DNA of 46,541 nt. It comes from Candidatus Thiopontia autotrophica. GTDB lineage: Bacteria > Pseudomonadota > Gammaproteobacteria > GCF-002020875. Under the pieces are notes generated by a model. The model ran no database searches, had not been told where the DNA came from, and saw only the letters and a program-made list of their open reading frames with translations. The DNA is taken from contig JACNFK010000025.1 in the NCBI GenBank assembly GCA_014384675.1, forward strand, positions 1-46,541. Direction: 5' to 3'. This document shows, in pieces, positions 1 through 46,541 of the stretch. Both the position numbers and the translations under genes were made by a program. Within the stretch, counting starts at the first letter, position 1, and every line of letters begins with the position of its first letter.

Positions 1-708
1 ATCAATCCCCAGCCGGGGGAGCACCTGGTGGAGATCGGCCCCGGCCGGGGGGCGCTCACCTGTCAACTACTGCCTCTGGTCGGGGAGATGGATGCTGTAG
101 AGCTGGATCGTGATCTTATTCCTCTGCTGGAGAGTGAGTGTGGCCCAATAGGAGAGCTAACCATTCATAGCAGTGATGTACTCAAGTTTGATTTCTCATC
201 ACTCCATGAGGGGGGGCGACCACTACGCATTATCGGCAACCTCCCCTACAACATCTCTACCCCTCTTATCTTCTACCTACTGAAAAATGTTGGGATCATC
301 CTGGATATGCACTTTATGCTGCAGAAGGAGGTGGTAGAGAGGATGGCTGCTGCCCCAGGTAGCAGCGCCTATGGCCGCCTCTCGGTAATGGTGCAACGCT
401 ACTGCAGAGTAGAGCGTATCCTTACCATTGGACCAGGGGCATTCAACCCCCCTCCCAAGGTTGACTCATCGGTTGTCCGCCTCACTCCGTGGAAGAGTCC
501 GCCAGTCAATATTGATGATGAGGGGCGTTTTCAGGATGTAGTTAAAGCCGCATTCTCACAGCGCAGAAAAACCCTGAGAAACAGCCTCAGATCACTTGTG
601 ACTACAGAGCAGTTCGAGTCTGCAGGGGTTGATCCAGTACGTCGTGCCCAGACCCTGTCTCTGGAAGAGTTTGCTAAACTTGCAAATGCTACAACCGCCA
701 TAAATTGA
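1..708 (+). CDS. rsmA: 16S rRNA dimethyladenosine transferase RsmA (KsgA), 5' end cut by window
   Basis: The enzyme dimethylates A1518 and A1519 of 16S rRNA with S-adenosylmethionine, a late step of small-subunit assembly. The frame is open from base 1, so the first 30-40 residues lie outside the window; 235 residues remain. Visible motifs are the SAM-binding EIGPGRGALT (visible residues 10-19), the acidic VELDRDL after strand 2, and the catalytic NLPYN near visible residue 80. The C-terminal helical part (SQRRKTLRNSLR) is intact. A GTG at base 28 is internal because the SAM motif needs the sequence before it. The stop is followed within 12 bases by the usp start, so the two genes are probably cotranscribed. 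Identification is firm. Confidence 0.96.
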   Translation: MNPQPGEHLVEIGPGRGALTCQLLPLVGEMDAVELDRDLIPLLESECGPIGELTIHSSDVLKFDFSSLHEGGRPLRIIGNLPYNISTPLIFYLLKNVGIILDMHFMLQKEVVERMAAAPGSSAYGRLSVMVQRYCRVERILTIGPGAFNPPPKVDSSVVRLTPWKSPPVNIDDEGRFQDVVKAAFSQRRKTLRNSLRSLVTTEQFESAGVDPVRRAQTLSLEEFAKLANATTAIN

Positions 709-719
709 GGAGAAAGAGT

Positions 720-1154
720 ATGAGCCACTACAAAAAGATACTTCTCGCTGTTGATTTTTCTGATGCCTCAAATCATGTTATCGGTAAGGCATCCGAGCTT
801 GCCGAGGAGTGTGATGCAACTGTTGATCTTGTTCATGTGGTGGAGTACTACCAGCATGAGTTCAATGTTGATGTCTATCTGCCCGATCTGAATATCGAGA
901 ATGAATTGCTGCAACAAGCCAGAGACAAACTGCACAAGGTTGCTGAAGATATGGGTATTCCTGGTACCAAAAAGTGGCTTGAGACCGGTTCCCCAAAAAG
1001 CGAGATTGTGCGTGTTGCTACCGAACAGGAGTGTGATCTTATTATTGTAGGAAGTCATGGTCGTCATGGCCTTGGATTACTGATGGGCTCTACTGCCAAT
1101 GGCGTTTTACACCATGCGCCTTGCGATGTGCTGGCTGTACGTGTTCCAGAGTAA
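720..1154 (+). CDS. universal stress protein, UspA family
   Basis: This is a 144-residue single-domain Usp protein, a cytoplasmic nucleotide-binding stress protein of unknown specific partner. It starts ILLAVDFSD with the conserved Asp, and near the C terminus carries the glycine-rich GSHGRHGLGLLMGS that resembles the ATP-binding loop of the ATP-binding Usp subfamily, although the spacing looks one residue shorter than the textbook motif. I chose the ATG at 720 because AGGAG lies just upstream; a longer frame from 705 has no ribosome site and adds only MRRKS. It sits between rsmA and apaH, where E. coli has apaG. Function beyond the family is not readable. Confidence 0.9.
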   Translation: MSHYKKILLAVDFSDASNHVIGKASELAEECDATVDLVHVVEYYQHEFNVDVYLPDLNIENELLQQARDKLHKVAEDMGIPGTKKWLETGSPKSEIVRVATEQECDLIIVGSHGRHGLGLLMGSTANGVLHHAPCDVLAVRVPE

Positions 1155-1157
1155 GTA

Positions 1158-1991
1158 ATGTCTGTCTACGCAATAGGTGACATTCAGGGATGTCTTGATG
1201 AGTTGCTGCAACTGCTTGAGAAGATCGAGTTTGATCCTGAGGTAGACCAACTATGGTTTACCGGTGACCTGGTTAACCGTGGACCGAAATCACTTGAGAC
1301 CCTGCAGTTTGTTCGTTCACTCGGGGATTCTGCAGTCACTGTTTTGGGGAACCACGATCTCCACCTGATGGCCCTGGCAGAGGGTGATAAGCGCTATACA
1401 AACCGGTTCGATACCTTGCTCCCTATCCTTGAGTCTGCTGAGAGGGCTGAGCTACTACACTGGCTTAGGCACCGCCCCATGCTTCACCATGATGAAGAGC
1501 TTGGATATACATTGATACATGCAGGGCTCCCTCCGCAGTGGAGTCTGAAAGAGGCGCAACAGCATGCCCATGAACTGGAGTCGATGCTACAGAGCAGTGA
1601 TTACCAGACTTTCCTAAGCCAGATGTATGGCAATGAACCTGCCAAGTGGGACGATAATCTTGAGGGGATTGAGCGTCTGCGTTTTATCACCAACTGCTTT
1701 AGCCGTCTCCGTTTCTGTTCAGACGATGGCGTTCTTAATCTAAAGAGCAAGGGCAAACCAGGGTCACAGCCTGAGGGGTTTATCCCCTGGTTTCGGGTAG
1801 CCGAGAGAGCGAGCCGCTCAGAATGCATCTTGTTTGGTCACTGGTCTACCCTGGATATCCGCAGTGAAGAGAGCGTCTATGCCCTGGATACAGGATGCCT
1901 GTGGGGAGGAAAAATGAGTGCCCTGCAGATTGATTGCAACCCACCCAGATGGCACCAGATCAACTGCGGGGAGAGTCTTGCTCCGTGGTAA
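1158..1991 (+). CDS. apaH: bis(5'-nucleosyl)-tetraphosphatase, symmetrical (ApaH)
   Basis: ApaH splits diadenosine tetraphosphate into two ADP and is also known to decap Np4-capped RNA. The 277-residue protein has the metallophosphatase signature: GDIQG (7-11), GDLVNRG (36-42), GNHD (64-67) and HAG (121-123). The first motif has Gln where the classical GDxHG has His, a variant seen in many ApaH proteins. Length is close to the E. coli enzyme (280). It begins three bases after the usp stop, so translation is likely coupled. Its last 32 bases overlap the end of folA on the other strand. Confidence 0.95.
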   Translation: MSVYAIGDIQGCLDELLQLLEKIEFDPEVDQLWFTGDLVNRGPKSLETLQFVRSLGDSAVTVLGNHDLHLMALAEGDKRYTNRFDTLLPILESAERAELLHWLRHRPMLHHDEELGYTLIHAGLPPQWSLKEAQQHAHELESMLQSSDYQTFLSQMYGNEPAKWDDNLEGIERLRFITNCFSRLRFCSDDGVLNLKSKGKPGSQPEGFIPWFRVAERASRSECILFGHWSTLDIRSEESVYALDTGCLWGGKMSALQIDCNPPRWHQINCGESLAPW

Positions 1992-2520
1992 TACGCTCCA
2001 GGGTGACAAAACTGTAGGGCCAGCGATTCTTCTCGTCTACCGGGTGATCTTCACGCCCCACCTTGCACCACTCCGACTCATCCCACTCTGGAAACCAGGC
2101 ATCCCCATCTATCTCCAGATCTATCATGGTCAATACCAGACGGTGAGCCCTGGGCAACATCTGCCGATAGAAGGATTCACCACCCATCACCATCACCTCT
2201 GAGGCATCACCAGCCACCTCAAGTGCCTCATCTATGGAGTTGACCACATCACAACCATCAATGGTTGCTGAGCCATCTCTGGTCACCACAATATTCTGTC
2301 TGCCCGGGAGAGGCCTGCCAATAGAGTCATGGGTCTTGCGCCCCATCAGGATTGGCTTGCCCATGGTCTGCTCACGAAAGTGTCTCATATCCGCAGGAAG
2401 ATCCCACGGCAGAGTGTTATTGATGCCGATGACCCGGTTGTGGGCCATTGCAGCAATCAGCGTAACCACAGGCACCTTTGGGGTCAGGTCTGCGTTTTTA
2501 CTGTTATTGTGGTTGATCAT
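1960..2520 (-). CDS. folA: dihydrofolate reductase
   Basis: FolA reduces dihydrofolate to tetrahydrofolate with NADPH and regenerates the cofactor oxidised by ThyA, encoded next door. Motifs include LIAAMAHNRVIG (21-32), LPWDLPAD with the catalytic Asp at about 44, GRKTHDSIGRPLPGR (60-74) and VMGGESFY. At 186 residues it is longer than E. coli FolA (159). The family core begins at about residue 18; residues 1-17 come from the loop and left arm of the palindrome at 2480-2573. The ATG at 2520 lies in that loop with only a weak upstream GAG. GTG codons at residues 17 and 19 are alternative starts that would remove the extra residues. The 3' end overlaps apaH by 32 bases. Confidence 0.93.
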   Translation of the reverse strand: MINHNNSKNADLTPKVPVVTLIAAMAHNRVIGINNTLPWDLPADMRHFREQTMGKPILMGRKTHDSIGRPLPGRQNIVVTRDGSATIDGCDVVNSIDEALEVAGDASEVMVMGGESFYRQMLPRAHRLVLTMIDLEIDGDAWFPEWDESEWCKVGREDHPVDEKNRWPYSFVTLERITTEQDSPRS

Positions 2521-2573
2521 ATTTCATTACTCAGTAAATGGTTCAATAACACTAAAAACGCAGACCTGACCCC
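2480..2573. repeat. REP-like palindrome at the folA 5' end
   Basis: Two 30-base arms (2480-2509 and 2544-2573) are reverse complements with one mismatch, separated by a 34-base loop. The outer ends read GGGGTCAGGTCTGCG. The GGGGTCAGGTCT signature resembles terminal repeats often seen beside REP-associated IS200-like transposases in proteobacteria; no transposase is present here, so that link is inference. The right arm ends three bases before the thyA stop codon and the left arm is read as part of folA. Confidence 0.85.
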
Positions 2574-2576
2574 CAC

Positions 2577-3371
2577 TTAAATAGCGACTGCCCCCTTGAT
2601 ATGAGGATGCGCCTCATAATCGACCAATTCAAAGTCCTCAAACTTGAAGTCAAAAATTGAGCTCACATCAGGATTTATCTTCATGGTTGGCAGGTGATAT
2701 GGATTTCTGCTCAGCTGCAGGTCGGTCTGCTCCAGATGGTTGGAATATAGATGTGCGTCCCCCAGGGTGTGGACAAAATCGCCCAGCTGCAGATTACACA
2801 CCTGTGCCATCATCATGGTGAGCAGGGCATAGGAGGCGATATTGAATGGCACTCCAAGAAAGATATCTGCACTACGCTGGTAGAGCTGGCAGGAGAGTTT
2901 GCCATCAGCTACATAGAACTGGAAGAAGGCATGGCAGGGTGGGAGGGCCATATTCTCAATCTCTCCAACATTCCAGGCAGAGACGATAATTCTGCGAGAG
3001 TCCGGACTGTTCTTGATCTGCTCCACAACCTGGCTAATCTGGTCAATATGCTCCCCACTGGCGGCTGGCCAGGAGCGCCACTGGGAGCCGTAGACTGGCC
3101 CCAGATTTCCATCCTCATCGGCCCACTCATTCCAGATCCGCACCCCATTCTCCTGCAGGTAGTGAATGTTGGTCTCACCTGTCAGAAACCAGAGGAGCTC
3201 ATGGATTATTGATTTCAGGTGTAGTTTCTTGGTAGTTACCAGAGGAAACCCCTCTGACAGATCAAAACGCATCTGGTAGCCAAACACGCTCTTGGTACCG
3301 GTTCCGGTACGATCCTCCTTGATAGCGCCATGGTCTCGAACATGGCGCATTAGATCCAGATACTGCTTCAT
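2577..3371 (-). CDS. thyA: thymidylate synthase
   Basis: ThyA methylates dUMP to dTMP using methylenetetrahydrofolate, producing dihydrofolate for FolA. The 264-residue length equals the E. coli protein and the numbering coincides: phosphate-binding Arg21 in DRTGTGT, and the nucleophile Cys146 in [10 protein letters not shown]. The conserved [13 protein letters not shown] and DAHLYSNH stretches are present. A strong GGGGGTGAG lies just before the ATG. It follows lgt as in E. coli lgt-thyA, although a 146-base palindrome now separates them, and it precedes folA. Confidence 0.98.
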
Positions 3372-3414
3372 CTCACCCCCACTAAAATAATTTGAAAAGG
3401 TAATTTACCATATT

Positions 3415-3560
3415 TAGTGTCCGTCCATAAATGAGACATTTTGTTCAAGGTCAAGACGCGGCAAAATTAAAAAGCGCAGCATATATGAGCATATGTGAGC
3501 ATTTTTCATTTTGCCGCAACGCAGAGATTGGGCAAAATAGCCATTTCTGGACGGGCACTA
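3415..3560. repeat. 146-bp imperfect palindrome between lgt and thyA
   Basis: Nearly the whole gap folds on itself. The outer ends TAGTGTCCGTCCA and TGGACGGGCACTA pair, followed inward by AAATG, ATTTTG, a long block around CGGCAAAAT with AAAAA, and a tip near AGCATATGTGAGC. Pairing is broken by small internal loops. The element stops one base before the lgt stop codon and has no open frame. It looks like a non-autonomous miniature element or a 3'-end structure; no second copy is in the window. Confidence 0.8.
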
Positions 3561-3561
3561 T

Positions 3562-4341
3562 TTAGGAGTTACTGTAGCTGCGTTTTAGTAGCACTACCCC
3601 CAAGACAACCATCGGCAGGGATAACAGCTGCCCCATCGTCAACCAATCAAATGCAAGATAACCCAGATGTGCATCAGGCTCTCTGGCGAACTCCACCAGA
3701 ATTCTGAAACTTCCGTAAAAAATGAGGAACATCGCCGAAACAGACATCAATGGTCGCGATCTTCGTGAATAACCCCATAAAATGGCAAACAGCAACACCC
3801 CTTCCAGAAGGGCCTCATATAGTTGTGATGGGTGACGCACCAGTAGCAGTTGATCGGTGTAGGGGAAGATCATCCCCCACGGCAGGTCGGTCTCTCGCCC
3901 CCAGAGCTCGCCATTGATAAAGTTGCCAATACGCCCCGCCCCCAGCCCAATTGGTACCAGTGGGGCCACAAAATCGGTGACCTGAAAAAATGTTTGCCCA
4001 ATCTTGCGGCCATACAACCAGACCGCAATCAACACCCCGATCAGACCACCATGAAACGACATTCCGCCCTGCCAAATCTTTAATATATTCAGAGGATCTC
4101 GTGTATATGAGGCCAGATCATAGAAAAGAATATAGCCAAATCTCCCCCCGAGAATCACCCCAAGTGCTGCATAGAAAATTAGATCATCCACCTGCTTCCT
4201 GGTCCATAAGGAACCCGGCTGTTGCGCTCTATAGGTCCCTAGCCCCCAGGCCGCAAGAAAACCCACCATGTACATAACTCCGTACCAGTGGACTCTTAAT
4301 GGGCCAAGATCGAAGTATGGCTGTATCTCAGGTGCAATCAT
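3562..4341 (-). CDS. lgt: prolipoprotein diacylglyceryl transferase
   Basis: Lgt moves diacylglycerol from phosphatidylglycerol to the lipobox cysteine of prolipoproteins, the first step of lipoprotein maturation in the inner membrane; Pal in this window is a likely substrate. The protein has 259 residues and about seven membrane segments. The HGG motif contains the essential His (97) and the Lgt signature [12 protein letters not shown] spans about 134-145. I start at the ATG at 4341, which gives the family N terminus [10 protein letters not shown] and has AGGGTAGAG upstream; the open frame runs further up into rlmI but that part is not Lgt-like. The start lies five bases from the rlmI stop, so the genes are likely coupled. 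Confidence 0.96.
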
Positions 4342-4345
4342 CACT

Positions 4346-5545
4346 CTACCCTGCTGGGAGCACCCTGCCGGTAAAACACTTGATGTACTCAGTCTCTGGA
4401 ATGGCCGGATGGACAGGGTGGTCCGGCCCCTGGTGTCCCTCTTCCAGAATTGTGAGGTTTCGATCAATATGGCGACTGGACTGCAACAATATACTTTTCA
4501 GCTGTGAGCGTTGCAGATGGTGCGAGCATGAGGCACTGACCAGAATTCCATCACGACTCAGCAGGCGCATTGCCAACTCGTTAACTCGACGGTACGCCTG
4601 AAGACCATTTTTCTGATCCTTTCTGCGTTTAATAAAAGCCGGCGGATCAACAACCACCAGATCAAACTGCTCTCTGGCGGCACGCAACTCTTTAAGCGCA
4701 GCAAACACATCACCATGCAGTGTTGCCATTTTATCAGTAACATCGTTAAGAGCAGCATTACCATGGACATGCTCAAGAGAGCTCTCTGAACTATCTACAC
4801 AGATAACCTCACTGGCTCCAGCAACTGCGGCCTGCACTCCCCATCCACCGATATAGCTGAAGAGATCGAGCACCCGCTGGCCTTTCACATAAGATTTCAT
4901 CCGTTGACGATTCATGCGGTGGTCATAGTACCAGCCTGTTTTCTGTCCAGAGATCAGTGGTGCCTCAAACTGTACCCCATTCTCCTTCAGCATCACCAAC
5001 TCCGGAGCATCCCCAACCACGCACTCGACACCACGCTCCAACCCCTCAACATCACGAGCCGAGGTGTCATTCTTCAGTAGAATAACGGTAGGAGCAACAA
5101 CCTTCTCCAGTGCTGCTATCAATTGGGTCTTGACTAGCTCCATTCCTGCTGTGGTGATCTGCACCGAGAGCAGATCACCAAAACGGTCAACAACAAGGCC
5201 TGGCAGCCCATCCGAATCACCATGCACCAGACGGTAGCATGAATCGGAGAATAGCCTCTCCCTGATGGATAGGGCAATTTTAAGGCGATGGGTAATCAGC
5301 GACTGATCCAGCCTGTATGATGGATTTCTACTGATCAGTCTGGCACTAATCAGGGTGTTTGGGTTTATGTAACCATTACCCAATACCTTCCCATTGGAGG
5401 CCTGAATCTCTACCTGATCACCAGCCTCAAAACCACTTAGAGGGGTAGCTTTAACGTCAATCTCATTACTGTAGACCCAGACATGCCCACCGCGCAGACG
5501 GCGCTCTTCACCCTTTTTTAACTTTAGCGGAGGTAGCTTATTCAT
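4346..5545 (-). CDS. rlmI: 23S rRNA m5C methyltransferase, RlmI/class I PUA-SAM family
   Basis: The E. coli relative methylates C1962 of 23S rRNA. The 399-residue protein (E. coli 396) has an N-terminal PUA domain (about 1-75), a central EEHEE-type domain, and a Rossmann methyltransferase domain with [12 protein letters not shown] (225-236), an acidic CVDSSESS loop, VVDPPAF (298-304) and SASCSHH (337-343). The order of domains identifies the RlmI group, though the exact target base is inferred from homology. It is followed five bases later by lgt and preceded by an intrinsic terminator that separates it from the dsrE-like gene. Confidence 0.92.
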
Positions 5546-5565
5546 ATTGATTTGATAACTGCATT

Positions 5566-5589
5566 AAAAAAGGCGCCCTACTGGACGCC
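5566..5589 (-). terminator. intrinsic terminator after the dsrE2-like gene
   Basis: Read on the minus strand, GGCGTCC-AGTA-GGGCGCC forms a 7-bp stem with one G-U pair and a four-base loop, followed directly by six T. It lies downstream of the tusA/dsrE2-like pair and upstream of rlmI. Confidence 0.8.
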
Positions 5590-5596
5590 ATTCTAT

Positions 5597-5625
5597 CTGG
5601 ATTCCAGCTTGCGCGGGAATGACGA
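5597..5625. repeat. short GC-rich palindromic repeat, copy 1
   Basis: The segment reads CTGGATTCCAGC, then TTGCGCGGGAATGACGA; ATTCC and GGGAAT pair around a short GC-rich tip. A relative occurs at 31296-31324. The type TGGATYCC...GGRATGACG is common in proteobacterial intergenic regions. Both copies lie on the plus strand. Confidence 0.6.
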
Positions 5626-5650
5626 GGGTTGGATGTAAGCAGAGATTACT

Positions 5651-6175
5651 TTATAAATAAAGCGTCATTGTATTTGATGCATCACCAGCCTCGTCGAAGA
5701 AGGTAGATGCACCTACAAACTCGACACCATCGATGAAGTCACTGTGTTCATAGCCAAACAGCTCAACTGTCATCTGGCAGGCGAGGAATTTAACCTCAAA
5801 CTCCTGACAGATTTCGCGCAACTCCTCAATGGAGGCAACCCCATGGTTCTTGGTGCTCTGGAGCATCATCTTCGATGCAGCCCACTCAAAACCAGGCATA
5901 TTATTCATAAAAACATTAGGTAGCTTTGGTGCCCAATCAATTTTACGCAGCCAATCTGGTCCAAAGGGCATCTTCATCGGCATTGAGGGATTGCCTGCAG
6001 GAGAGACCCGCAGCTTGCTGGTATCTTTCAACAGCAGGTTAAGGCCGTAGAAGGTGAAAAACATGGAGACCTCTTTGCCCAGTGCAACCGCTGTGCTACC
6101 CAAAATAAACGGTGGGTAGGCCCAATCCAGGGTCCCCTTGGTACAGATCATTGCAACTTTTTCAGTTCCAGCCAT
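5651..6175 (-). CDS. DsrE2-like DsrE/F/H family sulfur-carrier protein
   Basis: This 174-residue protein has the alpha/beta DsrE-like fold pattern: VAMICTKGTLDWAYPPFILGS at the N terminus, a hydrophobic strand EVSMFFTFYGLNLLL, and a C-terminal half with EVKFLACQMTVELFGY. Cysteines are at 11, 123 and 133; Cys133 sits in the position of the sulfur-binding cysteine of DsrE2 proteins. DsrE2 works with TusA, encoded upstream, in handing sulfane sulfur between carriers in the cytoplasm of sulfur oxidisers. The usual third partner, a rhodanese, is not adjacent. The family call is good; the exact subgroup is inference. Confidence 0.82.
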   Translation of the reverse strand: MAGTEKVAMICTKGTLDWAYPPFILGSTAVALGKEVSMFFTFYGLNLLLKDTSKLRVSPAGNPSMPMKMPFGPDWLRKIDWAPKLPNVFMNNMPGFEWAASKMMLQSTKNHGVASIEELREICQEFEVKFLACQMTVELFGYEHSDFIDGVEFVGASTFFDEAGDASNTMTLYL

Positions 6176-6251
6176 TGTTCATTCCTCTCGCTATCTATAT
6201 ACAACAGCAGCCAGAGAACTCTCCAGCCGCTTTTTCACTTACAAAACCAGA

Positions 6252-6482
6252 TCAAGACTTCTTGATCATAAACACAAACTTGCCACCCTCTTCACCAGAC
6301 GACATAAGCTCGTTACCTGTCTGATTACAGAATGCCTCGATATCTTTTACTGAACCCGGATCAGTTGCAACGACACGCAGAACCTGTCCAGCATCCATTG
6401 TGTTGATAGTCTTCTTGGTGCGCAAAATTGGTAGTGGGCAGTTCAGTCCTGATGCGTCCAGTTCTTGATCGAAATCAGCCAT
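6252..6482 (-). CDS. tusA: TusA-family sulfur carrier protein
   Basis: TusA is a small cytoplasmic carrier that holds persulfide sulfur for tRNA thiolation and, in sulfur oxidisers, for dissimilatory pathways. The 76-residue protein has the CPLPIL motif with the carrier Cys at 15, and a second Cys in EAFCNQTG. I chose the ATG at 6482 because GGAGAGAA lies just upstream and the product has the standard family length; the frame extends further but that sequence is not TusA-like. It is followed by the DsrE2-like gene and is divergent from the M48 protease, an adjacency that also occurs in other gammaproteobacteria. Confidence 0.93.
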   Translation of the reverse strand: MADFDQELDASGLNCPLPILRTKKTINTMDAGQVLRVVATDPGSVKDIEAFCNQTGNELMSSGEEGGKFVFMIKKS

Positions 6483-6604
6483 TCTTTCTCTCCATTCGTC
6501 TGTTAAGCTAAAATAAAAAAACCGATTATGCACCAAAACAGCGTTGAGATACATAACCATAACTAAAAAATATGAGACGATACTTATATTACATTGATGG
6601 AAGA

Positions 6605-8071
6605 ATGGCAAGGATAAGGACAACTCTTCGCTCCTGCCTGTTGATCTACATCACATTAACTCACCCCCTGAGTGCGGGGGAGATCAGGCTACCATCGCTT
6701 GGAGGAGACTACTCGGCATCAATTCTCTCCCCGGAAGAGGAGCATCTTCTGGGGGAATCCTTCATGCGCTCTCTACGTGAACAGATCACCTTCTCCAGCG
6801 AACCTCTCATTCAACACTACACCCAGACACTTGGAGAACAGCTTGCAGCACAATCAGAGAACCCATCAAAGAAATTTGAGTTTTTTGTTATCGATAATCC
6901 AACTATTAATGCGTTTGCCGGCCCTGATGGAAAAATAGGCATACATACAGGGCTTATTAAAAAGGCAGAGAACGAGGGTGAACTGGCAGCAGTATTGGCC
7001 CATGAGATTGCTCACGTTACCCAGCGCCATCTGATGCGGAGACTTGAGAGCCAACAGGACATGTCTCTGCCAACCGTAGCTACAGTTCTTGCAACAGTTA
7101 TAGCTGCATCTGCAGATCCCCAGGCAGGAGAGGCTGTTGCTGCCACCGCAACTGGCCTCTCAATCCAGAGGCAGATTAATTTTACCCGCAGTAATGAACA
7201 AGAAGCAGACCGAGTTGGGATGCAGATTTTACACAGTGCCGGGTACTCTCCATCCAACATGCCATCATTCTTTGAAAGACTGCAACAGGCCAACCGTTAT
7301 AGCGGAGAGAGCCTGCCTGAATATCTACAGACCCACCCTTTGACACTCTCAAGAATTGCTGATGCAGAGAGTCGTGCTGCACAATTTTCACAACAGAAAA
7401 AAATTGATTCTCTTGAGTTCAATCTTATTCGCCAGATTTTGCTGGTTAATGACTTCAATAACCCACAGCATGCCATTCGCCACTATAAAACCGGGCTACA
7501 GCAGACAACCGACCCACATACAACTCAATATCAGCAGTTCGGATATGGCATGGCACTACTTAAAGCCGGACAATCTGCCAAGGCGATTAAGCAGCTACTC
7601 CCCCTGCTTGAACAGAACCCTGATCACCCAATCCTTATAACTGCCATCGCCCAAGCTTATATAGAGAGTGGCAACATAAGTGACGCACTGAAAACAGTAA
7701 AAACTACGCATCAACTCTATCCGTCACACCTGCCTTTAACCTATCTATTCACTGACTTGCTGATATCTTCTGGAGAGTACAATCAGGCAATCAGAGTCCT
7801 GGAACAGCGCATTAGCATCACTAGCACTATTCCACAGCTCTATCAAAAACTTGCCATAGCATACGGATCGGCAGATCAACCGGTAAAGTCACATATTGCA
7901 CAGGCTCAATACCACTTCTTTCTGGGGGAGACAAAAAACGCACTAAGTCAATTGGATTACGCAGAGCGTGCCGCCCGAAAAGGGAGGGGGAACTTCATCC
8001 TCTTCTCCGCAATTGATGCACATCGCCTTATTTATGAAGAGAAAGAGGATAGAGAAAAGGGGCAACAATAA
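6605..8071 (+). CDS. bepA: periplasmic M48 metalloprotease with TPR domain, BepA (YfgC) type
   Basis: BepA degrades or helps fold outer-membrane proteins such as LptD in the periplasm. From the ATG at 6605 the product has 488 residues (E. coli BepA 487) and opens with a plausible signal peptide, RIRTTLR then a hydrophobic run ending before LSAGE. The zinc site is HEIAH, with a third ligand in NEQEADRVGMQIL. The C-terminal half (about 280-480) has tetratricopeptide-like helices. A longer start at 6572 lacks a ribosome site and would lengthen the n-region; neither start has a convincing Shine-Dalgarno, so the start is uncertain by 11 codons. The gene is divergent from tusA. Confidence 0.88.
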   Translation: MARIRTTLRSCLLIYITLTHPLSAGEIRLPSLGGDYSASILSPEEEHLLGESFMRSLREQITFSSEPLIQHYTQTLGEQLAAQSENPSKKFEFFVIDNPTINAFAGPDGKIGIHTGLIKKAENEGELAAVLAHEIAHVTQRHLMRRLESQQDMSLPTVATVLATVIAASADPQAGEAVAATATGLSIQRQINFTRSNEQEADRVGMQILHSAGYSPSNMPSFFERLQQANRYSGESLPEYLQTHPLTLSRIADAESRAAQFSQQKKIDSLEFNLIRQILLVNDFNNPQHAIRHYKTGLQQTTDPHTTQYQQFGYGMALLKAGQSAKAIKQLLPLLEQNPDHPILITAIAQAYIESGNISDALKTVKTTHQLYPSHLPLTYLFTDLLISSGEYNQAIRVLEQRISITSTIPQLYQKLAIAYGSADQPVKSHIAQAQYHFFLGETKNALSQLDYAERAARKGRGNFILFSAIDAHRLIYEEKEDREKGQQ

Positions 8072-8097
8072 AAAGTTATCGTTATGGATTCGCAAAG

Positions 8098-8126
8098 AAA
8101 AAGAGTTATCGATCTCTCGATAACTC
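8098..8126 (-). terminator. intrinsic terminator after tRNA-Lys
   Basis: GAGTTATCGA and TCGATAACTC form a perfect 10-bp stem (8103-8112 with 8117-8126) around a four-base GAGA loop, followed on the minus strand by five T. It lies just past the 3' end of tRNA-Lys and may also stop transcripts arriving from the M48 gene on the other strand. Confidence 0.85.
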
Positions 8127-8137
8127 CTTGTTTTATA

Positions 8138-8213
8138 TGGTGGGTCGTGAGCGATTCGAACGCTCGACCATCGGCTTAAAAGGCCGGTGCTCTACCAACT
8201 GAGCTAACGACCC
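8138..8213 (-). tRNA. tRNA-Lys (anticodon TTT)
   Basis: The minus strand gives a complete 76-nt cloverleaf: acceptor GGGTCGT pairing with ACGACCC, D arm GCTC...GAGC, anticodon loop CTTTTAA with anticodon TTT, T arm GAGCG-TTCGAAT-CGCTC, discriminator A and an encoded CCA. The anticodon stem CCGGC/GCCGA has a C-A mismatch at its first pair (27-43), where E. coli tRNA-Lys has a G-U. The tRNA follows queC, as in Pseudomonas. Confidence 0.97.
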
Positions 8214-8230
8214 TCAGTTTGAAGGGGCGC

Positions 8231-8259
8231 ATCATACACATTTCAGGAAAAAAAATCAT
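8231..8259 (-). promoter_or_regulatory. possible tRNA-Lys promoter
   Basis: On the minus strand a -10 box TATGAT (8231-8236) is followed by the GC-rich discriminator GCGCCCC, a pattern typical of stringently controlled stable-RNA promoters. The tRNA begins 17 bases downstream. The -35 region is AT-rich and lacks a clear TTGACA, so the tRNA could instead be read through from queC. Confidence 0.45.
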
Positions 8260-8267
8260 CTGAAATA

Positions 8268-8954
8268 TCACTCTCCATATCTGGTTGGATCATCTATCCC
8301 TGCCTCCATAAAACCCGCACGACGCAACCTGCAGGAGTCACACTCTCCACAAGCCATGCCCCGCTCATCTGCCTGATAACAGGATACCGTCTTCGAATAA
8401 TCTACACCTAACTCAATTCCAACTCTGATTATTTTAGCCTTGGTCAACTCTATCAGTGGGGCATGAACAGTTACCGGATATCCATCATCACCTGCTTTGG
8501 TTGCGAGGTTGGCTGTCTGCTGAAATGACTCAATAAAGGCTGGACGGCAATCAGGGTATCCGGAGTAATCCACAGCATTGACTCCAATAAAGATATCTCT
8601 GGCCTCCAACACCTCTGCCCAGCCGAGCGCAAAAGAGAGAAAAAGGAGGTTTCGTGCTGGAACATAGGTAACAGGGATACCGCTCTTCTGACTTGTTGGA
8701 ATAGCAATGGAATCATCAGTCAGAGCAGAGCCGCCAACCTCTCCCAATCCAATATTGATGACTTTGTGCTCCACTGCACCGCCACTCTCTGCCACCACTC
8801 TTGCAGCATCCAGCTCTGAATGGTGTCTCTGCCCGTAATCAAAACTTATGGCATAGCAACTGTATCCCTGAGATTTTGCAAGCGCCAACACTGTAGCAGA
8901 GTCAAGGCCACCAGAGACAAGCACAACAGCTCTCTTCTCATCTCTCTTAATCAT
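8268..8954 (-). CDS. queC: 7-cyano-7-deazaguanine synthase QueC
   Basis: QueC converts 7-carboxy-7-deazaguanine to preQ0 using ATP and ammonia, in the queuosine pathway. The 228-residue protein has the PP-loop SGGLDS (14-19), the FDYGQRH motif, and a C-terminal zinc site built from the four cysteines in [18 protein letters not shown]. It overlaps queE by four bases (ATGA type), so the two successive enzymes are translationally coupled. Confidence 0.97.
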
Positions 8955-9604
8955 CGACCTGGCTCATCACCCCAAAGAACTTTATGCAGTTGGATCTGGA
9001 AACGTACATGTAGGCTATCATCCAGTATCCATGATGCCAACTCGGAGGGGGCAAGTTTTCCGGCTGCTGGTGAAAAAATCACCTCACATTGCTGCTCCAG
9101 TTTATGCTCACGCAGAATCGGCAAAAACCAGTCGTAGTCAGCACGATCAACCATAACTATTTTCAGCTGATCATGATGGGTAAGCTGATCAAGATTACTC
9201 CAGAGGTTTTTCTCTTCCTCGCCGGAACCTGGGGTTTTGAGATCTACCACCCTGTTAACCCGATGGTCTACCTCAGAGATATCCAGCATGCCGCCTGTCT
9301 CCAGAGAGACCTTGTATCCAGCATCACAGAGCTGTTCCAGAAGCGGATACACCCCCTTTTGCGCCAGTGGCTCACCCCCAGTAACTGTGACGTGATCTAC
9401 ATTGTTGCCTCTTATCTGGCCCATAATGGCAGGAACAGTCATACGCTCCCCACCATGAAAAGCATATTCGGTATCACAATAACTACAGCGCAGTGGACAT
9501 CCGGTCAGACGAACAAATGTGGTCGGCCAGCCAATAGTACGGCCCTCTCCCTGAAGTGAGAGAAAGATTTCCGTCACTCTGAGGTCTACAGCACTACCGC
9601 TCAT
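8951..9604 (-). CDS. queE: 7-carboxy-7-deazaguanine synthase QueE (radical SAM)
   Basis: QueE is a radical-SAM enzyme that contracts 6-carboxytetrahydropterin to 7-carboxy-7-deazaguanine. The protein has 217 residues. The cluster-binding CxxxCxxC is CPLRCSYC (Cys 36, 40, 43), preceded by the substrate-site segment [18 protein letters not shown], and TGGEPL follows. It overlaps queC downstream and cpoB upstream by four bases each, so it belongs to the cpoB-queE-queC part of the Tol-Pal operon, as in Pseudomonas. Confidence 0.96.
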
Positions 9605-10203
9605 CTGTTGATTTTTTTCAGCTTATCCGCAGCACGTTTGGCCTGGGCTGAACCAGGGGATTTTTTTACAATACTCTGCAGAATTGATTTGGCCTGAGCA
9701 TACGCCTTGCTGGCCTCACTCTTGTTGCCATTGATGGTGTGGAGACGGCCAATCCAGTACCAGGAATCACCTGTGTATTCCCCCTTGGGAAATTTCTTGA
9801 TCAGTCGGTTGAAGGCACTCAATGCCTTTTGGTACTGGATTGATCTAACCAGGGCAAAAGCACTGTTGTATGCATCAATCTCTTTGCTGTCAGATGACCC
9901 TGTTATAGATGGGTTGGCCTCAACAACTCTGCTCTTGCCATCTTCAATCTTTTTTATGCGCTGATCGAGATCGATATAACTGTTGCTCTGCTGTCTCTTC
10001 AGCAGTTCCATCTGGTGCACCATCTCCTCAACCGCACCATAGTTCTCCTGCAGATCTTTTCTTAGATCCCGCATCTCCATGGTTAGTACAGTCAGGCGAC
10101 TCATCTGACGTTCCAGTCTGTCAATCCGTTGCTCAACTGAACCCGCTGCAGATACCGCAAAAGATGCTAATCCTGCTACCAGAATCAGGAGATGACGATT
10201 CAT
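9601..10203 (-). CDS. cpoB: cell division coordinator CpoB (YbgF)
   Basis: CpoB is a periplasmic protein that links Tol-Pal outer-membrane constriction to septal peptidoglycan synthesis. The 200-residue product has a signal peptide (about 1-20, ending AVSAAG), an N-terminal coiled coil with VEQRIDRLERQMSRLT, a linker near 85-105, and a C-terminal TPR domain with ALSAFNRLIKKFPKGEY and GDSWYWIGRL. It is somewhat shorter than E. coli CpoB (263). Its stop overlaps the queE start by four bases. Confidence 0.93.
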   Translation of the reverse strand: MNRHLLILVAGLASFAVSAAGSVEQRIDRLERQMSRLTVLTMEMRDLRKDLQENYGAVEEMVHQMELLKRQQSNSYIDLDQRIKKIEDGKSRVVEANPSITGSSDSKEIDAYNSAFALVRSIQYQKALSAFNRLIKKFPKGEYTGDSWYWIGRLHTINGNKSEASKAYAQAKSILQSIVKKSPGSAQAKRAADKLKKINR

Positions 10204-10208
10204 CTCTC

Positions 10209-10778
10209 TTACTGAGGATATATCAGTTCAACACGTCTGTTCTGCGCCCAGAACCCCTCTTCAGACCCCTGTTCCAGCGGGGTCTCTTCGCCGTAGCTGA
10301 TGATCTCAATCTGACCACTTTTAACACCTTCGGCTATCAACAGATCACTCATGGTCTGCGCTCTACTCTCTCCCAGAGCCAGATTATATTCACGGGAACC
10401 GCGCTCATCCGCATGACCCTCCAATCTGACCAGCATGACGGGGTTACTGACGAGGTAAGATGCATGTGCCTTGACTACGGTTAGATCTTCACCACTGACG
10501 CTACTACTGTCGTAATCAAAGAAAAATAGTCTCTGTGCTGGAGGCTCCAGACCTACCATTACCCCACCTTCAACAGGGGCTATATCACCCTGATAATCAA
10601 CCGCCTCACCCTCGACAGTTAGGCGTTGAGTCGCTGCACTACCTGCAGTAACCGGATCATTCTGACCAACCTCAATAACTTCTATAGCGCCAACAACCTC
10701 TCCATCCAATGGATTGTTAAGACTACTACACCCATTTAAAAACAGCCCAATTAACAGAATAATACCTACACGCTTCAT
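10209..10778 (-). CDS. pal: peptidoglycan-associated lipoprotein Pal
   Basis: Pal is an outer-membrane lipoprotein that binds peptidoglycan and TolB. The 189-residue precursor has a signal sequence with lipobox LNGC (acylated Cys17), a low-complexity linker, and a C-terminal OmpA-like domain with LEGHADERGSREYNLALG and RRVEL, which carry the usual diaminopimelate-binding Asp and Arg. It lies between tolB (10-base gap) and cpoB (5-base gap). Lgt and LspA, encoded elsewhere in the window, would process it. Confidence 0.97.
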   Translation of the reverse strand: MKRVGIILLIGLFLNGCSSLNNPLDGEVVGAIEVIEVGQNDPVTAGSAATQRLTVEGEAVDYQGDIAPVEGGVMVGLEPPAQRLFFFDYDSSSVSGEDLTVVKAHASYLVSNPVMLVRLEGHADERGSREYNLALGESRAQTMSDLLIAEGVKSGQIEIISYGEETPLEQGSEEGFWAQNRRVELIYPQ

Positions 10779-10788
10779 CCATCTACCC

Positions 10789-12051
10789 CTATCTCAAAAA
10801 CGGGGACCAGGATGGTTCCCGTACATCTTTTCCTTCCAGGCTAAGCTGCTGAACACCTCCACCATCAACAGATGTCACCTCCAAAACACCCTCCCCATCA
10901 TTTTGAGTAGCATACACGATCAGGCGGTCATTTGGGGCAAAACTGGGCGATTCATCCTGCCTGTTATCAGATAAAATTCTGACAACTCCACTATTCAGAT
11001 CCTGCACAGCAATTCTGTAATTTCCGGAATCACCACCAAGCATCACAAGATACCTACCATCTGCTGATAAATCAGGGCTAGTATTGTAATGGCCTTTGTA
11101 AGTAAGACGTTGAGCTCGACCACCTTCTTTACCTATCTGATAAATTTGTGGTCGCCCACTCCGATCAGATAGAAAAACTATCCTGTCCCCACTTGCTGAC
11201 CAGACTGGCTCTGTATCCACAGCCCGATTTTTTGTTATCCGTTTAAGCGTCGAACTACCAATATCAAGAGTGTATATCTCTGAATTACCATCACGAGAGA
11301 GGGAGAGAGCCAGTTTGCCTCCATCTGGCGACCATGCAGGAGCACTATTCTTGCCCTCAAAACTGGCTATTTTTGTACGTTCTCCAGTGTATACCCCCTG
11401 AATCCAAACTTCTGATCTCCTGTTTTCAAAAGAGACATAGGCAAGTTTCCTGCCGTCTGGCGACCAACTTGGGGAGAGCAGAGGAGCAGATGAGGTCAAC
11501 ATCACCTGCGCATTCTCCCCATCTGCATCAGCAAGCTCAAGGGTATAAATTCGATCTCCATCACCCCTGTTTTTTACTGATATGTAAGCAATATGGGTAC
11601 TGAAAACTCCACGCACCCCGGTCAACTTTTTGTATACCAGATCACTTACTGCATGGGCTGTCTGTCGAATCTTTTTGTCACCACCATCTCCCAATGAGAA
11701 ACGGTAAGGCTTCATTAACAATTTTTGTTGATATACATTAATTAATTGAATCTCAAGTTTTGGTTTACCACCAATATTGATCACCCTTCCCGTCAGCAGG
11801 GTTGGAACCTCCAACATGCGCCAGTCAGTAAAATTGACATTATCAATATGAGTTGGTTTTGAGATCATCTGCTCTTCTGGCAGTGGCGCAAACTCACCAC
11901 TAAGACGAAAATCATTAGCCACAATTGCCGATCCAGGAAATGGGGCGATAGCAATAGGGAGGGCTGTCTCGTTACCTCTGGTAATTGTTATCTCCAGGGC
12001 TTGAGTAGCCGTAGCAACCATACTCAATAACAGGATAAGCCTAATTTTCAA
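10789..12051 (-). CDS. tolB: Tol-Pal system protein TolB
   Basis: TolB is the periplasmic partner of Pal and TolA. The 420-residue protein has a signal peptide ending near TATQA, an N-terminal alpha/beta domain (about 20-165), and a beta-propeller of repeats marked by SPSWSPDGRKLAYVS, APAWSPDGGKLALS, PVWSASGDRIVFLS and PDLSADGRYLVML. Length is near E. coli TolB (430). Its start overlaps the end of tolA by 11 bases. Confidence 0.97.
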   Translation of the reverse strand: MKIRLILLLSMVATATQALEITITRGNETALPIAIAPFPGSAIVANDFRLSGEFAPLPEEQMISKPTHIDNVNFTDWRMLEVPTLLTGRVINIGGKPKLEIQLINVYQQKLLMKPYRFSLGDGGDKKIRQTAHAVSDLVYKKLTGVRGVFSTHIAYISVKNRGDGDRIYTLELADADGENAQVMLTSSAPLLSPSWSPDGRKLAYVSFENRRSEVWIQGVYTGERTKIASFEGKNSAPAWSPDGGKLALSLSRDGNSEIYTLDIGSSTLKRITKNRAVDTEPVWSASGDRIVFLSDRSGRPQIYQIGKEGGRAQRLTYKGHYNTSPDLSADGRYLVMLGGDSGNYRIAVQDLNSGVVRILSDNRQDESPSFAPNDRLIVYATQNDGEGVLEVTSVDGGGVQQLSLEGKDVREPSWSPFLR

Positions 12052-12889
12052 ATGTCATCTCCAACTCTCTTAACTCTCTTCTCAGTGCTGCAGACCCCGG
12101 TACAGGAAAAGGAGCTGCCCGGTTAACTGCCTGTACAACCGACAAATCAAATGCCTCATTACCACTTCTGCTAACTACTGTGACCTTACCAACATGACCA
12201 CCAGGAACAAGGGTTACCTTTACTCGGCATGAACTATCTTTTGGCGCACTTTTTGGCCTATTCCAGACCCGCTCAATCTGCTGACGAATGGTTGCTCGCA
12301 ATTGTGCCAGCTTCTGTGGGCCAGCTCCAGACTCTCTTCTGGAATTAATAATCTGTTCACTCTCCAGTTCAGCCTCAAGCATCATCTCCTCTCGTAACCT
12401 CTTCTCTCTACGCCTCTCTTTTTCCTTTTTTTCCAGCTCTCTCCTCTTTTTCAGCTGCTGCTGCTTAAGCCTCTTTGCTCTCGCCTTTTTCTCTTTGGCT
12501 TTTTTCTCTTTGGCTTTTTTCTCTTTGGCTTTTTTCTTACGCTCCAGCTCTCTCTTTCTCTTCTCTTTCGCCTTTTTCGCTGCAGCCTTCTTTTCTTTCT
12601 CTCTCTTCTTTTTCAGCCTCTGCTGCTTCAGTTTGTTCTCTTTTTCTCTTTTTAACTTCTCTTTTCTCTTACGCTCTCTGTTCTTGATCTTTTGCTCTGC
12701 CGCACGCTTGTCCGTAATTTTTTTCTCTTCTATCCTCTTGAGCACCTCACCATCAACTGCATAGGCACGAATCACCGGGGCATGGGACAAGGGTTTATCA
12801 CTATCAAACAGCTCTACGTCAACCAGCAACACAGCCGACACCAGCACAAGATGAAGAATCAGAGATGATCTTAAAGGGGGGAGATCCAC
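12041..12889 (-). CDS. tolA: Tol-Pal system protein TolA
   Basis: TolA spans from the inner membrane through the periplasm and couples TolQR energy to Pal. The 282-residue protein has an N-terminal membrane segment (about 8-25, SSLILHLVLVSAVLLVDV), a very charged Lys/Glu-rich helix from about 55 to 180 with KEKKA tandem repeats, and a C-terminal TonB/TolA-like domain (CRVKVTLVPGGHVGKVTVV). The start is GTG at 12889. In most relatives tolA follows tolR directly; here 717 bases and a reversed gene intervene, so tolA needs its own promoter or long read-through. On the minus strand TTGTCA, 17 bases, then CGTAAT upstream is a weak candidate. Confidence 0.94.
   Translation of the reverse strand: MDLPPLRSSLILHLVLVSAVLLVDVELFDSDKPLSHAPVIRAYAVDGEVLKRIEEKKITDKRAAEQKIKNRERKRKEKLKREKENKLKQQRLKKKREKEKKAAAKKAKEKRKRELERKKKAKEKKAKEKKAKEKKARAKRLKQQQLKKRRELEKKEKERRREKRLREEMMLEAELESEQIINSRRESGAGPQKLAQLRATIRQQIERVWNRPKSAPKDSSCRVKVTLVPGGHVGKVTVVSRSGNEAFDLSVVQAVNRAAPFPVPGSAALRRELRELEMTFEN
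12483..12537. repeat. 15-bp tandem repeat inside tolA
   Basis: Three copies of a 15-base unit (plus strand GCTTTTTTCTCTTTG, first copy with one change) stand head to tail, followed by a partial fourth. They encode successive KEKKA blocks of the TolA helix. The unit keeps the reading frame, so copy-number change would only lengthen or shorten the helix. Confidence 0.85.
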
Positions 12890-12988
12890 GGTCAGCTCTC
12901 TATCACATCAATCAAGAGGCATGAATACCGCCAATTACGAATGGTTATAGAATTCATGACAAAAAAACCTAATATCTCTTTATGTGTA

Positions 12989-13151
12989 ACCTAAATCCTG
13001 CAAGTACTCGCACCTGCTCTGCGCAAGCTCTTGATCCGTATAACGATATTTTCTCCCTTGGGTGTAGCAATAAGTACATCACGCGGTCGAAATTCGCTCT
13101 ACGAACCGATGTCTTGCACATATCAAACACTATCACTTGCAGGATTTAGGT
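12989..13151. repeat. 163-bp element with perfect 17-bp terminal inverted repeats
   Basis: The ends ACCTAAATCCTGCAAGT (12989-13005) and ACTTGCAGGATTTAGGT (13135-13151) are exact reverse complements. The interior is not a simple long hairpin and has no open frame. Size and ends fit a miniature inverted-repeat element; I do not see clear target-site duplications. It sits where tolR and tolA are normally joined. Confidence 0.8.
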
Positions 13152-13180
13152 GTAATAGAGAACATGTATAGAACAAATCA

Positions 13181-13208
13181 TTGACTTTTGAGTGTTGCCG
13201 TGTAGACT
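13181..13208 (+). promoter_or_regulatory. possible sigma70 promoter for the ComEA-like gene
   Basis: TTGACT (13181-13186) and TAGACT (13203-13208) are 16 bases apart, about 105 bases before the gene start. The -35 matches five of six consensus bases and the -10 four of six. Confidence 0.4.
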
Positions 13209-13314
13209 GAATGGAAATAGTCACTACAAGAGAGGTGTTTTGCATCTACGGTACAGAACTATTTAACAAGAGTAAAGTTGCATTTTAAATCGTTATTTTT
13301 TAATGGAGGATGGT

Positions 13315-13563
13315 ATGAAATATTTTATAGGTTTAGTTATGTTTATGTTTTCATTGACTGTTTTTGCTCAAGACAAGATCAATATAAACGAAGCAGGGTT
13401 AAAAACATTGATCAAACTGGAGCATATAGGCAAGAAGAGAGCGCAGATGATAATCGATCATCGTGAACTCTCCCCATTTGCAACCATCAGTGAGATTATG
13501 AACATCACCGGGATCGGCAAAAAGGCCTTTGAGGCGAACCGTGACATAATCACCGTGGAGTAG
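13315..13563 (+). CDS. ComEA-like exported helix-hairpin-helix protein
   Basis: This 82-residue protein has a signal peptide (KYFIGLVMFMFSLTVFA, cleavage before QDK) and a ComEA-type domain with two helix-hairpin-helix motifs, LIKLEHIGKKRAQMII and IMNITGIGKKAFEAN. ComEA relatives bind double-stranded DNA in the periplasm during natural transformation; many short stand-alone versions have no proven role. The start at 13315 has GGAGG at good spacing; an in-frame ATG at 13303 lacks one. The gene lies on the opposite strand from the Tol-Pal genes and is AT-rich compared with them, which suggests insertion. Confidence 0.85.
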   Translation: MKYFIGLVMFMFSLTVFAQDKININEAGLKTLIKLEHIGKKRAQMIIDHRELSPFATISEIMNITGIGKKAFEANRDIITVE

Positions 13564-13571
13564 AGTCGTGA

Positions 13572-13605
13572 TCAGGCCAGTATATTATGTATTATGCCGG
13601 CCTGA
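13572..13605. terminator. shared stem-loop between convergent comEA-like gene and tolR
   Basis: TCAGGCC (13572-13578) and GGCCTGA (13599-13605) pair across a 20-base loop. The structure fills the gap between the two stop codons. There is no T-tract on either side, so a terminator role is only suggested by position. Confidence 0.45.
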
Positions 13606-13606
13606 C

Positions 13607-14026
13607 TTATGGCTGATCGGTCACTAGCCCCACACTGGGAACACCGGACTGTTGCAACAACGCCATTATCGAGACTACAGTACCGTAATCCACCTTGTGA
13701 TCACCACGCACCAGCACCTCTGTACCCGGCTTCCGATTCATCAGTACCGATACCCGTTTCTGTAAAATATGCTGCTCAACCGGCTCCTCGGGATGATCCC
13801 CAATATTCATATAGAATGATCCATCCTCACGTACAGTAACAACCACCGGCTCCTGCTTGCTATTCTCCACCAGCTCTGCATCCACCTTTGGCAACTCAAC
13901 CTTCACCCCTTGGGTAAGTAGAGGTGCAGTTACCATAAAGATAATCAGCAAAACCAGCATTACATCAATGTATGGGACTACATTTATTGAGGCCATGGGC
14001 CGTTTACGAGCACGCTGACGACTCAT
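13607..14026 (-). CDS. tolR: Tol-Pal system protein TolR
   Basis: TolR is an ExbD-type inner-membrane protein that forms the proton-driven motor with TolQ. The 139-residue protein has one membrane segment (about 18-38, VVPYIDVMLVLLIIFMVTAP) carrying the essential Asp of the PYIDVMLVLL motif, and a periplasmic domain. It overlaps tolQ by four bases. Downstream, where tolA would be expected, are a stem-loop and the reversed ComEA-like gene. Confidence 0.97.
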   Translation of the reverse strand: MSRQRARKRPMASINVVPYIDVMLVLLIIFMVTAPLLTQGVKVELPKVDAELVENSKQEPVVVTVREDGSFYMNIGDHPEEPVEQHILQKRVSVLMNRKPGTEVLVRGDHKVDYGTVVSIMALLQQSGVPSVGLVTDQP

Positions 14027-14718
14027 TCCAGCTCTTCATCATCAGCTTCATCACTATGCGACTGATGCCTGAGAATACTGGAGAACTCCTCCAGAAAAAT
14101 ATCATAACGATTATGTAGTCGCTCAATCTCGGTGGAGAAACGGTTATAAAAGATTACTCCCGGGATCGCAGCAAACAGCCCGATGGCTGTTGCCACCAGC
14201 GCCTCAGAGATGCCCGGAGCAACCATGGCGAGAGTTGCATTACTGGTGGCGCCGATAGCACTGAATGCGTTCATGATCCCCCAAACCGTTCCAAACAGAC
14301 CAACATATGGGCTGGTAGATCCAACCGTAGCCAGAAACGACAGGCTCTCCTCCAGTTGATCGAGATCACGATTAAGTGCCACTCGCATGGCACGCCCGGA
14401 ACCATCAACCACATCAGAGGATCTCATCCCTGAACGTTTGCGCAGCCTGATAAATTCACGGAAACCGGAGACAAAAATACCGGCCATACCATTTGGTTTT
14501 TTCCCCTCAAACTGACGAAACAGATCACTCAGACTTTTGCCGCTCCAGAACAGATCCTCAAAACGGTCAGCCGCCTCAATGGCCCCCCTGAAGTCATGCA
14601 GTTTGCGAAATATGATATTCCATGACCAGATAGATGCAGCCACCAGTAAAAGCAGAATTAACTGTACTACCGGGCTAGCATCCAGAATTAGCGCTGTAAT
14701 TGAGAGTTCATGGTTCAT
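14023..14718 (-). CDS. tolQ: Tol-Pal system protein TolQ
   Basis: TolQ is an ExbB/MotA-type proton-channel subunit. The 231-residue protein has the expected three membrane segments: about 14-36 (VVQLILLLLVAASIWSWNII), 130-160 (the conserved LATVGSTSPYVGLFGTVWGI) and 168-190 (ISEALVATAIGLFAAIPGV). It overlaps tolR and ybgC by four bases each, so ybgC-tolQ-tolR form one translationally coupled unit. Confidence 0.97.
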   Translation of the reverse strand: MNHELSITALILDASPVVQLILLLLVAASIWSWNIIFRKLHDFRGAIEAADRFEDLFWSGKSLSDLFRQFEGKKPNGMAGIFVSGFREFIRLRKRSGMRSSDVVDGSGRAMRVALNRDLDQLEESLSFLATVGSTSPYVGLFGTVWGIMNAFSAIGATSNATLAMVAPGISEALVATAIGLFAAIPGVIFYNRFSTEIERLHNRYDIFLEEFSSILRHQSHSDEADDEELE

Positions 14719-15128
14719 GATTTCTGTATCTTTTTATAAAGTTTCTCAGGCAGTGGTACAGGCTTGAATGTCTCACTGTTCAGACTGGCAATTTTAACAG
14801 CTCCACTACACAAAGGTCTCTTCTCACCGCTACGATAGATATCCTGCCTAAGGGATATACTCGCTTTACCAACTTTTTGAGACGAGGTTACAACCTCAAG
14901 CTCATCATTGAAACGTGCTGGTGAATTGTAATCAACTGTGACCGAACGGACCGCAAAAATCACCCCTTCATCCTCTATCATTTGGTCTTGCTCAAACCCT
15001 AAGAATCGCAACCACTCTGTTCTGGCACGCTCCATATATTTCAGATAGTTGGCATAGTAGACCACGCCACCGGAATCGGTATCCTCATAGTAAATTCGCA
15101 CTGGAAAACGGAAAGGTCTCATATTCAT
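14715..15128 (-). CDS. ybgC: acyl-CoA thioesterase YbgC, hot-dog fold
   Basis: YbgC hydrolyses short-chain acyl-CoA or acyl-carrier thioesters and is linked to the Tol-Pal operon across proteobacteria. The 137-residue protein has the hot-dog active-site segment YYEDTDSGGVVYYANYLKYMERART, given here only as the motif name DTDxxGVVYHxxY; the catalytic Asp is within YEDTDSGG. Two ATG codons (15128 and 15122) are possible; neither has a strong ribosome site. The stop overlaps the tolQ start. Confidence 0.93.
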   Translation of the reverse strand: MNMRPFRFPVRIYYEDTDSGGVVYYANYLKYMERARTEWLRFLGFEQDQMIEDEGVIFAVRSVTVDYNSPARFNDELEVVTSSQKVGKASISLRQDIYRSGEKRPLCSGAVKIASLNSETFKPVPLPEKLYKKIQKS

Positions 15129-15143
15129 CTTGGGATTAGTCGT

Positions 15144-15261
15144 CTCGCAAGTGGCGGCACTCTTCTACAGGCAGTCGTCTGTGGCCAGGGATGGTCACAG
15201 CCGAGCGATACGGGGATGTACTTGAGCGCACTGCATGGAGGAGAGTGCCGCCGCTTGCGAG
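15144..15261. repeat. conserved-core, variable-arm palindrome, copy A
   Basis: Outer arms at 15144-15163 and 15242-15261 pair over 20 bases with one G-U type exception. Inside, GCAGT pairs with ACTGC, and CTGTGGCC pairs with GGTCACAG around AGGGAT. The conserved strand GAGCGATACGGGGATGT then CTTGAGCG follows. The core is shared with copies at 28.4, 39.3 and 21.2 kb but the arms are not. It fills the gap between ybgC and ruvB and has no T-tract. Confidence 0.85.
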
Positions 15262-15271
15262 AGAGCCATTA

Positions 15272-16300
15272 TCAGAAGAGATCACCATTTCGCTCCTCTC
15301 GGCGCGGCGTCAGCCCAAAGTGGAGATAGCCATTTTTGGTCACTACCCGCCCTCTTGGGGTGCGCATCATGTAACCCTGCTGGATAAGATAGGGCTCAAT
15401 TACGTCCTCAATGGTTCCCCGCTCCTCCCCTATGGCAGCTGCAATGCTGTCGATCCCGACCGGACCACCATCAAATTTTTCTATCATGCTCAACAGAAGT
15501 TTGCGGTCCATATTGTCAAACCCCTTCATATCCACATCCAGCAGATCGAGCGCACGCTCCGCAACCTCCCGGGTAATGTTACCGTCTGCCTTGACCTCGG
15601 AGTAATCACGCACCCGGCGCAGTAGCCTATTGGCAATTCTCGGGGTACCACGAGAGCGTTTTGCAATCTCTACTGCACCGCCCTTCTCTGTTGGAACCGA
15701 CTGAATGGAGGCGGCCCGCATTACGATGGAGGTGAGATCGGTCTCGTTGTAGAACTCCAGCCGCTGCACAATGCCAAAACGGTCACGCAGTGGAGAGGTG
15801 AGTAGCCCGGCACGGGTGGTAGCCCCCACCAGGGTGAATGGAGGTAGATCAAGCTTGATGGAGCGGGCTGCAGGCCCCTCCCCGATCATGATATCGAGCT
15901 GGAAATCCTCCATCGCAGGATAGAGCACCTCCTCTACTACCGGACTGAGCCTGTGAATCTCATCAACAAAGAGGACATCATGGGGTTCCAGATTTGTGAG
16001 TAGTGCAGCCAGATCACCAGGCTTTTCCAGTACGGGGCCGGAGGTGTGGCGCATACCAACCCCCATCTCATTGGCGATAATATGGGCCAGGGTGGTCTTG
16101 CCGAGACCTGGAGGCCCAAATATCAGGGTGTGATCCAGCGGCTCTCCACGCCCGCGCGCCGCAGGGATAAAGATATCCATCTGCTCACGCACAACCGGCT
16201 GCCCCTCATAATCACTAAGAAGTCTGGGGCGAATTGCACGATCCAGACGCTCCTCATCTGGGGTAGCAACTGAAGATATGGTACGAATATGATCACTCAT
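15272..16300 (-). CDS. ruvB: Holliday junction branch migration helicase RuvB
   Basis: RuvB is the hexameric AAA+ motor that drives branch migration of Holliday junctions together with RuvA. The 342-residue protein has Walker [10 protein letters not shown] (62-70), Walker [11 protein letters not shown], the sensor region GATTRAG, and a C-terminal winged helix with [16 protein letters not shown]. Its start overlaps the end of ruvA by four bases. Gene order ruvC-ruvA-ruvB is standard. Confidence 0.98.
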
Positions 16301-16917
16301 GGCTTCACGCTCTGCCTGAGTGCGCGGCGAATAGTCTCCTCACTACTGAGCCCCTCTTCCTCTACCGCACTAACCAGTTTTGAGGCCTGCTGTGGCTTGT
16401 ATCCAAGTGAAATCAGCGCATGAACTGCCTCGCTATGTGGGTCCGCCACCACCTCAGAACGACCACCAGAGGCGCCATCAACTACATTCCCAATATTGGC
16501 GCCAAAACTATCCCACTCACTGAGTCGATCTCGCATCTCCACAATCAACCGCTCTGCGGTCTTTTTACCCACCCCAGGAAGTCTAACAAGGGCTGTGGTG
16601 TTCTCCTCATTGATACAGCAGACAAAATCCTCTGCACTCATCCCGGAGAGAATCGCCAACGCCAGTTTGGCCCCCACCCCACGGACCCGGATCAGAGCAC
16701 GGAACATCCGACGCTCACTCTCGGTGGCAAATCCATAGAGAAGCTGGGCATCCTCACGCACCACCAGATGGGTATGAAGTGTTACCTCTGTACCGGTTTC
16801 AGGTAGTGCATAGAAGGTCGACATGGAGGCCTCAAGCTCATAACCAACCCCACCCACATCAACCAGCAACTCTGGCGGTTTACGCTCTAAAAGTACCCCC
16901 CTCAGCCATCCTATCAA
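16297..16917 (-). CDS. ruvA: Holliday junction DNA-binding protein RuvA
   Basis: RuvA binds the four-way junction and loads RuvB. I place the start at the TTG at 16917, giving [20 protein letters not shown], the family N terminus, and 206 residues (E. coli 203). It shares the four bases TTGA with the ruvC stop, and a GGGGGAAG ribosome site precedes it. An upstream ATG at 16938 would add seven residues not found in the family. HhH motifs are visible at [14 protein letters not shown] and [14 protein letters not shown], and the C-terminal domain III ([12 protein letters not shown]) is intact. Confidence 0.94.
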
Positions 16918-17432
16918 CGCAATCTTCCCCCCTTCCACTCCGTTGAAAGCCCCATTCGATTCAGACTTTGCGAACGGTTAGCATGACATATCGCACAGGC
17001 CAGTGCATCAGCCTCATCCGCCTGCGGATTGGTCTGCAGATTCAGTAGTGCACGCACCATCATCTGCACCTGGATTTTGGCAGCATTTCCGCGCCCTACC
17101 ACTGCCTGTTTTATCTCTGCAGGGGTATATTCATACACTGTTAGATCACGATTTGCAGCTGTACAGATTGCGGCTCCACGTGCCTGCCCTAACTTAAGTG
17201 CAGAATCGGCATTACGGTGCATGAATACGTTCTCGATTGCAAACTCATCGGGATGACAACGATCAAGAACTTCACTTACCGCCTCAAATATAGCGTGCAA
17301 TCTCTCTGGAAGAGTATCTCCCCTGATTCTCAACGCACCACTCTCAATATGGCGATACCCCCCCTTCTCCATCTCGATCACCCCGTAACCGGTAGTTCGA
17401 GATCCTGGGTCGATACCGAGAATTCTTGTCAT
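16914..17432 (-). CDS. ruvC: crossover junction endodeoxyribonuclease RuvC
   Basis: RuvC cuts Holliday junctions symmetrically. The 172-residue protein has the four acidic catalytic residues of the family: Asp8 in LGIDPGSRTTGYG, Glu67 in FAIENVF, and Asp139 and Asp142 in PQADEADALACAICH. It sits four bases after yebC and shares its stop with the ruvA start. Confidence 0.98.
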   Translation of the reverse strand: MTRILGIDPGSRTTGYGVIEMEKGGYRHIESGALRIRGDTLPERLHAIFEAVSEVLDRCHPDEFAIENVFMHRNADSALKLGQARGAAICTAANRDLTVYEYTPAEIKQAVVGRGNAAKIQVQMMVRALLNLQTNPQADEADALACAICHANRSQSLNRMGLSTEWKGGRLR

Positions 17433-17436
17433 TAGA

Positions 17437-18186
17437 TTACTGACTGAGTGCAGCCATCACCTCTTCCGGGATATCCGCATTACTGTAGACATTTTGGACG
17501 TCATCCAGATCCTCCAGACGATCCACCAGTTTGAGTAGCTTCTCGGCACCATCCTGGTCCAGCTCAGTCATGGTTGAGGCACGCTGGGTCAGATCTGCCG
17601 AGGCGGGCTCTAGCCCTGCATCAACCATCACCTGTTTTACATCCAGGTAACTGGCCTCATCAGTCAGCACCTCAATTGAGCCATCATCCTCTGTCACCAC
17701 ATCCTCAGCCCCGGCCTCCAGGGCCGCGTCCATAATGGCATCCTCATCACTTTCTGGAGGATAAAGCAGTACGCCGGTCTTGGTAAAGAGATAGGAGACT
17801 GAACCGTCAGTTCCCAGATTACTTCCATGCTTGGTAAAGGCGTGACGCACCTCAGATACTGTGCGATTGCGATTATCGGTCAGACAGTCAACCATCACCG
17901 CCACCCCATTGGGACCATATCCCTCGTAGCGAATTTCGTCAAAGTTTTCACCATCAACATCACCACTACCACGCTTTACTGCACGCTCAATGGTGTCACG
18001 GGTCATATTGGCACCCAGTGCCTTGTCCACAGCAGCACGCAGACGCGGATTGTCTGCCACATTGCCGCCACCCATCTTTGCTGCCACGGTGATCTCACGG
18101 ATCAACTTGGTGAAGATCTTGCCACGCTTTGCATCCTGCGCACCCTTGCGATGCTGGATGTTGTGCCATTTACTATGTCCTGCCAT
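17437..18186 (-). CDS. yebC: YebC/PmpR (TACO1-like) protein
   Basis: The 249-residue protein opens with the family hallmark [20 protein letters not shown] and contains [21 protein letters not shown] in its middle domain. YebC proteins have been described as transcription regulators and, more recently, as ribosome-associated factors that relieve proline stalling. The start at 18186 has GAGG upstream and gives the standard length; the frame is open further up into nadA but that part is unrelated. It lies between nadA and ruvC. Confidence 0.95.
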
Positions 18187-18190
18187 CTCT

Positions 18191-19288
18191 CTATACCTCC
18201 AGCATCCTCTCCAGTGCCAATCTTGCCTGCTCTGCCACACTCTCATCCACTTTAATCTGGTTAACCACATTCCCCTCCAACAAATTCTCCAGTGTCCAGA
18301 GCAGATGTGGTGGATCAATCCTGAACATTGTAGAACACATACAGACTGTTGGGGACATGAAGTGGACAGATTTTCCCTCTCCCTTGAACTGCTCATGGAG
18401 ACGGTTTACCAGATTCAGCTCCGTACCCACCAGCCAGCGTGTATTGGGTTCCGCTTCTGCAATCGTCTTGATGATGTATTCAGTCGAACCGACATAGTCT
18501 GACTTCTGACAGACCTCATAGGAGGATTCCGGATGGGAGATGATTTTTGTCTCAGGATGCATCTCCTTGAAGCGGTCAATTTGCTCCGGCCTGAACATCT
18601 GGTGTACTGAACAGAACCCCTTCCAGAGAATGATTTTCGCATTGTGGATCTCCTCTGCGGTCAGACCACCCATTGGCAGATCATAATCCCACACCACCAT
18701 CTGATCGAGTGGGATCCCCATGGTGGCTCCGGTATTTCTGCCGAGATGCTGGTCGGGGAAGAAGAGCACCTTCTCTCTCTGACTGAATGACCACTCAAGC
18801 ACATGACGTGCGTTGGTAGAGGTACAGACAATGCCGCCATGGCGCCCGCAGAACCCTTTCAGGTCTGCTGCAGAGTTGATATAGGTGACCGGGGTTATGG
18901 TCTCGTCAGGGTTTAATATGGTGGATAGCTCCTGCCACGCCTTTTCCACTTTTGGAAGATCGGCCATATCAGCCATGGAGCAGCCTGCGTTCATGTCGGG
19001 AATAACCGAGATCTGATCTGGACGGGAGAGGATATCAGCCACCTCCGCCATAAAGTGGACCCCACAGAAGACAATGTACTCTGCCTGTGAGTTGGCTGCC
19101 TGACGAGAGAGTTTCAGAGAGTCACCAGAAAAATCGGCATGTTGGAACACCTCCTCCCGCTGGTAGTGGTGACCCAGGATAACCAGACGCTCACCAAGCT
19201 CCTCTTTGGCCGCAAGGATGCGCTGCTGGCACTCCTCGTCATCCTGTATTGAGAATGGATCTTCCAGCTTATGAACTGCTAACCCCAT
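18191..19288 (-). CDS. nadA: quinolinate synthase NadA
   Basis: NadA condenses iminoaspartate with dihydroxyacetone phosphate to quinolinate, the first committed step of NAD synthesis, using an oxygen-sensitive [4Fe-4S] cluster. The 365-residue protein has likely cluster cysteines in [19 protein letters not shown] and SPTVCMCST, and the LGHHYQR motif near the N terminus. It lies three bases after aspS and four bases before yebC, so the aspS-nadA-yebC-ruvCAB genes probably share a transcript. The nadB partner is not in the window. Confidence 0.97.
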
Positions 19289-19291
19289 ATC

Positions 19292-21070
19292 TTATTCAGC
19301 CTTCTGTACCTTGCGCAGACGTATATTGAGCTCCCGCAGCTGATGATCACTTACACGATCTGGCGCACCAGTTAGCAGACAGTTGGCCGACTGGGTCTTG
19401 GGAAATGCCATCACATCACGAATAGAGTCCGCGCCCGCCATCAGCATTACCAGGCGATCGAGACCGAAGGCCATACCACCATGCGGAGGACAGCCATACT
19501 TGAGGGCATCGAGCAGGAAGCCAAACTTGTCCTGAGCCTCCTCATCACCGATCCCCAGCACCTTCAGTACACTCTCTTGCGTTTCCGGATCGTGAATACG
19601 GATGGAACCACCGCCAATCTCACTACCGTTGAGGATCATGTCGTAGGCACGTGAATATACCTTGCCAGGCTCACTATCCATCATCCCCAGTTGATCACTA
19701 TTTGGGGCTGTAAAGGGGTGGTGGATCGCATTCCAGCGATCAGATTTCTCATCCCAATCAAACATCGGGAAGTCTACAACCCAGAGCGGCTTCCACTCAG
19801 CAGACATAAGGCCACGATCCTCTCCCACCTTAACTCGCAACGCACCCAGCGCCTCATTAACTACCTTGGCCTTGTCCGCACCAAAGAATATAAGATCACC
19901 ACTGTTGGCACCGGTACGCTCCAGAATGCCGGCAATGGTGTCGTCAGGGAGGAATTTTACGATTGGGGACTGCAATCCATCACGTCCACCCTCGACATCA
20001 TTGACCTTGATATAGGCGAGACCACGAGCACCATAGATACTGACAAATTTGGTGTAGCCATCAATATCCTTGCGGCTCAGGCTATTACCACCTGGCAGAC
20101 AGAGTGCCGCCACCCTGCCATTTGGATCATTGGCCGGACCAGAGAAGACCTTGAAATCAACCTCGGTCATCAAGTCAGCCACATCAATCAGTTCCAGCGA
20201 GACACGCAGATCAGGGCGATCAGAGCCGTAACGACGCATGGCCTCGTCATAACTCATCTGCTGAAATTGATCTGGAAGCTCTGTCCCCAAAACCTCTTTG
20301 AAAAGTCCCCTAACCATATCCTCCATCAACCCCATAATCTGCTCCTCATTGAGGAAGGCGGTCTCGATATCGAGTTGGGTAAATTCAGGCTGACGGTCGG
20401 CACGCAGATCCTCGTCACGGAAACAGCGAACCACCTGATAGTAGCGGTCCATACCAGAGACCATCAACAGCTGCTTGAAGAGCTGTGGTGACTGCGGCAG
20501 TGCAAAAAATTCTCCCGGATGGGTACGACTTGGAACCAGATAGTCACGTGCCCCCTCAGGAGTTGCACGAGTCAACATTGGAGTCTCTATATCAAGAAAC
20601 CCATTACTGTCCAGATAGTTACGAATGTGCCGAGTTACCGCCGCTCTCAGCTTCATCCGTTGCTGCATAACCGGACGACGTAGATCGACATAACGGTAGC
20701 GCAGACGAATGTCCTCACCCATGCCATCATCATCAATCATGAATGGAGGAGTCTTGGCACGGTTCAGAACCTCAACCTCGGAGATCAGCACCTCAACTTT
20801 ACCAGTTGGCATATCCTCGTTGATTGTCCCCTCCGGGCGCTCCCTGACCAACCCCTTGATACCCAACACGTATTCAGAACGTACATGCTCTGCAATCTCG
20901 AACGGCTCAGCACGGTCAGGGTCAAACACAATCTGCGCCAGCCCCTCTCGATCACGCAGATCGATAAAGATAACGCCACCATGATCACGGCGACGGTTAA
21001 CCCATCCAGCCAGCTGGATCTCCTGACCAATCAGGGACTCATTCAACTCTCCACAATAGTGGCTTCGCAT
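19292..21070 (-). CDS. aspS: aspartyl-tRNA synthetase
   Basis: AspRS is a class II synthetase charging tRNA-Asp. The 592-residue protein (E. coli 590) has an N-terminal OB-fold anticodon domain ([20 protein letters not shown]), class II motif 2 in [20 protein letters not shown], a bacterial GAD insertion in the middle, and motif 3 in [14 protein letters not shown]. This bacterial-type architecture could be discriminating or non-discriminating; a gatCAB set is not visible here. Confidence 0.98.
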
Positions 21071-21147
21071 ATTTTTTCCTTGTTACTCTATATTCAATAA
21101 TTCTTGATACAATCAGAATCGATGCTACCAAAAGCTCTGACAAATTC

Positions 21148-21241
21148 ATCTATCTCTTTTCTGAGACCATCGGTAGCCAGGGATGGATACCGCTGAGCGT
21201 ACATGGATGTATTCACAGCGTGTCTCAGAATAGAGATAGAT
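21148..21241. repeat. conserved-core, variable-arm palindrome, copy D (divergent)
   Basis: Outer arms at 21148-21167 and 21222-21241 pair over 20 bases with one mismatch. The inner hairpin is CGGTA with TACCG around GCCAGGGATGG. The core keeps GCCAGGGATGG, GAGCG, GGATGTA and AGCG at the same positions as copy A but is otherwise diverged. It lies in the gap between fmdB and aspS. Confidence 0.75.
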
Positions 21242-21267
21242 GGACTTGTTATACCCAGTATTCCTAA

Positions 21268-21537
21268 TCAATCACCACAACAACAGCCACCACCTCCACA
21301 GGATGGTGCCGAAGATGGCTCACTCTTGCCCGAGTCAGCCATATTCTTCTTCTCACCGGTCTTGAAGTCACTCTCATACCAGCCACCTCCAGAGAGACGG
21401 AAACCGGCTGCAGAGACCTGTTTTTTCAGTGTTGGTTTTCCACACGCTGGGCACTCCATCAATGGGTCATCACTCATCTTCTGGAGTTTCTCTATATGGT
21501 GGCCACAACCGCCACAAACATACTCATAAATTGGCAT
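21268..21537 (-). CDS. FmdB-family zinc-ribbon protein
   Basis: This 89-residue protein begins PIYEYVCGGCGHHIEKLQK and has a second CPACG pair, so two CxxC knuckles can bind one zinc. The middle has GFRLSGGGWYESDFK, typical of the FmdB-like regulatory family, and the tail is low-complexity with GGGGCCCGD. FmdB was named as a putative regulator of formamidase; in gammaproteobacteria a gene of this type usually precedes aspS, as here. Function is unknown. A clustered-cysteine tail could bind additional metal. Confidence 0.9.
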   Translation of the reverse strand: MPIYEYVCGGCGHHIEKLQKMSDDPLMECPACGKPTLKKQVSAAGFRLSGGGWYESDFKTGEKKNMADSGKSEPSSAPSCGGGGCCCGD

Positions 21538-21621
21538 TTATCTAATCCTTAACAGACAATCGGGCTATTATACCGAATCCAAAATCTGACAGATAGAGTA
21601 TACAACCTAGACAATCCAATA

Positions 21622-23415
21622 ATGCATAATGCCTTTACCAAGATGCCCTCCTCCTCCAGAGAGGATTGGCGCACTATCAGATCACTACTTCCATACCTGT
21701 GGGGATATCGTTACCGTGCTGGTCTGGCTATTGGGTCTCTTATTCTGGCAAAATTGGCAAACGTCACTGTTCCACTCCTGCTCAAGGAGATTGTAGATAC
21801 CCTGGATCAGAACCATGAGGCCGCCCTGGTGCTGCCGTTGGCTCTGCTTGTCGGATATGGGTTAATGCGTGCAGGTAGCGCCTTCTTTAATGAGCTACGT
21901 GATGCCATCTTTGCCAAGGTTCGACACGGAATTGTAAGGGAGATCTCAATCCGTTTTATGTCTCATCTCCACAACCTCTCGCTACGTTTCCATCTGGACC
22001 GCAAAACCGGCGGGATAACCAGAGATATGGAACGTGGCACCAGATCGATCAGCTCCCTCTTCAATATGCTGCTCTTCAACATCATCCCAACCATGATTGA
22101 GGTAACCCTGATAGCCGTAATTCTATTCGCCAACTACAACCCTTGGTTTGCCATCATCACCTTCACCACCGTAGCAATCTATATCGCCACCACCTTTGTT
22201 ATCACCAACTGGCGCATGAAATATAGAGTAGCGATGAACAAGCGTGATTCTGATGCCAGCACTCAAGCAGTCGATAGCCTCATCAACTACGAGACCGTAA
22301 AATATTTTGGCAATGAGCAGTATGAGCTGGACCAATACGATGAACAGATGAGAAGCTGGGAGGTGGCTGCGGTCAAGAGCCAGACCTCAATGTCGGCGCT
22401 TAACTTTATCCAGGCCTTCATCATCGCCATTGGGGTCACTATCACCATGGTCATGGCTGGCCAGGGAGTTGTGGATGGTGAGATGACTCTGGGAGATCTG
22501 GTGCTGGTCAATACCTTCCTGTTACAGCTCTTCATCCCTCTCGGTTTTCTGGGGATGGTATATACCCAGATCAAACATGCACTCTCCGATATCGACATGA
22601 TGTTTCAACTGCTGGAGAAAAAACCTGAAATCGAGGACCTGCCAACTGCAACTGCACTCAACCCTGGAGAGGGCGAGATTGAGTTCAGAAATGTTGAGTT
22701 TGGGTATAACAGTGACAGAAAGATCCTGCACAACGTCAGTTTCAAGATACCTGCTGGGAAAAAGGTTGCCGTAGTGGGCAAGAGCGGATCAGGAAAATCA
22801 ACCCTGGCAAGGCTGCTGTTCCGTTTCTACGAAATTGATAGAGGCCAGATCACCATCAATGGAGTTGATATCAAAACTGTGACCCAGAAGAGCCTGCGAG
22901 AGGCGATCGGTATTGTCCCCCAGGATACGGTCCTCTTTAACCATACCATTCACTACAATATCGAGTATGCCAGGCCGGGGGCAACCCATGGAGAGATTGA
23001 AGATGCTGCAAGAGTGGCCAACATTCACGACTTCATTACCGCCCTGCCACAAGGGTATGAATCTACCGTTGGTGAGCGCGGCCTGAAACTCTCCGGTGGT
23101 GAGAAGCAACGTATTGCCATCGCCCGCGCCATCCTCAAGAACCCACCCATTATGGTCTTTGACGAGGCTACCTCATCGCTCGACTCCGCCGCCGAGAAGG
23201 TGATCAACAGTTCACTAAAAGAGATCAGCAGCCACCACACCCCCCTGGTAATTGCCCACCGCCTCTCCACCATCGCTGATGCCGATGAGATTCTGGTGAT
23301 GGATTCCGGATATATTATCGAACGTGGAACACACAAAGAACTGATTGATATACATGGTGTTTATGCAGATATGTGGATATTGCAACAGGAGCAGCGGGAG
23401 AGGCAGAAAACCTGA
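21622..23415 (+). CDS. ABC transporter ATM1/HMT1 type, fused membrane and ATPase domains
   Basis: The 597-residue half-transporter has an N-terminal membrane domain (about 25-320, six segments) with the ATM1-type stretch ETVKYFGNEQYE, and a C-terminal nucleotide-binding domain with Walker A GKSGSGKST (386-394), signature LSGGEKQR and Walker B IMVFDEATSSLDS. Relatives export glutathione or glutathione-bound sulfur or heavy-metal species and protect against metals in bacteria. The substrate cannot be read from sequence. It opens a plus-strand run of four genes, facing away from fmdB and aspS. Confidence 0.92.
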   Translation: MHNAFTKMPSSSREDWRTIRSLLPYLWGYRYRAGLAIGSLILAKLANVTVPLLLKEIVDTLDQNHEAALVLPLALLVGYGLMRAGSAFFNELRDAIFAKVRHGIVREISIRFMSHLHNLSLRFHLDRKTGGITRDMERGTRSISSLFNMLLFNIIPTMIEVTLIAVILFANYNPWFAIITFTTVAIYIATTFVITNWRMKYRVAMNKRDSDASTQAVDSLINYETVKYFGNEQYELDQYDEQMRSWEVAAVKSQTSMSALNFIQAFIIAIGVTITMVMAGQGVVDGEMTLGDLVLVNTFLLQLFIPLGFLGMVYTQIKHALSDIDMMFQLLEKKPEIEDLPTATALNPGEGEIEFRNVEFGYNSDRKILHNVSFKIPAGKKVAVVGKSGSGKSTLARLLFRFYEIDRGQITINGVDIKTVTQKSLREAIGIVPQDTVLFNHTIHYNIEYARPGATHGEIEDAARVANIHDFITALPQGYESTVGERGLKLSGGEKQRIAIARAILKNPPIMVFDEATSSLDSAAEKVINSSLKEISSHHTPLVIAHRLSTIADADEILVMDSGYIIERGTHKELIDIHGVYADMWILQQEQRERQKT

Positions 23416-23499
23416 AAAACAGGTAATAATACGTAATACAAAAGCAGCACGAATTATGAGACAATTAGCACAGTAGGAGAGAGCCTAGAGGATACAGGG

Positions 23500-24060
23500 A
23501 TGAGCACGAGCACGAGCACGAGCACGAAAGCAGACCACAACGAGTCACCTCGTTGGTATCTTCTTGCCAGTAAACCGCGAGATGAGGAGCGGGCCCGACT
23601 CAATCTGGAGCAGCAGGGCTACACCACCTATCTGCCAATGGTGAAGCGAGAGCGGCGCCGTCGCGGCAAGACTGCTGTTAATACCGAGCCCCTCTTTCCC
23701 CGTTACATGTTTATCAAGCTGGATCGTGAGAACGACAACTGGGCACCCATACGCTCCACCTTCGGGGTCTCCGGACTGGTTGGCTTTGGAGCAACCCATA
23801 CCAACTACATACCTATACCTGAACAGGTCGTTGATCTGCTGAAAAGTCATGAGGATGAGTTTGGAATCCATCAACTGGAGCGTGCCGATTGGTTCTGTGA
23901 AGGGGATTGTGTACGCATCACCAGCGGACCATTTGCCGAGATTGAGGGAGTATTCATGATGGATGATGGGCTCCACCGCGCTATGGTGCTTATAGAGATG
24001 CTTGGCAAACAACAACATATCGTTATCGAGAGTGGCCAACTGGCCCCCTGCTGTCACTGA
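23500..24060 (+). CDS. rfaH: RfaH-like transcription antiterminator (NusG paralogue)
   Basis: RfaH binds RNA polymerase at ops sites and carries it through long operons such as those for surface polysaccharides. The 186-residue protein has an N-terminal NGN domain (WYLLASKPRDEERARLNLEQ, then PLFPRYMFIKL) and a C-terminal KOW-type domain (DCVRITSGPFAEIEGVF). The sequence FPRYMF and the absence of the general NusG linker place it with RfaH. A ribosome site GAGGATACAGGG precedes the ATG. The first residues are an STSTSTST tract made by a hexanucleotide repeat. No convincing ops element is present in the window. Confidence 0.88.
   Translation: MSTSTSTSTKADHNESPRWYLLASKPRDEERARLNLEQQGYTTYLPMVKRERRRRGKTAVNTEPLFPRYMFIKLDRENDNWAPIRSTFGVSGLVGFGATHTNYIPIPEQVVDLLKSHEDEFGIHQLERADWFCEGDCVRITSGPFAEIEGVFMMDDGLHRAMVLIEMLGKQQHIVIESGQLAPCCH
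23503..23526. repeat. AGCACG x4 tandem repeat at the rfaH 5' end
   Basis: Four exact copies of the hexamer AGCACG directly follow the start codon and encode Ser-Thr four times. Because the unit is six bases, gain or loss would alter the N-terminal tail without a frameshift. Confidence 0.95.
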
Positions 24061-24106
24061 CAAAAGGTATCAATTGCGCCATAAGTGATGCGCTATACTG
24101 CAGTTC

Positions 24107-24958
24107 ATGGCAGAACAGAAAAAAACTATTCTGATCACCGGCTGCTCCAGCGGTATCGGCCTGCGTTGTGCCGAGATTATGCAGGAGCGGGGATGGCGGG
24201 TCTTTGCAACTGCCCGCAGGGTCGAGGATGTCACCATCCTCATAGAGCATGGATTCGAGTCGGTTCAGCTTGATCTGGATAGATCGGAGAGCATCCACTC
24301 AGCCCTCGACTTTGTACTGCAACGGACAGGCGGGACTCTGGATGGTCTCTTCAACAACGGAGCCTATGGACAACCTGGTGCTGTTGAGGATCTCAGCAGA
24401 GACAATCTACGAAAACAGTTCGAGACCAACCTCTTTGGAACCGCCGAACTGACCAATGCCATCATTCCAGTAATGCGCAAACAGGGGCATGGACGAATTG
24501 TCTTCAACAGCTCGGTTCTCGGATTTGTGGTTATGCCCTACCGTGGCGCCTACAATGCCAGCAAATTCGCCCTGGAGGGGCTTGCCGATACAATGCGCCT
24601 GGAGCTTAAAGATAGTGGTATTTTTATATCACTAATTCAGCCCGGTCCCATCGAATCCAGTTTTCGCAAGAATGCATACCTGGCCTTCAAACAGAACATC
24701 AATCCTGAAAACAGCTATCACAAGGCCAATTACGAGGCGATGGAGAGACGCCTAAAAAAACCGGGACCTGCCGCACCATTCACCCTGCCTGCAGATGCGG
24801 TGGCAGATAAATTGATCCATGCGCTGGAGAGTCGCCAGCCCAAGACACGCTATCCGGTCACCTTTCCAACCCATCTATTTGCACTCCTAAGGCGCATTCT
24901 CCCTGACCGCTGGCTAGACTATATGCTCATCAGGGCATCTGGTGATGGAGCCCGCTGA
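24107..24958 (+). CDS. short-chain dehydrogenase/reductase, YbbO-like
   Basis: This 283-residue classical SDR has the cofactor motif TGCSSGIG (11-18), the active-site Ser in FNSSVLG (about 135-136) and YNASK (Tyr149, Lys153). The usual NNAG is NNGA here. An Arg pair after the second strand (ATARR) favours NADPH. The sequence resembles E. coli YbbO, an NADP-dependent aldehyde reductase, including the C-terminal KTRYPVTFPTHLFALLRRILP. It starts 46 bases after rfaH. Substrate is unknown. Confidence 0.88.
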   Translation: MAEQKKTILITGCSSGIGLRCAEIMQERGWRVFATARRVEDVTILIEHGFESVQLDLDRSESIHSALDFVLQRTGGTLDGLFNNGAYGQPGAVEDLSRDNLRKQFETNLFGTAELTNAIIPVMRKQGHGRIVFNSSVLGFVVMPYRGAYNASKFALEGLADTMRLELKDSGIFISLIQPGPIESSFRKNAYLAFKQNINPENSYHKANYEAMERRLKKPGPAAPFTLPADAVADKLIHALESRQPKTRYPVTFPTHLFALLRRILPDRWLDYMLIRASGDGAR

Positions 24959-25063
24959 GTAACTACTGATAAAAACTTGGGTTAATTGATTTTAATAATC
25001 TATTTATTTAATATACTAATCACAAGGAGTTGCTGCCAAATTATCCACGGGGGAGAGAATCAG

Positions 25064-25507
25064 ATGAGTGAAGATGCACTGCCGGTCACCAGAGCCGCGA
25101 AGGAGCTGGGAATCAGTCGCAGAGAGATCCAGCAGAAGATCCAGTCGGGGGAGCTGGAGACCTTTGAGGGCAGGGTAACCATGGCTCAGCTGCGATCAGT
25201 CTTCCCCGCAGCGGAGAAGATGGAGACATCCTCAATCCTTGAGAAGATAAACTTCATAAAAGACAACGCCTATCTAAATCGGGTTCAGACAGCACATATT
25301 CCTGACTCATACACTCTTATGGGTCAGGTCCAACGGCTACGGATGGAGCTGCGGATGGCGCGTGAGGAGAGGATGGCACAACTACGCCTAATCAGCGAGC
25401 TGACTGGTAGTCTGCAGGAGATGCAGAGAAATTGCGATGAGAAGCAGAAGGTTATAGTTGGGAACCTTCTGAATATGATTGCTCGAGGCTCGAAACAGCA
25501 GAAGTAG
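25064..25507 (+). CDS. orphan HTH-coiled-coil protein of unknown function
   Basis: I do not recognise a named family. The 147-residue protein has an N-terminal helix-turn-helix of the MerR/excisionase-like kind (LPVTRAAKELGISRREIQQKIQSGELETFEGRV, given as residues 6-39) followed by VTMAQLRSVFP, and a long charged helix (about 85-130) likely to form a coiled coil. I start at the ATG at 25064, which has GGGGGAGAG upstream; the frame is open back to 24986 through an AT-rich stretch that looks non-coding. No phage or integrase gene is near. A DNA-binding role is inference. Confidence 0.75.
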   Translation: MSEDALPVTRAAKELGISRREIQQKIQSGELETFEGRVTMAQLRSVFPAAEKMETSSILEKINFIKDNAYLNRVQTAHIPDSYTLMGQVQRLRMELRMAREERMAQLRLISELTGSLQEMQRNCDEKQKVIVGNLLNMIARGSKQQK

Positions 25508-25508
25508 A

Positions 25509-25673
25509 TAGGAGGTTGTCCGAGAATAGAGAGCCTACTGCAAACCCCATAAAGACCATAATCTGAGCTTATTGAACTCGTTAAATAGCGGTGCTATTCG
25601 CCTCGCCCAATAATCTCACCTTATGGTCTTTTTGTGATTTTCGCTACGGCTTCTATTCTCGGACAGCCTCCTA
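25509..25673. repeat. 165-bp nested palindrome between HTH gene and clpB
   Basis: The outer arms 25509-25530 and 25652-25673 pair over 22 bases with one wobble. A second inner palindrome has AAAGACCATAA (25551-25561) pairing with TTATGGTCTTT (25621-25631), continues inward with matching TGAG, TTATTG and AATAGC blocks, and ends at a GGT tip. The right outer arm contains the clpB stop codon; the left begins two bases after the HTH gene stop. There is no long T-tract at the outer ends. Confidence 0.85.
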
Positions 25674-28247
25674 GCTAAATACCAGCTCCTCTCCACTCAG
25701 AGCCACTTTCACTACATCTCCCGGCAGATACTCCCCTGCCAGAATTTTCTGCGCCAGTGGGTTCTCGATCCGGTTCTGGATTGCCCGTTTGAGCGGACGC
25801 GCCCCATAGACCGGATCAAACCCAGCCTCACCAAGTCGATCAAGTGCCTCATCACTTATCTCCAGACCAATCTCACGGTCAGCCAGGCGCTGATGGAGAT
25901 ACTCCACCTGAATCTTGGCAATCGCCCTGATCTCCTCCTGACCCAGAGGGTGGAAGACCACTGACTCATCAACCCGGTTGATAAACTCGGGGCGGAAGTG
26001 GGAACCGACAATCTCCATCACTGCATCCTTCATTGCAGCATAATTCCCCTCCCCAGATAGCTGCTGAATCTGCTGTGATCCCAGATTTGAGGTCATCACA
26101 ATAACAGTGTTACGGAAATCAACCGTACGCCCCTGACCATCAGTAAGGCGTCCATCATCCAGCACCTGCAGCAGCACATTGAAGACATCGGGGTGCGCCT
26201 TCTCCACCTCATCCATCAAAATAACGGAATATGGCTTTCTCCGTACCGCCTCGGTCAGGTATCCACCCTCCTCATAGCCAACATATCCGGGAGGGGCACC
26301 AATCAGACGCGCCACCGAGTGCTTCTCCATAAACTCTGACATATCAATGCGTACCATCGCCTCCTCGGTATCGAAGAGGAACTGTGCCAACGCCTTGGTC
26401 AACTCGGTCTTGCCGACCCCAGTGGGGCCAAGAAAGAGGAAAGATCCATTAGGCCGGTTGGGATCAGAGAGCCCCGCTCGGGAGCGACGAATCGCATTGG
26501 AGACCGCCTCCACCGCCTCACTCTGGCCAATTACCCGCTGCTTGATCGCCTCCTCCATCCGTAGCAGTTTGTCACGCTCCCCCTCCAGCATCTTGGAGAC
26601 AGGAATTCCAGTCCACTTGGAGACCACCTCGGCGATCTCCTCATCGGTCACCTTGTTGCGTAGCAGCTGGTTCTCCTTCTGCTCTGACTCCGCCTCTGCA
26701 GCGGCAGCCAACTGCTGCTCCAGCTCCGGAATCTTGCCATACTGAAGCTCCGACATCCGCGCCAGATCACCGGCACGGCGTGCAGTCTCCAGCTCAATTC
26801 TTGCCTGCTCCAGTGACTCCTTGATATGGGTCGTACCCTGTACCGCAGACTTCTCCGCCTTCCAGATCTCATCAAGATCGGAGTATTCACGCTCCAGACG
26901 ATCCAGCTCTCCCTGCAGATCATCCAGCCTCTTCTTCGAGGCCTCATCACTCTCCTTCTTCAGGGCCTCACGCTCGATTTTGAGCTGAATCACCCGCCGA
27001 TCAAGCCTGTCCATCTCCTCCGGCATGGAGTCAATCTCCATCCGGATCCGGGATCCCGCCTCATCCATCAGATCAATCGCCTTATCCGGTAGCTGGCGAT
27101 CGGTAATATAGCGGTGTGACAAAGTTGCAGCCGCAACAATCGCAGGGTCGGTAATATCGATGCCATGGTGGACCTCATAACGCTCCTTGAGACCACGCAA
27201 AATGGCGATGGTGTCCTCTACCGAGGGCTCATCCACCAATACCTTCTGGAACCTTCTCTCCAGTGCTGCATCCTTCTCCACGTACTTGCGATACTCATCC
27301 AGGGTGGTGGCACCCACACAGTGAAGTTCACCGCGCGCCAGCGCTGGTTTCAACATATTTCCAGCATCCATGGAGCCTTCAGCCTTGCCAGCTCCCACCA
27401 TGGTATGGATCTCGTCAATAAAGAGAATCACCTGACCCTCCTGTTTGCTGAGATCATTGAGCACCCCCTTGAGACGCTCCTCAAACTCACCGCGGAATTT
27501 TGCCCCGGCAATCAGTGCGCCCATATCGAGCGAGAGCAGTCGTTTTCCCTTTATCCCCTCTGGAACCTCACCATTTACAATACGCTGTGCCAGCCCCTCG
27601 ACAATTGCAGTCTTTCCAACCCCCGGCTCACCGATCAGCACCGGATTATTCTTGGTACGGCGCTGTAGCACCTGAATGGCACGGCGGATCTCATCATCAC
27701 GCCCAATTACTGGATCAAGCTTTCCCTGTTCGGCTCTTTCAGTTAGATCAATAGTATATTTTTCAAGTGCTTGCCTCTGCTCCTCTGCATTTGGATCATC
27801 TACACTCTCGCCACCACGCAGCTGCTCCACCGCCTGCTCCAGGGAGCCCTTGGCGGCCCCAGCTTTTCTCAATAGCTCACCAAGCGTCCCCTTGTCATCC
27901 GCCGCAGCCAATACAAAGAGCTCCGAGGAGATATACTGATCACCCCGTTTCTGAGCCAGCTTATCGGTTAGATTCAACAACTTGCCAAGGTCATTGGATA
28001 GCTGAACATCCCCTCCCACACCCTCCACCGAGGCAAGACGATCCAGCGCCTCACCTAACTGGGAGCGTAGCGGATTTACCTGGACTCCCGCCAGGGTGAG
28101 AAGGTGACGAACTGTTCCACCCTCCTGATCCAGTAGTGCCAGCATAAGGTGAATCGGCTCAATAAACTGGTGATCTCTGCCTACAGCCAGTGACTGTGCA
28201 TCTGATAGCGCAGCCTGAAATTTCGTTGTTAGTTTGTCCATTCTCAT
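25671..28247 (-). CDS. clpB: ATP-dependent disaggregase ClpB
   Basis: ClpB is the hexameric Hsp104-type chaperone that rescues aggregated proteins with DnaK. From the ATG at 28247 the product has 858 residues (E. coli 857) and the family start [20 protein letters not shown]. It has an N-terminal Clp_N domain, a first AAA domain with GEPGVGKTA and [12 protein letters not shown], the coiled-coil middle domain (about 405-530), and a second AAA domain with [10 protein letters not shown] and [14 protein letters not shown]. An upstream in-frame ATG at 28310 falls in the promoter and is unlikely. A sigma32-like promoter precedes it. The stop codon lies inside the palindrome at 25509-25673. Confidence 0.97.
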
Positions 28248-28283
28248 GGGTATGTTGCTCCAATAATGTTTGATCTCCCCCTT

Positions 28284-28310
28284 TAATGGGGGCATTTTTT
28301 CACTTTTCAA
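28284..28310 (-). promoter_or_regulatory. sigma32-like heat-shock promoter of clpB
   Basis: On the minus strand ATTGAAA (hexamer TTGAAA at 28305-28310) is followed after 13 bases by CCCCATTA (28284-28291). This matches the heat-shock consensus CTTGAAA and CCCCATNT closely and lies about 37 bases before the clpB start. The -10 overlaps a small hairpin CCCCC-ATTAAA-GGGGG. Confidence 0.75.
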
Positions 28311-28321
28311 TATCTATCAAG

Positions 28322-28444
28322 CTTTGCGAAAGTAATGACACGCTCGTACGGGTGGCCGTCTATAGCCAAGAAGGCTACAGCCGAGCGATACAGGGATGTG
28401 CTTGAGTGTGCCACATGGGCGAACGTGTCATTACTTTCGTAAAG
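28322..28444. repeat. conserved-core, variable-arm palindrome, copy B
   Basis: Arms 28322-28342 and 28424-28444 pair over 21 bases with one mismatch. Inside, GTGGC pairs with GCCAC, and CTATAGCC pairs with GGCTACAG with one mismatch around AAGAA. The core strand GAGCGATACAGGGATGTG then CTTGAGTG matches copies A and C. It lies between the divergent clpB and rimO promoters, so it is not simply a terminator for a neighbouring gene. Confidence 0.85.
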
Positions 28445-28452
28445 ATTGATAC

Positions 28453-28480
28453 TTAACCAATGATGTTGAAACGGTATAAT
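28453..28480 (+). promoter_or_regulatory. sigma70-like promoter of rimO
   Basis: A perfect -10 box TATAAT occupies 28475-28480. TTAACC at 28453-28458 is a fair -35 at 16-base spacing. Transcription would start near 28487, the A of the rimO ATG. Confidence 0.65.
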
Positions 28481-28486
28481 CTCGCG

Positions 28487-29800
28487 ATGAATTCAACCCC
28501 CACCATCGGTTTTGTCAGCCTTGGTTGCCCCAAGGCAACTGTTGATTCCGAACGAATCCTTAGCCAGATTCGTGCCGAGGGGTACAGGCTTGCAAACAGC
28601 TACAGCAAATCGGATCTTGTGGTGGTCAACACCTGCGGCTTTATTGATGCCGCCATTGAGGAGTCACTTGATACCATTGGTGAGGCGATGGAGCAGAATG
28701 GACAGGTTATTGTGACCGGCTGTCTGGGGGGGGACCGGGATAAAATTCTCTCCAACTACCCCAACGTGCTAGCGGTAACAGGGCCAAATTCAACTAAAGA
28801 GGTTATGGAGTCCATCCACGCCACAGTGCCCCCACCTCAAGATCCGCTGACCAAACTGCTGCCGGATCGGGAGGTGCGGTTGACCCCGGACCACTACGCC
28901 TACCTTAAGATCTCCGAGGGGTGCAATCAGCACTGCAGTTTTTGCATTATTCCATCTCTGCGTGGAAAACTGGTGAGTCGACCCATTGGTGAGATTTTGG
29001 GTGAGGCGGAACGACTGGTGGAGAGTGGGGTAAAGGAGCTGATGGTGGTGTCTCAGGATAGTGCTGCCTACGGTGCCGACCTGCGCTATCGCAGTGAGAT
29101 CACTGGCAATGGGGTCCTCTCCACCCGTATCACAACCCTGGCAGAGGAACTTGGCAAGTTGGGGATATGGATCCGTCTCCACTATCTCTATCCATACCCT
29201 GTCATTGATCAGTTGATTCCAATGATGGCAGAGGGGAAGATCCTCCCCTACCTTGATGTGCCGCTACAACACGCCTCCCCCTCTATTCTAAAGACAATGA
29301 GACGTCCAGCAGATAGTGAGAATGCGCTGCGACGAATAGAGAAGTGGCGTGAGATCTGCCCGGATATCACCATTCGCAGCACCTTTATTGTCGGCTTTCC
29401 GGGTGAGGGTGAGGCTGAATTCGAGGAGCTGCTCAATTTCCTGGAAGATGCAGATCTGGATCGTGCAGGGGCCTTCGCCTACTCACCAGTGGAAGGGGCC
29501 GCCGCCAACCAACTGCCAAACCAGGTTGATCCTGATATCCAGCAGGAGCGGCTGGAGCAGTTTATGCGGGTACAGAGTGAGATTAGTGCCAGAAAATTGC
29601 AGCACAGGGTCAGCAAAACCGAAACCATTATTATCGATAGCGTTACTGATGAGGGGGCTGTTGGTCGCAGTCGAGGGGATGCACCGGAGATTGATGGAGA
29701 GGTTCACCTACCAGACATTACCGGGCTGAGTTGCGGCGACCTGGTGAATGTCAGGATTGTGGCTGCTGATGAACATGACCTTGAGGGAGAGTTGATATGA
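28487..29800 (+). CDS. rimO: ribosomal protein S12 methylthiotransferase RimO
   Basis: RimO is a radical-SAM enzyme that adds a methylthio group to an aspartate of ribosomal protein S12. The 437-residue protein has the N-terminal UPF0004 cluster cysteines (Cys14, Cys50, Cys79), the radical-SAM CNQHCSFC (Cys146, 150, 153) and a C-terminal TRAM domain. I start at the ATG at 28487, giving [16 protein letters not shown]; an ATG at 28460 lies upstream of the -10 box and adds nine residues. There is no Shine-Dalgarno, and the promoter position suggests a leaderless mRNA. It overlaps the next gene by four bases. Confidence 0.95.
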
Positions 29801-30480
29801 TATTGGCAATCCTTGGAATCCTGCTACTGGCTGCCATCACCCTCCCCCAAATGTGGGTCAAACGGGTGATGAGACAGTACAGCACCCCGGATGATCGATA
29901 TGAGCTCAGTGGTGGTGAGCTAGCCCGAATCATCCTCAACCGCTATGGACTTAACCATGTAGGGGTTGAGACAACCAAGGAGGGGGATCACTATGACCCT
30001 GAAGATAGAACTGTTCGTCTGAGCGAGCCCTATTTCTCCGGACGCTCTCTTGCGGCGATAACCATTGCTGCCCATGAGGTTGGCCATGCCATCCAGCACG
30101 ACACCGATTACAGGCCGATGGCGCTACGCTCGAGACTGGTAGGCAAGACCCGTGGCGCCGAGAAGCTGGGGGCAATGATTCTGATGGCCTCACCACTGTT
30201 TGCCGTTATCTCCAGAAGGCCTCTGCCCGCACTGATCCTCTTTCTGGCTGGACTGGCCAGCATGGGGATGCCGGCACTGGTCCACCTCGCCACCCTGCCG
30301 GTAGAGTTTGATGCCAGTTTTAACCGGGCACTTCCACTACTAAAGGCTGGAGGCCATCTCCATGACGGCGATGAGGGCGCTGCCAGAAAGCTGTTAAAAG
30401 CCGCGGCTCTCACCTATGTTGCCAGCTCTCTTAGCAGTCTGCTCAACTTCTGGAAGTGGCTACGTGTCCTGCGCCGATAG
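29797..30480 (+). CDS. membrane zinc metallopeptidase, YugP family
   Basis: The 227-residue protein has an N-terminal membrane anchor (about 2-20), the zinc motif HEVGH (93-97) within [18 protein letters not shown], two further hydrophobic segments (about 130-175), the conserved [12 protein letters not shown] with a candidate third ligand Glu174, and a C-terminal YVASSL stretch. This matches the neutral zinc metallopeptidase (YugP) family; its substrates are not established. It shares ATGA with the rimO stop, and its end overlaps rsmJ on the other strand by 21 bases. Confidence 0.9.
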
Positions 30481-31230
30481 ATAGATATCATAGCGTGTAC
30501 TCTTGCCTGTGATCTGAAAATCTGGCTCTTGGTGGCCAAGAGGTAGGGCCTTGCGGGGGCGCTTCACAACCACCCGTCTCCTGGCTGCCACCATGGCCGC
30601 TTCCAGTAGCTCTTCCGTATCCTGATCCTCTCCAACCACCTCTCGAAATAGCATCATCTCTTTTCCCGGCAGCGCACTCTTTTTCGAATGAGGGTACATC
30701 GGATCGAGATAGCAGATATCTGGCCGCTCCTCCTCGGAGAGGGATTGCATGTAGTTGGCTCCCTCCTGTTCTAGCAGTGATATCCTCCCCATAACCTCAG
30801 CGATCTCCGAAACAGTAGCCGCCCGCTCCAGACCATCCCGTAGCAATGCGGCCACTATTGGGGAGCGCTCCACCATGGTGACCTCACACCCTAGTGATGC
30901 CAACACGAAACCATCTCTTCCAAGTCCTGCTGTCAGATCCAGTACCGATGGGGTGTTGCCGCTTTTGAGACCGACCGCCTTGGCGATCAACTGTCCCCTG
31001 CCGCCACCATAGCGAAAGCGGTGGGCTACCTTGCCTGAGACAAAATCAGCATAGACCCCACCGGTTTTGGAGTTGGTTTTACGGAGCTCGAGGCGAGCTT
31101 CCGTGTAGGTGAGGAGAAAATCGAAATCTGCACCATCTGTTACAGCAGGAAGAGCCAGCCGCTGAGCCAGCTCCTCTGCCCTGTGTTGCTGTGATGAGTC
31201 ATGAGATGTGATTGCTATTGAGACACTCAT
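30460..31230 (-). CDS. rsmJ: 16S rRNA m2G1516 methyltransferase RsmJ
   Basis: RsmJ methylates guanine 1516 of 16S rRNA. The 256-residue protein has the SAM motif LDLTAGLGRDGFVLASLG and the family catalytic motif CYLDPMYPHSKKSAL. The ATG at 31230 gives the start MSVSIAITSHD; an upstream ATG at 31257 adds nine residues without family support. The gene is convergent with the YugP-type peptidase and overlaps its last 21 bases. Confidence 0.94.
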   Translation of the reverse strand: MSVSIAITSHDSSQQHRAEELAQRLALPAVTDGADFDFLLTYTEARLELRKTNSKTGGVYADFVSGKVAHRFRYGGGRGQLIAKAVGLKSGNTPSVLDLTAGLGRDGFVLASLGCEVTMVERSPIVAALLRDGLERAATVSEIAEVMGRISLLEQEGANYMQSLSEEERPDICYLDPMYPHSKKSALPGKEMMLFREVVGEDQDTEELLEAAMVAARRRVVVKRPRKALPLGHQEPDFQITGKSTRYDIYLSAQDT

Positions 31231-31295
31231 GTTGGGTATATCGCTGGATGACCGCACATGTAAGGGAACATGTCCTTGTTATGAATCCTTATATC

Positions 31296-31324
31296 CTGGA
31301 TCCCCGCTTTCGCCGGGATGACGG
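31296..31324. repeat. short GC-rich palindromic repeat, copy 2
   Basis: The segment CTGGATCCCCGC then TTTCGCCGGGATGACGG resembles copy 1 at 5597-5625. TCCCCG can pair with CGCCGGGA around a short tip. It lies in the gap between rsmJ and the nitronate-monooxygenase-like gene. Confidence 0.6.
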
Positions 31325-31352
31325 TTGACCTGCGCGAGGATGGCGACTAAAA

Positions 31353-32615
31353 CTATCCAGGCTTCTTGATCTCGTCGTGGGTACTGAACTGGTAGTCCTT
31401 GAAAAGGTGCTCCGCAGTTGGCTCCTGGTAGCTGCCATCCTCATTCTGGTTGGCGGTATCTTTCAGGCGGTAGGTGTAGTGGCCACAGGTCCAGACCTTG
31501 TACTTACGCATATGGGTACAGAGGCAGATCTTCTCCTCAACCGAGATTTTCTTCTCATCCGGATGAGCTGCCACGGCCTCATTGTAGGCATCAACATAGC
31601 TGCAGTGGCCCTTGGCGTCCAGCACATAACCGTAGGATTCGCAGTTGGGGCGGATACCGGAGCCGATTGCCGGGGTGCTTTTCAGTATCCGCATGGGGTA
31701 GCCGGTTGGGGATAGGGTGTTGACCTCGATATCCTCCTCATTGGCCTCAAAGTATGCCTGTTTTGCAGCTGCCGGCAGTCCACACTCCTGGGCAATGGTA
31801 AAACGGGTGGAGACCTGGATCGCCGACGCCCCCTGCTCCAGAAATTTAGCCCCATCCGTACCGGTAAAGATGCCACCTGCCGGAATTACCGGAATGGTAA
31901 GGTCTGACTCCCTTAGATAATCGAGCACCTCCTGGGTGATGGTAGCCAGATCAAACTCGGCCCAATCCATACCAAAACCGAGATGGCCACCCGCCAGTGG
32001 TCCCTCAACCACGATAAAATCGGGCAGTCTATCCAGGCGCGCCGCCCGCTTCAGAAAGAGCTTAAGGGCACGTACTGAGGAGACGATAATCCCGATATGG
32101 GCATCCCGAAAACGGGGGTTTTCCTTGATAAGCTCAAGCGACCCAAGATGGAGGCCTGCACTAAGGGTGATGCCGTCAATCCCCGCATCGAGTGCAGCGT
32201 TGAGGCGAACCCGCAGGGTCTCCTTGGGGTTGTTCATGGTGAGTTTTTCCATACAGTTGATGAAAACTCCACCATCCCCACGCTTGGCCGACATCGCCTC
32301 ATCAACGTGACGGGTCTGCGCCTCATGCAACTCACCCAGATCAAACTGGGCAATCGACTTGTCCGGATTGTCGACATTAAACTTGTACTGTTTCAGTCGG
32401 TCACCAACGTATCTGGTCTTGAAATCCTTATCGATAACCGTGGGAATCATCGCGTCTGAGAGGTGGCCAATACCACCCTGCTCTGCGAATACCAGTGCCA
32501 GGTCACGGGTCGAGATATCGACCCCCATTCCACCCAACATCAGCGGAACAAACTCCTTGTCACCAAGAATCAGGCGGTGGTCATCGATACGTTTAGAGAG
32601 GGTTGAATCGGTCAT
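31353..32615 (-). CDS. nitronate monooxygenase-like flavoprotein with Cys-rich tail
   Basis: The 420-residue protein has the TIM-barrel FMN fold of the NMO/2-nitropropane dioxygenase family: LMLGGMGVDIS near the N terminus, VEGPLAGGHLGFG, and the FMN-phosphate loop VIPAGGIFTGTDGAKFLEQGASAIQ. The C-terminal extension (about 320-420) holds five cysteines (325, 338, 364, 366, 377) in NCESYG, HCSY, ICLCTHM and WTCGHY, which is unusual for simple NMOs and could bind a metal or iron-sulfur centre. The family also includes enoyl reductases, so activity on nitronates is not certain. It stands alone between rsmJ and lspA. Confidence 0.82.
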   Translation of the reverse strand: MTDSTLSKRIDDHRLILGDKEFVPLMLGGMGVDISTRDLALVFAEQGGIGHLSDAMIPTVIDKDFKTRYVGDRLKQYKFNVDNPDKSIAQFDLGELHEAQTRHVDEAMSAKRGDGGVFINCMEKLTMNNPKETLRVRLNAALDAGIDGITLSAGLHLGSLELIKENPRFRDAHIGIIVSSVRALKLFLKRAARLDRLPDFIVVEGPLAGGHLGFGMDWAEFDLATITQEVLDYLRESDLTIPVIPAGGIFTGTDGAKFLEQGASAIQVSTRFTIAQECGLPAAAKQAYFEANEEDIEVNTLSPTGYPMRILKSTPAIGSGIRPNCESYGYVLDAKGHCSYVDAYNEAVAAHPDEKKISVEEKICLCTHMRKYKVWTCGHYTYRLKDTANQNEDGSYQEPTAEHLFKDYQFSTHDEIKKPG

Positions 32616-32696
32616 GAAGGCAGTCTCTATATGGTTCTTCTGGTTCTCGGCAATATAATGGTTTAATCATACAATATTATAATATTCAGTGAAGCA

Positions 32697-33185
32697 CTAC
32701 TTCTCCTCACTCCCAAAAACCGCATCCCAAACCACAATGATGGCGCCAATGGAGATGGCGCTATCCGCAATATTGAATGCTGGCCAGTGCCAACCCATGG
32801 CATGAAAATCGAGAAAATCTATTACATCCCCATACTGAACCCGATCAATCAGATTCCCAATTGCCCCGCCAATAATTAGCGCAATTGCAATCGCCAACCA
32901 GCGCTCATCTTCACTCAGTGAACGCAGCCAACGCAACAGAAATACCGTAATTACCACAGTCAGCACCACAAAGAACCAGCGCTGCCACCCACCTGCATCT
33001 GCCAGAAAACTGAAGGCAGCCCCCTCATTCTGCATCAGCGTCAGATTCATGAAGGGGAGGATCTCTCCCTGCCGATAGAGCTCAAGATAGTACTCAGCAA
33101 GAATCTTGGTCCCCTGATCCAGAAAAAGGATCAGTGCGGAGAGGCGTAGCCAGATAAGAGATGGAGTCTTCAGCTCTGAGGTCAT
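32697..33185 (-). CDS. lspA: lipoprotein signal peptidase (signal peptidase II)
   Basis: LspA removes the signal peptide from diacylated prolipoproteins in the inner membrane, acting after Lgt. The 162-residue protein has four membrane segments, the conserved NEGAAFSFLA, and the two family regions GNLIDRVQYGDVIDFLDF and FNIADSAISIGA; the catalytic aspartates are probably Asp123 and Asp141. It follows ileS by 21 bases in the conserved ileS-lspA pair. The fkpB and ispH genes that follow in E. coli are absent here. Confidence 0.97.
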   Translation of the reverse strand: MTSELKTPSLIWLRLSALILFLDQGTKILAEYYLELYRQGEILPFMNLTLMQNEGAAFSFLADAGGWQRWFFVVLTVVITVFLLRWLRSLSEDERWLAIAIALIIGGAIGNLIDRVQYGDVIDFLDFHAMGWHWPAFNIADSAISIGAIIVVWDAVFGSEEK

Positions 33186-33206
33186 AATTTCAATGGCTCA
33201 ATGGGG

Positions 33207-36029
33207 TCAGGCATAGAGGCGCTGCTCACCAGAACCGGTTACATTATCCACACAGCGTCCACAAAGCTCTGGATGGTCGCTGTTGCTGCCCACGTCCTCT
33301 CGGTGGTGCCAGCAACGGACACACTTCTCATGATTTGAGGCACCTACCTGCACTCTTAACCCCTCCAGCTCTGTAGCCTCTGCATCAACTGGCGCCCCAT
33401 CCAGCGGATGAATTCGGGCATACGAGGTAATAAGTACAAAACGGAGCTCATCCTCAAGCTTCTCAAGCAGTGAGATAAGCGACTCATCACAGTAGAGATC
33501 AACCTCTGCATCGAGGCCAGACCCAATAGTCTTGCTGTTACGCAGCGCCTCCAGGGCACGTGCCACCTCGGTGCGAACAGCCATAATCTGCCCCCAATCG
33601 GCAGCCGTCAGGGCGGCCCCGGAGGAGTCGCCGTCCATCTGGAATAGCCCCTGGTAGAACTCCTCCAGGAAGACACTCTCACTACGCTCTCCCGGCAGGA
33701 AGCTCCAGATCTCGTCAGCGGTAAAGCTGGTGATTGGGGCAAGCCAACGGACCATCGCCTCGACGATATGGTACATCGCTGTCTGGGTGGAGCGTCTGGC
33801 CTGACTCTCGCTCTGTGTGGTGTATTGACGATCCTTGATTATATCGAGATAGAAACCACCCATCTCAACCGAGCAGAAATTATGAATCTTCTGGAAGACC
33901 TGGTGGAAGTTATACTCCTCATAAGCCTCAATAATCTCCTCCTGCAGACGTGCCGCATGGTCAACTGCCCAGCGATCCAGTGACAACATCTCCTCTGGCT
34001 TAAGCAGATCAGCCGCAGGATCAAATCCATGCAGGTTGGATAGCAGAAAACGGGCAGTATTGCGGATACGGCGATATGCATCTGCCATCCGGCGCAGAAT
34101 CTCGTCAGAGACTGTCATCTCCCCACGGTAGTCGGTGGATGAGACCCATAGTCTAATAATATCGGCACCCAACTCATTGATCACCTTCTGTGGAGCAATC
34201 ACGTTACCGAGTGACTTGGACATCTTCTTGCCATCCTTGTCGACGGTAAAGCCGTGTGTCAGCACCTCCCTGTATGGCGCCTCTCCATGCATCGCCACAG
34301 ATGTCAGCAGTGATGACTGGAACCAGCCCCGGTGCTGATCCGACCCCTCAAGATAGAGGTCCGCCGGACGTGAGAGGCTATCCCTGCGATCCAGCACAGC
34401 ATGGTGAGTAACCCCGGAGTCAAACCAGACATCCAGGGTATCCGTGACCTTCTGGTATCTCTCTGCATCGTCCCCAAGAAGTTCAGCGGAATCAAGGCCA
34501 AACCAGCCGTCAATACCTGACTTCTCAACCCGCTGCGCCACCTCCTCGATCAGGCGTACGGTCTCCGGATGTGGATCACCTGTCTCCCTGTCGATAAATA
34601 GGGCAATTGGAACACCCCAGGTACGCTGACGGGAGATACACCAGTCTGGACGATTCTCGACCATCCCCTCAATACGCGCCTGACCCCAGTCCGGCATCCA
34701 GCGCACACCCTTGATAGCATCCATTGCATCGCTACGTAGATTCGCCTGATCCATACTGATGAACCACTGTGGGGTTGCGCGGAATATGATTGGGGTCTTG
34801 TGACGCCAACAGTGAGGGTAACTGTGACGAATCTTCTCCATACAGAGAAGCGCCCCACGCTCCTCAAGCACCTCCAGCACATGATCATTTGCCTTGAATA
34901 CATGCTCCCCTGCAAATATCTCTGTGCCATCAAGAAAACAACCATTCCCGCCAACCGGATTATGAACCGGCAGGTTATATTTCATCCCCACCACGTAGTC
35001 CTCCTGACCGTGGCCAGGGGCAGTATGGACTGCACCAGTACCCGCATCCAGAGTGACGTGGTCACCAACAATTATTGGCACCTGACGATCATAGAATGGG
35101 TGGTTAAGCTCTAGCCCCTCCAGGTCAGAACCGTGGCAACGTCCAAGAATGGTGTAGTCGCCGATTTCTGCACGCTCCAACACAGCAGTATGAAGTGCCT
35201 CTGCCAACAGCAGACGAGTCTCACCGGTCTGAATCAACAGGTATTCAAAGTCTGGATGGAGCGAGACCGCCTGGTTAGCTGGCAGGGTCCATGGGGTTGT
35301 GGTCCAGATAACTACCGAGATTGTGCCGCTACCATCTGACTCCAGATTGCAGCGTCCAAGAAAACCGGCCTCATCAACCACATTGAAACGGACATCAATA
35401 GCTGGGGATGTCTTGTCCTCATGCTCCACCTCAGCCTCTGCGAGGGCAGAGCCGCAATCGGTACACCAGTGGACCGGCTTCTCCCCCTTGTGAAGATGAC
35501 CCTTCTCGACAATCTTTCCAAGCGCACGAATAATATCCGCCTCAAACTGGAAGTCCATGGTCAGATATGGATTATCCCAGTCACCCAACACACCGAGGCG
35601 CTGGAAATCATTTTTCTGCCCCTCTACCTGACGAGCCGCATACTCTCGAGCCTTCTGCCGAAAAGCCTCGGCATCCAGCTTGCGTCCGGGCTTGCCCCAC
35701 TTCTTCTCTACATTGAGTTCGATTGGTAGCCCATGGCAGTCCCACCCTGGGATATATGGGGTATCAAACCCCATCTGGGCACGGGACTTGAGGATCATAT
35801 CTTTCAGAATCTTGTTTACCGCATGGCCAATATGGATATCACCATTTGCATATGGGGGGCCATCATGGAGAATGAATGTGGGTTTCCCACTATTCTGCTC
35901 CCGCATCTTGCCGTACAGATCAATCTTCTCCCAATTTTTCAGATAGTTGGGTTCACGATTGGCCAGATTAGCCTTCATCGGGAATCCGGTCTTGGGAAGA
36001 TTGAGGGTCTCTTTGTAATTGTTTGCCAC
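33207..36029 (-). CDS. ileS: isoleucyl-tRNA synthetase
   Basis: IleRS is a class I synthetase with editing. The 940-residue protein (E. coli 938) has HIGH at 66-69 in [15 protein letters not shown], the CP1 editing domain ([14 protein letters not shown]), KMSKS in [10 protein letters not shown], and a C-terminal zinc knuckle built from CVRCWHH and CGRCVDNV. This is the bacterial mupirocin-sensitive type by architecture. The start is GTG at 36029, preceded by GGATAA. It is normally cotranscribed with ribF, but a 240-base gap with a large palindrome separates them. Confidence 0.97.
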
Positions 36030-36075
36030 TTTGTTATCCGTAACTATTTTTTAAAAACAATACTGTGAATGAGTA

Positions 36076-36247
36076 GTTCTGGTTTTGGTTTGTTCATCGA
36101 CTGAATCCAGTTGTCCCTGATAGTTTTCTATTAATCCAGACTGTTAAGTGTCCGAGTGTCTGAGCGCAGCGAGTTTTCGGACACGCTGGATTAATAGAAA
36201 AATATCAGGATAGAGACAACTGCTGAAGGAGAAGTACAATCCAGAAC
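36076..36247. repeat. 172-bp stepped palindrome between ribF and ileS
   Basis: Successive arms pair inward: GTTCTGG with CCAGAAC, CAGTTGTC (36108-36115) with GACAACTG (36215-36222), CCTGATA with TATCAGG, a perfect 16-bp block (36124-36139 with 36186-36201), and a central hairpin GTGTCCG (36148-36154) with CGGACAC (36178-36184) enclosing AGTGTCTGAGCGCAGCGAG. There is no T-tract and no open frame. It takes up most of the 240-base gap, which otherwise shows nothing. Confidence 0.8.
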
Positions 36248-36269
36248 CATATTTACAATTGTGCTAATT

Positions 36270-37208
36270 CTACAGTGAATAGCGCTCTTTGAAATAGTTT
36301 CTTGCTTGGTCCGCATCTCTCAGAATCTGCTCCTTCAACAGATCAAAAGAGTCGAACTTCTGCTCATCCCGGATCTTCTCCAGGAAATCTACCGATACAT
36401 GACGACCGTAGATATCGTCTTCAAAATCGAATAGATGAACCTCAAGAATGGTTCTTGTGCCGTTAACTGTGGGGCGAGTCCCAACATTGGCAACCCCCGC
36501 AACTGGCTCGCCCTCAATCCCGAACATCTCTACCGCAAATACCCCATCAACAGGAGATATCTTGCGATGAAGATGAATATTTGCGGTTGGGAAACCGATC
36601 AGGCGCCCACGCTTATGGCCATGCGCCACTCTGCCGCACATTCTGTAGGGGCGACCCAACAGTTTCTCTGCCTCATTCAGATCCCCATCGCAAAGAGCCT
36701 TGCGCACCCGTGTGCTACTGACTCTCTCACCGTCAAGCTGGAAGGTGTGCATATTGACCACCTGGAAGCCATGTTTATGACCGGCCTCCTGCAACATTGT
36801 GAAATTTCCTCTGCGTGCCTTGCCAAAACAGAAGTCATCCCCCACCACCAGATACCGAATTCCAAGCCCCTCCACCAGGATTCTCTTGATAAACTCCTCT
36901 GGCTCCATCTCCGCCAGCTCTCTGGTGAAATGGATGGTAAAGATACGATCTATGGCCAACCGCCGCAAAGCCTTCATCTTCTCACGGAAGCGGGTCAGCC
37001 TTCCCGGACAGTTGGCTGGAGAGAAAAACTCCTGCGGTTGTGGCTCAAATGTTATGACTACTGCTGGCAGACCCATCTCATCCGCCTTATCTGCCAACTC
37101 CCCCAGAACATGGTGGTGACCAAGATGTACGCCATCAAAATTCCCAATGGTAGCAACAGAGCCGTGATGCTCTGGCTTCAGATTATGTATTCCACGTATC
37201 AATTCCAT
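36270..37208 (-). CDS. ribF: bifunctional riboflavin kinase/FAD synthetase
   Basis: RibF phosphorylates riboflavin to FMN and adenylylates it to FAD. The 312-residue protein has the N-terminal nucleotidyltransferase with GNFDGVHLGHHHVL and the SSTRVRKAL motif, then the C-terminal kinase domain with GFPTANIHLH and GVANVGTRPTVNGT. I prefer the ATG at 37208 (MELIRGIHN); a GTG two codons upstream is also possible. It begins nine bases after the murJ stop, in the conserved murJ-ribF order. Confidence 0.96.
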   Translation of the reverse strand: MELIRGIHNLKPEHHGSVATIGNFDGVHLGHHHVLGELADKADEMGLPAVVITFEPQPQEFFSPANCPGRLTRFREKMKALRRLAIDRIFTIHFTRELAEMEPEEFIKRILVEGLGIRYLVVGDDFCFGKARRGNFTMLQEAGHKHGFQVVNMHTFQLDGERVSSTRVRKALCDGDLNEAEKLLGRPYRMCGRVAHGHKRGRLIGFPTANIHLHRKISPVDGVFAVEMFGIEGEPVAGVANVGTRPTVNGTRTILEVHLFDFEDDIYGRHVSVDFLEKIRDEQKFDSFDLLKEQILRDADQARNYFKERYSL

Positions 37209-37217
37209 TGCCACATT

Positions 37218-38774
37218 CTACCGTTTCTGGAACTGGGTTGGTCTGATACCGAGAAGAAAAAGTGTGGAGAAGTAGAGCAGTGCCGCCCCCACAACCTCCC
37301 CCCCCAGCACCCCAATCCTGGTCCACAGTGGTGCATCCTGCCAGAATCCACCATGAGGGGCGACCATGTAGAGAAAGAGAACCATAATCGAGAGCGCTAC
37401 GGTAATCTGCATGATCAATCGTCTCCAACCGCTGAGCGGGTTATAGACTCCACGTTGACGCAGCCCCCGATAGAGTAGCCATCCATTCAGCAGGGAGGAG
37501 ATGGCAGTGGCCAGAGCAAGCCCCGCATGTGGCGCATGGTAACCACCCATTACCATTGCACCAACAAAAATCAGGTTCATCCCCATGTTGGCAACCATCG
37601 CAATCACCCCGAACTTGACCGGAGTTCTGGTGTTCTGCTGAGAGAAGTAGCCGCTAACCAGTACCTTGACCAGAATAAAGCCAACCAGCCCAAGCGCATA
37701 GGCCATCAGACTGACCGAGGCCATCTCCACATCAAACAGGGTGAATTCACCGCGCTGAAATAGCAGAGAGAGCATTGGCTCTGCCAGAATAAAGAGGCCC
37801 GCACTGGCTGGAACCGCAATCAACAAAACCAGCCGGAGTGCCCAGTCCAGTGTCTGGTTGAAAGAGTCATGATCCCTTGCTGCATACTGCCCGGAAAGTT
37901 TTGGCAGAATAACTGTTGAGAGCGCAATCCCGAAGACCCCGAGTGGAAATTCCATCAGGCGATCGGAGTAGTAGAGCCATGACATGCTGCCGGCAGTAAT
38001 CAGGGAGGCTATCACCAGATCCAGCAGCAGATTTATCTGCGCAACCGAGGCCCCAAACAGGGTTGGCAACATCAGCCTGAGGATCTTTCTAACTCCGGAA
38101 TCACCCCAACGAAAGCGAGGGCGAGGCAGCATGCCCAGCTTCAGCAGTGGTGGAATCTGGAACAGTAGCTGAACCACACCACCAATCAGCACCCCCCAGG
38201 CCAGAGCGGTAACCGGCACATCCATAAGCGGAGAGAGCCAGATTGCTGCACCGATCAGTGAGAGATTGAGAAAGACCGGGGTGAATGCAGGGATGGCAAA
38301 ACGTCCGTAGGTATTGAGAATTCCGCCCGCAAAGGCAGTCAGTGAGATCAGCAACAGATAGGGAAAGGTGATTCGCAACATTCCAGAGGCGAGCTCAAAA
38401 CGGTCTGTCTCCTCAACAAATCCTGGCGCAAACAGCATGATAAACAGTGGCGCAGCAACCACACCGATAGCGGTCACCAGCAGCAGAACGCCTCCCAGGG
38501 TCCCAGCCACCGCATCAGTAAGCTGGCGAACCTCATGCTGCTCCCCCGTTGACCGCTTCTCCGAGAGAACCGGAACAAAAGCCTGGGAGAAGGCACCCTC
38601 GGCAAAAAGCCTGCGCAGGAAATTGGGGATCTTGAATGCGACCACAAAGGCATCCATCATCCCACCAGCACCAAAGTAGCGGGCAAAGACAATATCGCGC
38701 ACCAACCCCAAAATACGGGAAATCGTGGTCATCAGCCCCACAACCATGGTGGATTTCAGTAGTTTATGGCTCAA
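37218..38774 (-). CDS. murJ: lipid II flippase MurJ
   Basis: MurJ moves lipid II across the inner membrane for peptidoglycan synthesis. The 518-residue protein is almost wholly hydrophobic with about 14 segments of the MVF/MOP fold. Family stretches include TMISRILGLVRDIVFARYFGAG (shortened here to SRILGLVRD and ARYFG), FRRLFAEGAFSQAFVPVL and SWLYYSDRLMEFPLGVFGIA. It is divergent from rpsT and leads the murJ-ribF-ileS-lspA group. Confidence 0.97.
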   Translation of the reverse strand: MSHKLLKSTMVVGLMTTISRILGLVRDIVFARYFGAGGMMDAFVVAFKIPNFLRRLFAEGAFSQAFVPVLSEKRSTGEQHEVRQLTDAVAGTLGGVLLLVTAIGVVAAPLFIMLFAPGFVEETDRFELASGMLRITFPYLLLISLTAFAGGILNTYGRFAIPAFTPVFLNLSLIGAAIWLSPLMDVPVTALAWGVLIGGVVQLLFQIPPLLKLGMLPRPRFRWGDSGVRKILRLMLPTLFGASVAQINLLLDLVIASLITAGSMSWLYYSDRLMEFPLGVFGIALSTVILPKLSGQYAARDHDSFNQTLDWALRLVLLIAVPASAGLFILAEPMLSLLFQRGEFTLFDVEMASVSLMAYALGLVGFILVKVLVSGYFSQQNTRTPVKFGVIAMVANMGMNLIFVGAMVMGGYHAPHAGLALATAISSLLNGWLLYRGLRQRGVYNPLSGWRRLIMQITVALSIMVLFLYMVAPHGGFWQDAPLWTRIGVLGGEVVGAALLYFSTLFLLGIRPTQFQKR

Positions 38775-38920
38775 AATGCGATTTTCTTTGAAAAAATTGA
38801 ATCATACCAGTGATAACAATTGACAGTTCAAGAGAAAACGAAGAAAATACGCGGCTCATTTTTTGAATTGCTGTAGAAAAGCAGCAAATTACACAGTTAT
38901 ATATTCTCAGGAGAGATACC

Positions 38921-39181
38921 TTGGCAAATTCCCCTCAAGCTCGCAAACGTGCTCGTCAGGCTGACAAAAAGCGTAACCACAATCAGGGACGCCGTTCCAT
39001 GATGCGCACCTCACTTAAAAGGGCAATAGCTGCCATTGAGTCTGGCAATCGTGAAGAGGCTGAGACACTTTACAAGAGCGCATCTTCTGCACTTGATATT
39101 GCTGCGAAGAATGGCCTGATTCATCGCAACAAGGCTGCCCGTCACAAGAGTCGTCTGAATGCACATATTCGTGCCATGTAA
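38921..39181 (+). CDS. rpsT: 30S ribosomal protein S20, TTG start
   Basis: S20 is a primary 16S-binding protein. The 86-residue product starts ANSPQARKRARQADKKRNHN after the initiator and is rich in Lys and Arg as expected. The start is TTG at 38921, with AGGAG eight bases upstream. E. coli rpsT also starts with UUG and is autoregulated at translation, so the rare start may be a conserved control. A strong terminator follows immediately. Confidence 0.97.
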   Translation: MANSPQARKRARQADKKRNHNQGRRSMMRTSLKRAIAAIESGNREEAETLYKSASSALDIAAKNGLIHRNKAARHKSRLNAHIRAM

Positions 39182-39188
39182 TGGAGAC

Positions 39189-39249
39189 GATTCATCCGAA
39201 TCATAAAAAACCGGCATCTTAGCCGGTTTTTTTATGATTCGGGTGAATC
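39189..39249 (+). terminator. rpsT terminator within a 27-bp palindrome
   Basis: The inner stem AACCGGC-ATCTTA-GCCGGTT is followed by a T-run, a standard intrinsic terminator. Pairing continues outward on both sides through CATAAAAA and GATTC...GAATC to give arms of about 27 bp (39189-39215 with 39222-39249) with one extra T and one wobble. The right end overlaps the left arm of the next palindrome. Confidence 0.9.
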
Positions 39250-39372
39250 CTTGAAAAAGTAATCGCAACCTCACACGAGCAGCCGTCTGTGGCCTGGACG
39301 GCCACAGTCGAGCGACACAGGGATGTGCTTGAGCGTGCTGCATGGGTGAGGTTGCGATTACTTTTGCAAGGA
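39248..39372. repeat. conserved-core, variable-arm palindrome, copy C
   Basis: Arms 39248-39274 and 39346-39372 pair over 27 bases with one mismatch, the longest of the family. Inside, GCAGC pairs with GCTGC, and CTGTGGCC pairs perfectly with GGCCACAG around TGGAC. The core strand GAGCGACACAGGGATGTG then CTTGAGCG is shared with copies A and B. The right arm stops one base before the proB stop codon; the left abuts the rpsT terminator. Confidence 0.88.
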
Positions 39373-39373
39373 G

Positions 39374-40501
39374 TCATACCAACACCATATTGTCCCGGTG
39401 GACAATCTCCTCCTCATCTACGTAACCCAGCATAGCCTCAATCTTATCACTCGACTGGCCCATAATTTTACGAATGTCCTCTGCCGAGTAGTTCACCAGA
39501 CCGCGGGCAATCCCATCTCCTGAACTGCTCTTGATCGAAACCAGATCGCCACGCTGAAACTCTCCCTCAACCTCAGTTACACCTACAGCCAGCAGACTTC
39601 TTCCCGAGTCTCGCAATACACGGACCGCCCCATCATCCAGAATTAATGATCCACATCTCTGCAAATGGCCCATTAACCAACGTTTACGGGCATCCAGCTG
39701 CCTGGCTCCAGCAAGAAACATGGTACCAATCTGCTCATTGTTGAACAGCCTTACCAAAACCTGGTCCTCACGACCAGGAGCAACTACTGTTGTAGTGCCG
39801 GAGCGTGCGGCAAGACGTGCTGCCCCAACCTTGGTCGCCATCCCTCCCCGGCCCAGACTACCGGCTGAATCTCCTGCCATCTCATCCAGAACAGAGTCAT
39901 CCGCAGCAACCACATCCAGCAGTTTTGCCTCTGGATTAAGCCGTGGATCACTATCGTACATGCCCTGTTGATCCGTCAAAATCACCAGTAAATCAGCCTC
40001 AATCAGGTTGGCAACCAGTGCAGCAAGAGTATCGTTATCCCCCAACCTGATCTCGTCAATTGCCACCGTATCGTTCTCATTAACAATTGGAACCACCCCC
40101 ATCTCAAGCAGGGTACGGATTGAACTTCTGGCATTCAGGTAGCGGCTACGGTTGGAGAGATCATCATGAGTCAGAAGAATCTGTGCAGTATGAATTTCGT
40201 GTTTTGAAAAACATGACTCATACGCCTGCACTAACCCCATCTGTCCAACAGCTGCTGCAGCCTGCTGTTCATGTATGGCATGAGGACGTTGTGACATTCC
40301 CAGCCTCTTCATCCCCTCGGCAACAGCACCGGATGAGACCAGCACAACCTGCACTCCAGACTGCCTCAGTACAACAATCTGCTCAACCCACCGCCTGATT
40401 GCTGCACTATCCAGCCCCTGACCATTATTGGTCAGAATTGCGCTCCCCAGTTTTACAACACAGAGCTTTACCCTGGACAGCCTCTCTCTGCTCTCATCCA
40501 T
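39374..40501 (-). CDS. proB: glutamate 5-kinase
   Basis: ProB phosphorylates glutamate in the first step of proline synthesis. The 375-residue protein (E. coli 367) has the amino-acid-kinase domain with [28 protein letters not shown] and [10 protein letters not shown]-like [14 protein letters not shown], then a C-terminal PUA domain (about 285-360) with [20 protein letters not shown]. It follows obgE by eight bases. proA is not in the window. Confidence 0.96.
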
Positions 40502-40509
40502 TATCTAAA

Positions 40510-41535
<1,026 letters not shown>

Positions 41536-41553
41536 TCAGCTCTCTCTTCAAAC

Positions 41554-41578
41554 AAAAAAGGCCCCGTACTACGGAGCC
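41554..41578 (-). terminator. intrinsic terminator between rpmA and obgE
   Basis: On the minus strand GGCTCCG-TAGTA-CGGGGCC forms a 7-bp stem with one T-G pair, followed by six T. It would end much of the rplU-rpmA transcript before obgE, keeping ribosomal protein output above that of the GTPase. Confidence 0.82.
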
Positions 41579-41605
41579 TTTTCTACCACCAACAGATTTA
41601 AGCTG

Positions 41606-41863
41606 TTATGCGGGATATACGCTCACAAACTTGCGGCTTCTCGGACCCTTGACCTCAAAGGTAACCACACCATCCGCCTTAGCAAACAGGGTGTCATCTT
41701 TACCACGTCCAACATTTACTCCAGGATGAAAATGGGTACCACGCTGGCGAACCAGAATGTTTCCAGAGATCACATCCTCACCACCAAAACGCTTCACACC
41801 TAACCGCTTGGACTCCGAATCGCGGCCGTTTCTGGTACTACCGCCTGCCTTTTTATGTGCCAT
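41606..41863 (-). CDS. rpmA: 50S ribosomal protein L27
   Basis: L27 reaches the peptidyl-transferase centre with its N-terminal tail. The 85-residue protein starts [20 protein letters not shown], the usual form without a Firmicutes-type cleaved leader, and has the family length. It lies 34 bases after rplU in the conserved rplU-rpmA pair and ends before an intrinsic terminator. Confidence 0.98.
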
Positions 41864-41897
41864 ATTACTTCCTTAGCCTCTAAATTAATGCGCCAAC

Positions 41898-42209
41898 TTA
41901 TGCGCTTATGCTATCAATCTTGATCTCGGTATAGGACTGACGATGTCCCATCTGCTTACGGTGATGTTTACGACGACGGAACTTGATGATCTTGACCTTC
42001 TTGCCACGACCATTAGATAGAACCGTTGCAGTAACCTTGCCACCATCAACCAGAGGTGCGCCAACCTTGATATCGTCACCATCAGCAACCATCAAGACCT
42101 GATCAAACTCAACACTACCACCCTCTTCAGTGCCCAGCTTCTCTACCTTAAGGGTCTCACCCTCACTTACACGATACTGCTTTCCGCCAGTTTTGATTAC
42201 TGCGTACAT
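41898..42209 (-). CDS. rplU: 50S ribosomal protein L21
   Basis: L21 binds 23S rRNA and contacts L20. The 103-residue protein begins [20 protein letters not shown] and ends with the basic [16 protein letters not shown] region, matching the E. coli length of 103. I start at the ATG at 42209, which has GGAG upstream; the frame extends further but that part is not L21-like. A clear promoter lies at 42290-42318. Confidence 0.98.
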
Positions 42210-42289
42210 CCTGAAACTCCACATGTTTGGTACAAGACGGCTGACCCCGATACAACAGCAGAAGTCCACCTATCCATAAAAGAGGCGCG

Positions 42290-42318
42290 ATTTTACACTT
42301 ATGTCTGAAAATGGTCAA
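42290..42318 (-). promoter_or_regulatory. sigma70 promoter of rplU-rpmA
   Basis: On the minus strand TTGACC (42313-42318) and TAAAAT (42290-42295) are separated by exactly 17 bases, and CGCGCC follows the -10 as a GC-rich discriminator. It leaves a leader of about 75 bases before L21. Confidence 0.75.
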
Positions 42319-42349
42319 ACGCATTTCTACAGAAACATCTGCTAAAAAC

Positions 42350-42378
42350 TTGACCCATCAAACCCTAGACCATACGAT
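42350..42378 (+). promoter_or_regulatory. sigma70-like promoter of ispB
   Basis: TTGACC (42350-42355) and TACGAT (42373-42378) are separated by 17 bases, about 50 bases before the GTG start. It is back to back with the rplU promoter. Confidence 0.6.
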
Positions 42379-42431
42379 TTGCAGGTTTTTCCATATAACA
42401 AACTATTACAACCAATACTTGACCAGAAGCT

Positions 42432-43412
42432 GTGGCTAAACTTTCTACCTTTAAAGAGATTCAGGAGCTCATCCAGGATGACCTCAAGGCTGTTGATACC
42501 CTGATTATTCAACGCCTTAAATCCGATGTAGTGCTTATCAACCAGTTGGGGCACTATATTGTTGGTGGTGGTGGAAAACGGGTACGCCCCATGGTTATGC
42601 TGCTTGCGGCACGTGCATGCGGCTCAACAAGCAGTGATGCTGTCCAGCTAGCTGCGGTTATTGAATTCATCCACACTGCAACCCTGCTCCATGATGATGT
42701 GGTTGATACCTCTGAACTACGACGTGGAAAAGAGACAGCCAATGCAGTTTTTGGTAACCAGGCCGCTGTTTTGACAGGTGATTTCCTCTACTCTCGTGCC
42801 TTCCAGATGATGGTCGAGGTACAGCAGATGCGGGTGATGGATATACTCGCAGATACCACCAATGTAATAGCAGAGGGCGAGGTACTGCAGCTACTTAACT
42901 GTAACGATCCAGACACCACAGAAGAGCGTTACTACGAGGTGATATATCGCAAGACAGCCAAACTGTTTGAGGCTGGCGGTCAGTTGGGGGCTGTGGTTGC
43001 AAACCAGAGCCCAGATATTGAGAGTGCCTTGATGGAGTACGGAAGACATCTTGGCAACACCTTCCAGCTGGTTGATGACGCACTTGATTACAGCTCATCA
43101 GCAGAGGATATGGGGAAAAATGCGGGGGATGATCTTGCTGAAGGGAAACCAACCCTCCCACTAATCCACGCCATGGAGAGTGGAACAGCAGCGGAGAGAG
43201 AGTTGATTCGTGGTGCGATTGAAAATGGTGGAGAGAGACAATTTGATACCATCATGGAGACAATCCATAATACCAATGCAATTGAATATACTCTCGATGC
43301 GGCAACAGCTGCTGTCAACAAGGCAACAGCTGCTGCGATGAAACTACCTGAATCTCCATACCGTGATGCACTAATCTCGCTTGCTGAGTTCACTCTTAAA
43401 CGTTCATATTAG
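42432..43412 (+). CDS. ispB: polyprenyl (octaprenyl) diphosphate synthase
   Basis: IspB makes the long isoprenoid side chain of ubiquinone by adding isopentenyl diphosphate to farnesyl diphosphate. The 326-residue protein has the first aspartate-rich motif DDVVD (88-92) followed by RRG, the second DDALD (215-219), and GGGGKRVRP near 45-53. Chain length (C40 by analogy) is not certain. The start is GTG at 42432 with only a weak ribosome site. It is divergent from rplU, the usual arrangement. Confidence 0.94.
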   Translation: MAKLSTFKEIQELIQDDLKAVDTLIIQRLKSDVVLINQLGHYIVGGGGKRVRPMVMLLAARACGSTSSDAVQLAAVIEFIHTATLLHDDVVDTSELRRGKETANAVFGNQAAVLTGDFLYSRAFQMMVEVQQMRVMDILADTTNVIAEGEVLQLLNCNDPDTTEERYYEVIYRKTAKLFEAGGQLGAVVANQSPDIESALMEYGRHLGNTFQLVDDALDYSSSAEDMGKNAGDDLAEGKPTLPLIHAMESGTAAERELIRGAIENGGERQFDTIMETIHNTNAIEYTLDAATAAVNKATAAAMKLPESPYRDALISLAEFTLKRSY

Positions 43413-43482
43413 AAAACAGACACCCCTTTCACTGACTATCTGTACGGGTTACTATGAAGCCACCAACTAGGAGGATAGAGTC

Positions 43483-43899
43483 ATGTCAGAGAGAAGTGAG
43501 CAGTCCGGGTTTACCCTGATCGAACTAATTATAGCTATCGCAATCATTGCCATTCTGGCAGCAATTGCCATCCCGTCATATACTCAATACACAACCAAGG
43601 CTCGCTACTCTGAGGTGGTGCTCGCCGCGCAACCAGTCAAAATGGGAGTTGAACAGTGTTATCAGGTACGTGGCGCCCTGGCTGACTGTGATGCTGGCAG
43701 TTATGGGGTACCGGCCAATGTATCTGGTATCTCAGGTGCCGTGAATACAATCGGCACAATCAACGGGGTGATAACTGTTACCCCCGATGCTGCCAACGGC
43801 ATTTTGGCAACAGACACCTATGTTCTTACCCCCACCGCTGCCTCTCCAATGACCTGGGTTGCGAGCGGTGGTGGTGTGACTAACGGCTATACGCAGTAA
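43483..43899 (+). CDS. type IV pilin, PilA-like
   Basis: The 138-residue prepilin has a short positively and negatively charged leader (SERSEQSG), the prepilin peptidase site G9/F10 with Glu14 in FTLIELIIAIAIIAILAAIAIP, and a variable globular domain. Two cysteines (59 and 69) are close together, unlike the long C-terminal disulfide loop of classical PilA. GGAGG precedes the ATG. No pilus assembly genes are adjacent. It may be a major or minor pilin. Its stop codon forms the start of a palindrome. Confidence 0.9.
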   Translation: MSERSEQSGFTLIELIIAIAIIAILAAIAIPSYTQYTTKARYSEVVLAAQPVKMGVEQCYQVRGALADCDAGSYGVPANVSGISGAVNTIGTINGVITVTPDAANGILATDTYVLTPTAASPMTWVASGGGVTNGYTQ

Positions 43900-43962
43900 C
43901 TACTCGCCCCACAATAGATACTTTTGAGGAGAGAAAGACCTCTATTGTGGGGAGAGTAGTTA
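43897..43962. terminator. palindrome beginning at the pilin stop codon
   Basis: Arms 43897-43917 and 43942-43962 pair over 21 bases with one mismatch around a 24-base loop. The left arm starts with the TAA stop of the pilin gene. It lies between convergent pilin and peroxiredoxin genes. There is no T-tract, so it is a putative 3'-end structure by position only. Confidence 0.65.
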
Positions 43963-43981
43963 TGATAACGGCTGACCGATC

Positions 43982-44587
43982 CTAGAGGTCACCCTCATGT
44001 GCTGCCAGATAGGAGGCGACACCATCTGGAGTTGGCTTCATACCCTCCTCTCCATCCTGCCAGCCTGCAGGACAGACCTCACCATGCTCTTCGGTAAACT
44101 GTAGTGCATCTACCATACGCAACATCTCATCAATATTTCTACCGAGAGAGAGGTTGTTTACAACCTGATGCTGAACCACGTTTTCCTTGTCGATAAGGAA
44201 TGAGGCACGCAGAGCAGGGGCACCACCAGGTACCTGCACACCGTAGGCCTTGGTGATATCCTGTTTCATATCCCCAACCATGGTGTAACCAACTGCACCG
44301 ATGCCACCATCATTGACTGGGGTATTTCTCCAGGCGTTGTGGGTCCAGTGAGAATCGATAGAGACGCCAATTACCTCAACATTGCGCTTGGCAAATTCGG
44401 CCAGACGGTGGTCAAACGCCAACAACTCTGACGGACATACAAAAGTAAAATCAAGGGGATAGAAGAAAACAACGGCATATTTACCCGCCTTTGCCTCATG
44501 TAGATTGAAATCTGCCTTAACCTCACCACTACCTAATATGGATGGGGCTGTAAAATCTGGTGCTTCACGTCCGACTAGTACGCTCAT
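43982..44587 (-). CDS. 2-Cys peroxiredoxin (AhpC/Prx1 type)
   Basis: This enzyme reduces hydrogen peroxide and organic hydroperoxides. The 201-residue protein has the peroxidatic Cys51 in PLDFTFVCPSE and the resolving Cys172 in GEVCPAGW, so it is a typical 2-Cys dimer with the extended C terminus of the Prx1/AhpC group. No ahpF lies next to it, so the electron donor is probably thioredoxin or another system. GGAG precedes the ATG, and a good promoter lies upstream. Confidence 0.93.
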   Translation of the reverse strand: MSVLVGREAPDFTAPSILGSGEVKADFNLHEAKAGKYAVVFFYPLDFTFVCPSELLAFDHRLAEFAKRNVEVIGVSIDSHWTHNAWRNTPVNDGGIGAVGYTMVGDMKQDITKAYGVQVPGGAPALRASFLIDKENVVQHQVVNNLSLGRNIDEMLRMVDALQFTEEHGEVCPAGWQDGEEGMKPTPDGVASYLAAHEGDL

Positions 44588-44654
44588 ATGGAACTCCTTG
44601 TAGTTTTATACCTATAGCGTTAAAAAAGATAAAAATCATATTTCTGGTGGGTGA

Positions 44655-44682
44655 ATCATAACTCAAATAACCCGCCTGTCAA
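44655..44682 (-). promoter_or_regulatory. sigma70 promoter of the peroxiredoxin gene
   Basis: On the minus strand a perfect TTGACA (44677-44682) and TATGAT (44655-44660) are 16 bases apart, about 67 bases before the start codon. No OxyR site can be assigned with confidence. Confidence 0.75.
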
Positions 44683-44697
44683 GACCTAGTAAAAGGG

Positions 44698-45576
44698 TCA
44701 AGTATTAAATCTATTTAGAGGGAGAGAAAATTCCTCGGTACCCCATGCATGCCCATAGACCACCTCCCAGGTTGCAGAGATCCTCTCTCTTCCGCCCTGC
44801 ATCTCTCTATATATTTGATCCAGCTGACTTATTTTCGCTCTACCGGTAAGACCACGTGGCCTCCCCTCATTTACATTGGTTGCACCCAACCCCTTGAGGT
44901 CACCCATAAGTGTCATTACATCTGGATAGGTGAGCTCAAAACGGTCGACGCTGGTGACCGGCTCAACAAACCCGGTGTTTAACAACAGGTCACCAATATC
45001 ATGAAGATCCACAAAATGGTTTACGTGAACCATGTCATCCACCCCTGTCCAACTCTGACGCAACTCAGTCAGTGTATCCGTACCAAGGGTAGAGAACATC
45101 AACAGCCCTCCCGGGCGCAACACCCTGCGAAACTCCTTAAATAGTGCAGGCAGATCCTGGCACCACTGCAGGGTAAAATTGGAGAATATAAGATCCATGC
45201 TACGGTCAACCAGGGGGAGCTGGATAGTATCCGCACAGAGAAACTGCTGCCTTGATCCGCCTGCAAAACGACTCAACAGACTCTTGCTCTGTCGCGACTG
45301 CCTGCGAGCCTCAAGCAACATGTTATGGGCAATATCAAGGGCAACAACAGTGCTCTTGCCAAACCTTTTCTCCAGAGCCCTGGCGCAATATCCGGTACCT
45401 GTACCGATATCAAGAATGGCCTGAGGAGTGATGTTTGTATACTCAAACTGTTCCAGCATCCGCTCGGCAACCTCTCGCTGCAACAGAGCCACCTCATCAT
45501 AACTTGAGGATGCCCTTTCGAAGTTTGCACGGACCAGGCTCCTCTTCAGGTTATGGTTCTGGGCATGAATACCCAT
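44698..45576 (-). CDS. bioC: malonyl-ACP O-methyltransferase BioC
   Basis: BioC methylates malonyl-ACP so that fatty-acid enzymes can build the pimeloyl chain of biotin. The 292-residue protein has SAM motif LDIGTGTGYCARAL (55-68), an acidic VVALDIAHNML, and IFSNFTLQWCQDL, typical of BioC. I start at the ATG at 45576, four bases after the bioH stop; an upstream frame into bioH is not BioC-like. bioD is not next to it. Confidence 0.93.
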   Translation of the reverse strand: MGIHAQNHNLKRSLVRANFERASSSYDEVALLQREVAERMLEQFEYTNITPQAILDIGTGTGYCARALEKRFGKSTVVALDIAHNMLLEARRQSRQSKSLLSRFAGGSRQQFLCADTIQLPLVDRSMDLIFSNFTLQWCQDLPALFKEFRRVLRPGGLLMFSTLGTDTLTELRQSWTGVDDMVHVNHFVDLHDIGDLLLNTGFVEPVTSVDRFELTYPDVMTLMGDLKGLGATNVNEGRPRGLTGRAKISQLDQIYREMQGGRERISATWEVVYGHAWGTEEFSLPLNRFNT

Positions 45577-45580
45577 TTGC

Positions 45581-46315
45581 TCATCTGCCAAAACGTATAA
45601 CCTCTTCCATAAACTGCTCTCTGTGGCTAAGAAATGGGGCATGTGCAGCCCCCTCTATCACCGTAAAAGTACCTGATTCCATCTGCCCTGCAGCAATCTC
45701 ACCTGCCGAATATGGAACCAGTTGATCCCGCTCTCCCATTATCCAGTGTGCCGGTTGTTTTATAGAGCCAAGATATGGGCGCAAGTCAGTCTCATTGAGA
45801 ACCTGCAGACCCGCCTCCAGAGTTCCGTTCAGAGGTGGCTCGGAGAGTGACAGCTTGAGCTTTTTTATTAACTCTCTGCTCTCACCAGACATCTTGGCCC
45901 CCAACATCTGCAGGGTGAGAAAACGGCCAATGGTGGTCTCCCTTGAGCGGATAAGGGCCTTGCCAAAATCATCAAGCACCTTCTGCTTGATGGCCTCTCT
46001 CCACCCCCCTCCCTGCACAAAACGTGGAGTTGACCCAACCAGAATAAGCTTTGATACCTTATCCGGCCAATTCAGCGCCGCCTGCAGCGCCACCTGTCCA
46101 CCAAGTGACCACCCCAGCCATACTGCACTCTCCGGCACCTGTTCTGCCACATCCTCTGCCATCTCGCCAAGAGTCATACCCCCAACCTTGGGACGTGAGC
46201 GATACCCAGGCAGATCTATCACGGTAACGGCAAAATTGTTTTGCAGTTCTGGAAGCAGAGAGTCCCATACCGACCCATTAAACCCCCAGCCATGGAGAAG
46301 AATTAATGGCTGCAT
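45581..46315 (-). CDS. bioH: pimeloyl-ACP methyl ester carboxylesterase BioH
   Basis: BioH removes the methyl ester added by BioC, releasing pimeloyl-ACP. The 244-residue alpha/beta hydrolase has the nucleophile Ser70 in GWSLGG, Asp197 in MGERDQLVP and His225 in GAAHAPF, plus the oxyanion segment LLHGWGFNG. It overlaps the end of bioF by 13 bases. Order bioF-bioH-bioC is common in gammaproteobacteria outside the enterics. Confidence 0.95.
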
Positions 46316-46541
46316 CTGTCAAGTGCCTCCAGAAGCCTGTCGACATGCTCCTCTGTATGTTCTGCAGAGAGAGTAATACGCAGACGAGACGACCCCTCAG
46401 GTACTGTTGGTGGACGAATGGCTGTTACCACAACTCCCTGCTGCTGCAATTTGGTTGAGAGTCGCAGCGCATCCTCTGTACTGCCGGCCAGCAGCGGCTG
46501 AATCGGTGTCTCCGATCTCATCAGATTAAATCCAAGCTCAG
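46303..46541 (-). CDS. bioF: 8-amino-7-oxononanoate synthase BioF, N-terminal part outside window
   Basis: Only the last 78 or so residues are present; the frame is open to the window edge. The visible sequence [17 protein letters not shown] and [19 protein letters not shown] match the C-terminal domain of the PLP-dependent AON synthase family, which makes 7-keto-8-aminopelargonate from pimeloyl-ACP and alanine. The active-site lysine lies beyond the window. The bioH context supports BioF over the related Kbl and HemA. Confidence 0.93.

Follow-up and report, generated by a model that had tools for sequence, protein, structure and literature searches.

Two insertions as the probable cause of a Tol-Pal operon broken between tolR and tolA in Candidatus Thiopontia autotrophica

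The Tol-Pal operon of Candidatus Thiopontia autotrophica (genome G000) is broken between tolR and tolA, and this has probably been brought about in the lineage of this genome by two successive insertions, that of a comEA-like gene with its spacer and then that of a MITE (we put the probability of this reading at about 0.75). The rearrangement is true and specific to the lineage, and both of the events that compose it belong to known kinds. The window, that is the whole stretch of 46,541 nucleotides that was analysed, is contig C25 of a genome of 1.58 Mb in 39 contigs which is 98.6% complete.

The Tol-Pal cluster and the tolR-tolA junction

Open reading frames and profile searches identified all seven Tol-Pal genes (7/7) in the usual order and on the reverse strand. 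These are ybgC, encoding a thioesterase (14715..15128; Pfam 4HBT_2 / 4HBT, above the cut-off), tolQ (14023..14718; MotA_ExbB, 127.5 bits), tolR (13607..14026; ExbD, 97.4 bits), tolA (12041..12889; NCBIfam tolA_full, 92.2 bits), tolB (10789..12051; Pfam TolB_N and PD40), pal (10209..10778; OmpA) and cpoB (9601..10203; TolA_bind_tri and TPR), so that the order tolQ-tolR-tolA-tolB-pal by which the cluster is recognized is found at this locus. The GTG start of tolA lies at 12889 and the stop codon of tolR at 13607-13609, which leaves a gap of 717 bp. Within it lie a 163-bp element bounded by perfect inverted repeats of 17 bp and, read from the opposite strand, a comEA-like gene. An Rfam search of 12500-14100 gave no match.

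The first-pass annotation had described the continuity of the operon as broken between tolR and tolA, and the locus as a departure from the usual order. The break is confirmed, as in the five congeners the two genes are -4, 7, -4, -4 and -4 bp apart (overlapping or separated by at most 7 bp in 5/5), whereas the order of the genes has not changed. The comparison with close relatives that had been proposed also goes against the refuting condition set at first pass, a split common to all of them, as neither the split nor the element was found in any congener (0/5 for each). TolR was matched in 32 of the 37 genomes searched, and the next open reading frame on the same strand began -11 to +50 bp after tolR in 28 of the 29 loci measured, the window locus excluded. 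The sole wide gap among them (L019 of G034) has 671 bp with a BrnA-antitoxin-like open reading frame and a palindromic repeat. The split of G034 is also seen at L208:5921-6600 and represents a second, independent break between tolR and tolA. Moreover, among the named genomes the gap was at most 49 bp in all of the 79 measurable loci (from the best 80 of 595 TolR loci; the one left out, L096, has a sequence that stops ahead of the next gene). In these counts tolA was taken as the next same-strand open reading frame of at least 100 aa, TolA homology being confirmed for part of the loci only. The tolR-tolA junction is tight and has been broken independently at least twice among the loci examined, and a break at this point is rare, though its parts are ordinary.

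The proteins encoded on both sides of the gap are altered as well. In alignments with the five congeners the C-terminus of TolR in G000 is 1-3 residues shorter and the cytoplasmic N-terminus of TolA is 8-18 residues shorter, with the membrane helix retained. As these changes lie right at the junction, they suggest that the insertion replaced the overlap between the tolR stop and the tolA start.

The 163-bp element and its relatives

The element runs from CC to GG over 161 bp (12990..13150), or over 163 bp when the adjoining A and T, which lengthen the inverted ends, are counted as well. Its terminal inverted repeats, at 12989..13005 on the forward strand and 13135..13151 on the reverse strand, are identical in 17/17 bp by end comparison, in agreement with the earlier description, although this pair was missing from the output of the repeat finder and was seen by other comparison. 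Comparison of the flanks showed the 5-bp target duplication TGTAA on the left (12985..12989) and on the right (13151..13155). No open reading frame of at least 60 aa is found in the interior, and as a single strand the element forms one extended hairpin (-70.4 kcal/mol, z -7.2). Nine copies or derivatives, including the window copy, are found in G000, so that the search for the inverted ends elsewhere, suggested by the first-pass annotation, was successful. Since the element recurs in the genome with 5-bp target duplications, its inverted ends are no chance pairing. It is a transposed non-autonomous element, a MITE: short and without a transposase gene, with terminal inverted repeats, a target-site duplication and several dispersed copies.

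Compared with the window copy, those of contigs C6, C28 and C20 are 86%, 87% and 69% identical, C39 holds a 38-bp remnant, and the copies of C22, C19, C29 and C23 form a sister group with different ends (77-79% over the core). Other target duplications are TATAA at C6, TAGTA at C28, TATTA at C22 and TATGC at C23. The 5-bp duplication is exact in five of the nine copies in G000 and in 8/19 copies overall. In the flanking 5-mers of these 19, which are the copies with both ends placeable and with borders set from CC to GG (decayed or single-end copies, mainly of G183 and G057, being omitted), the two sides agree at 74 of 95 positions, compared with 45.5 after shuffling of the sides, and none of 20000 shuffles scored as high. 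The copy of C29 scored 2/5 in this test and would score 5/5 with its border shifted by one base. Such matching flanks across copies are what the transposition of a non-autonomous element leaves behind.

Relatives of the MITE were found in 4/273 other genomes of the class, belonging to four other families, and no match was obtained in the plasmid and phage collections. One of these genomes, G208 (L176, L184, L186), contains very short derivatives of 38 and 61 bp in which both ends are intact, and the 5-bp duplication is exact around the derivatives located at C24 and C102. A parent insertion sequence would be expected to carry the ends CCTARATCCTGCAAGTG about 1-2 kb apart; no paired ends at 1-2 kb with at most 2 mismatches were found in G000, G057, G183, G208 or G260. 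The IS1380 family was considered as the source, as the available part of a paper on its member ISEcp1 gives a left end (IRL) of CCTAGATTCTACGT and a 5-bp duplication (PMC7864471). The MITE ends likewise begin with CCTARAT and are flanked by a 5-bp duplication, whereas the rest of the end differs. This likeness makes IS1380 a possible parent; no IS1380-type transposase was found in G000, however, and no matching ends surround those of G057, G183 and G260.

The bacterial MITEs Correia, ERIC and Chunjie, as presented in the accessible portion of a review (PMC10969869), resemble the element in being short and non-coding, with inverted ends, target duplication, hairpin and shortened derivatives. 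The ends of the G000 MITE are CCTAAATCCTGCAAGT with a 5-bp duplication, in difference to these families, and it has no Rfam match. Moreover, its 15-letter ends had no match in the literature searched. The family, a small mobile element common to unrelated gammaproteobacteria, therefore seems to be undescribed as far as the literature search tells, which makes it of interest in its own right.

The consensus fold of 12 copies keeps the terminal stem of 25 pairs, of which 6 show two-sided change. With a covariation term on the unfavourable side (+0.78), however, this fold gives no grounds to propose an RNA structure under selection apart from the inverted ends. The MITE end was also examined by eye as a sigma-54-like site, and this reading was discarded: the spacing misses the consensus by one base, and GG is absent from the window copy. 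Three copies (L067, L068 and L074; C6, C28 and C39) end in TATAAT 6-9 nt ahead of an ATG, including those of smpB and tsaE. This motif can be explained by a duplicated target resembling TATAA, and promoter reuse is possible at these copies.

The comEA-like gene and the order of the insertions

The comEA-like gene (13315..13563, or with a start at 13303; forward strand) encodes 82 aa and matches Pfam HHH_3 with 53.5 bits (cut-off 27) and NCBIfam TIGR00426 with 51.1 bits, which is 2 bits below the 53.1 cut-off. ComEA is the periplasmic DNA receptor of natural transformation. The protein of G000 resembles it in a signal-peptide-like start, recognized by eye, and in the helix-hairpin-helix DNA-binding domain found through HHH_3, and differs in that its gene lies inside the Tol-Pal cluster. 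The gene has a G+C content of 39% against 50.6% for the window (among the lowest 1.2% of 249-bp windows), so an AT-rich ComEA-like gene on the opposite strand, as annotated at first pass, is indeed present.

This is the single ComEA match in G000. Among the sequences of the genus its closest relative is the ComEA of G004 (55% identity), which is also the closest congener by TolR (88%). The gene lies between the DNA ligase gene (lig) and tsaD in G004 (L206:5390-5665), and is flanked by folK and an SDR gene in G001 (L209:1731-2021); G003 has a more distant ComEA-like gene (37%) at another site. No ComEA match was found in G005, where lig and tsaD overlap, nor in G002, but the latter genome is only 84% complete. 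The tsaD of G002 (L223, 2028-3049 of the reverse strand) appears as two pieces that overlap and differ in reading frame, owing to a frameshift or to an error of the draft assembly. In G000 the lig-tsaD-plsY-folB-folK-SDR neighbourhood is intact; its lig-tsaD spacer has 71 bp and no comEA, and its folK-SDR spacer contains 124 N and is hence unreadable there. In three species of the genus comEA is thus placed at three different junctions, with the surrounding gene order retained each time. Neither a target duplication nor a shared sequence was found where the comEA insertion meets its borders, the two junction regions had no direct or inverted repeat of at least 7 bp in common, and the spacers of the gap had no similar locus at E 0.05 among the loci compared.

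Given that comEA is single-copy in G000 and occupies other sites in two congeners, it has probably been relocated inside the genus rather than acquired, which is the simplest account. An arrival from outside the genus directly into the tolR-tolA junction, with the AT-richness as a mark of origin, seems unlikely to us. The difference of 39% from 50.6% G+C would suit it, as would an identity to the G004 ComEA of only 55% where TolR reaches 88%. Nevertheless, the best match in the genus is that of the closest congener, a second, native comEA is absent from G000, and the comEA of G001 is AT-rich too (36% in a locus of 44%). Far less probable still is a chimera assembled at the repeated element: the assembly is a draft of 39 contigs and the MITE is multicopy, but TGTAA matches on both of its sides, comEA adjoins tolR without any involvement of the repeat, the genes on either side follow the usual order, and TolR and TolA have altered ends at the break.

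In the preferred account, that of two insertions, the only comEA-like gene of the genome, together with its spacer, would have arrived first, in the opposite orientation and at the precise boundary of tolR and tolA. The overlap of the tolR stop with the tolA start would thereby have been lost, and TolA would now be made from an in-frame GTG just ahead of the membrane helix, presumably at the cost of the translational coupling between tolR and tolA. The non-autonomous, hairpin-forming MITE would then have entered the spacer that separates comEA from the divergent tolA, and duplicated TGTAA. This order is suggested by the flanks of the MITE, at 12890-12984 (95 bp, on the tolA side) and 13156-13314 (about 160 bp, the region upstream of comEA): both are non-tol DNA, so the spacer is likely to be older than the MITE. 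The first-pass annotation had seen the operon as separated by the element; its mobile nature is supported by the nine copies and their target duplications, but it was apparently the comEA-bearing spacer, and not the MITE, that parted tolR from tolA. A broader idea, which we regard as rather doubtful, is that comEA moves about habitually as a single gene within the genus, being found at three otherwise syntenic junctions in three species, and that one of its landings remodelled the force-transducing Tol-Pal operon, so that the TolQR motor came to be controlled separately from TolA-TolB-Pal.

Transcription of the divided cluster and comparison with known systems

A consensus scan gave a promoter-like site for comEA (TTGACT-16-TAGACT, 13181..13208, forward strand), of a kind whose count is not above that of shuffles. 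Consensus scans of the gap found no strong reverse-strand promoter ahead of tolA, the best and weak candidate (TTGTCA-17-CGTAAT, 9/12, 12934..12962, reverse strand) failing the scan rule and being no better than chance. No intrinsic terminator was found behind tolR in the gap. A 36-nt stem-loop (13571..13606; -17.7 kcal/mol, z -4.1) lies where the ends of tolR and comEA converge, with no T-run on either side.

The antisense comEA with its own promoter-like site, together with the stem-loop behind tolR, makes a division into ybgC-tolQR and tolA-tolB-pal-cpoB, as two transcription units, the most likely arrangement as judged from these signals. Separate promoters for the two parts of the cluster are plausible, and tolA would be read from an inferred promoter in 12890-13150. 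The lack of a strong tolA promoter and of a terminator after tolR keeps alive the alternative that the split is cosmetic, with read-through from tolR to tolA persisting and the MITE hairpin and the antisense comEA tolerated in one long transcript. In its favour, a Chunjie MITE is reportedly tolerated within an operon transcript of Geobacter, to go by the title of that work. However, an antisense gene with its own promoter-like site and a stem-loop directly behind tolR speak against it, and we hold continued read-through to be possible and somewhat improbable.

The biological effect of two units may be small, as Tol-Pal is already read as more than one unit elsewhere. According to the available part of one study, the cluster is transcribed as ybgC-tolQRA/tolB-pal-cpoB in Escherichia coli and as ybgC-tolQRAB/pal-cpoB in Pseudomonas putida (PMC5479800), and at least two promoters are given for the enterobacterial cluster in an excerpt of another (PMC6013679). 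The gene order is described as highly conserved in the text available from a third (PMC7391070). No published break at tolR/tolA was found in the titles and abstract openings searched. With such a natural break it can be tested whether the expression of motor and transducer has to be coupled. Compared with the usual Tol-Pal cluster, that of G000 has all seven genes in the same order and on the same strand, but at tolR/tolA its continuity is interrupted by a MITE and a gene in antisense orientation. Whereas the boundary between units lies at tolA/tolB in E. coli and at tolB/pal in P. putida, as far as the portion available of the same study describes them (PMC5479800), the break in G000 lies at tolR/tolA.
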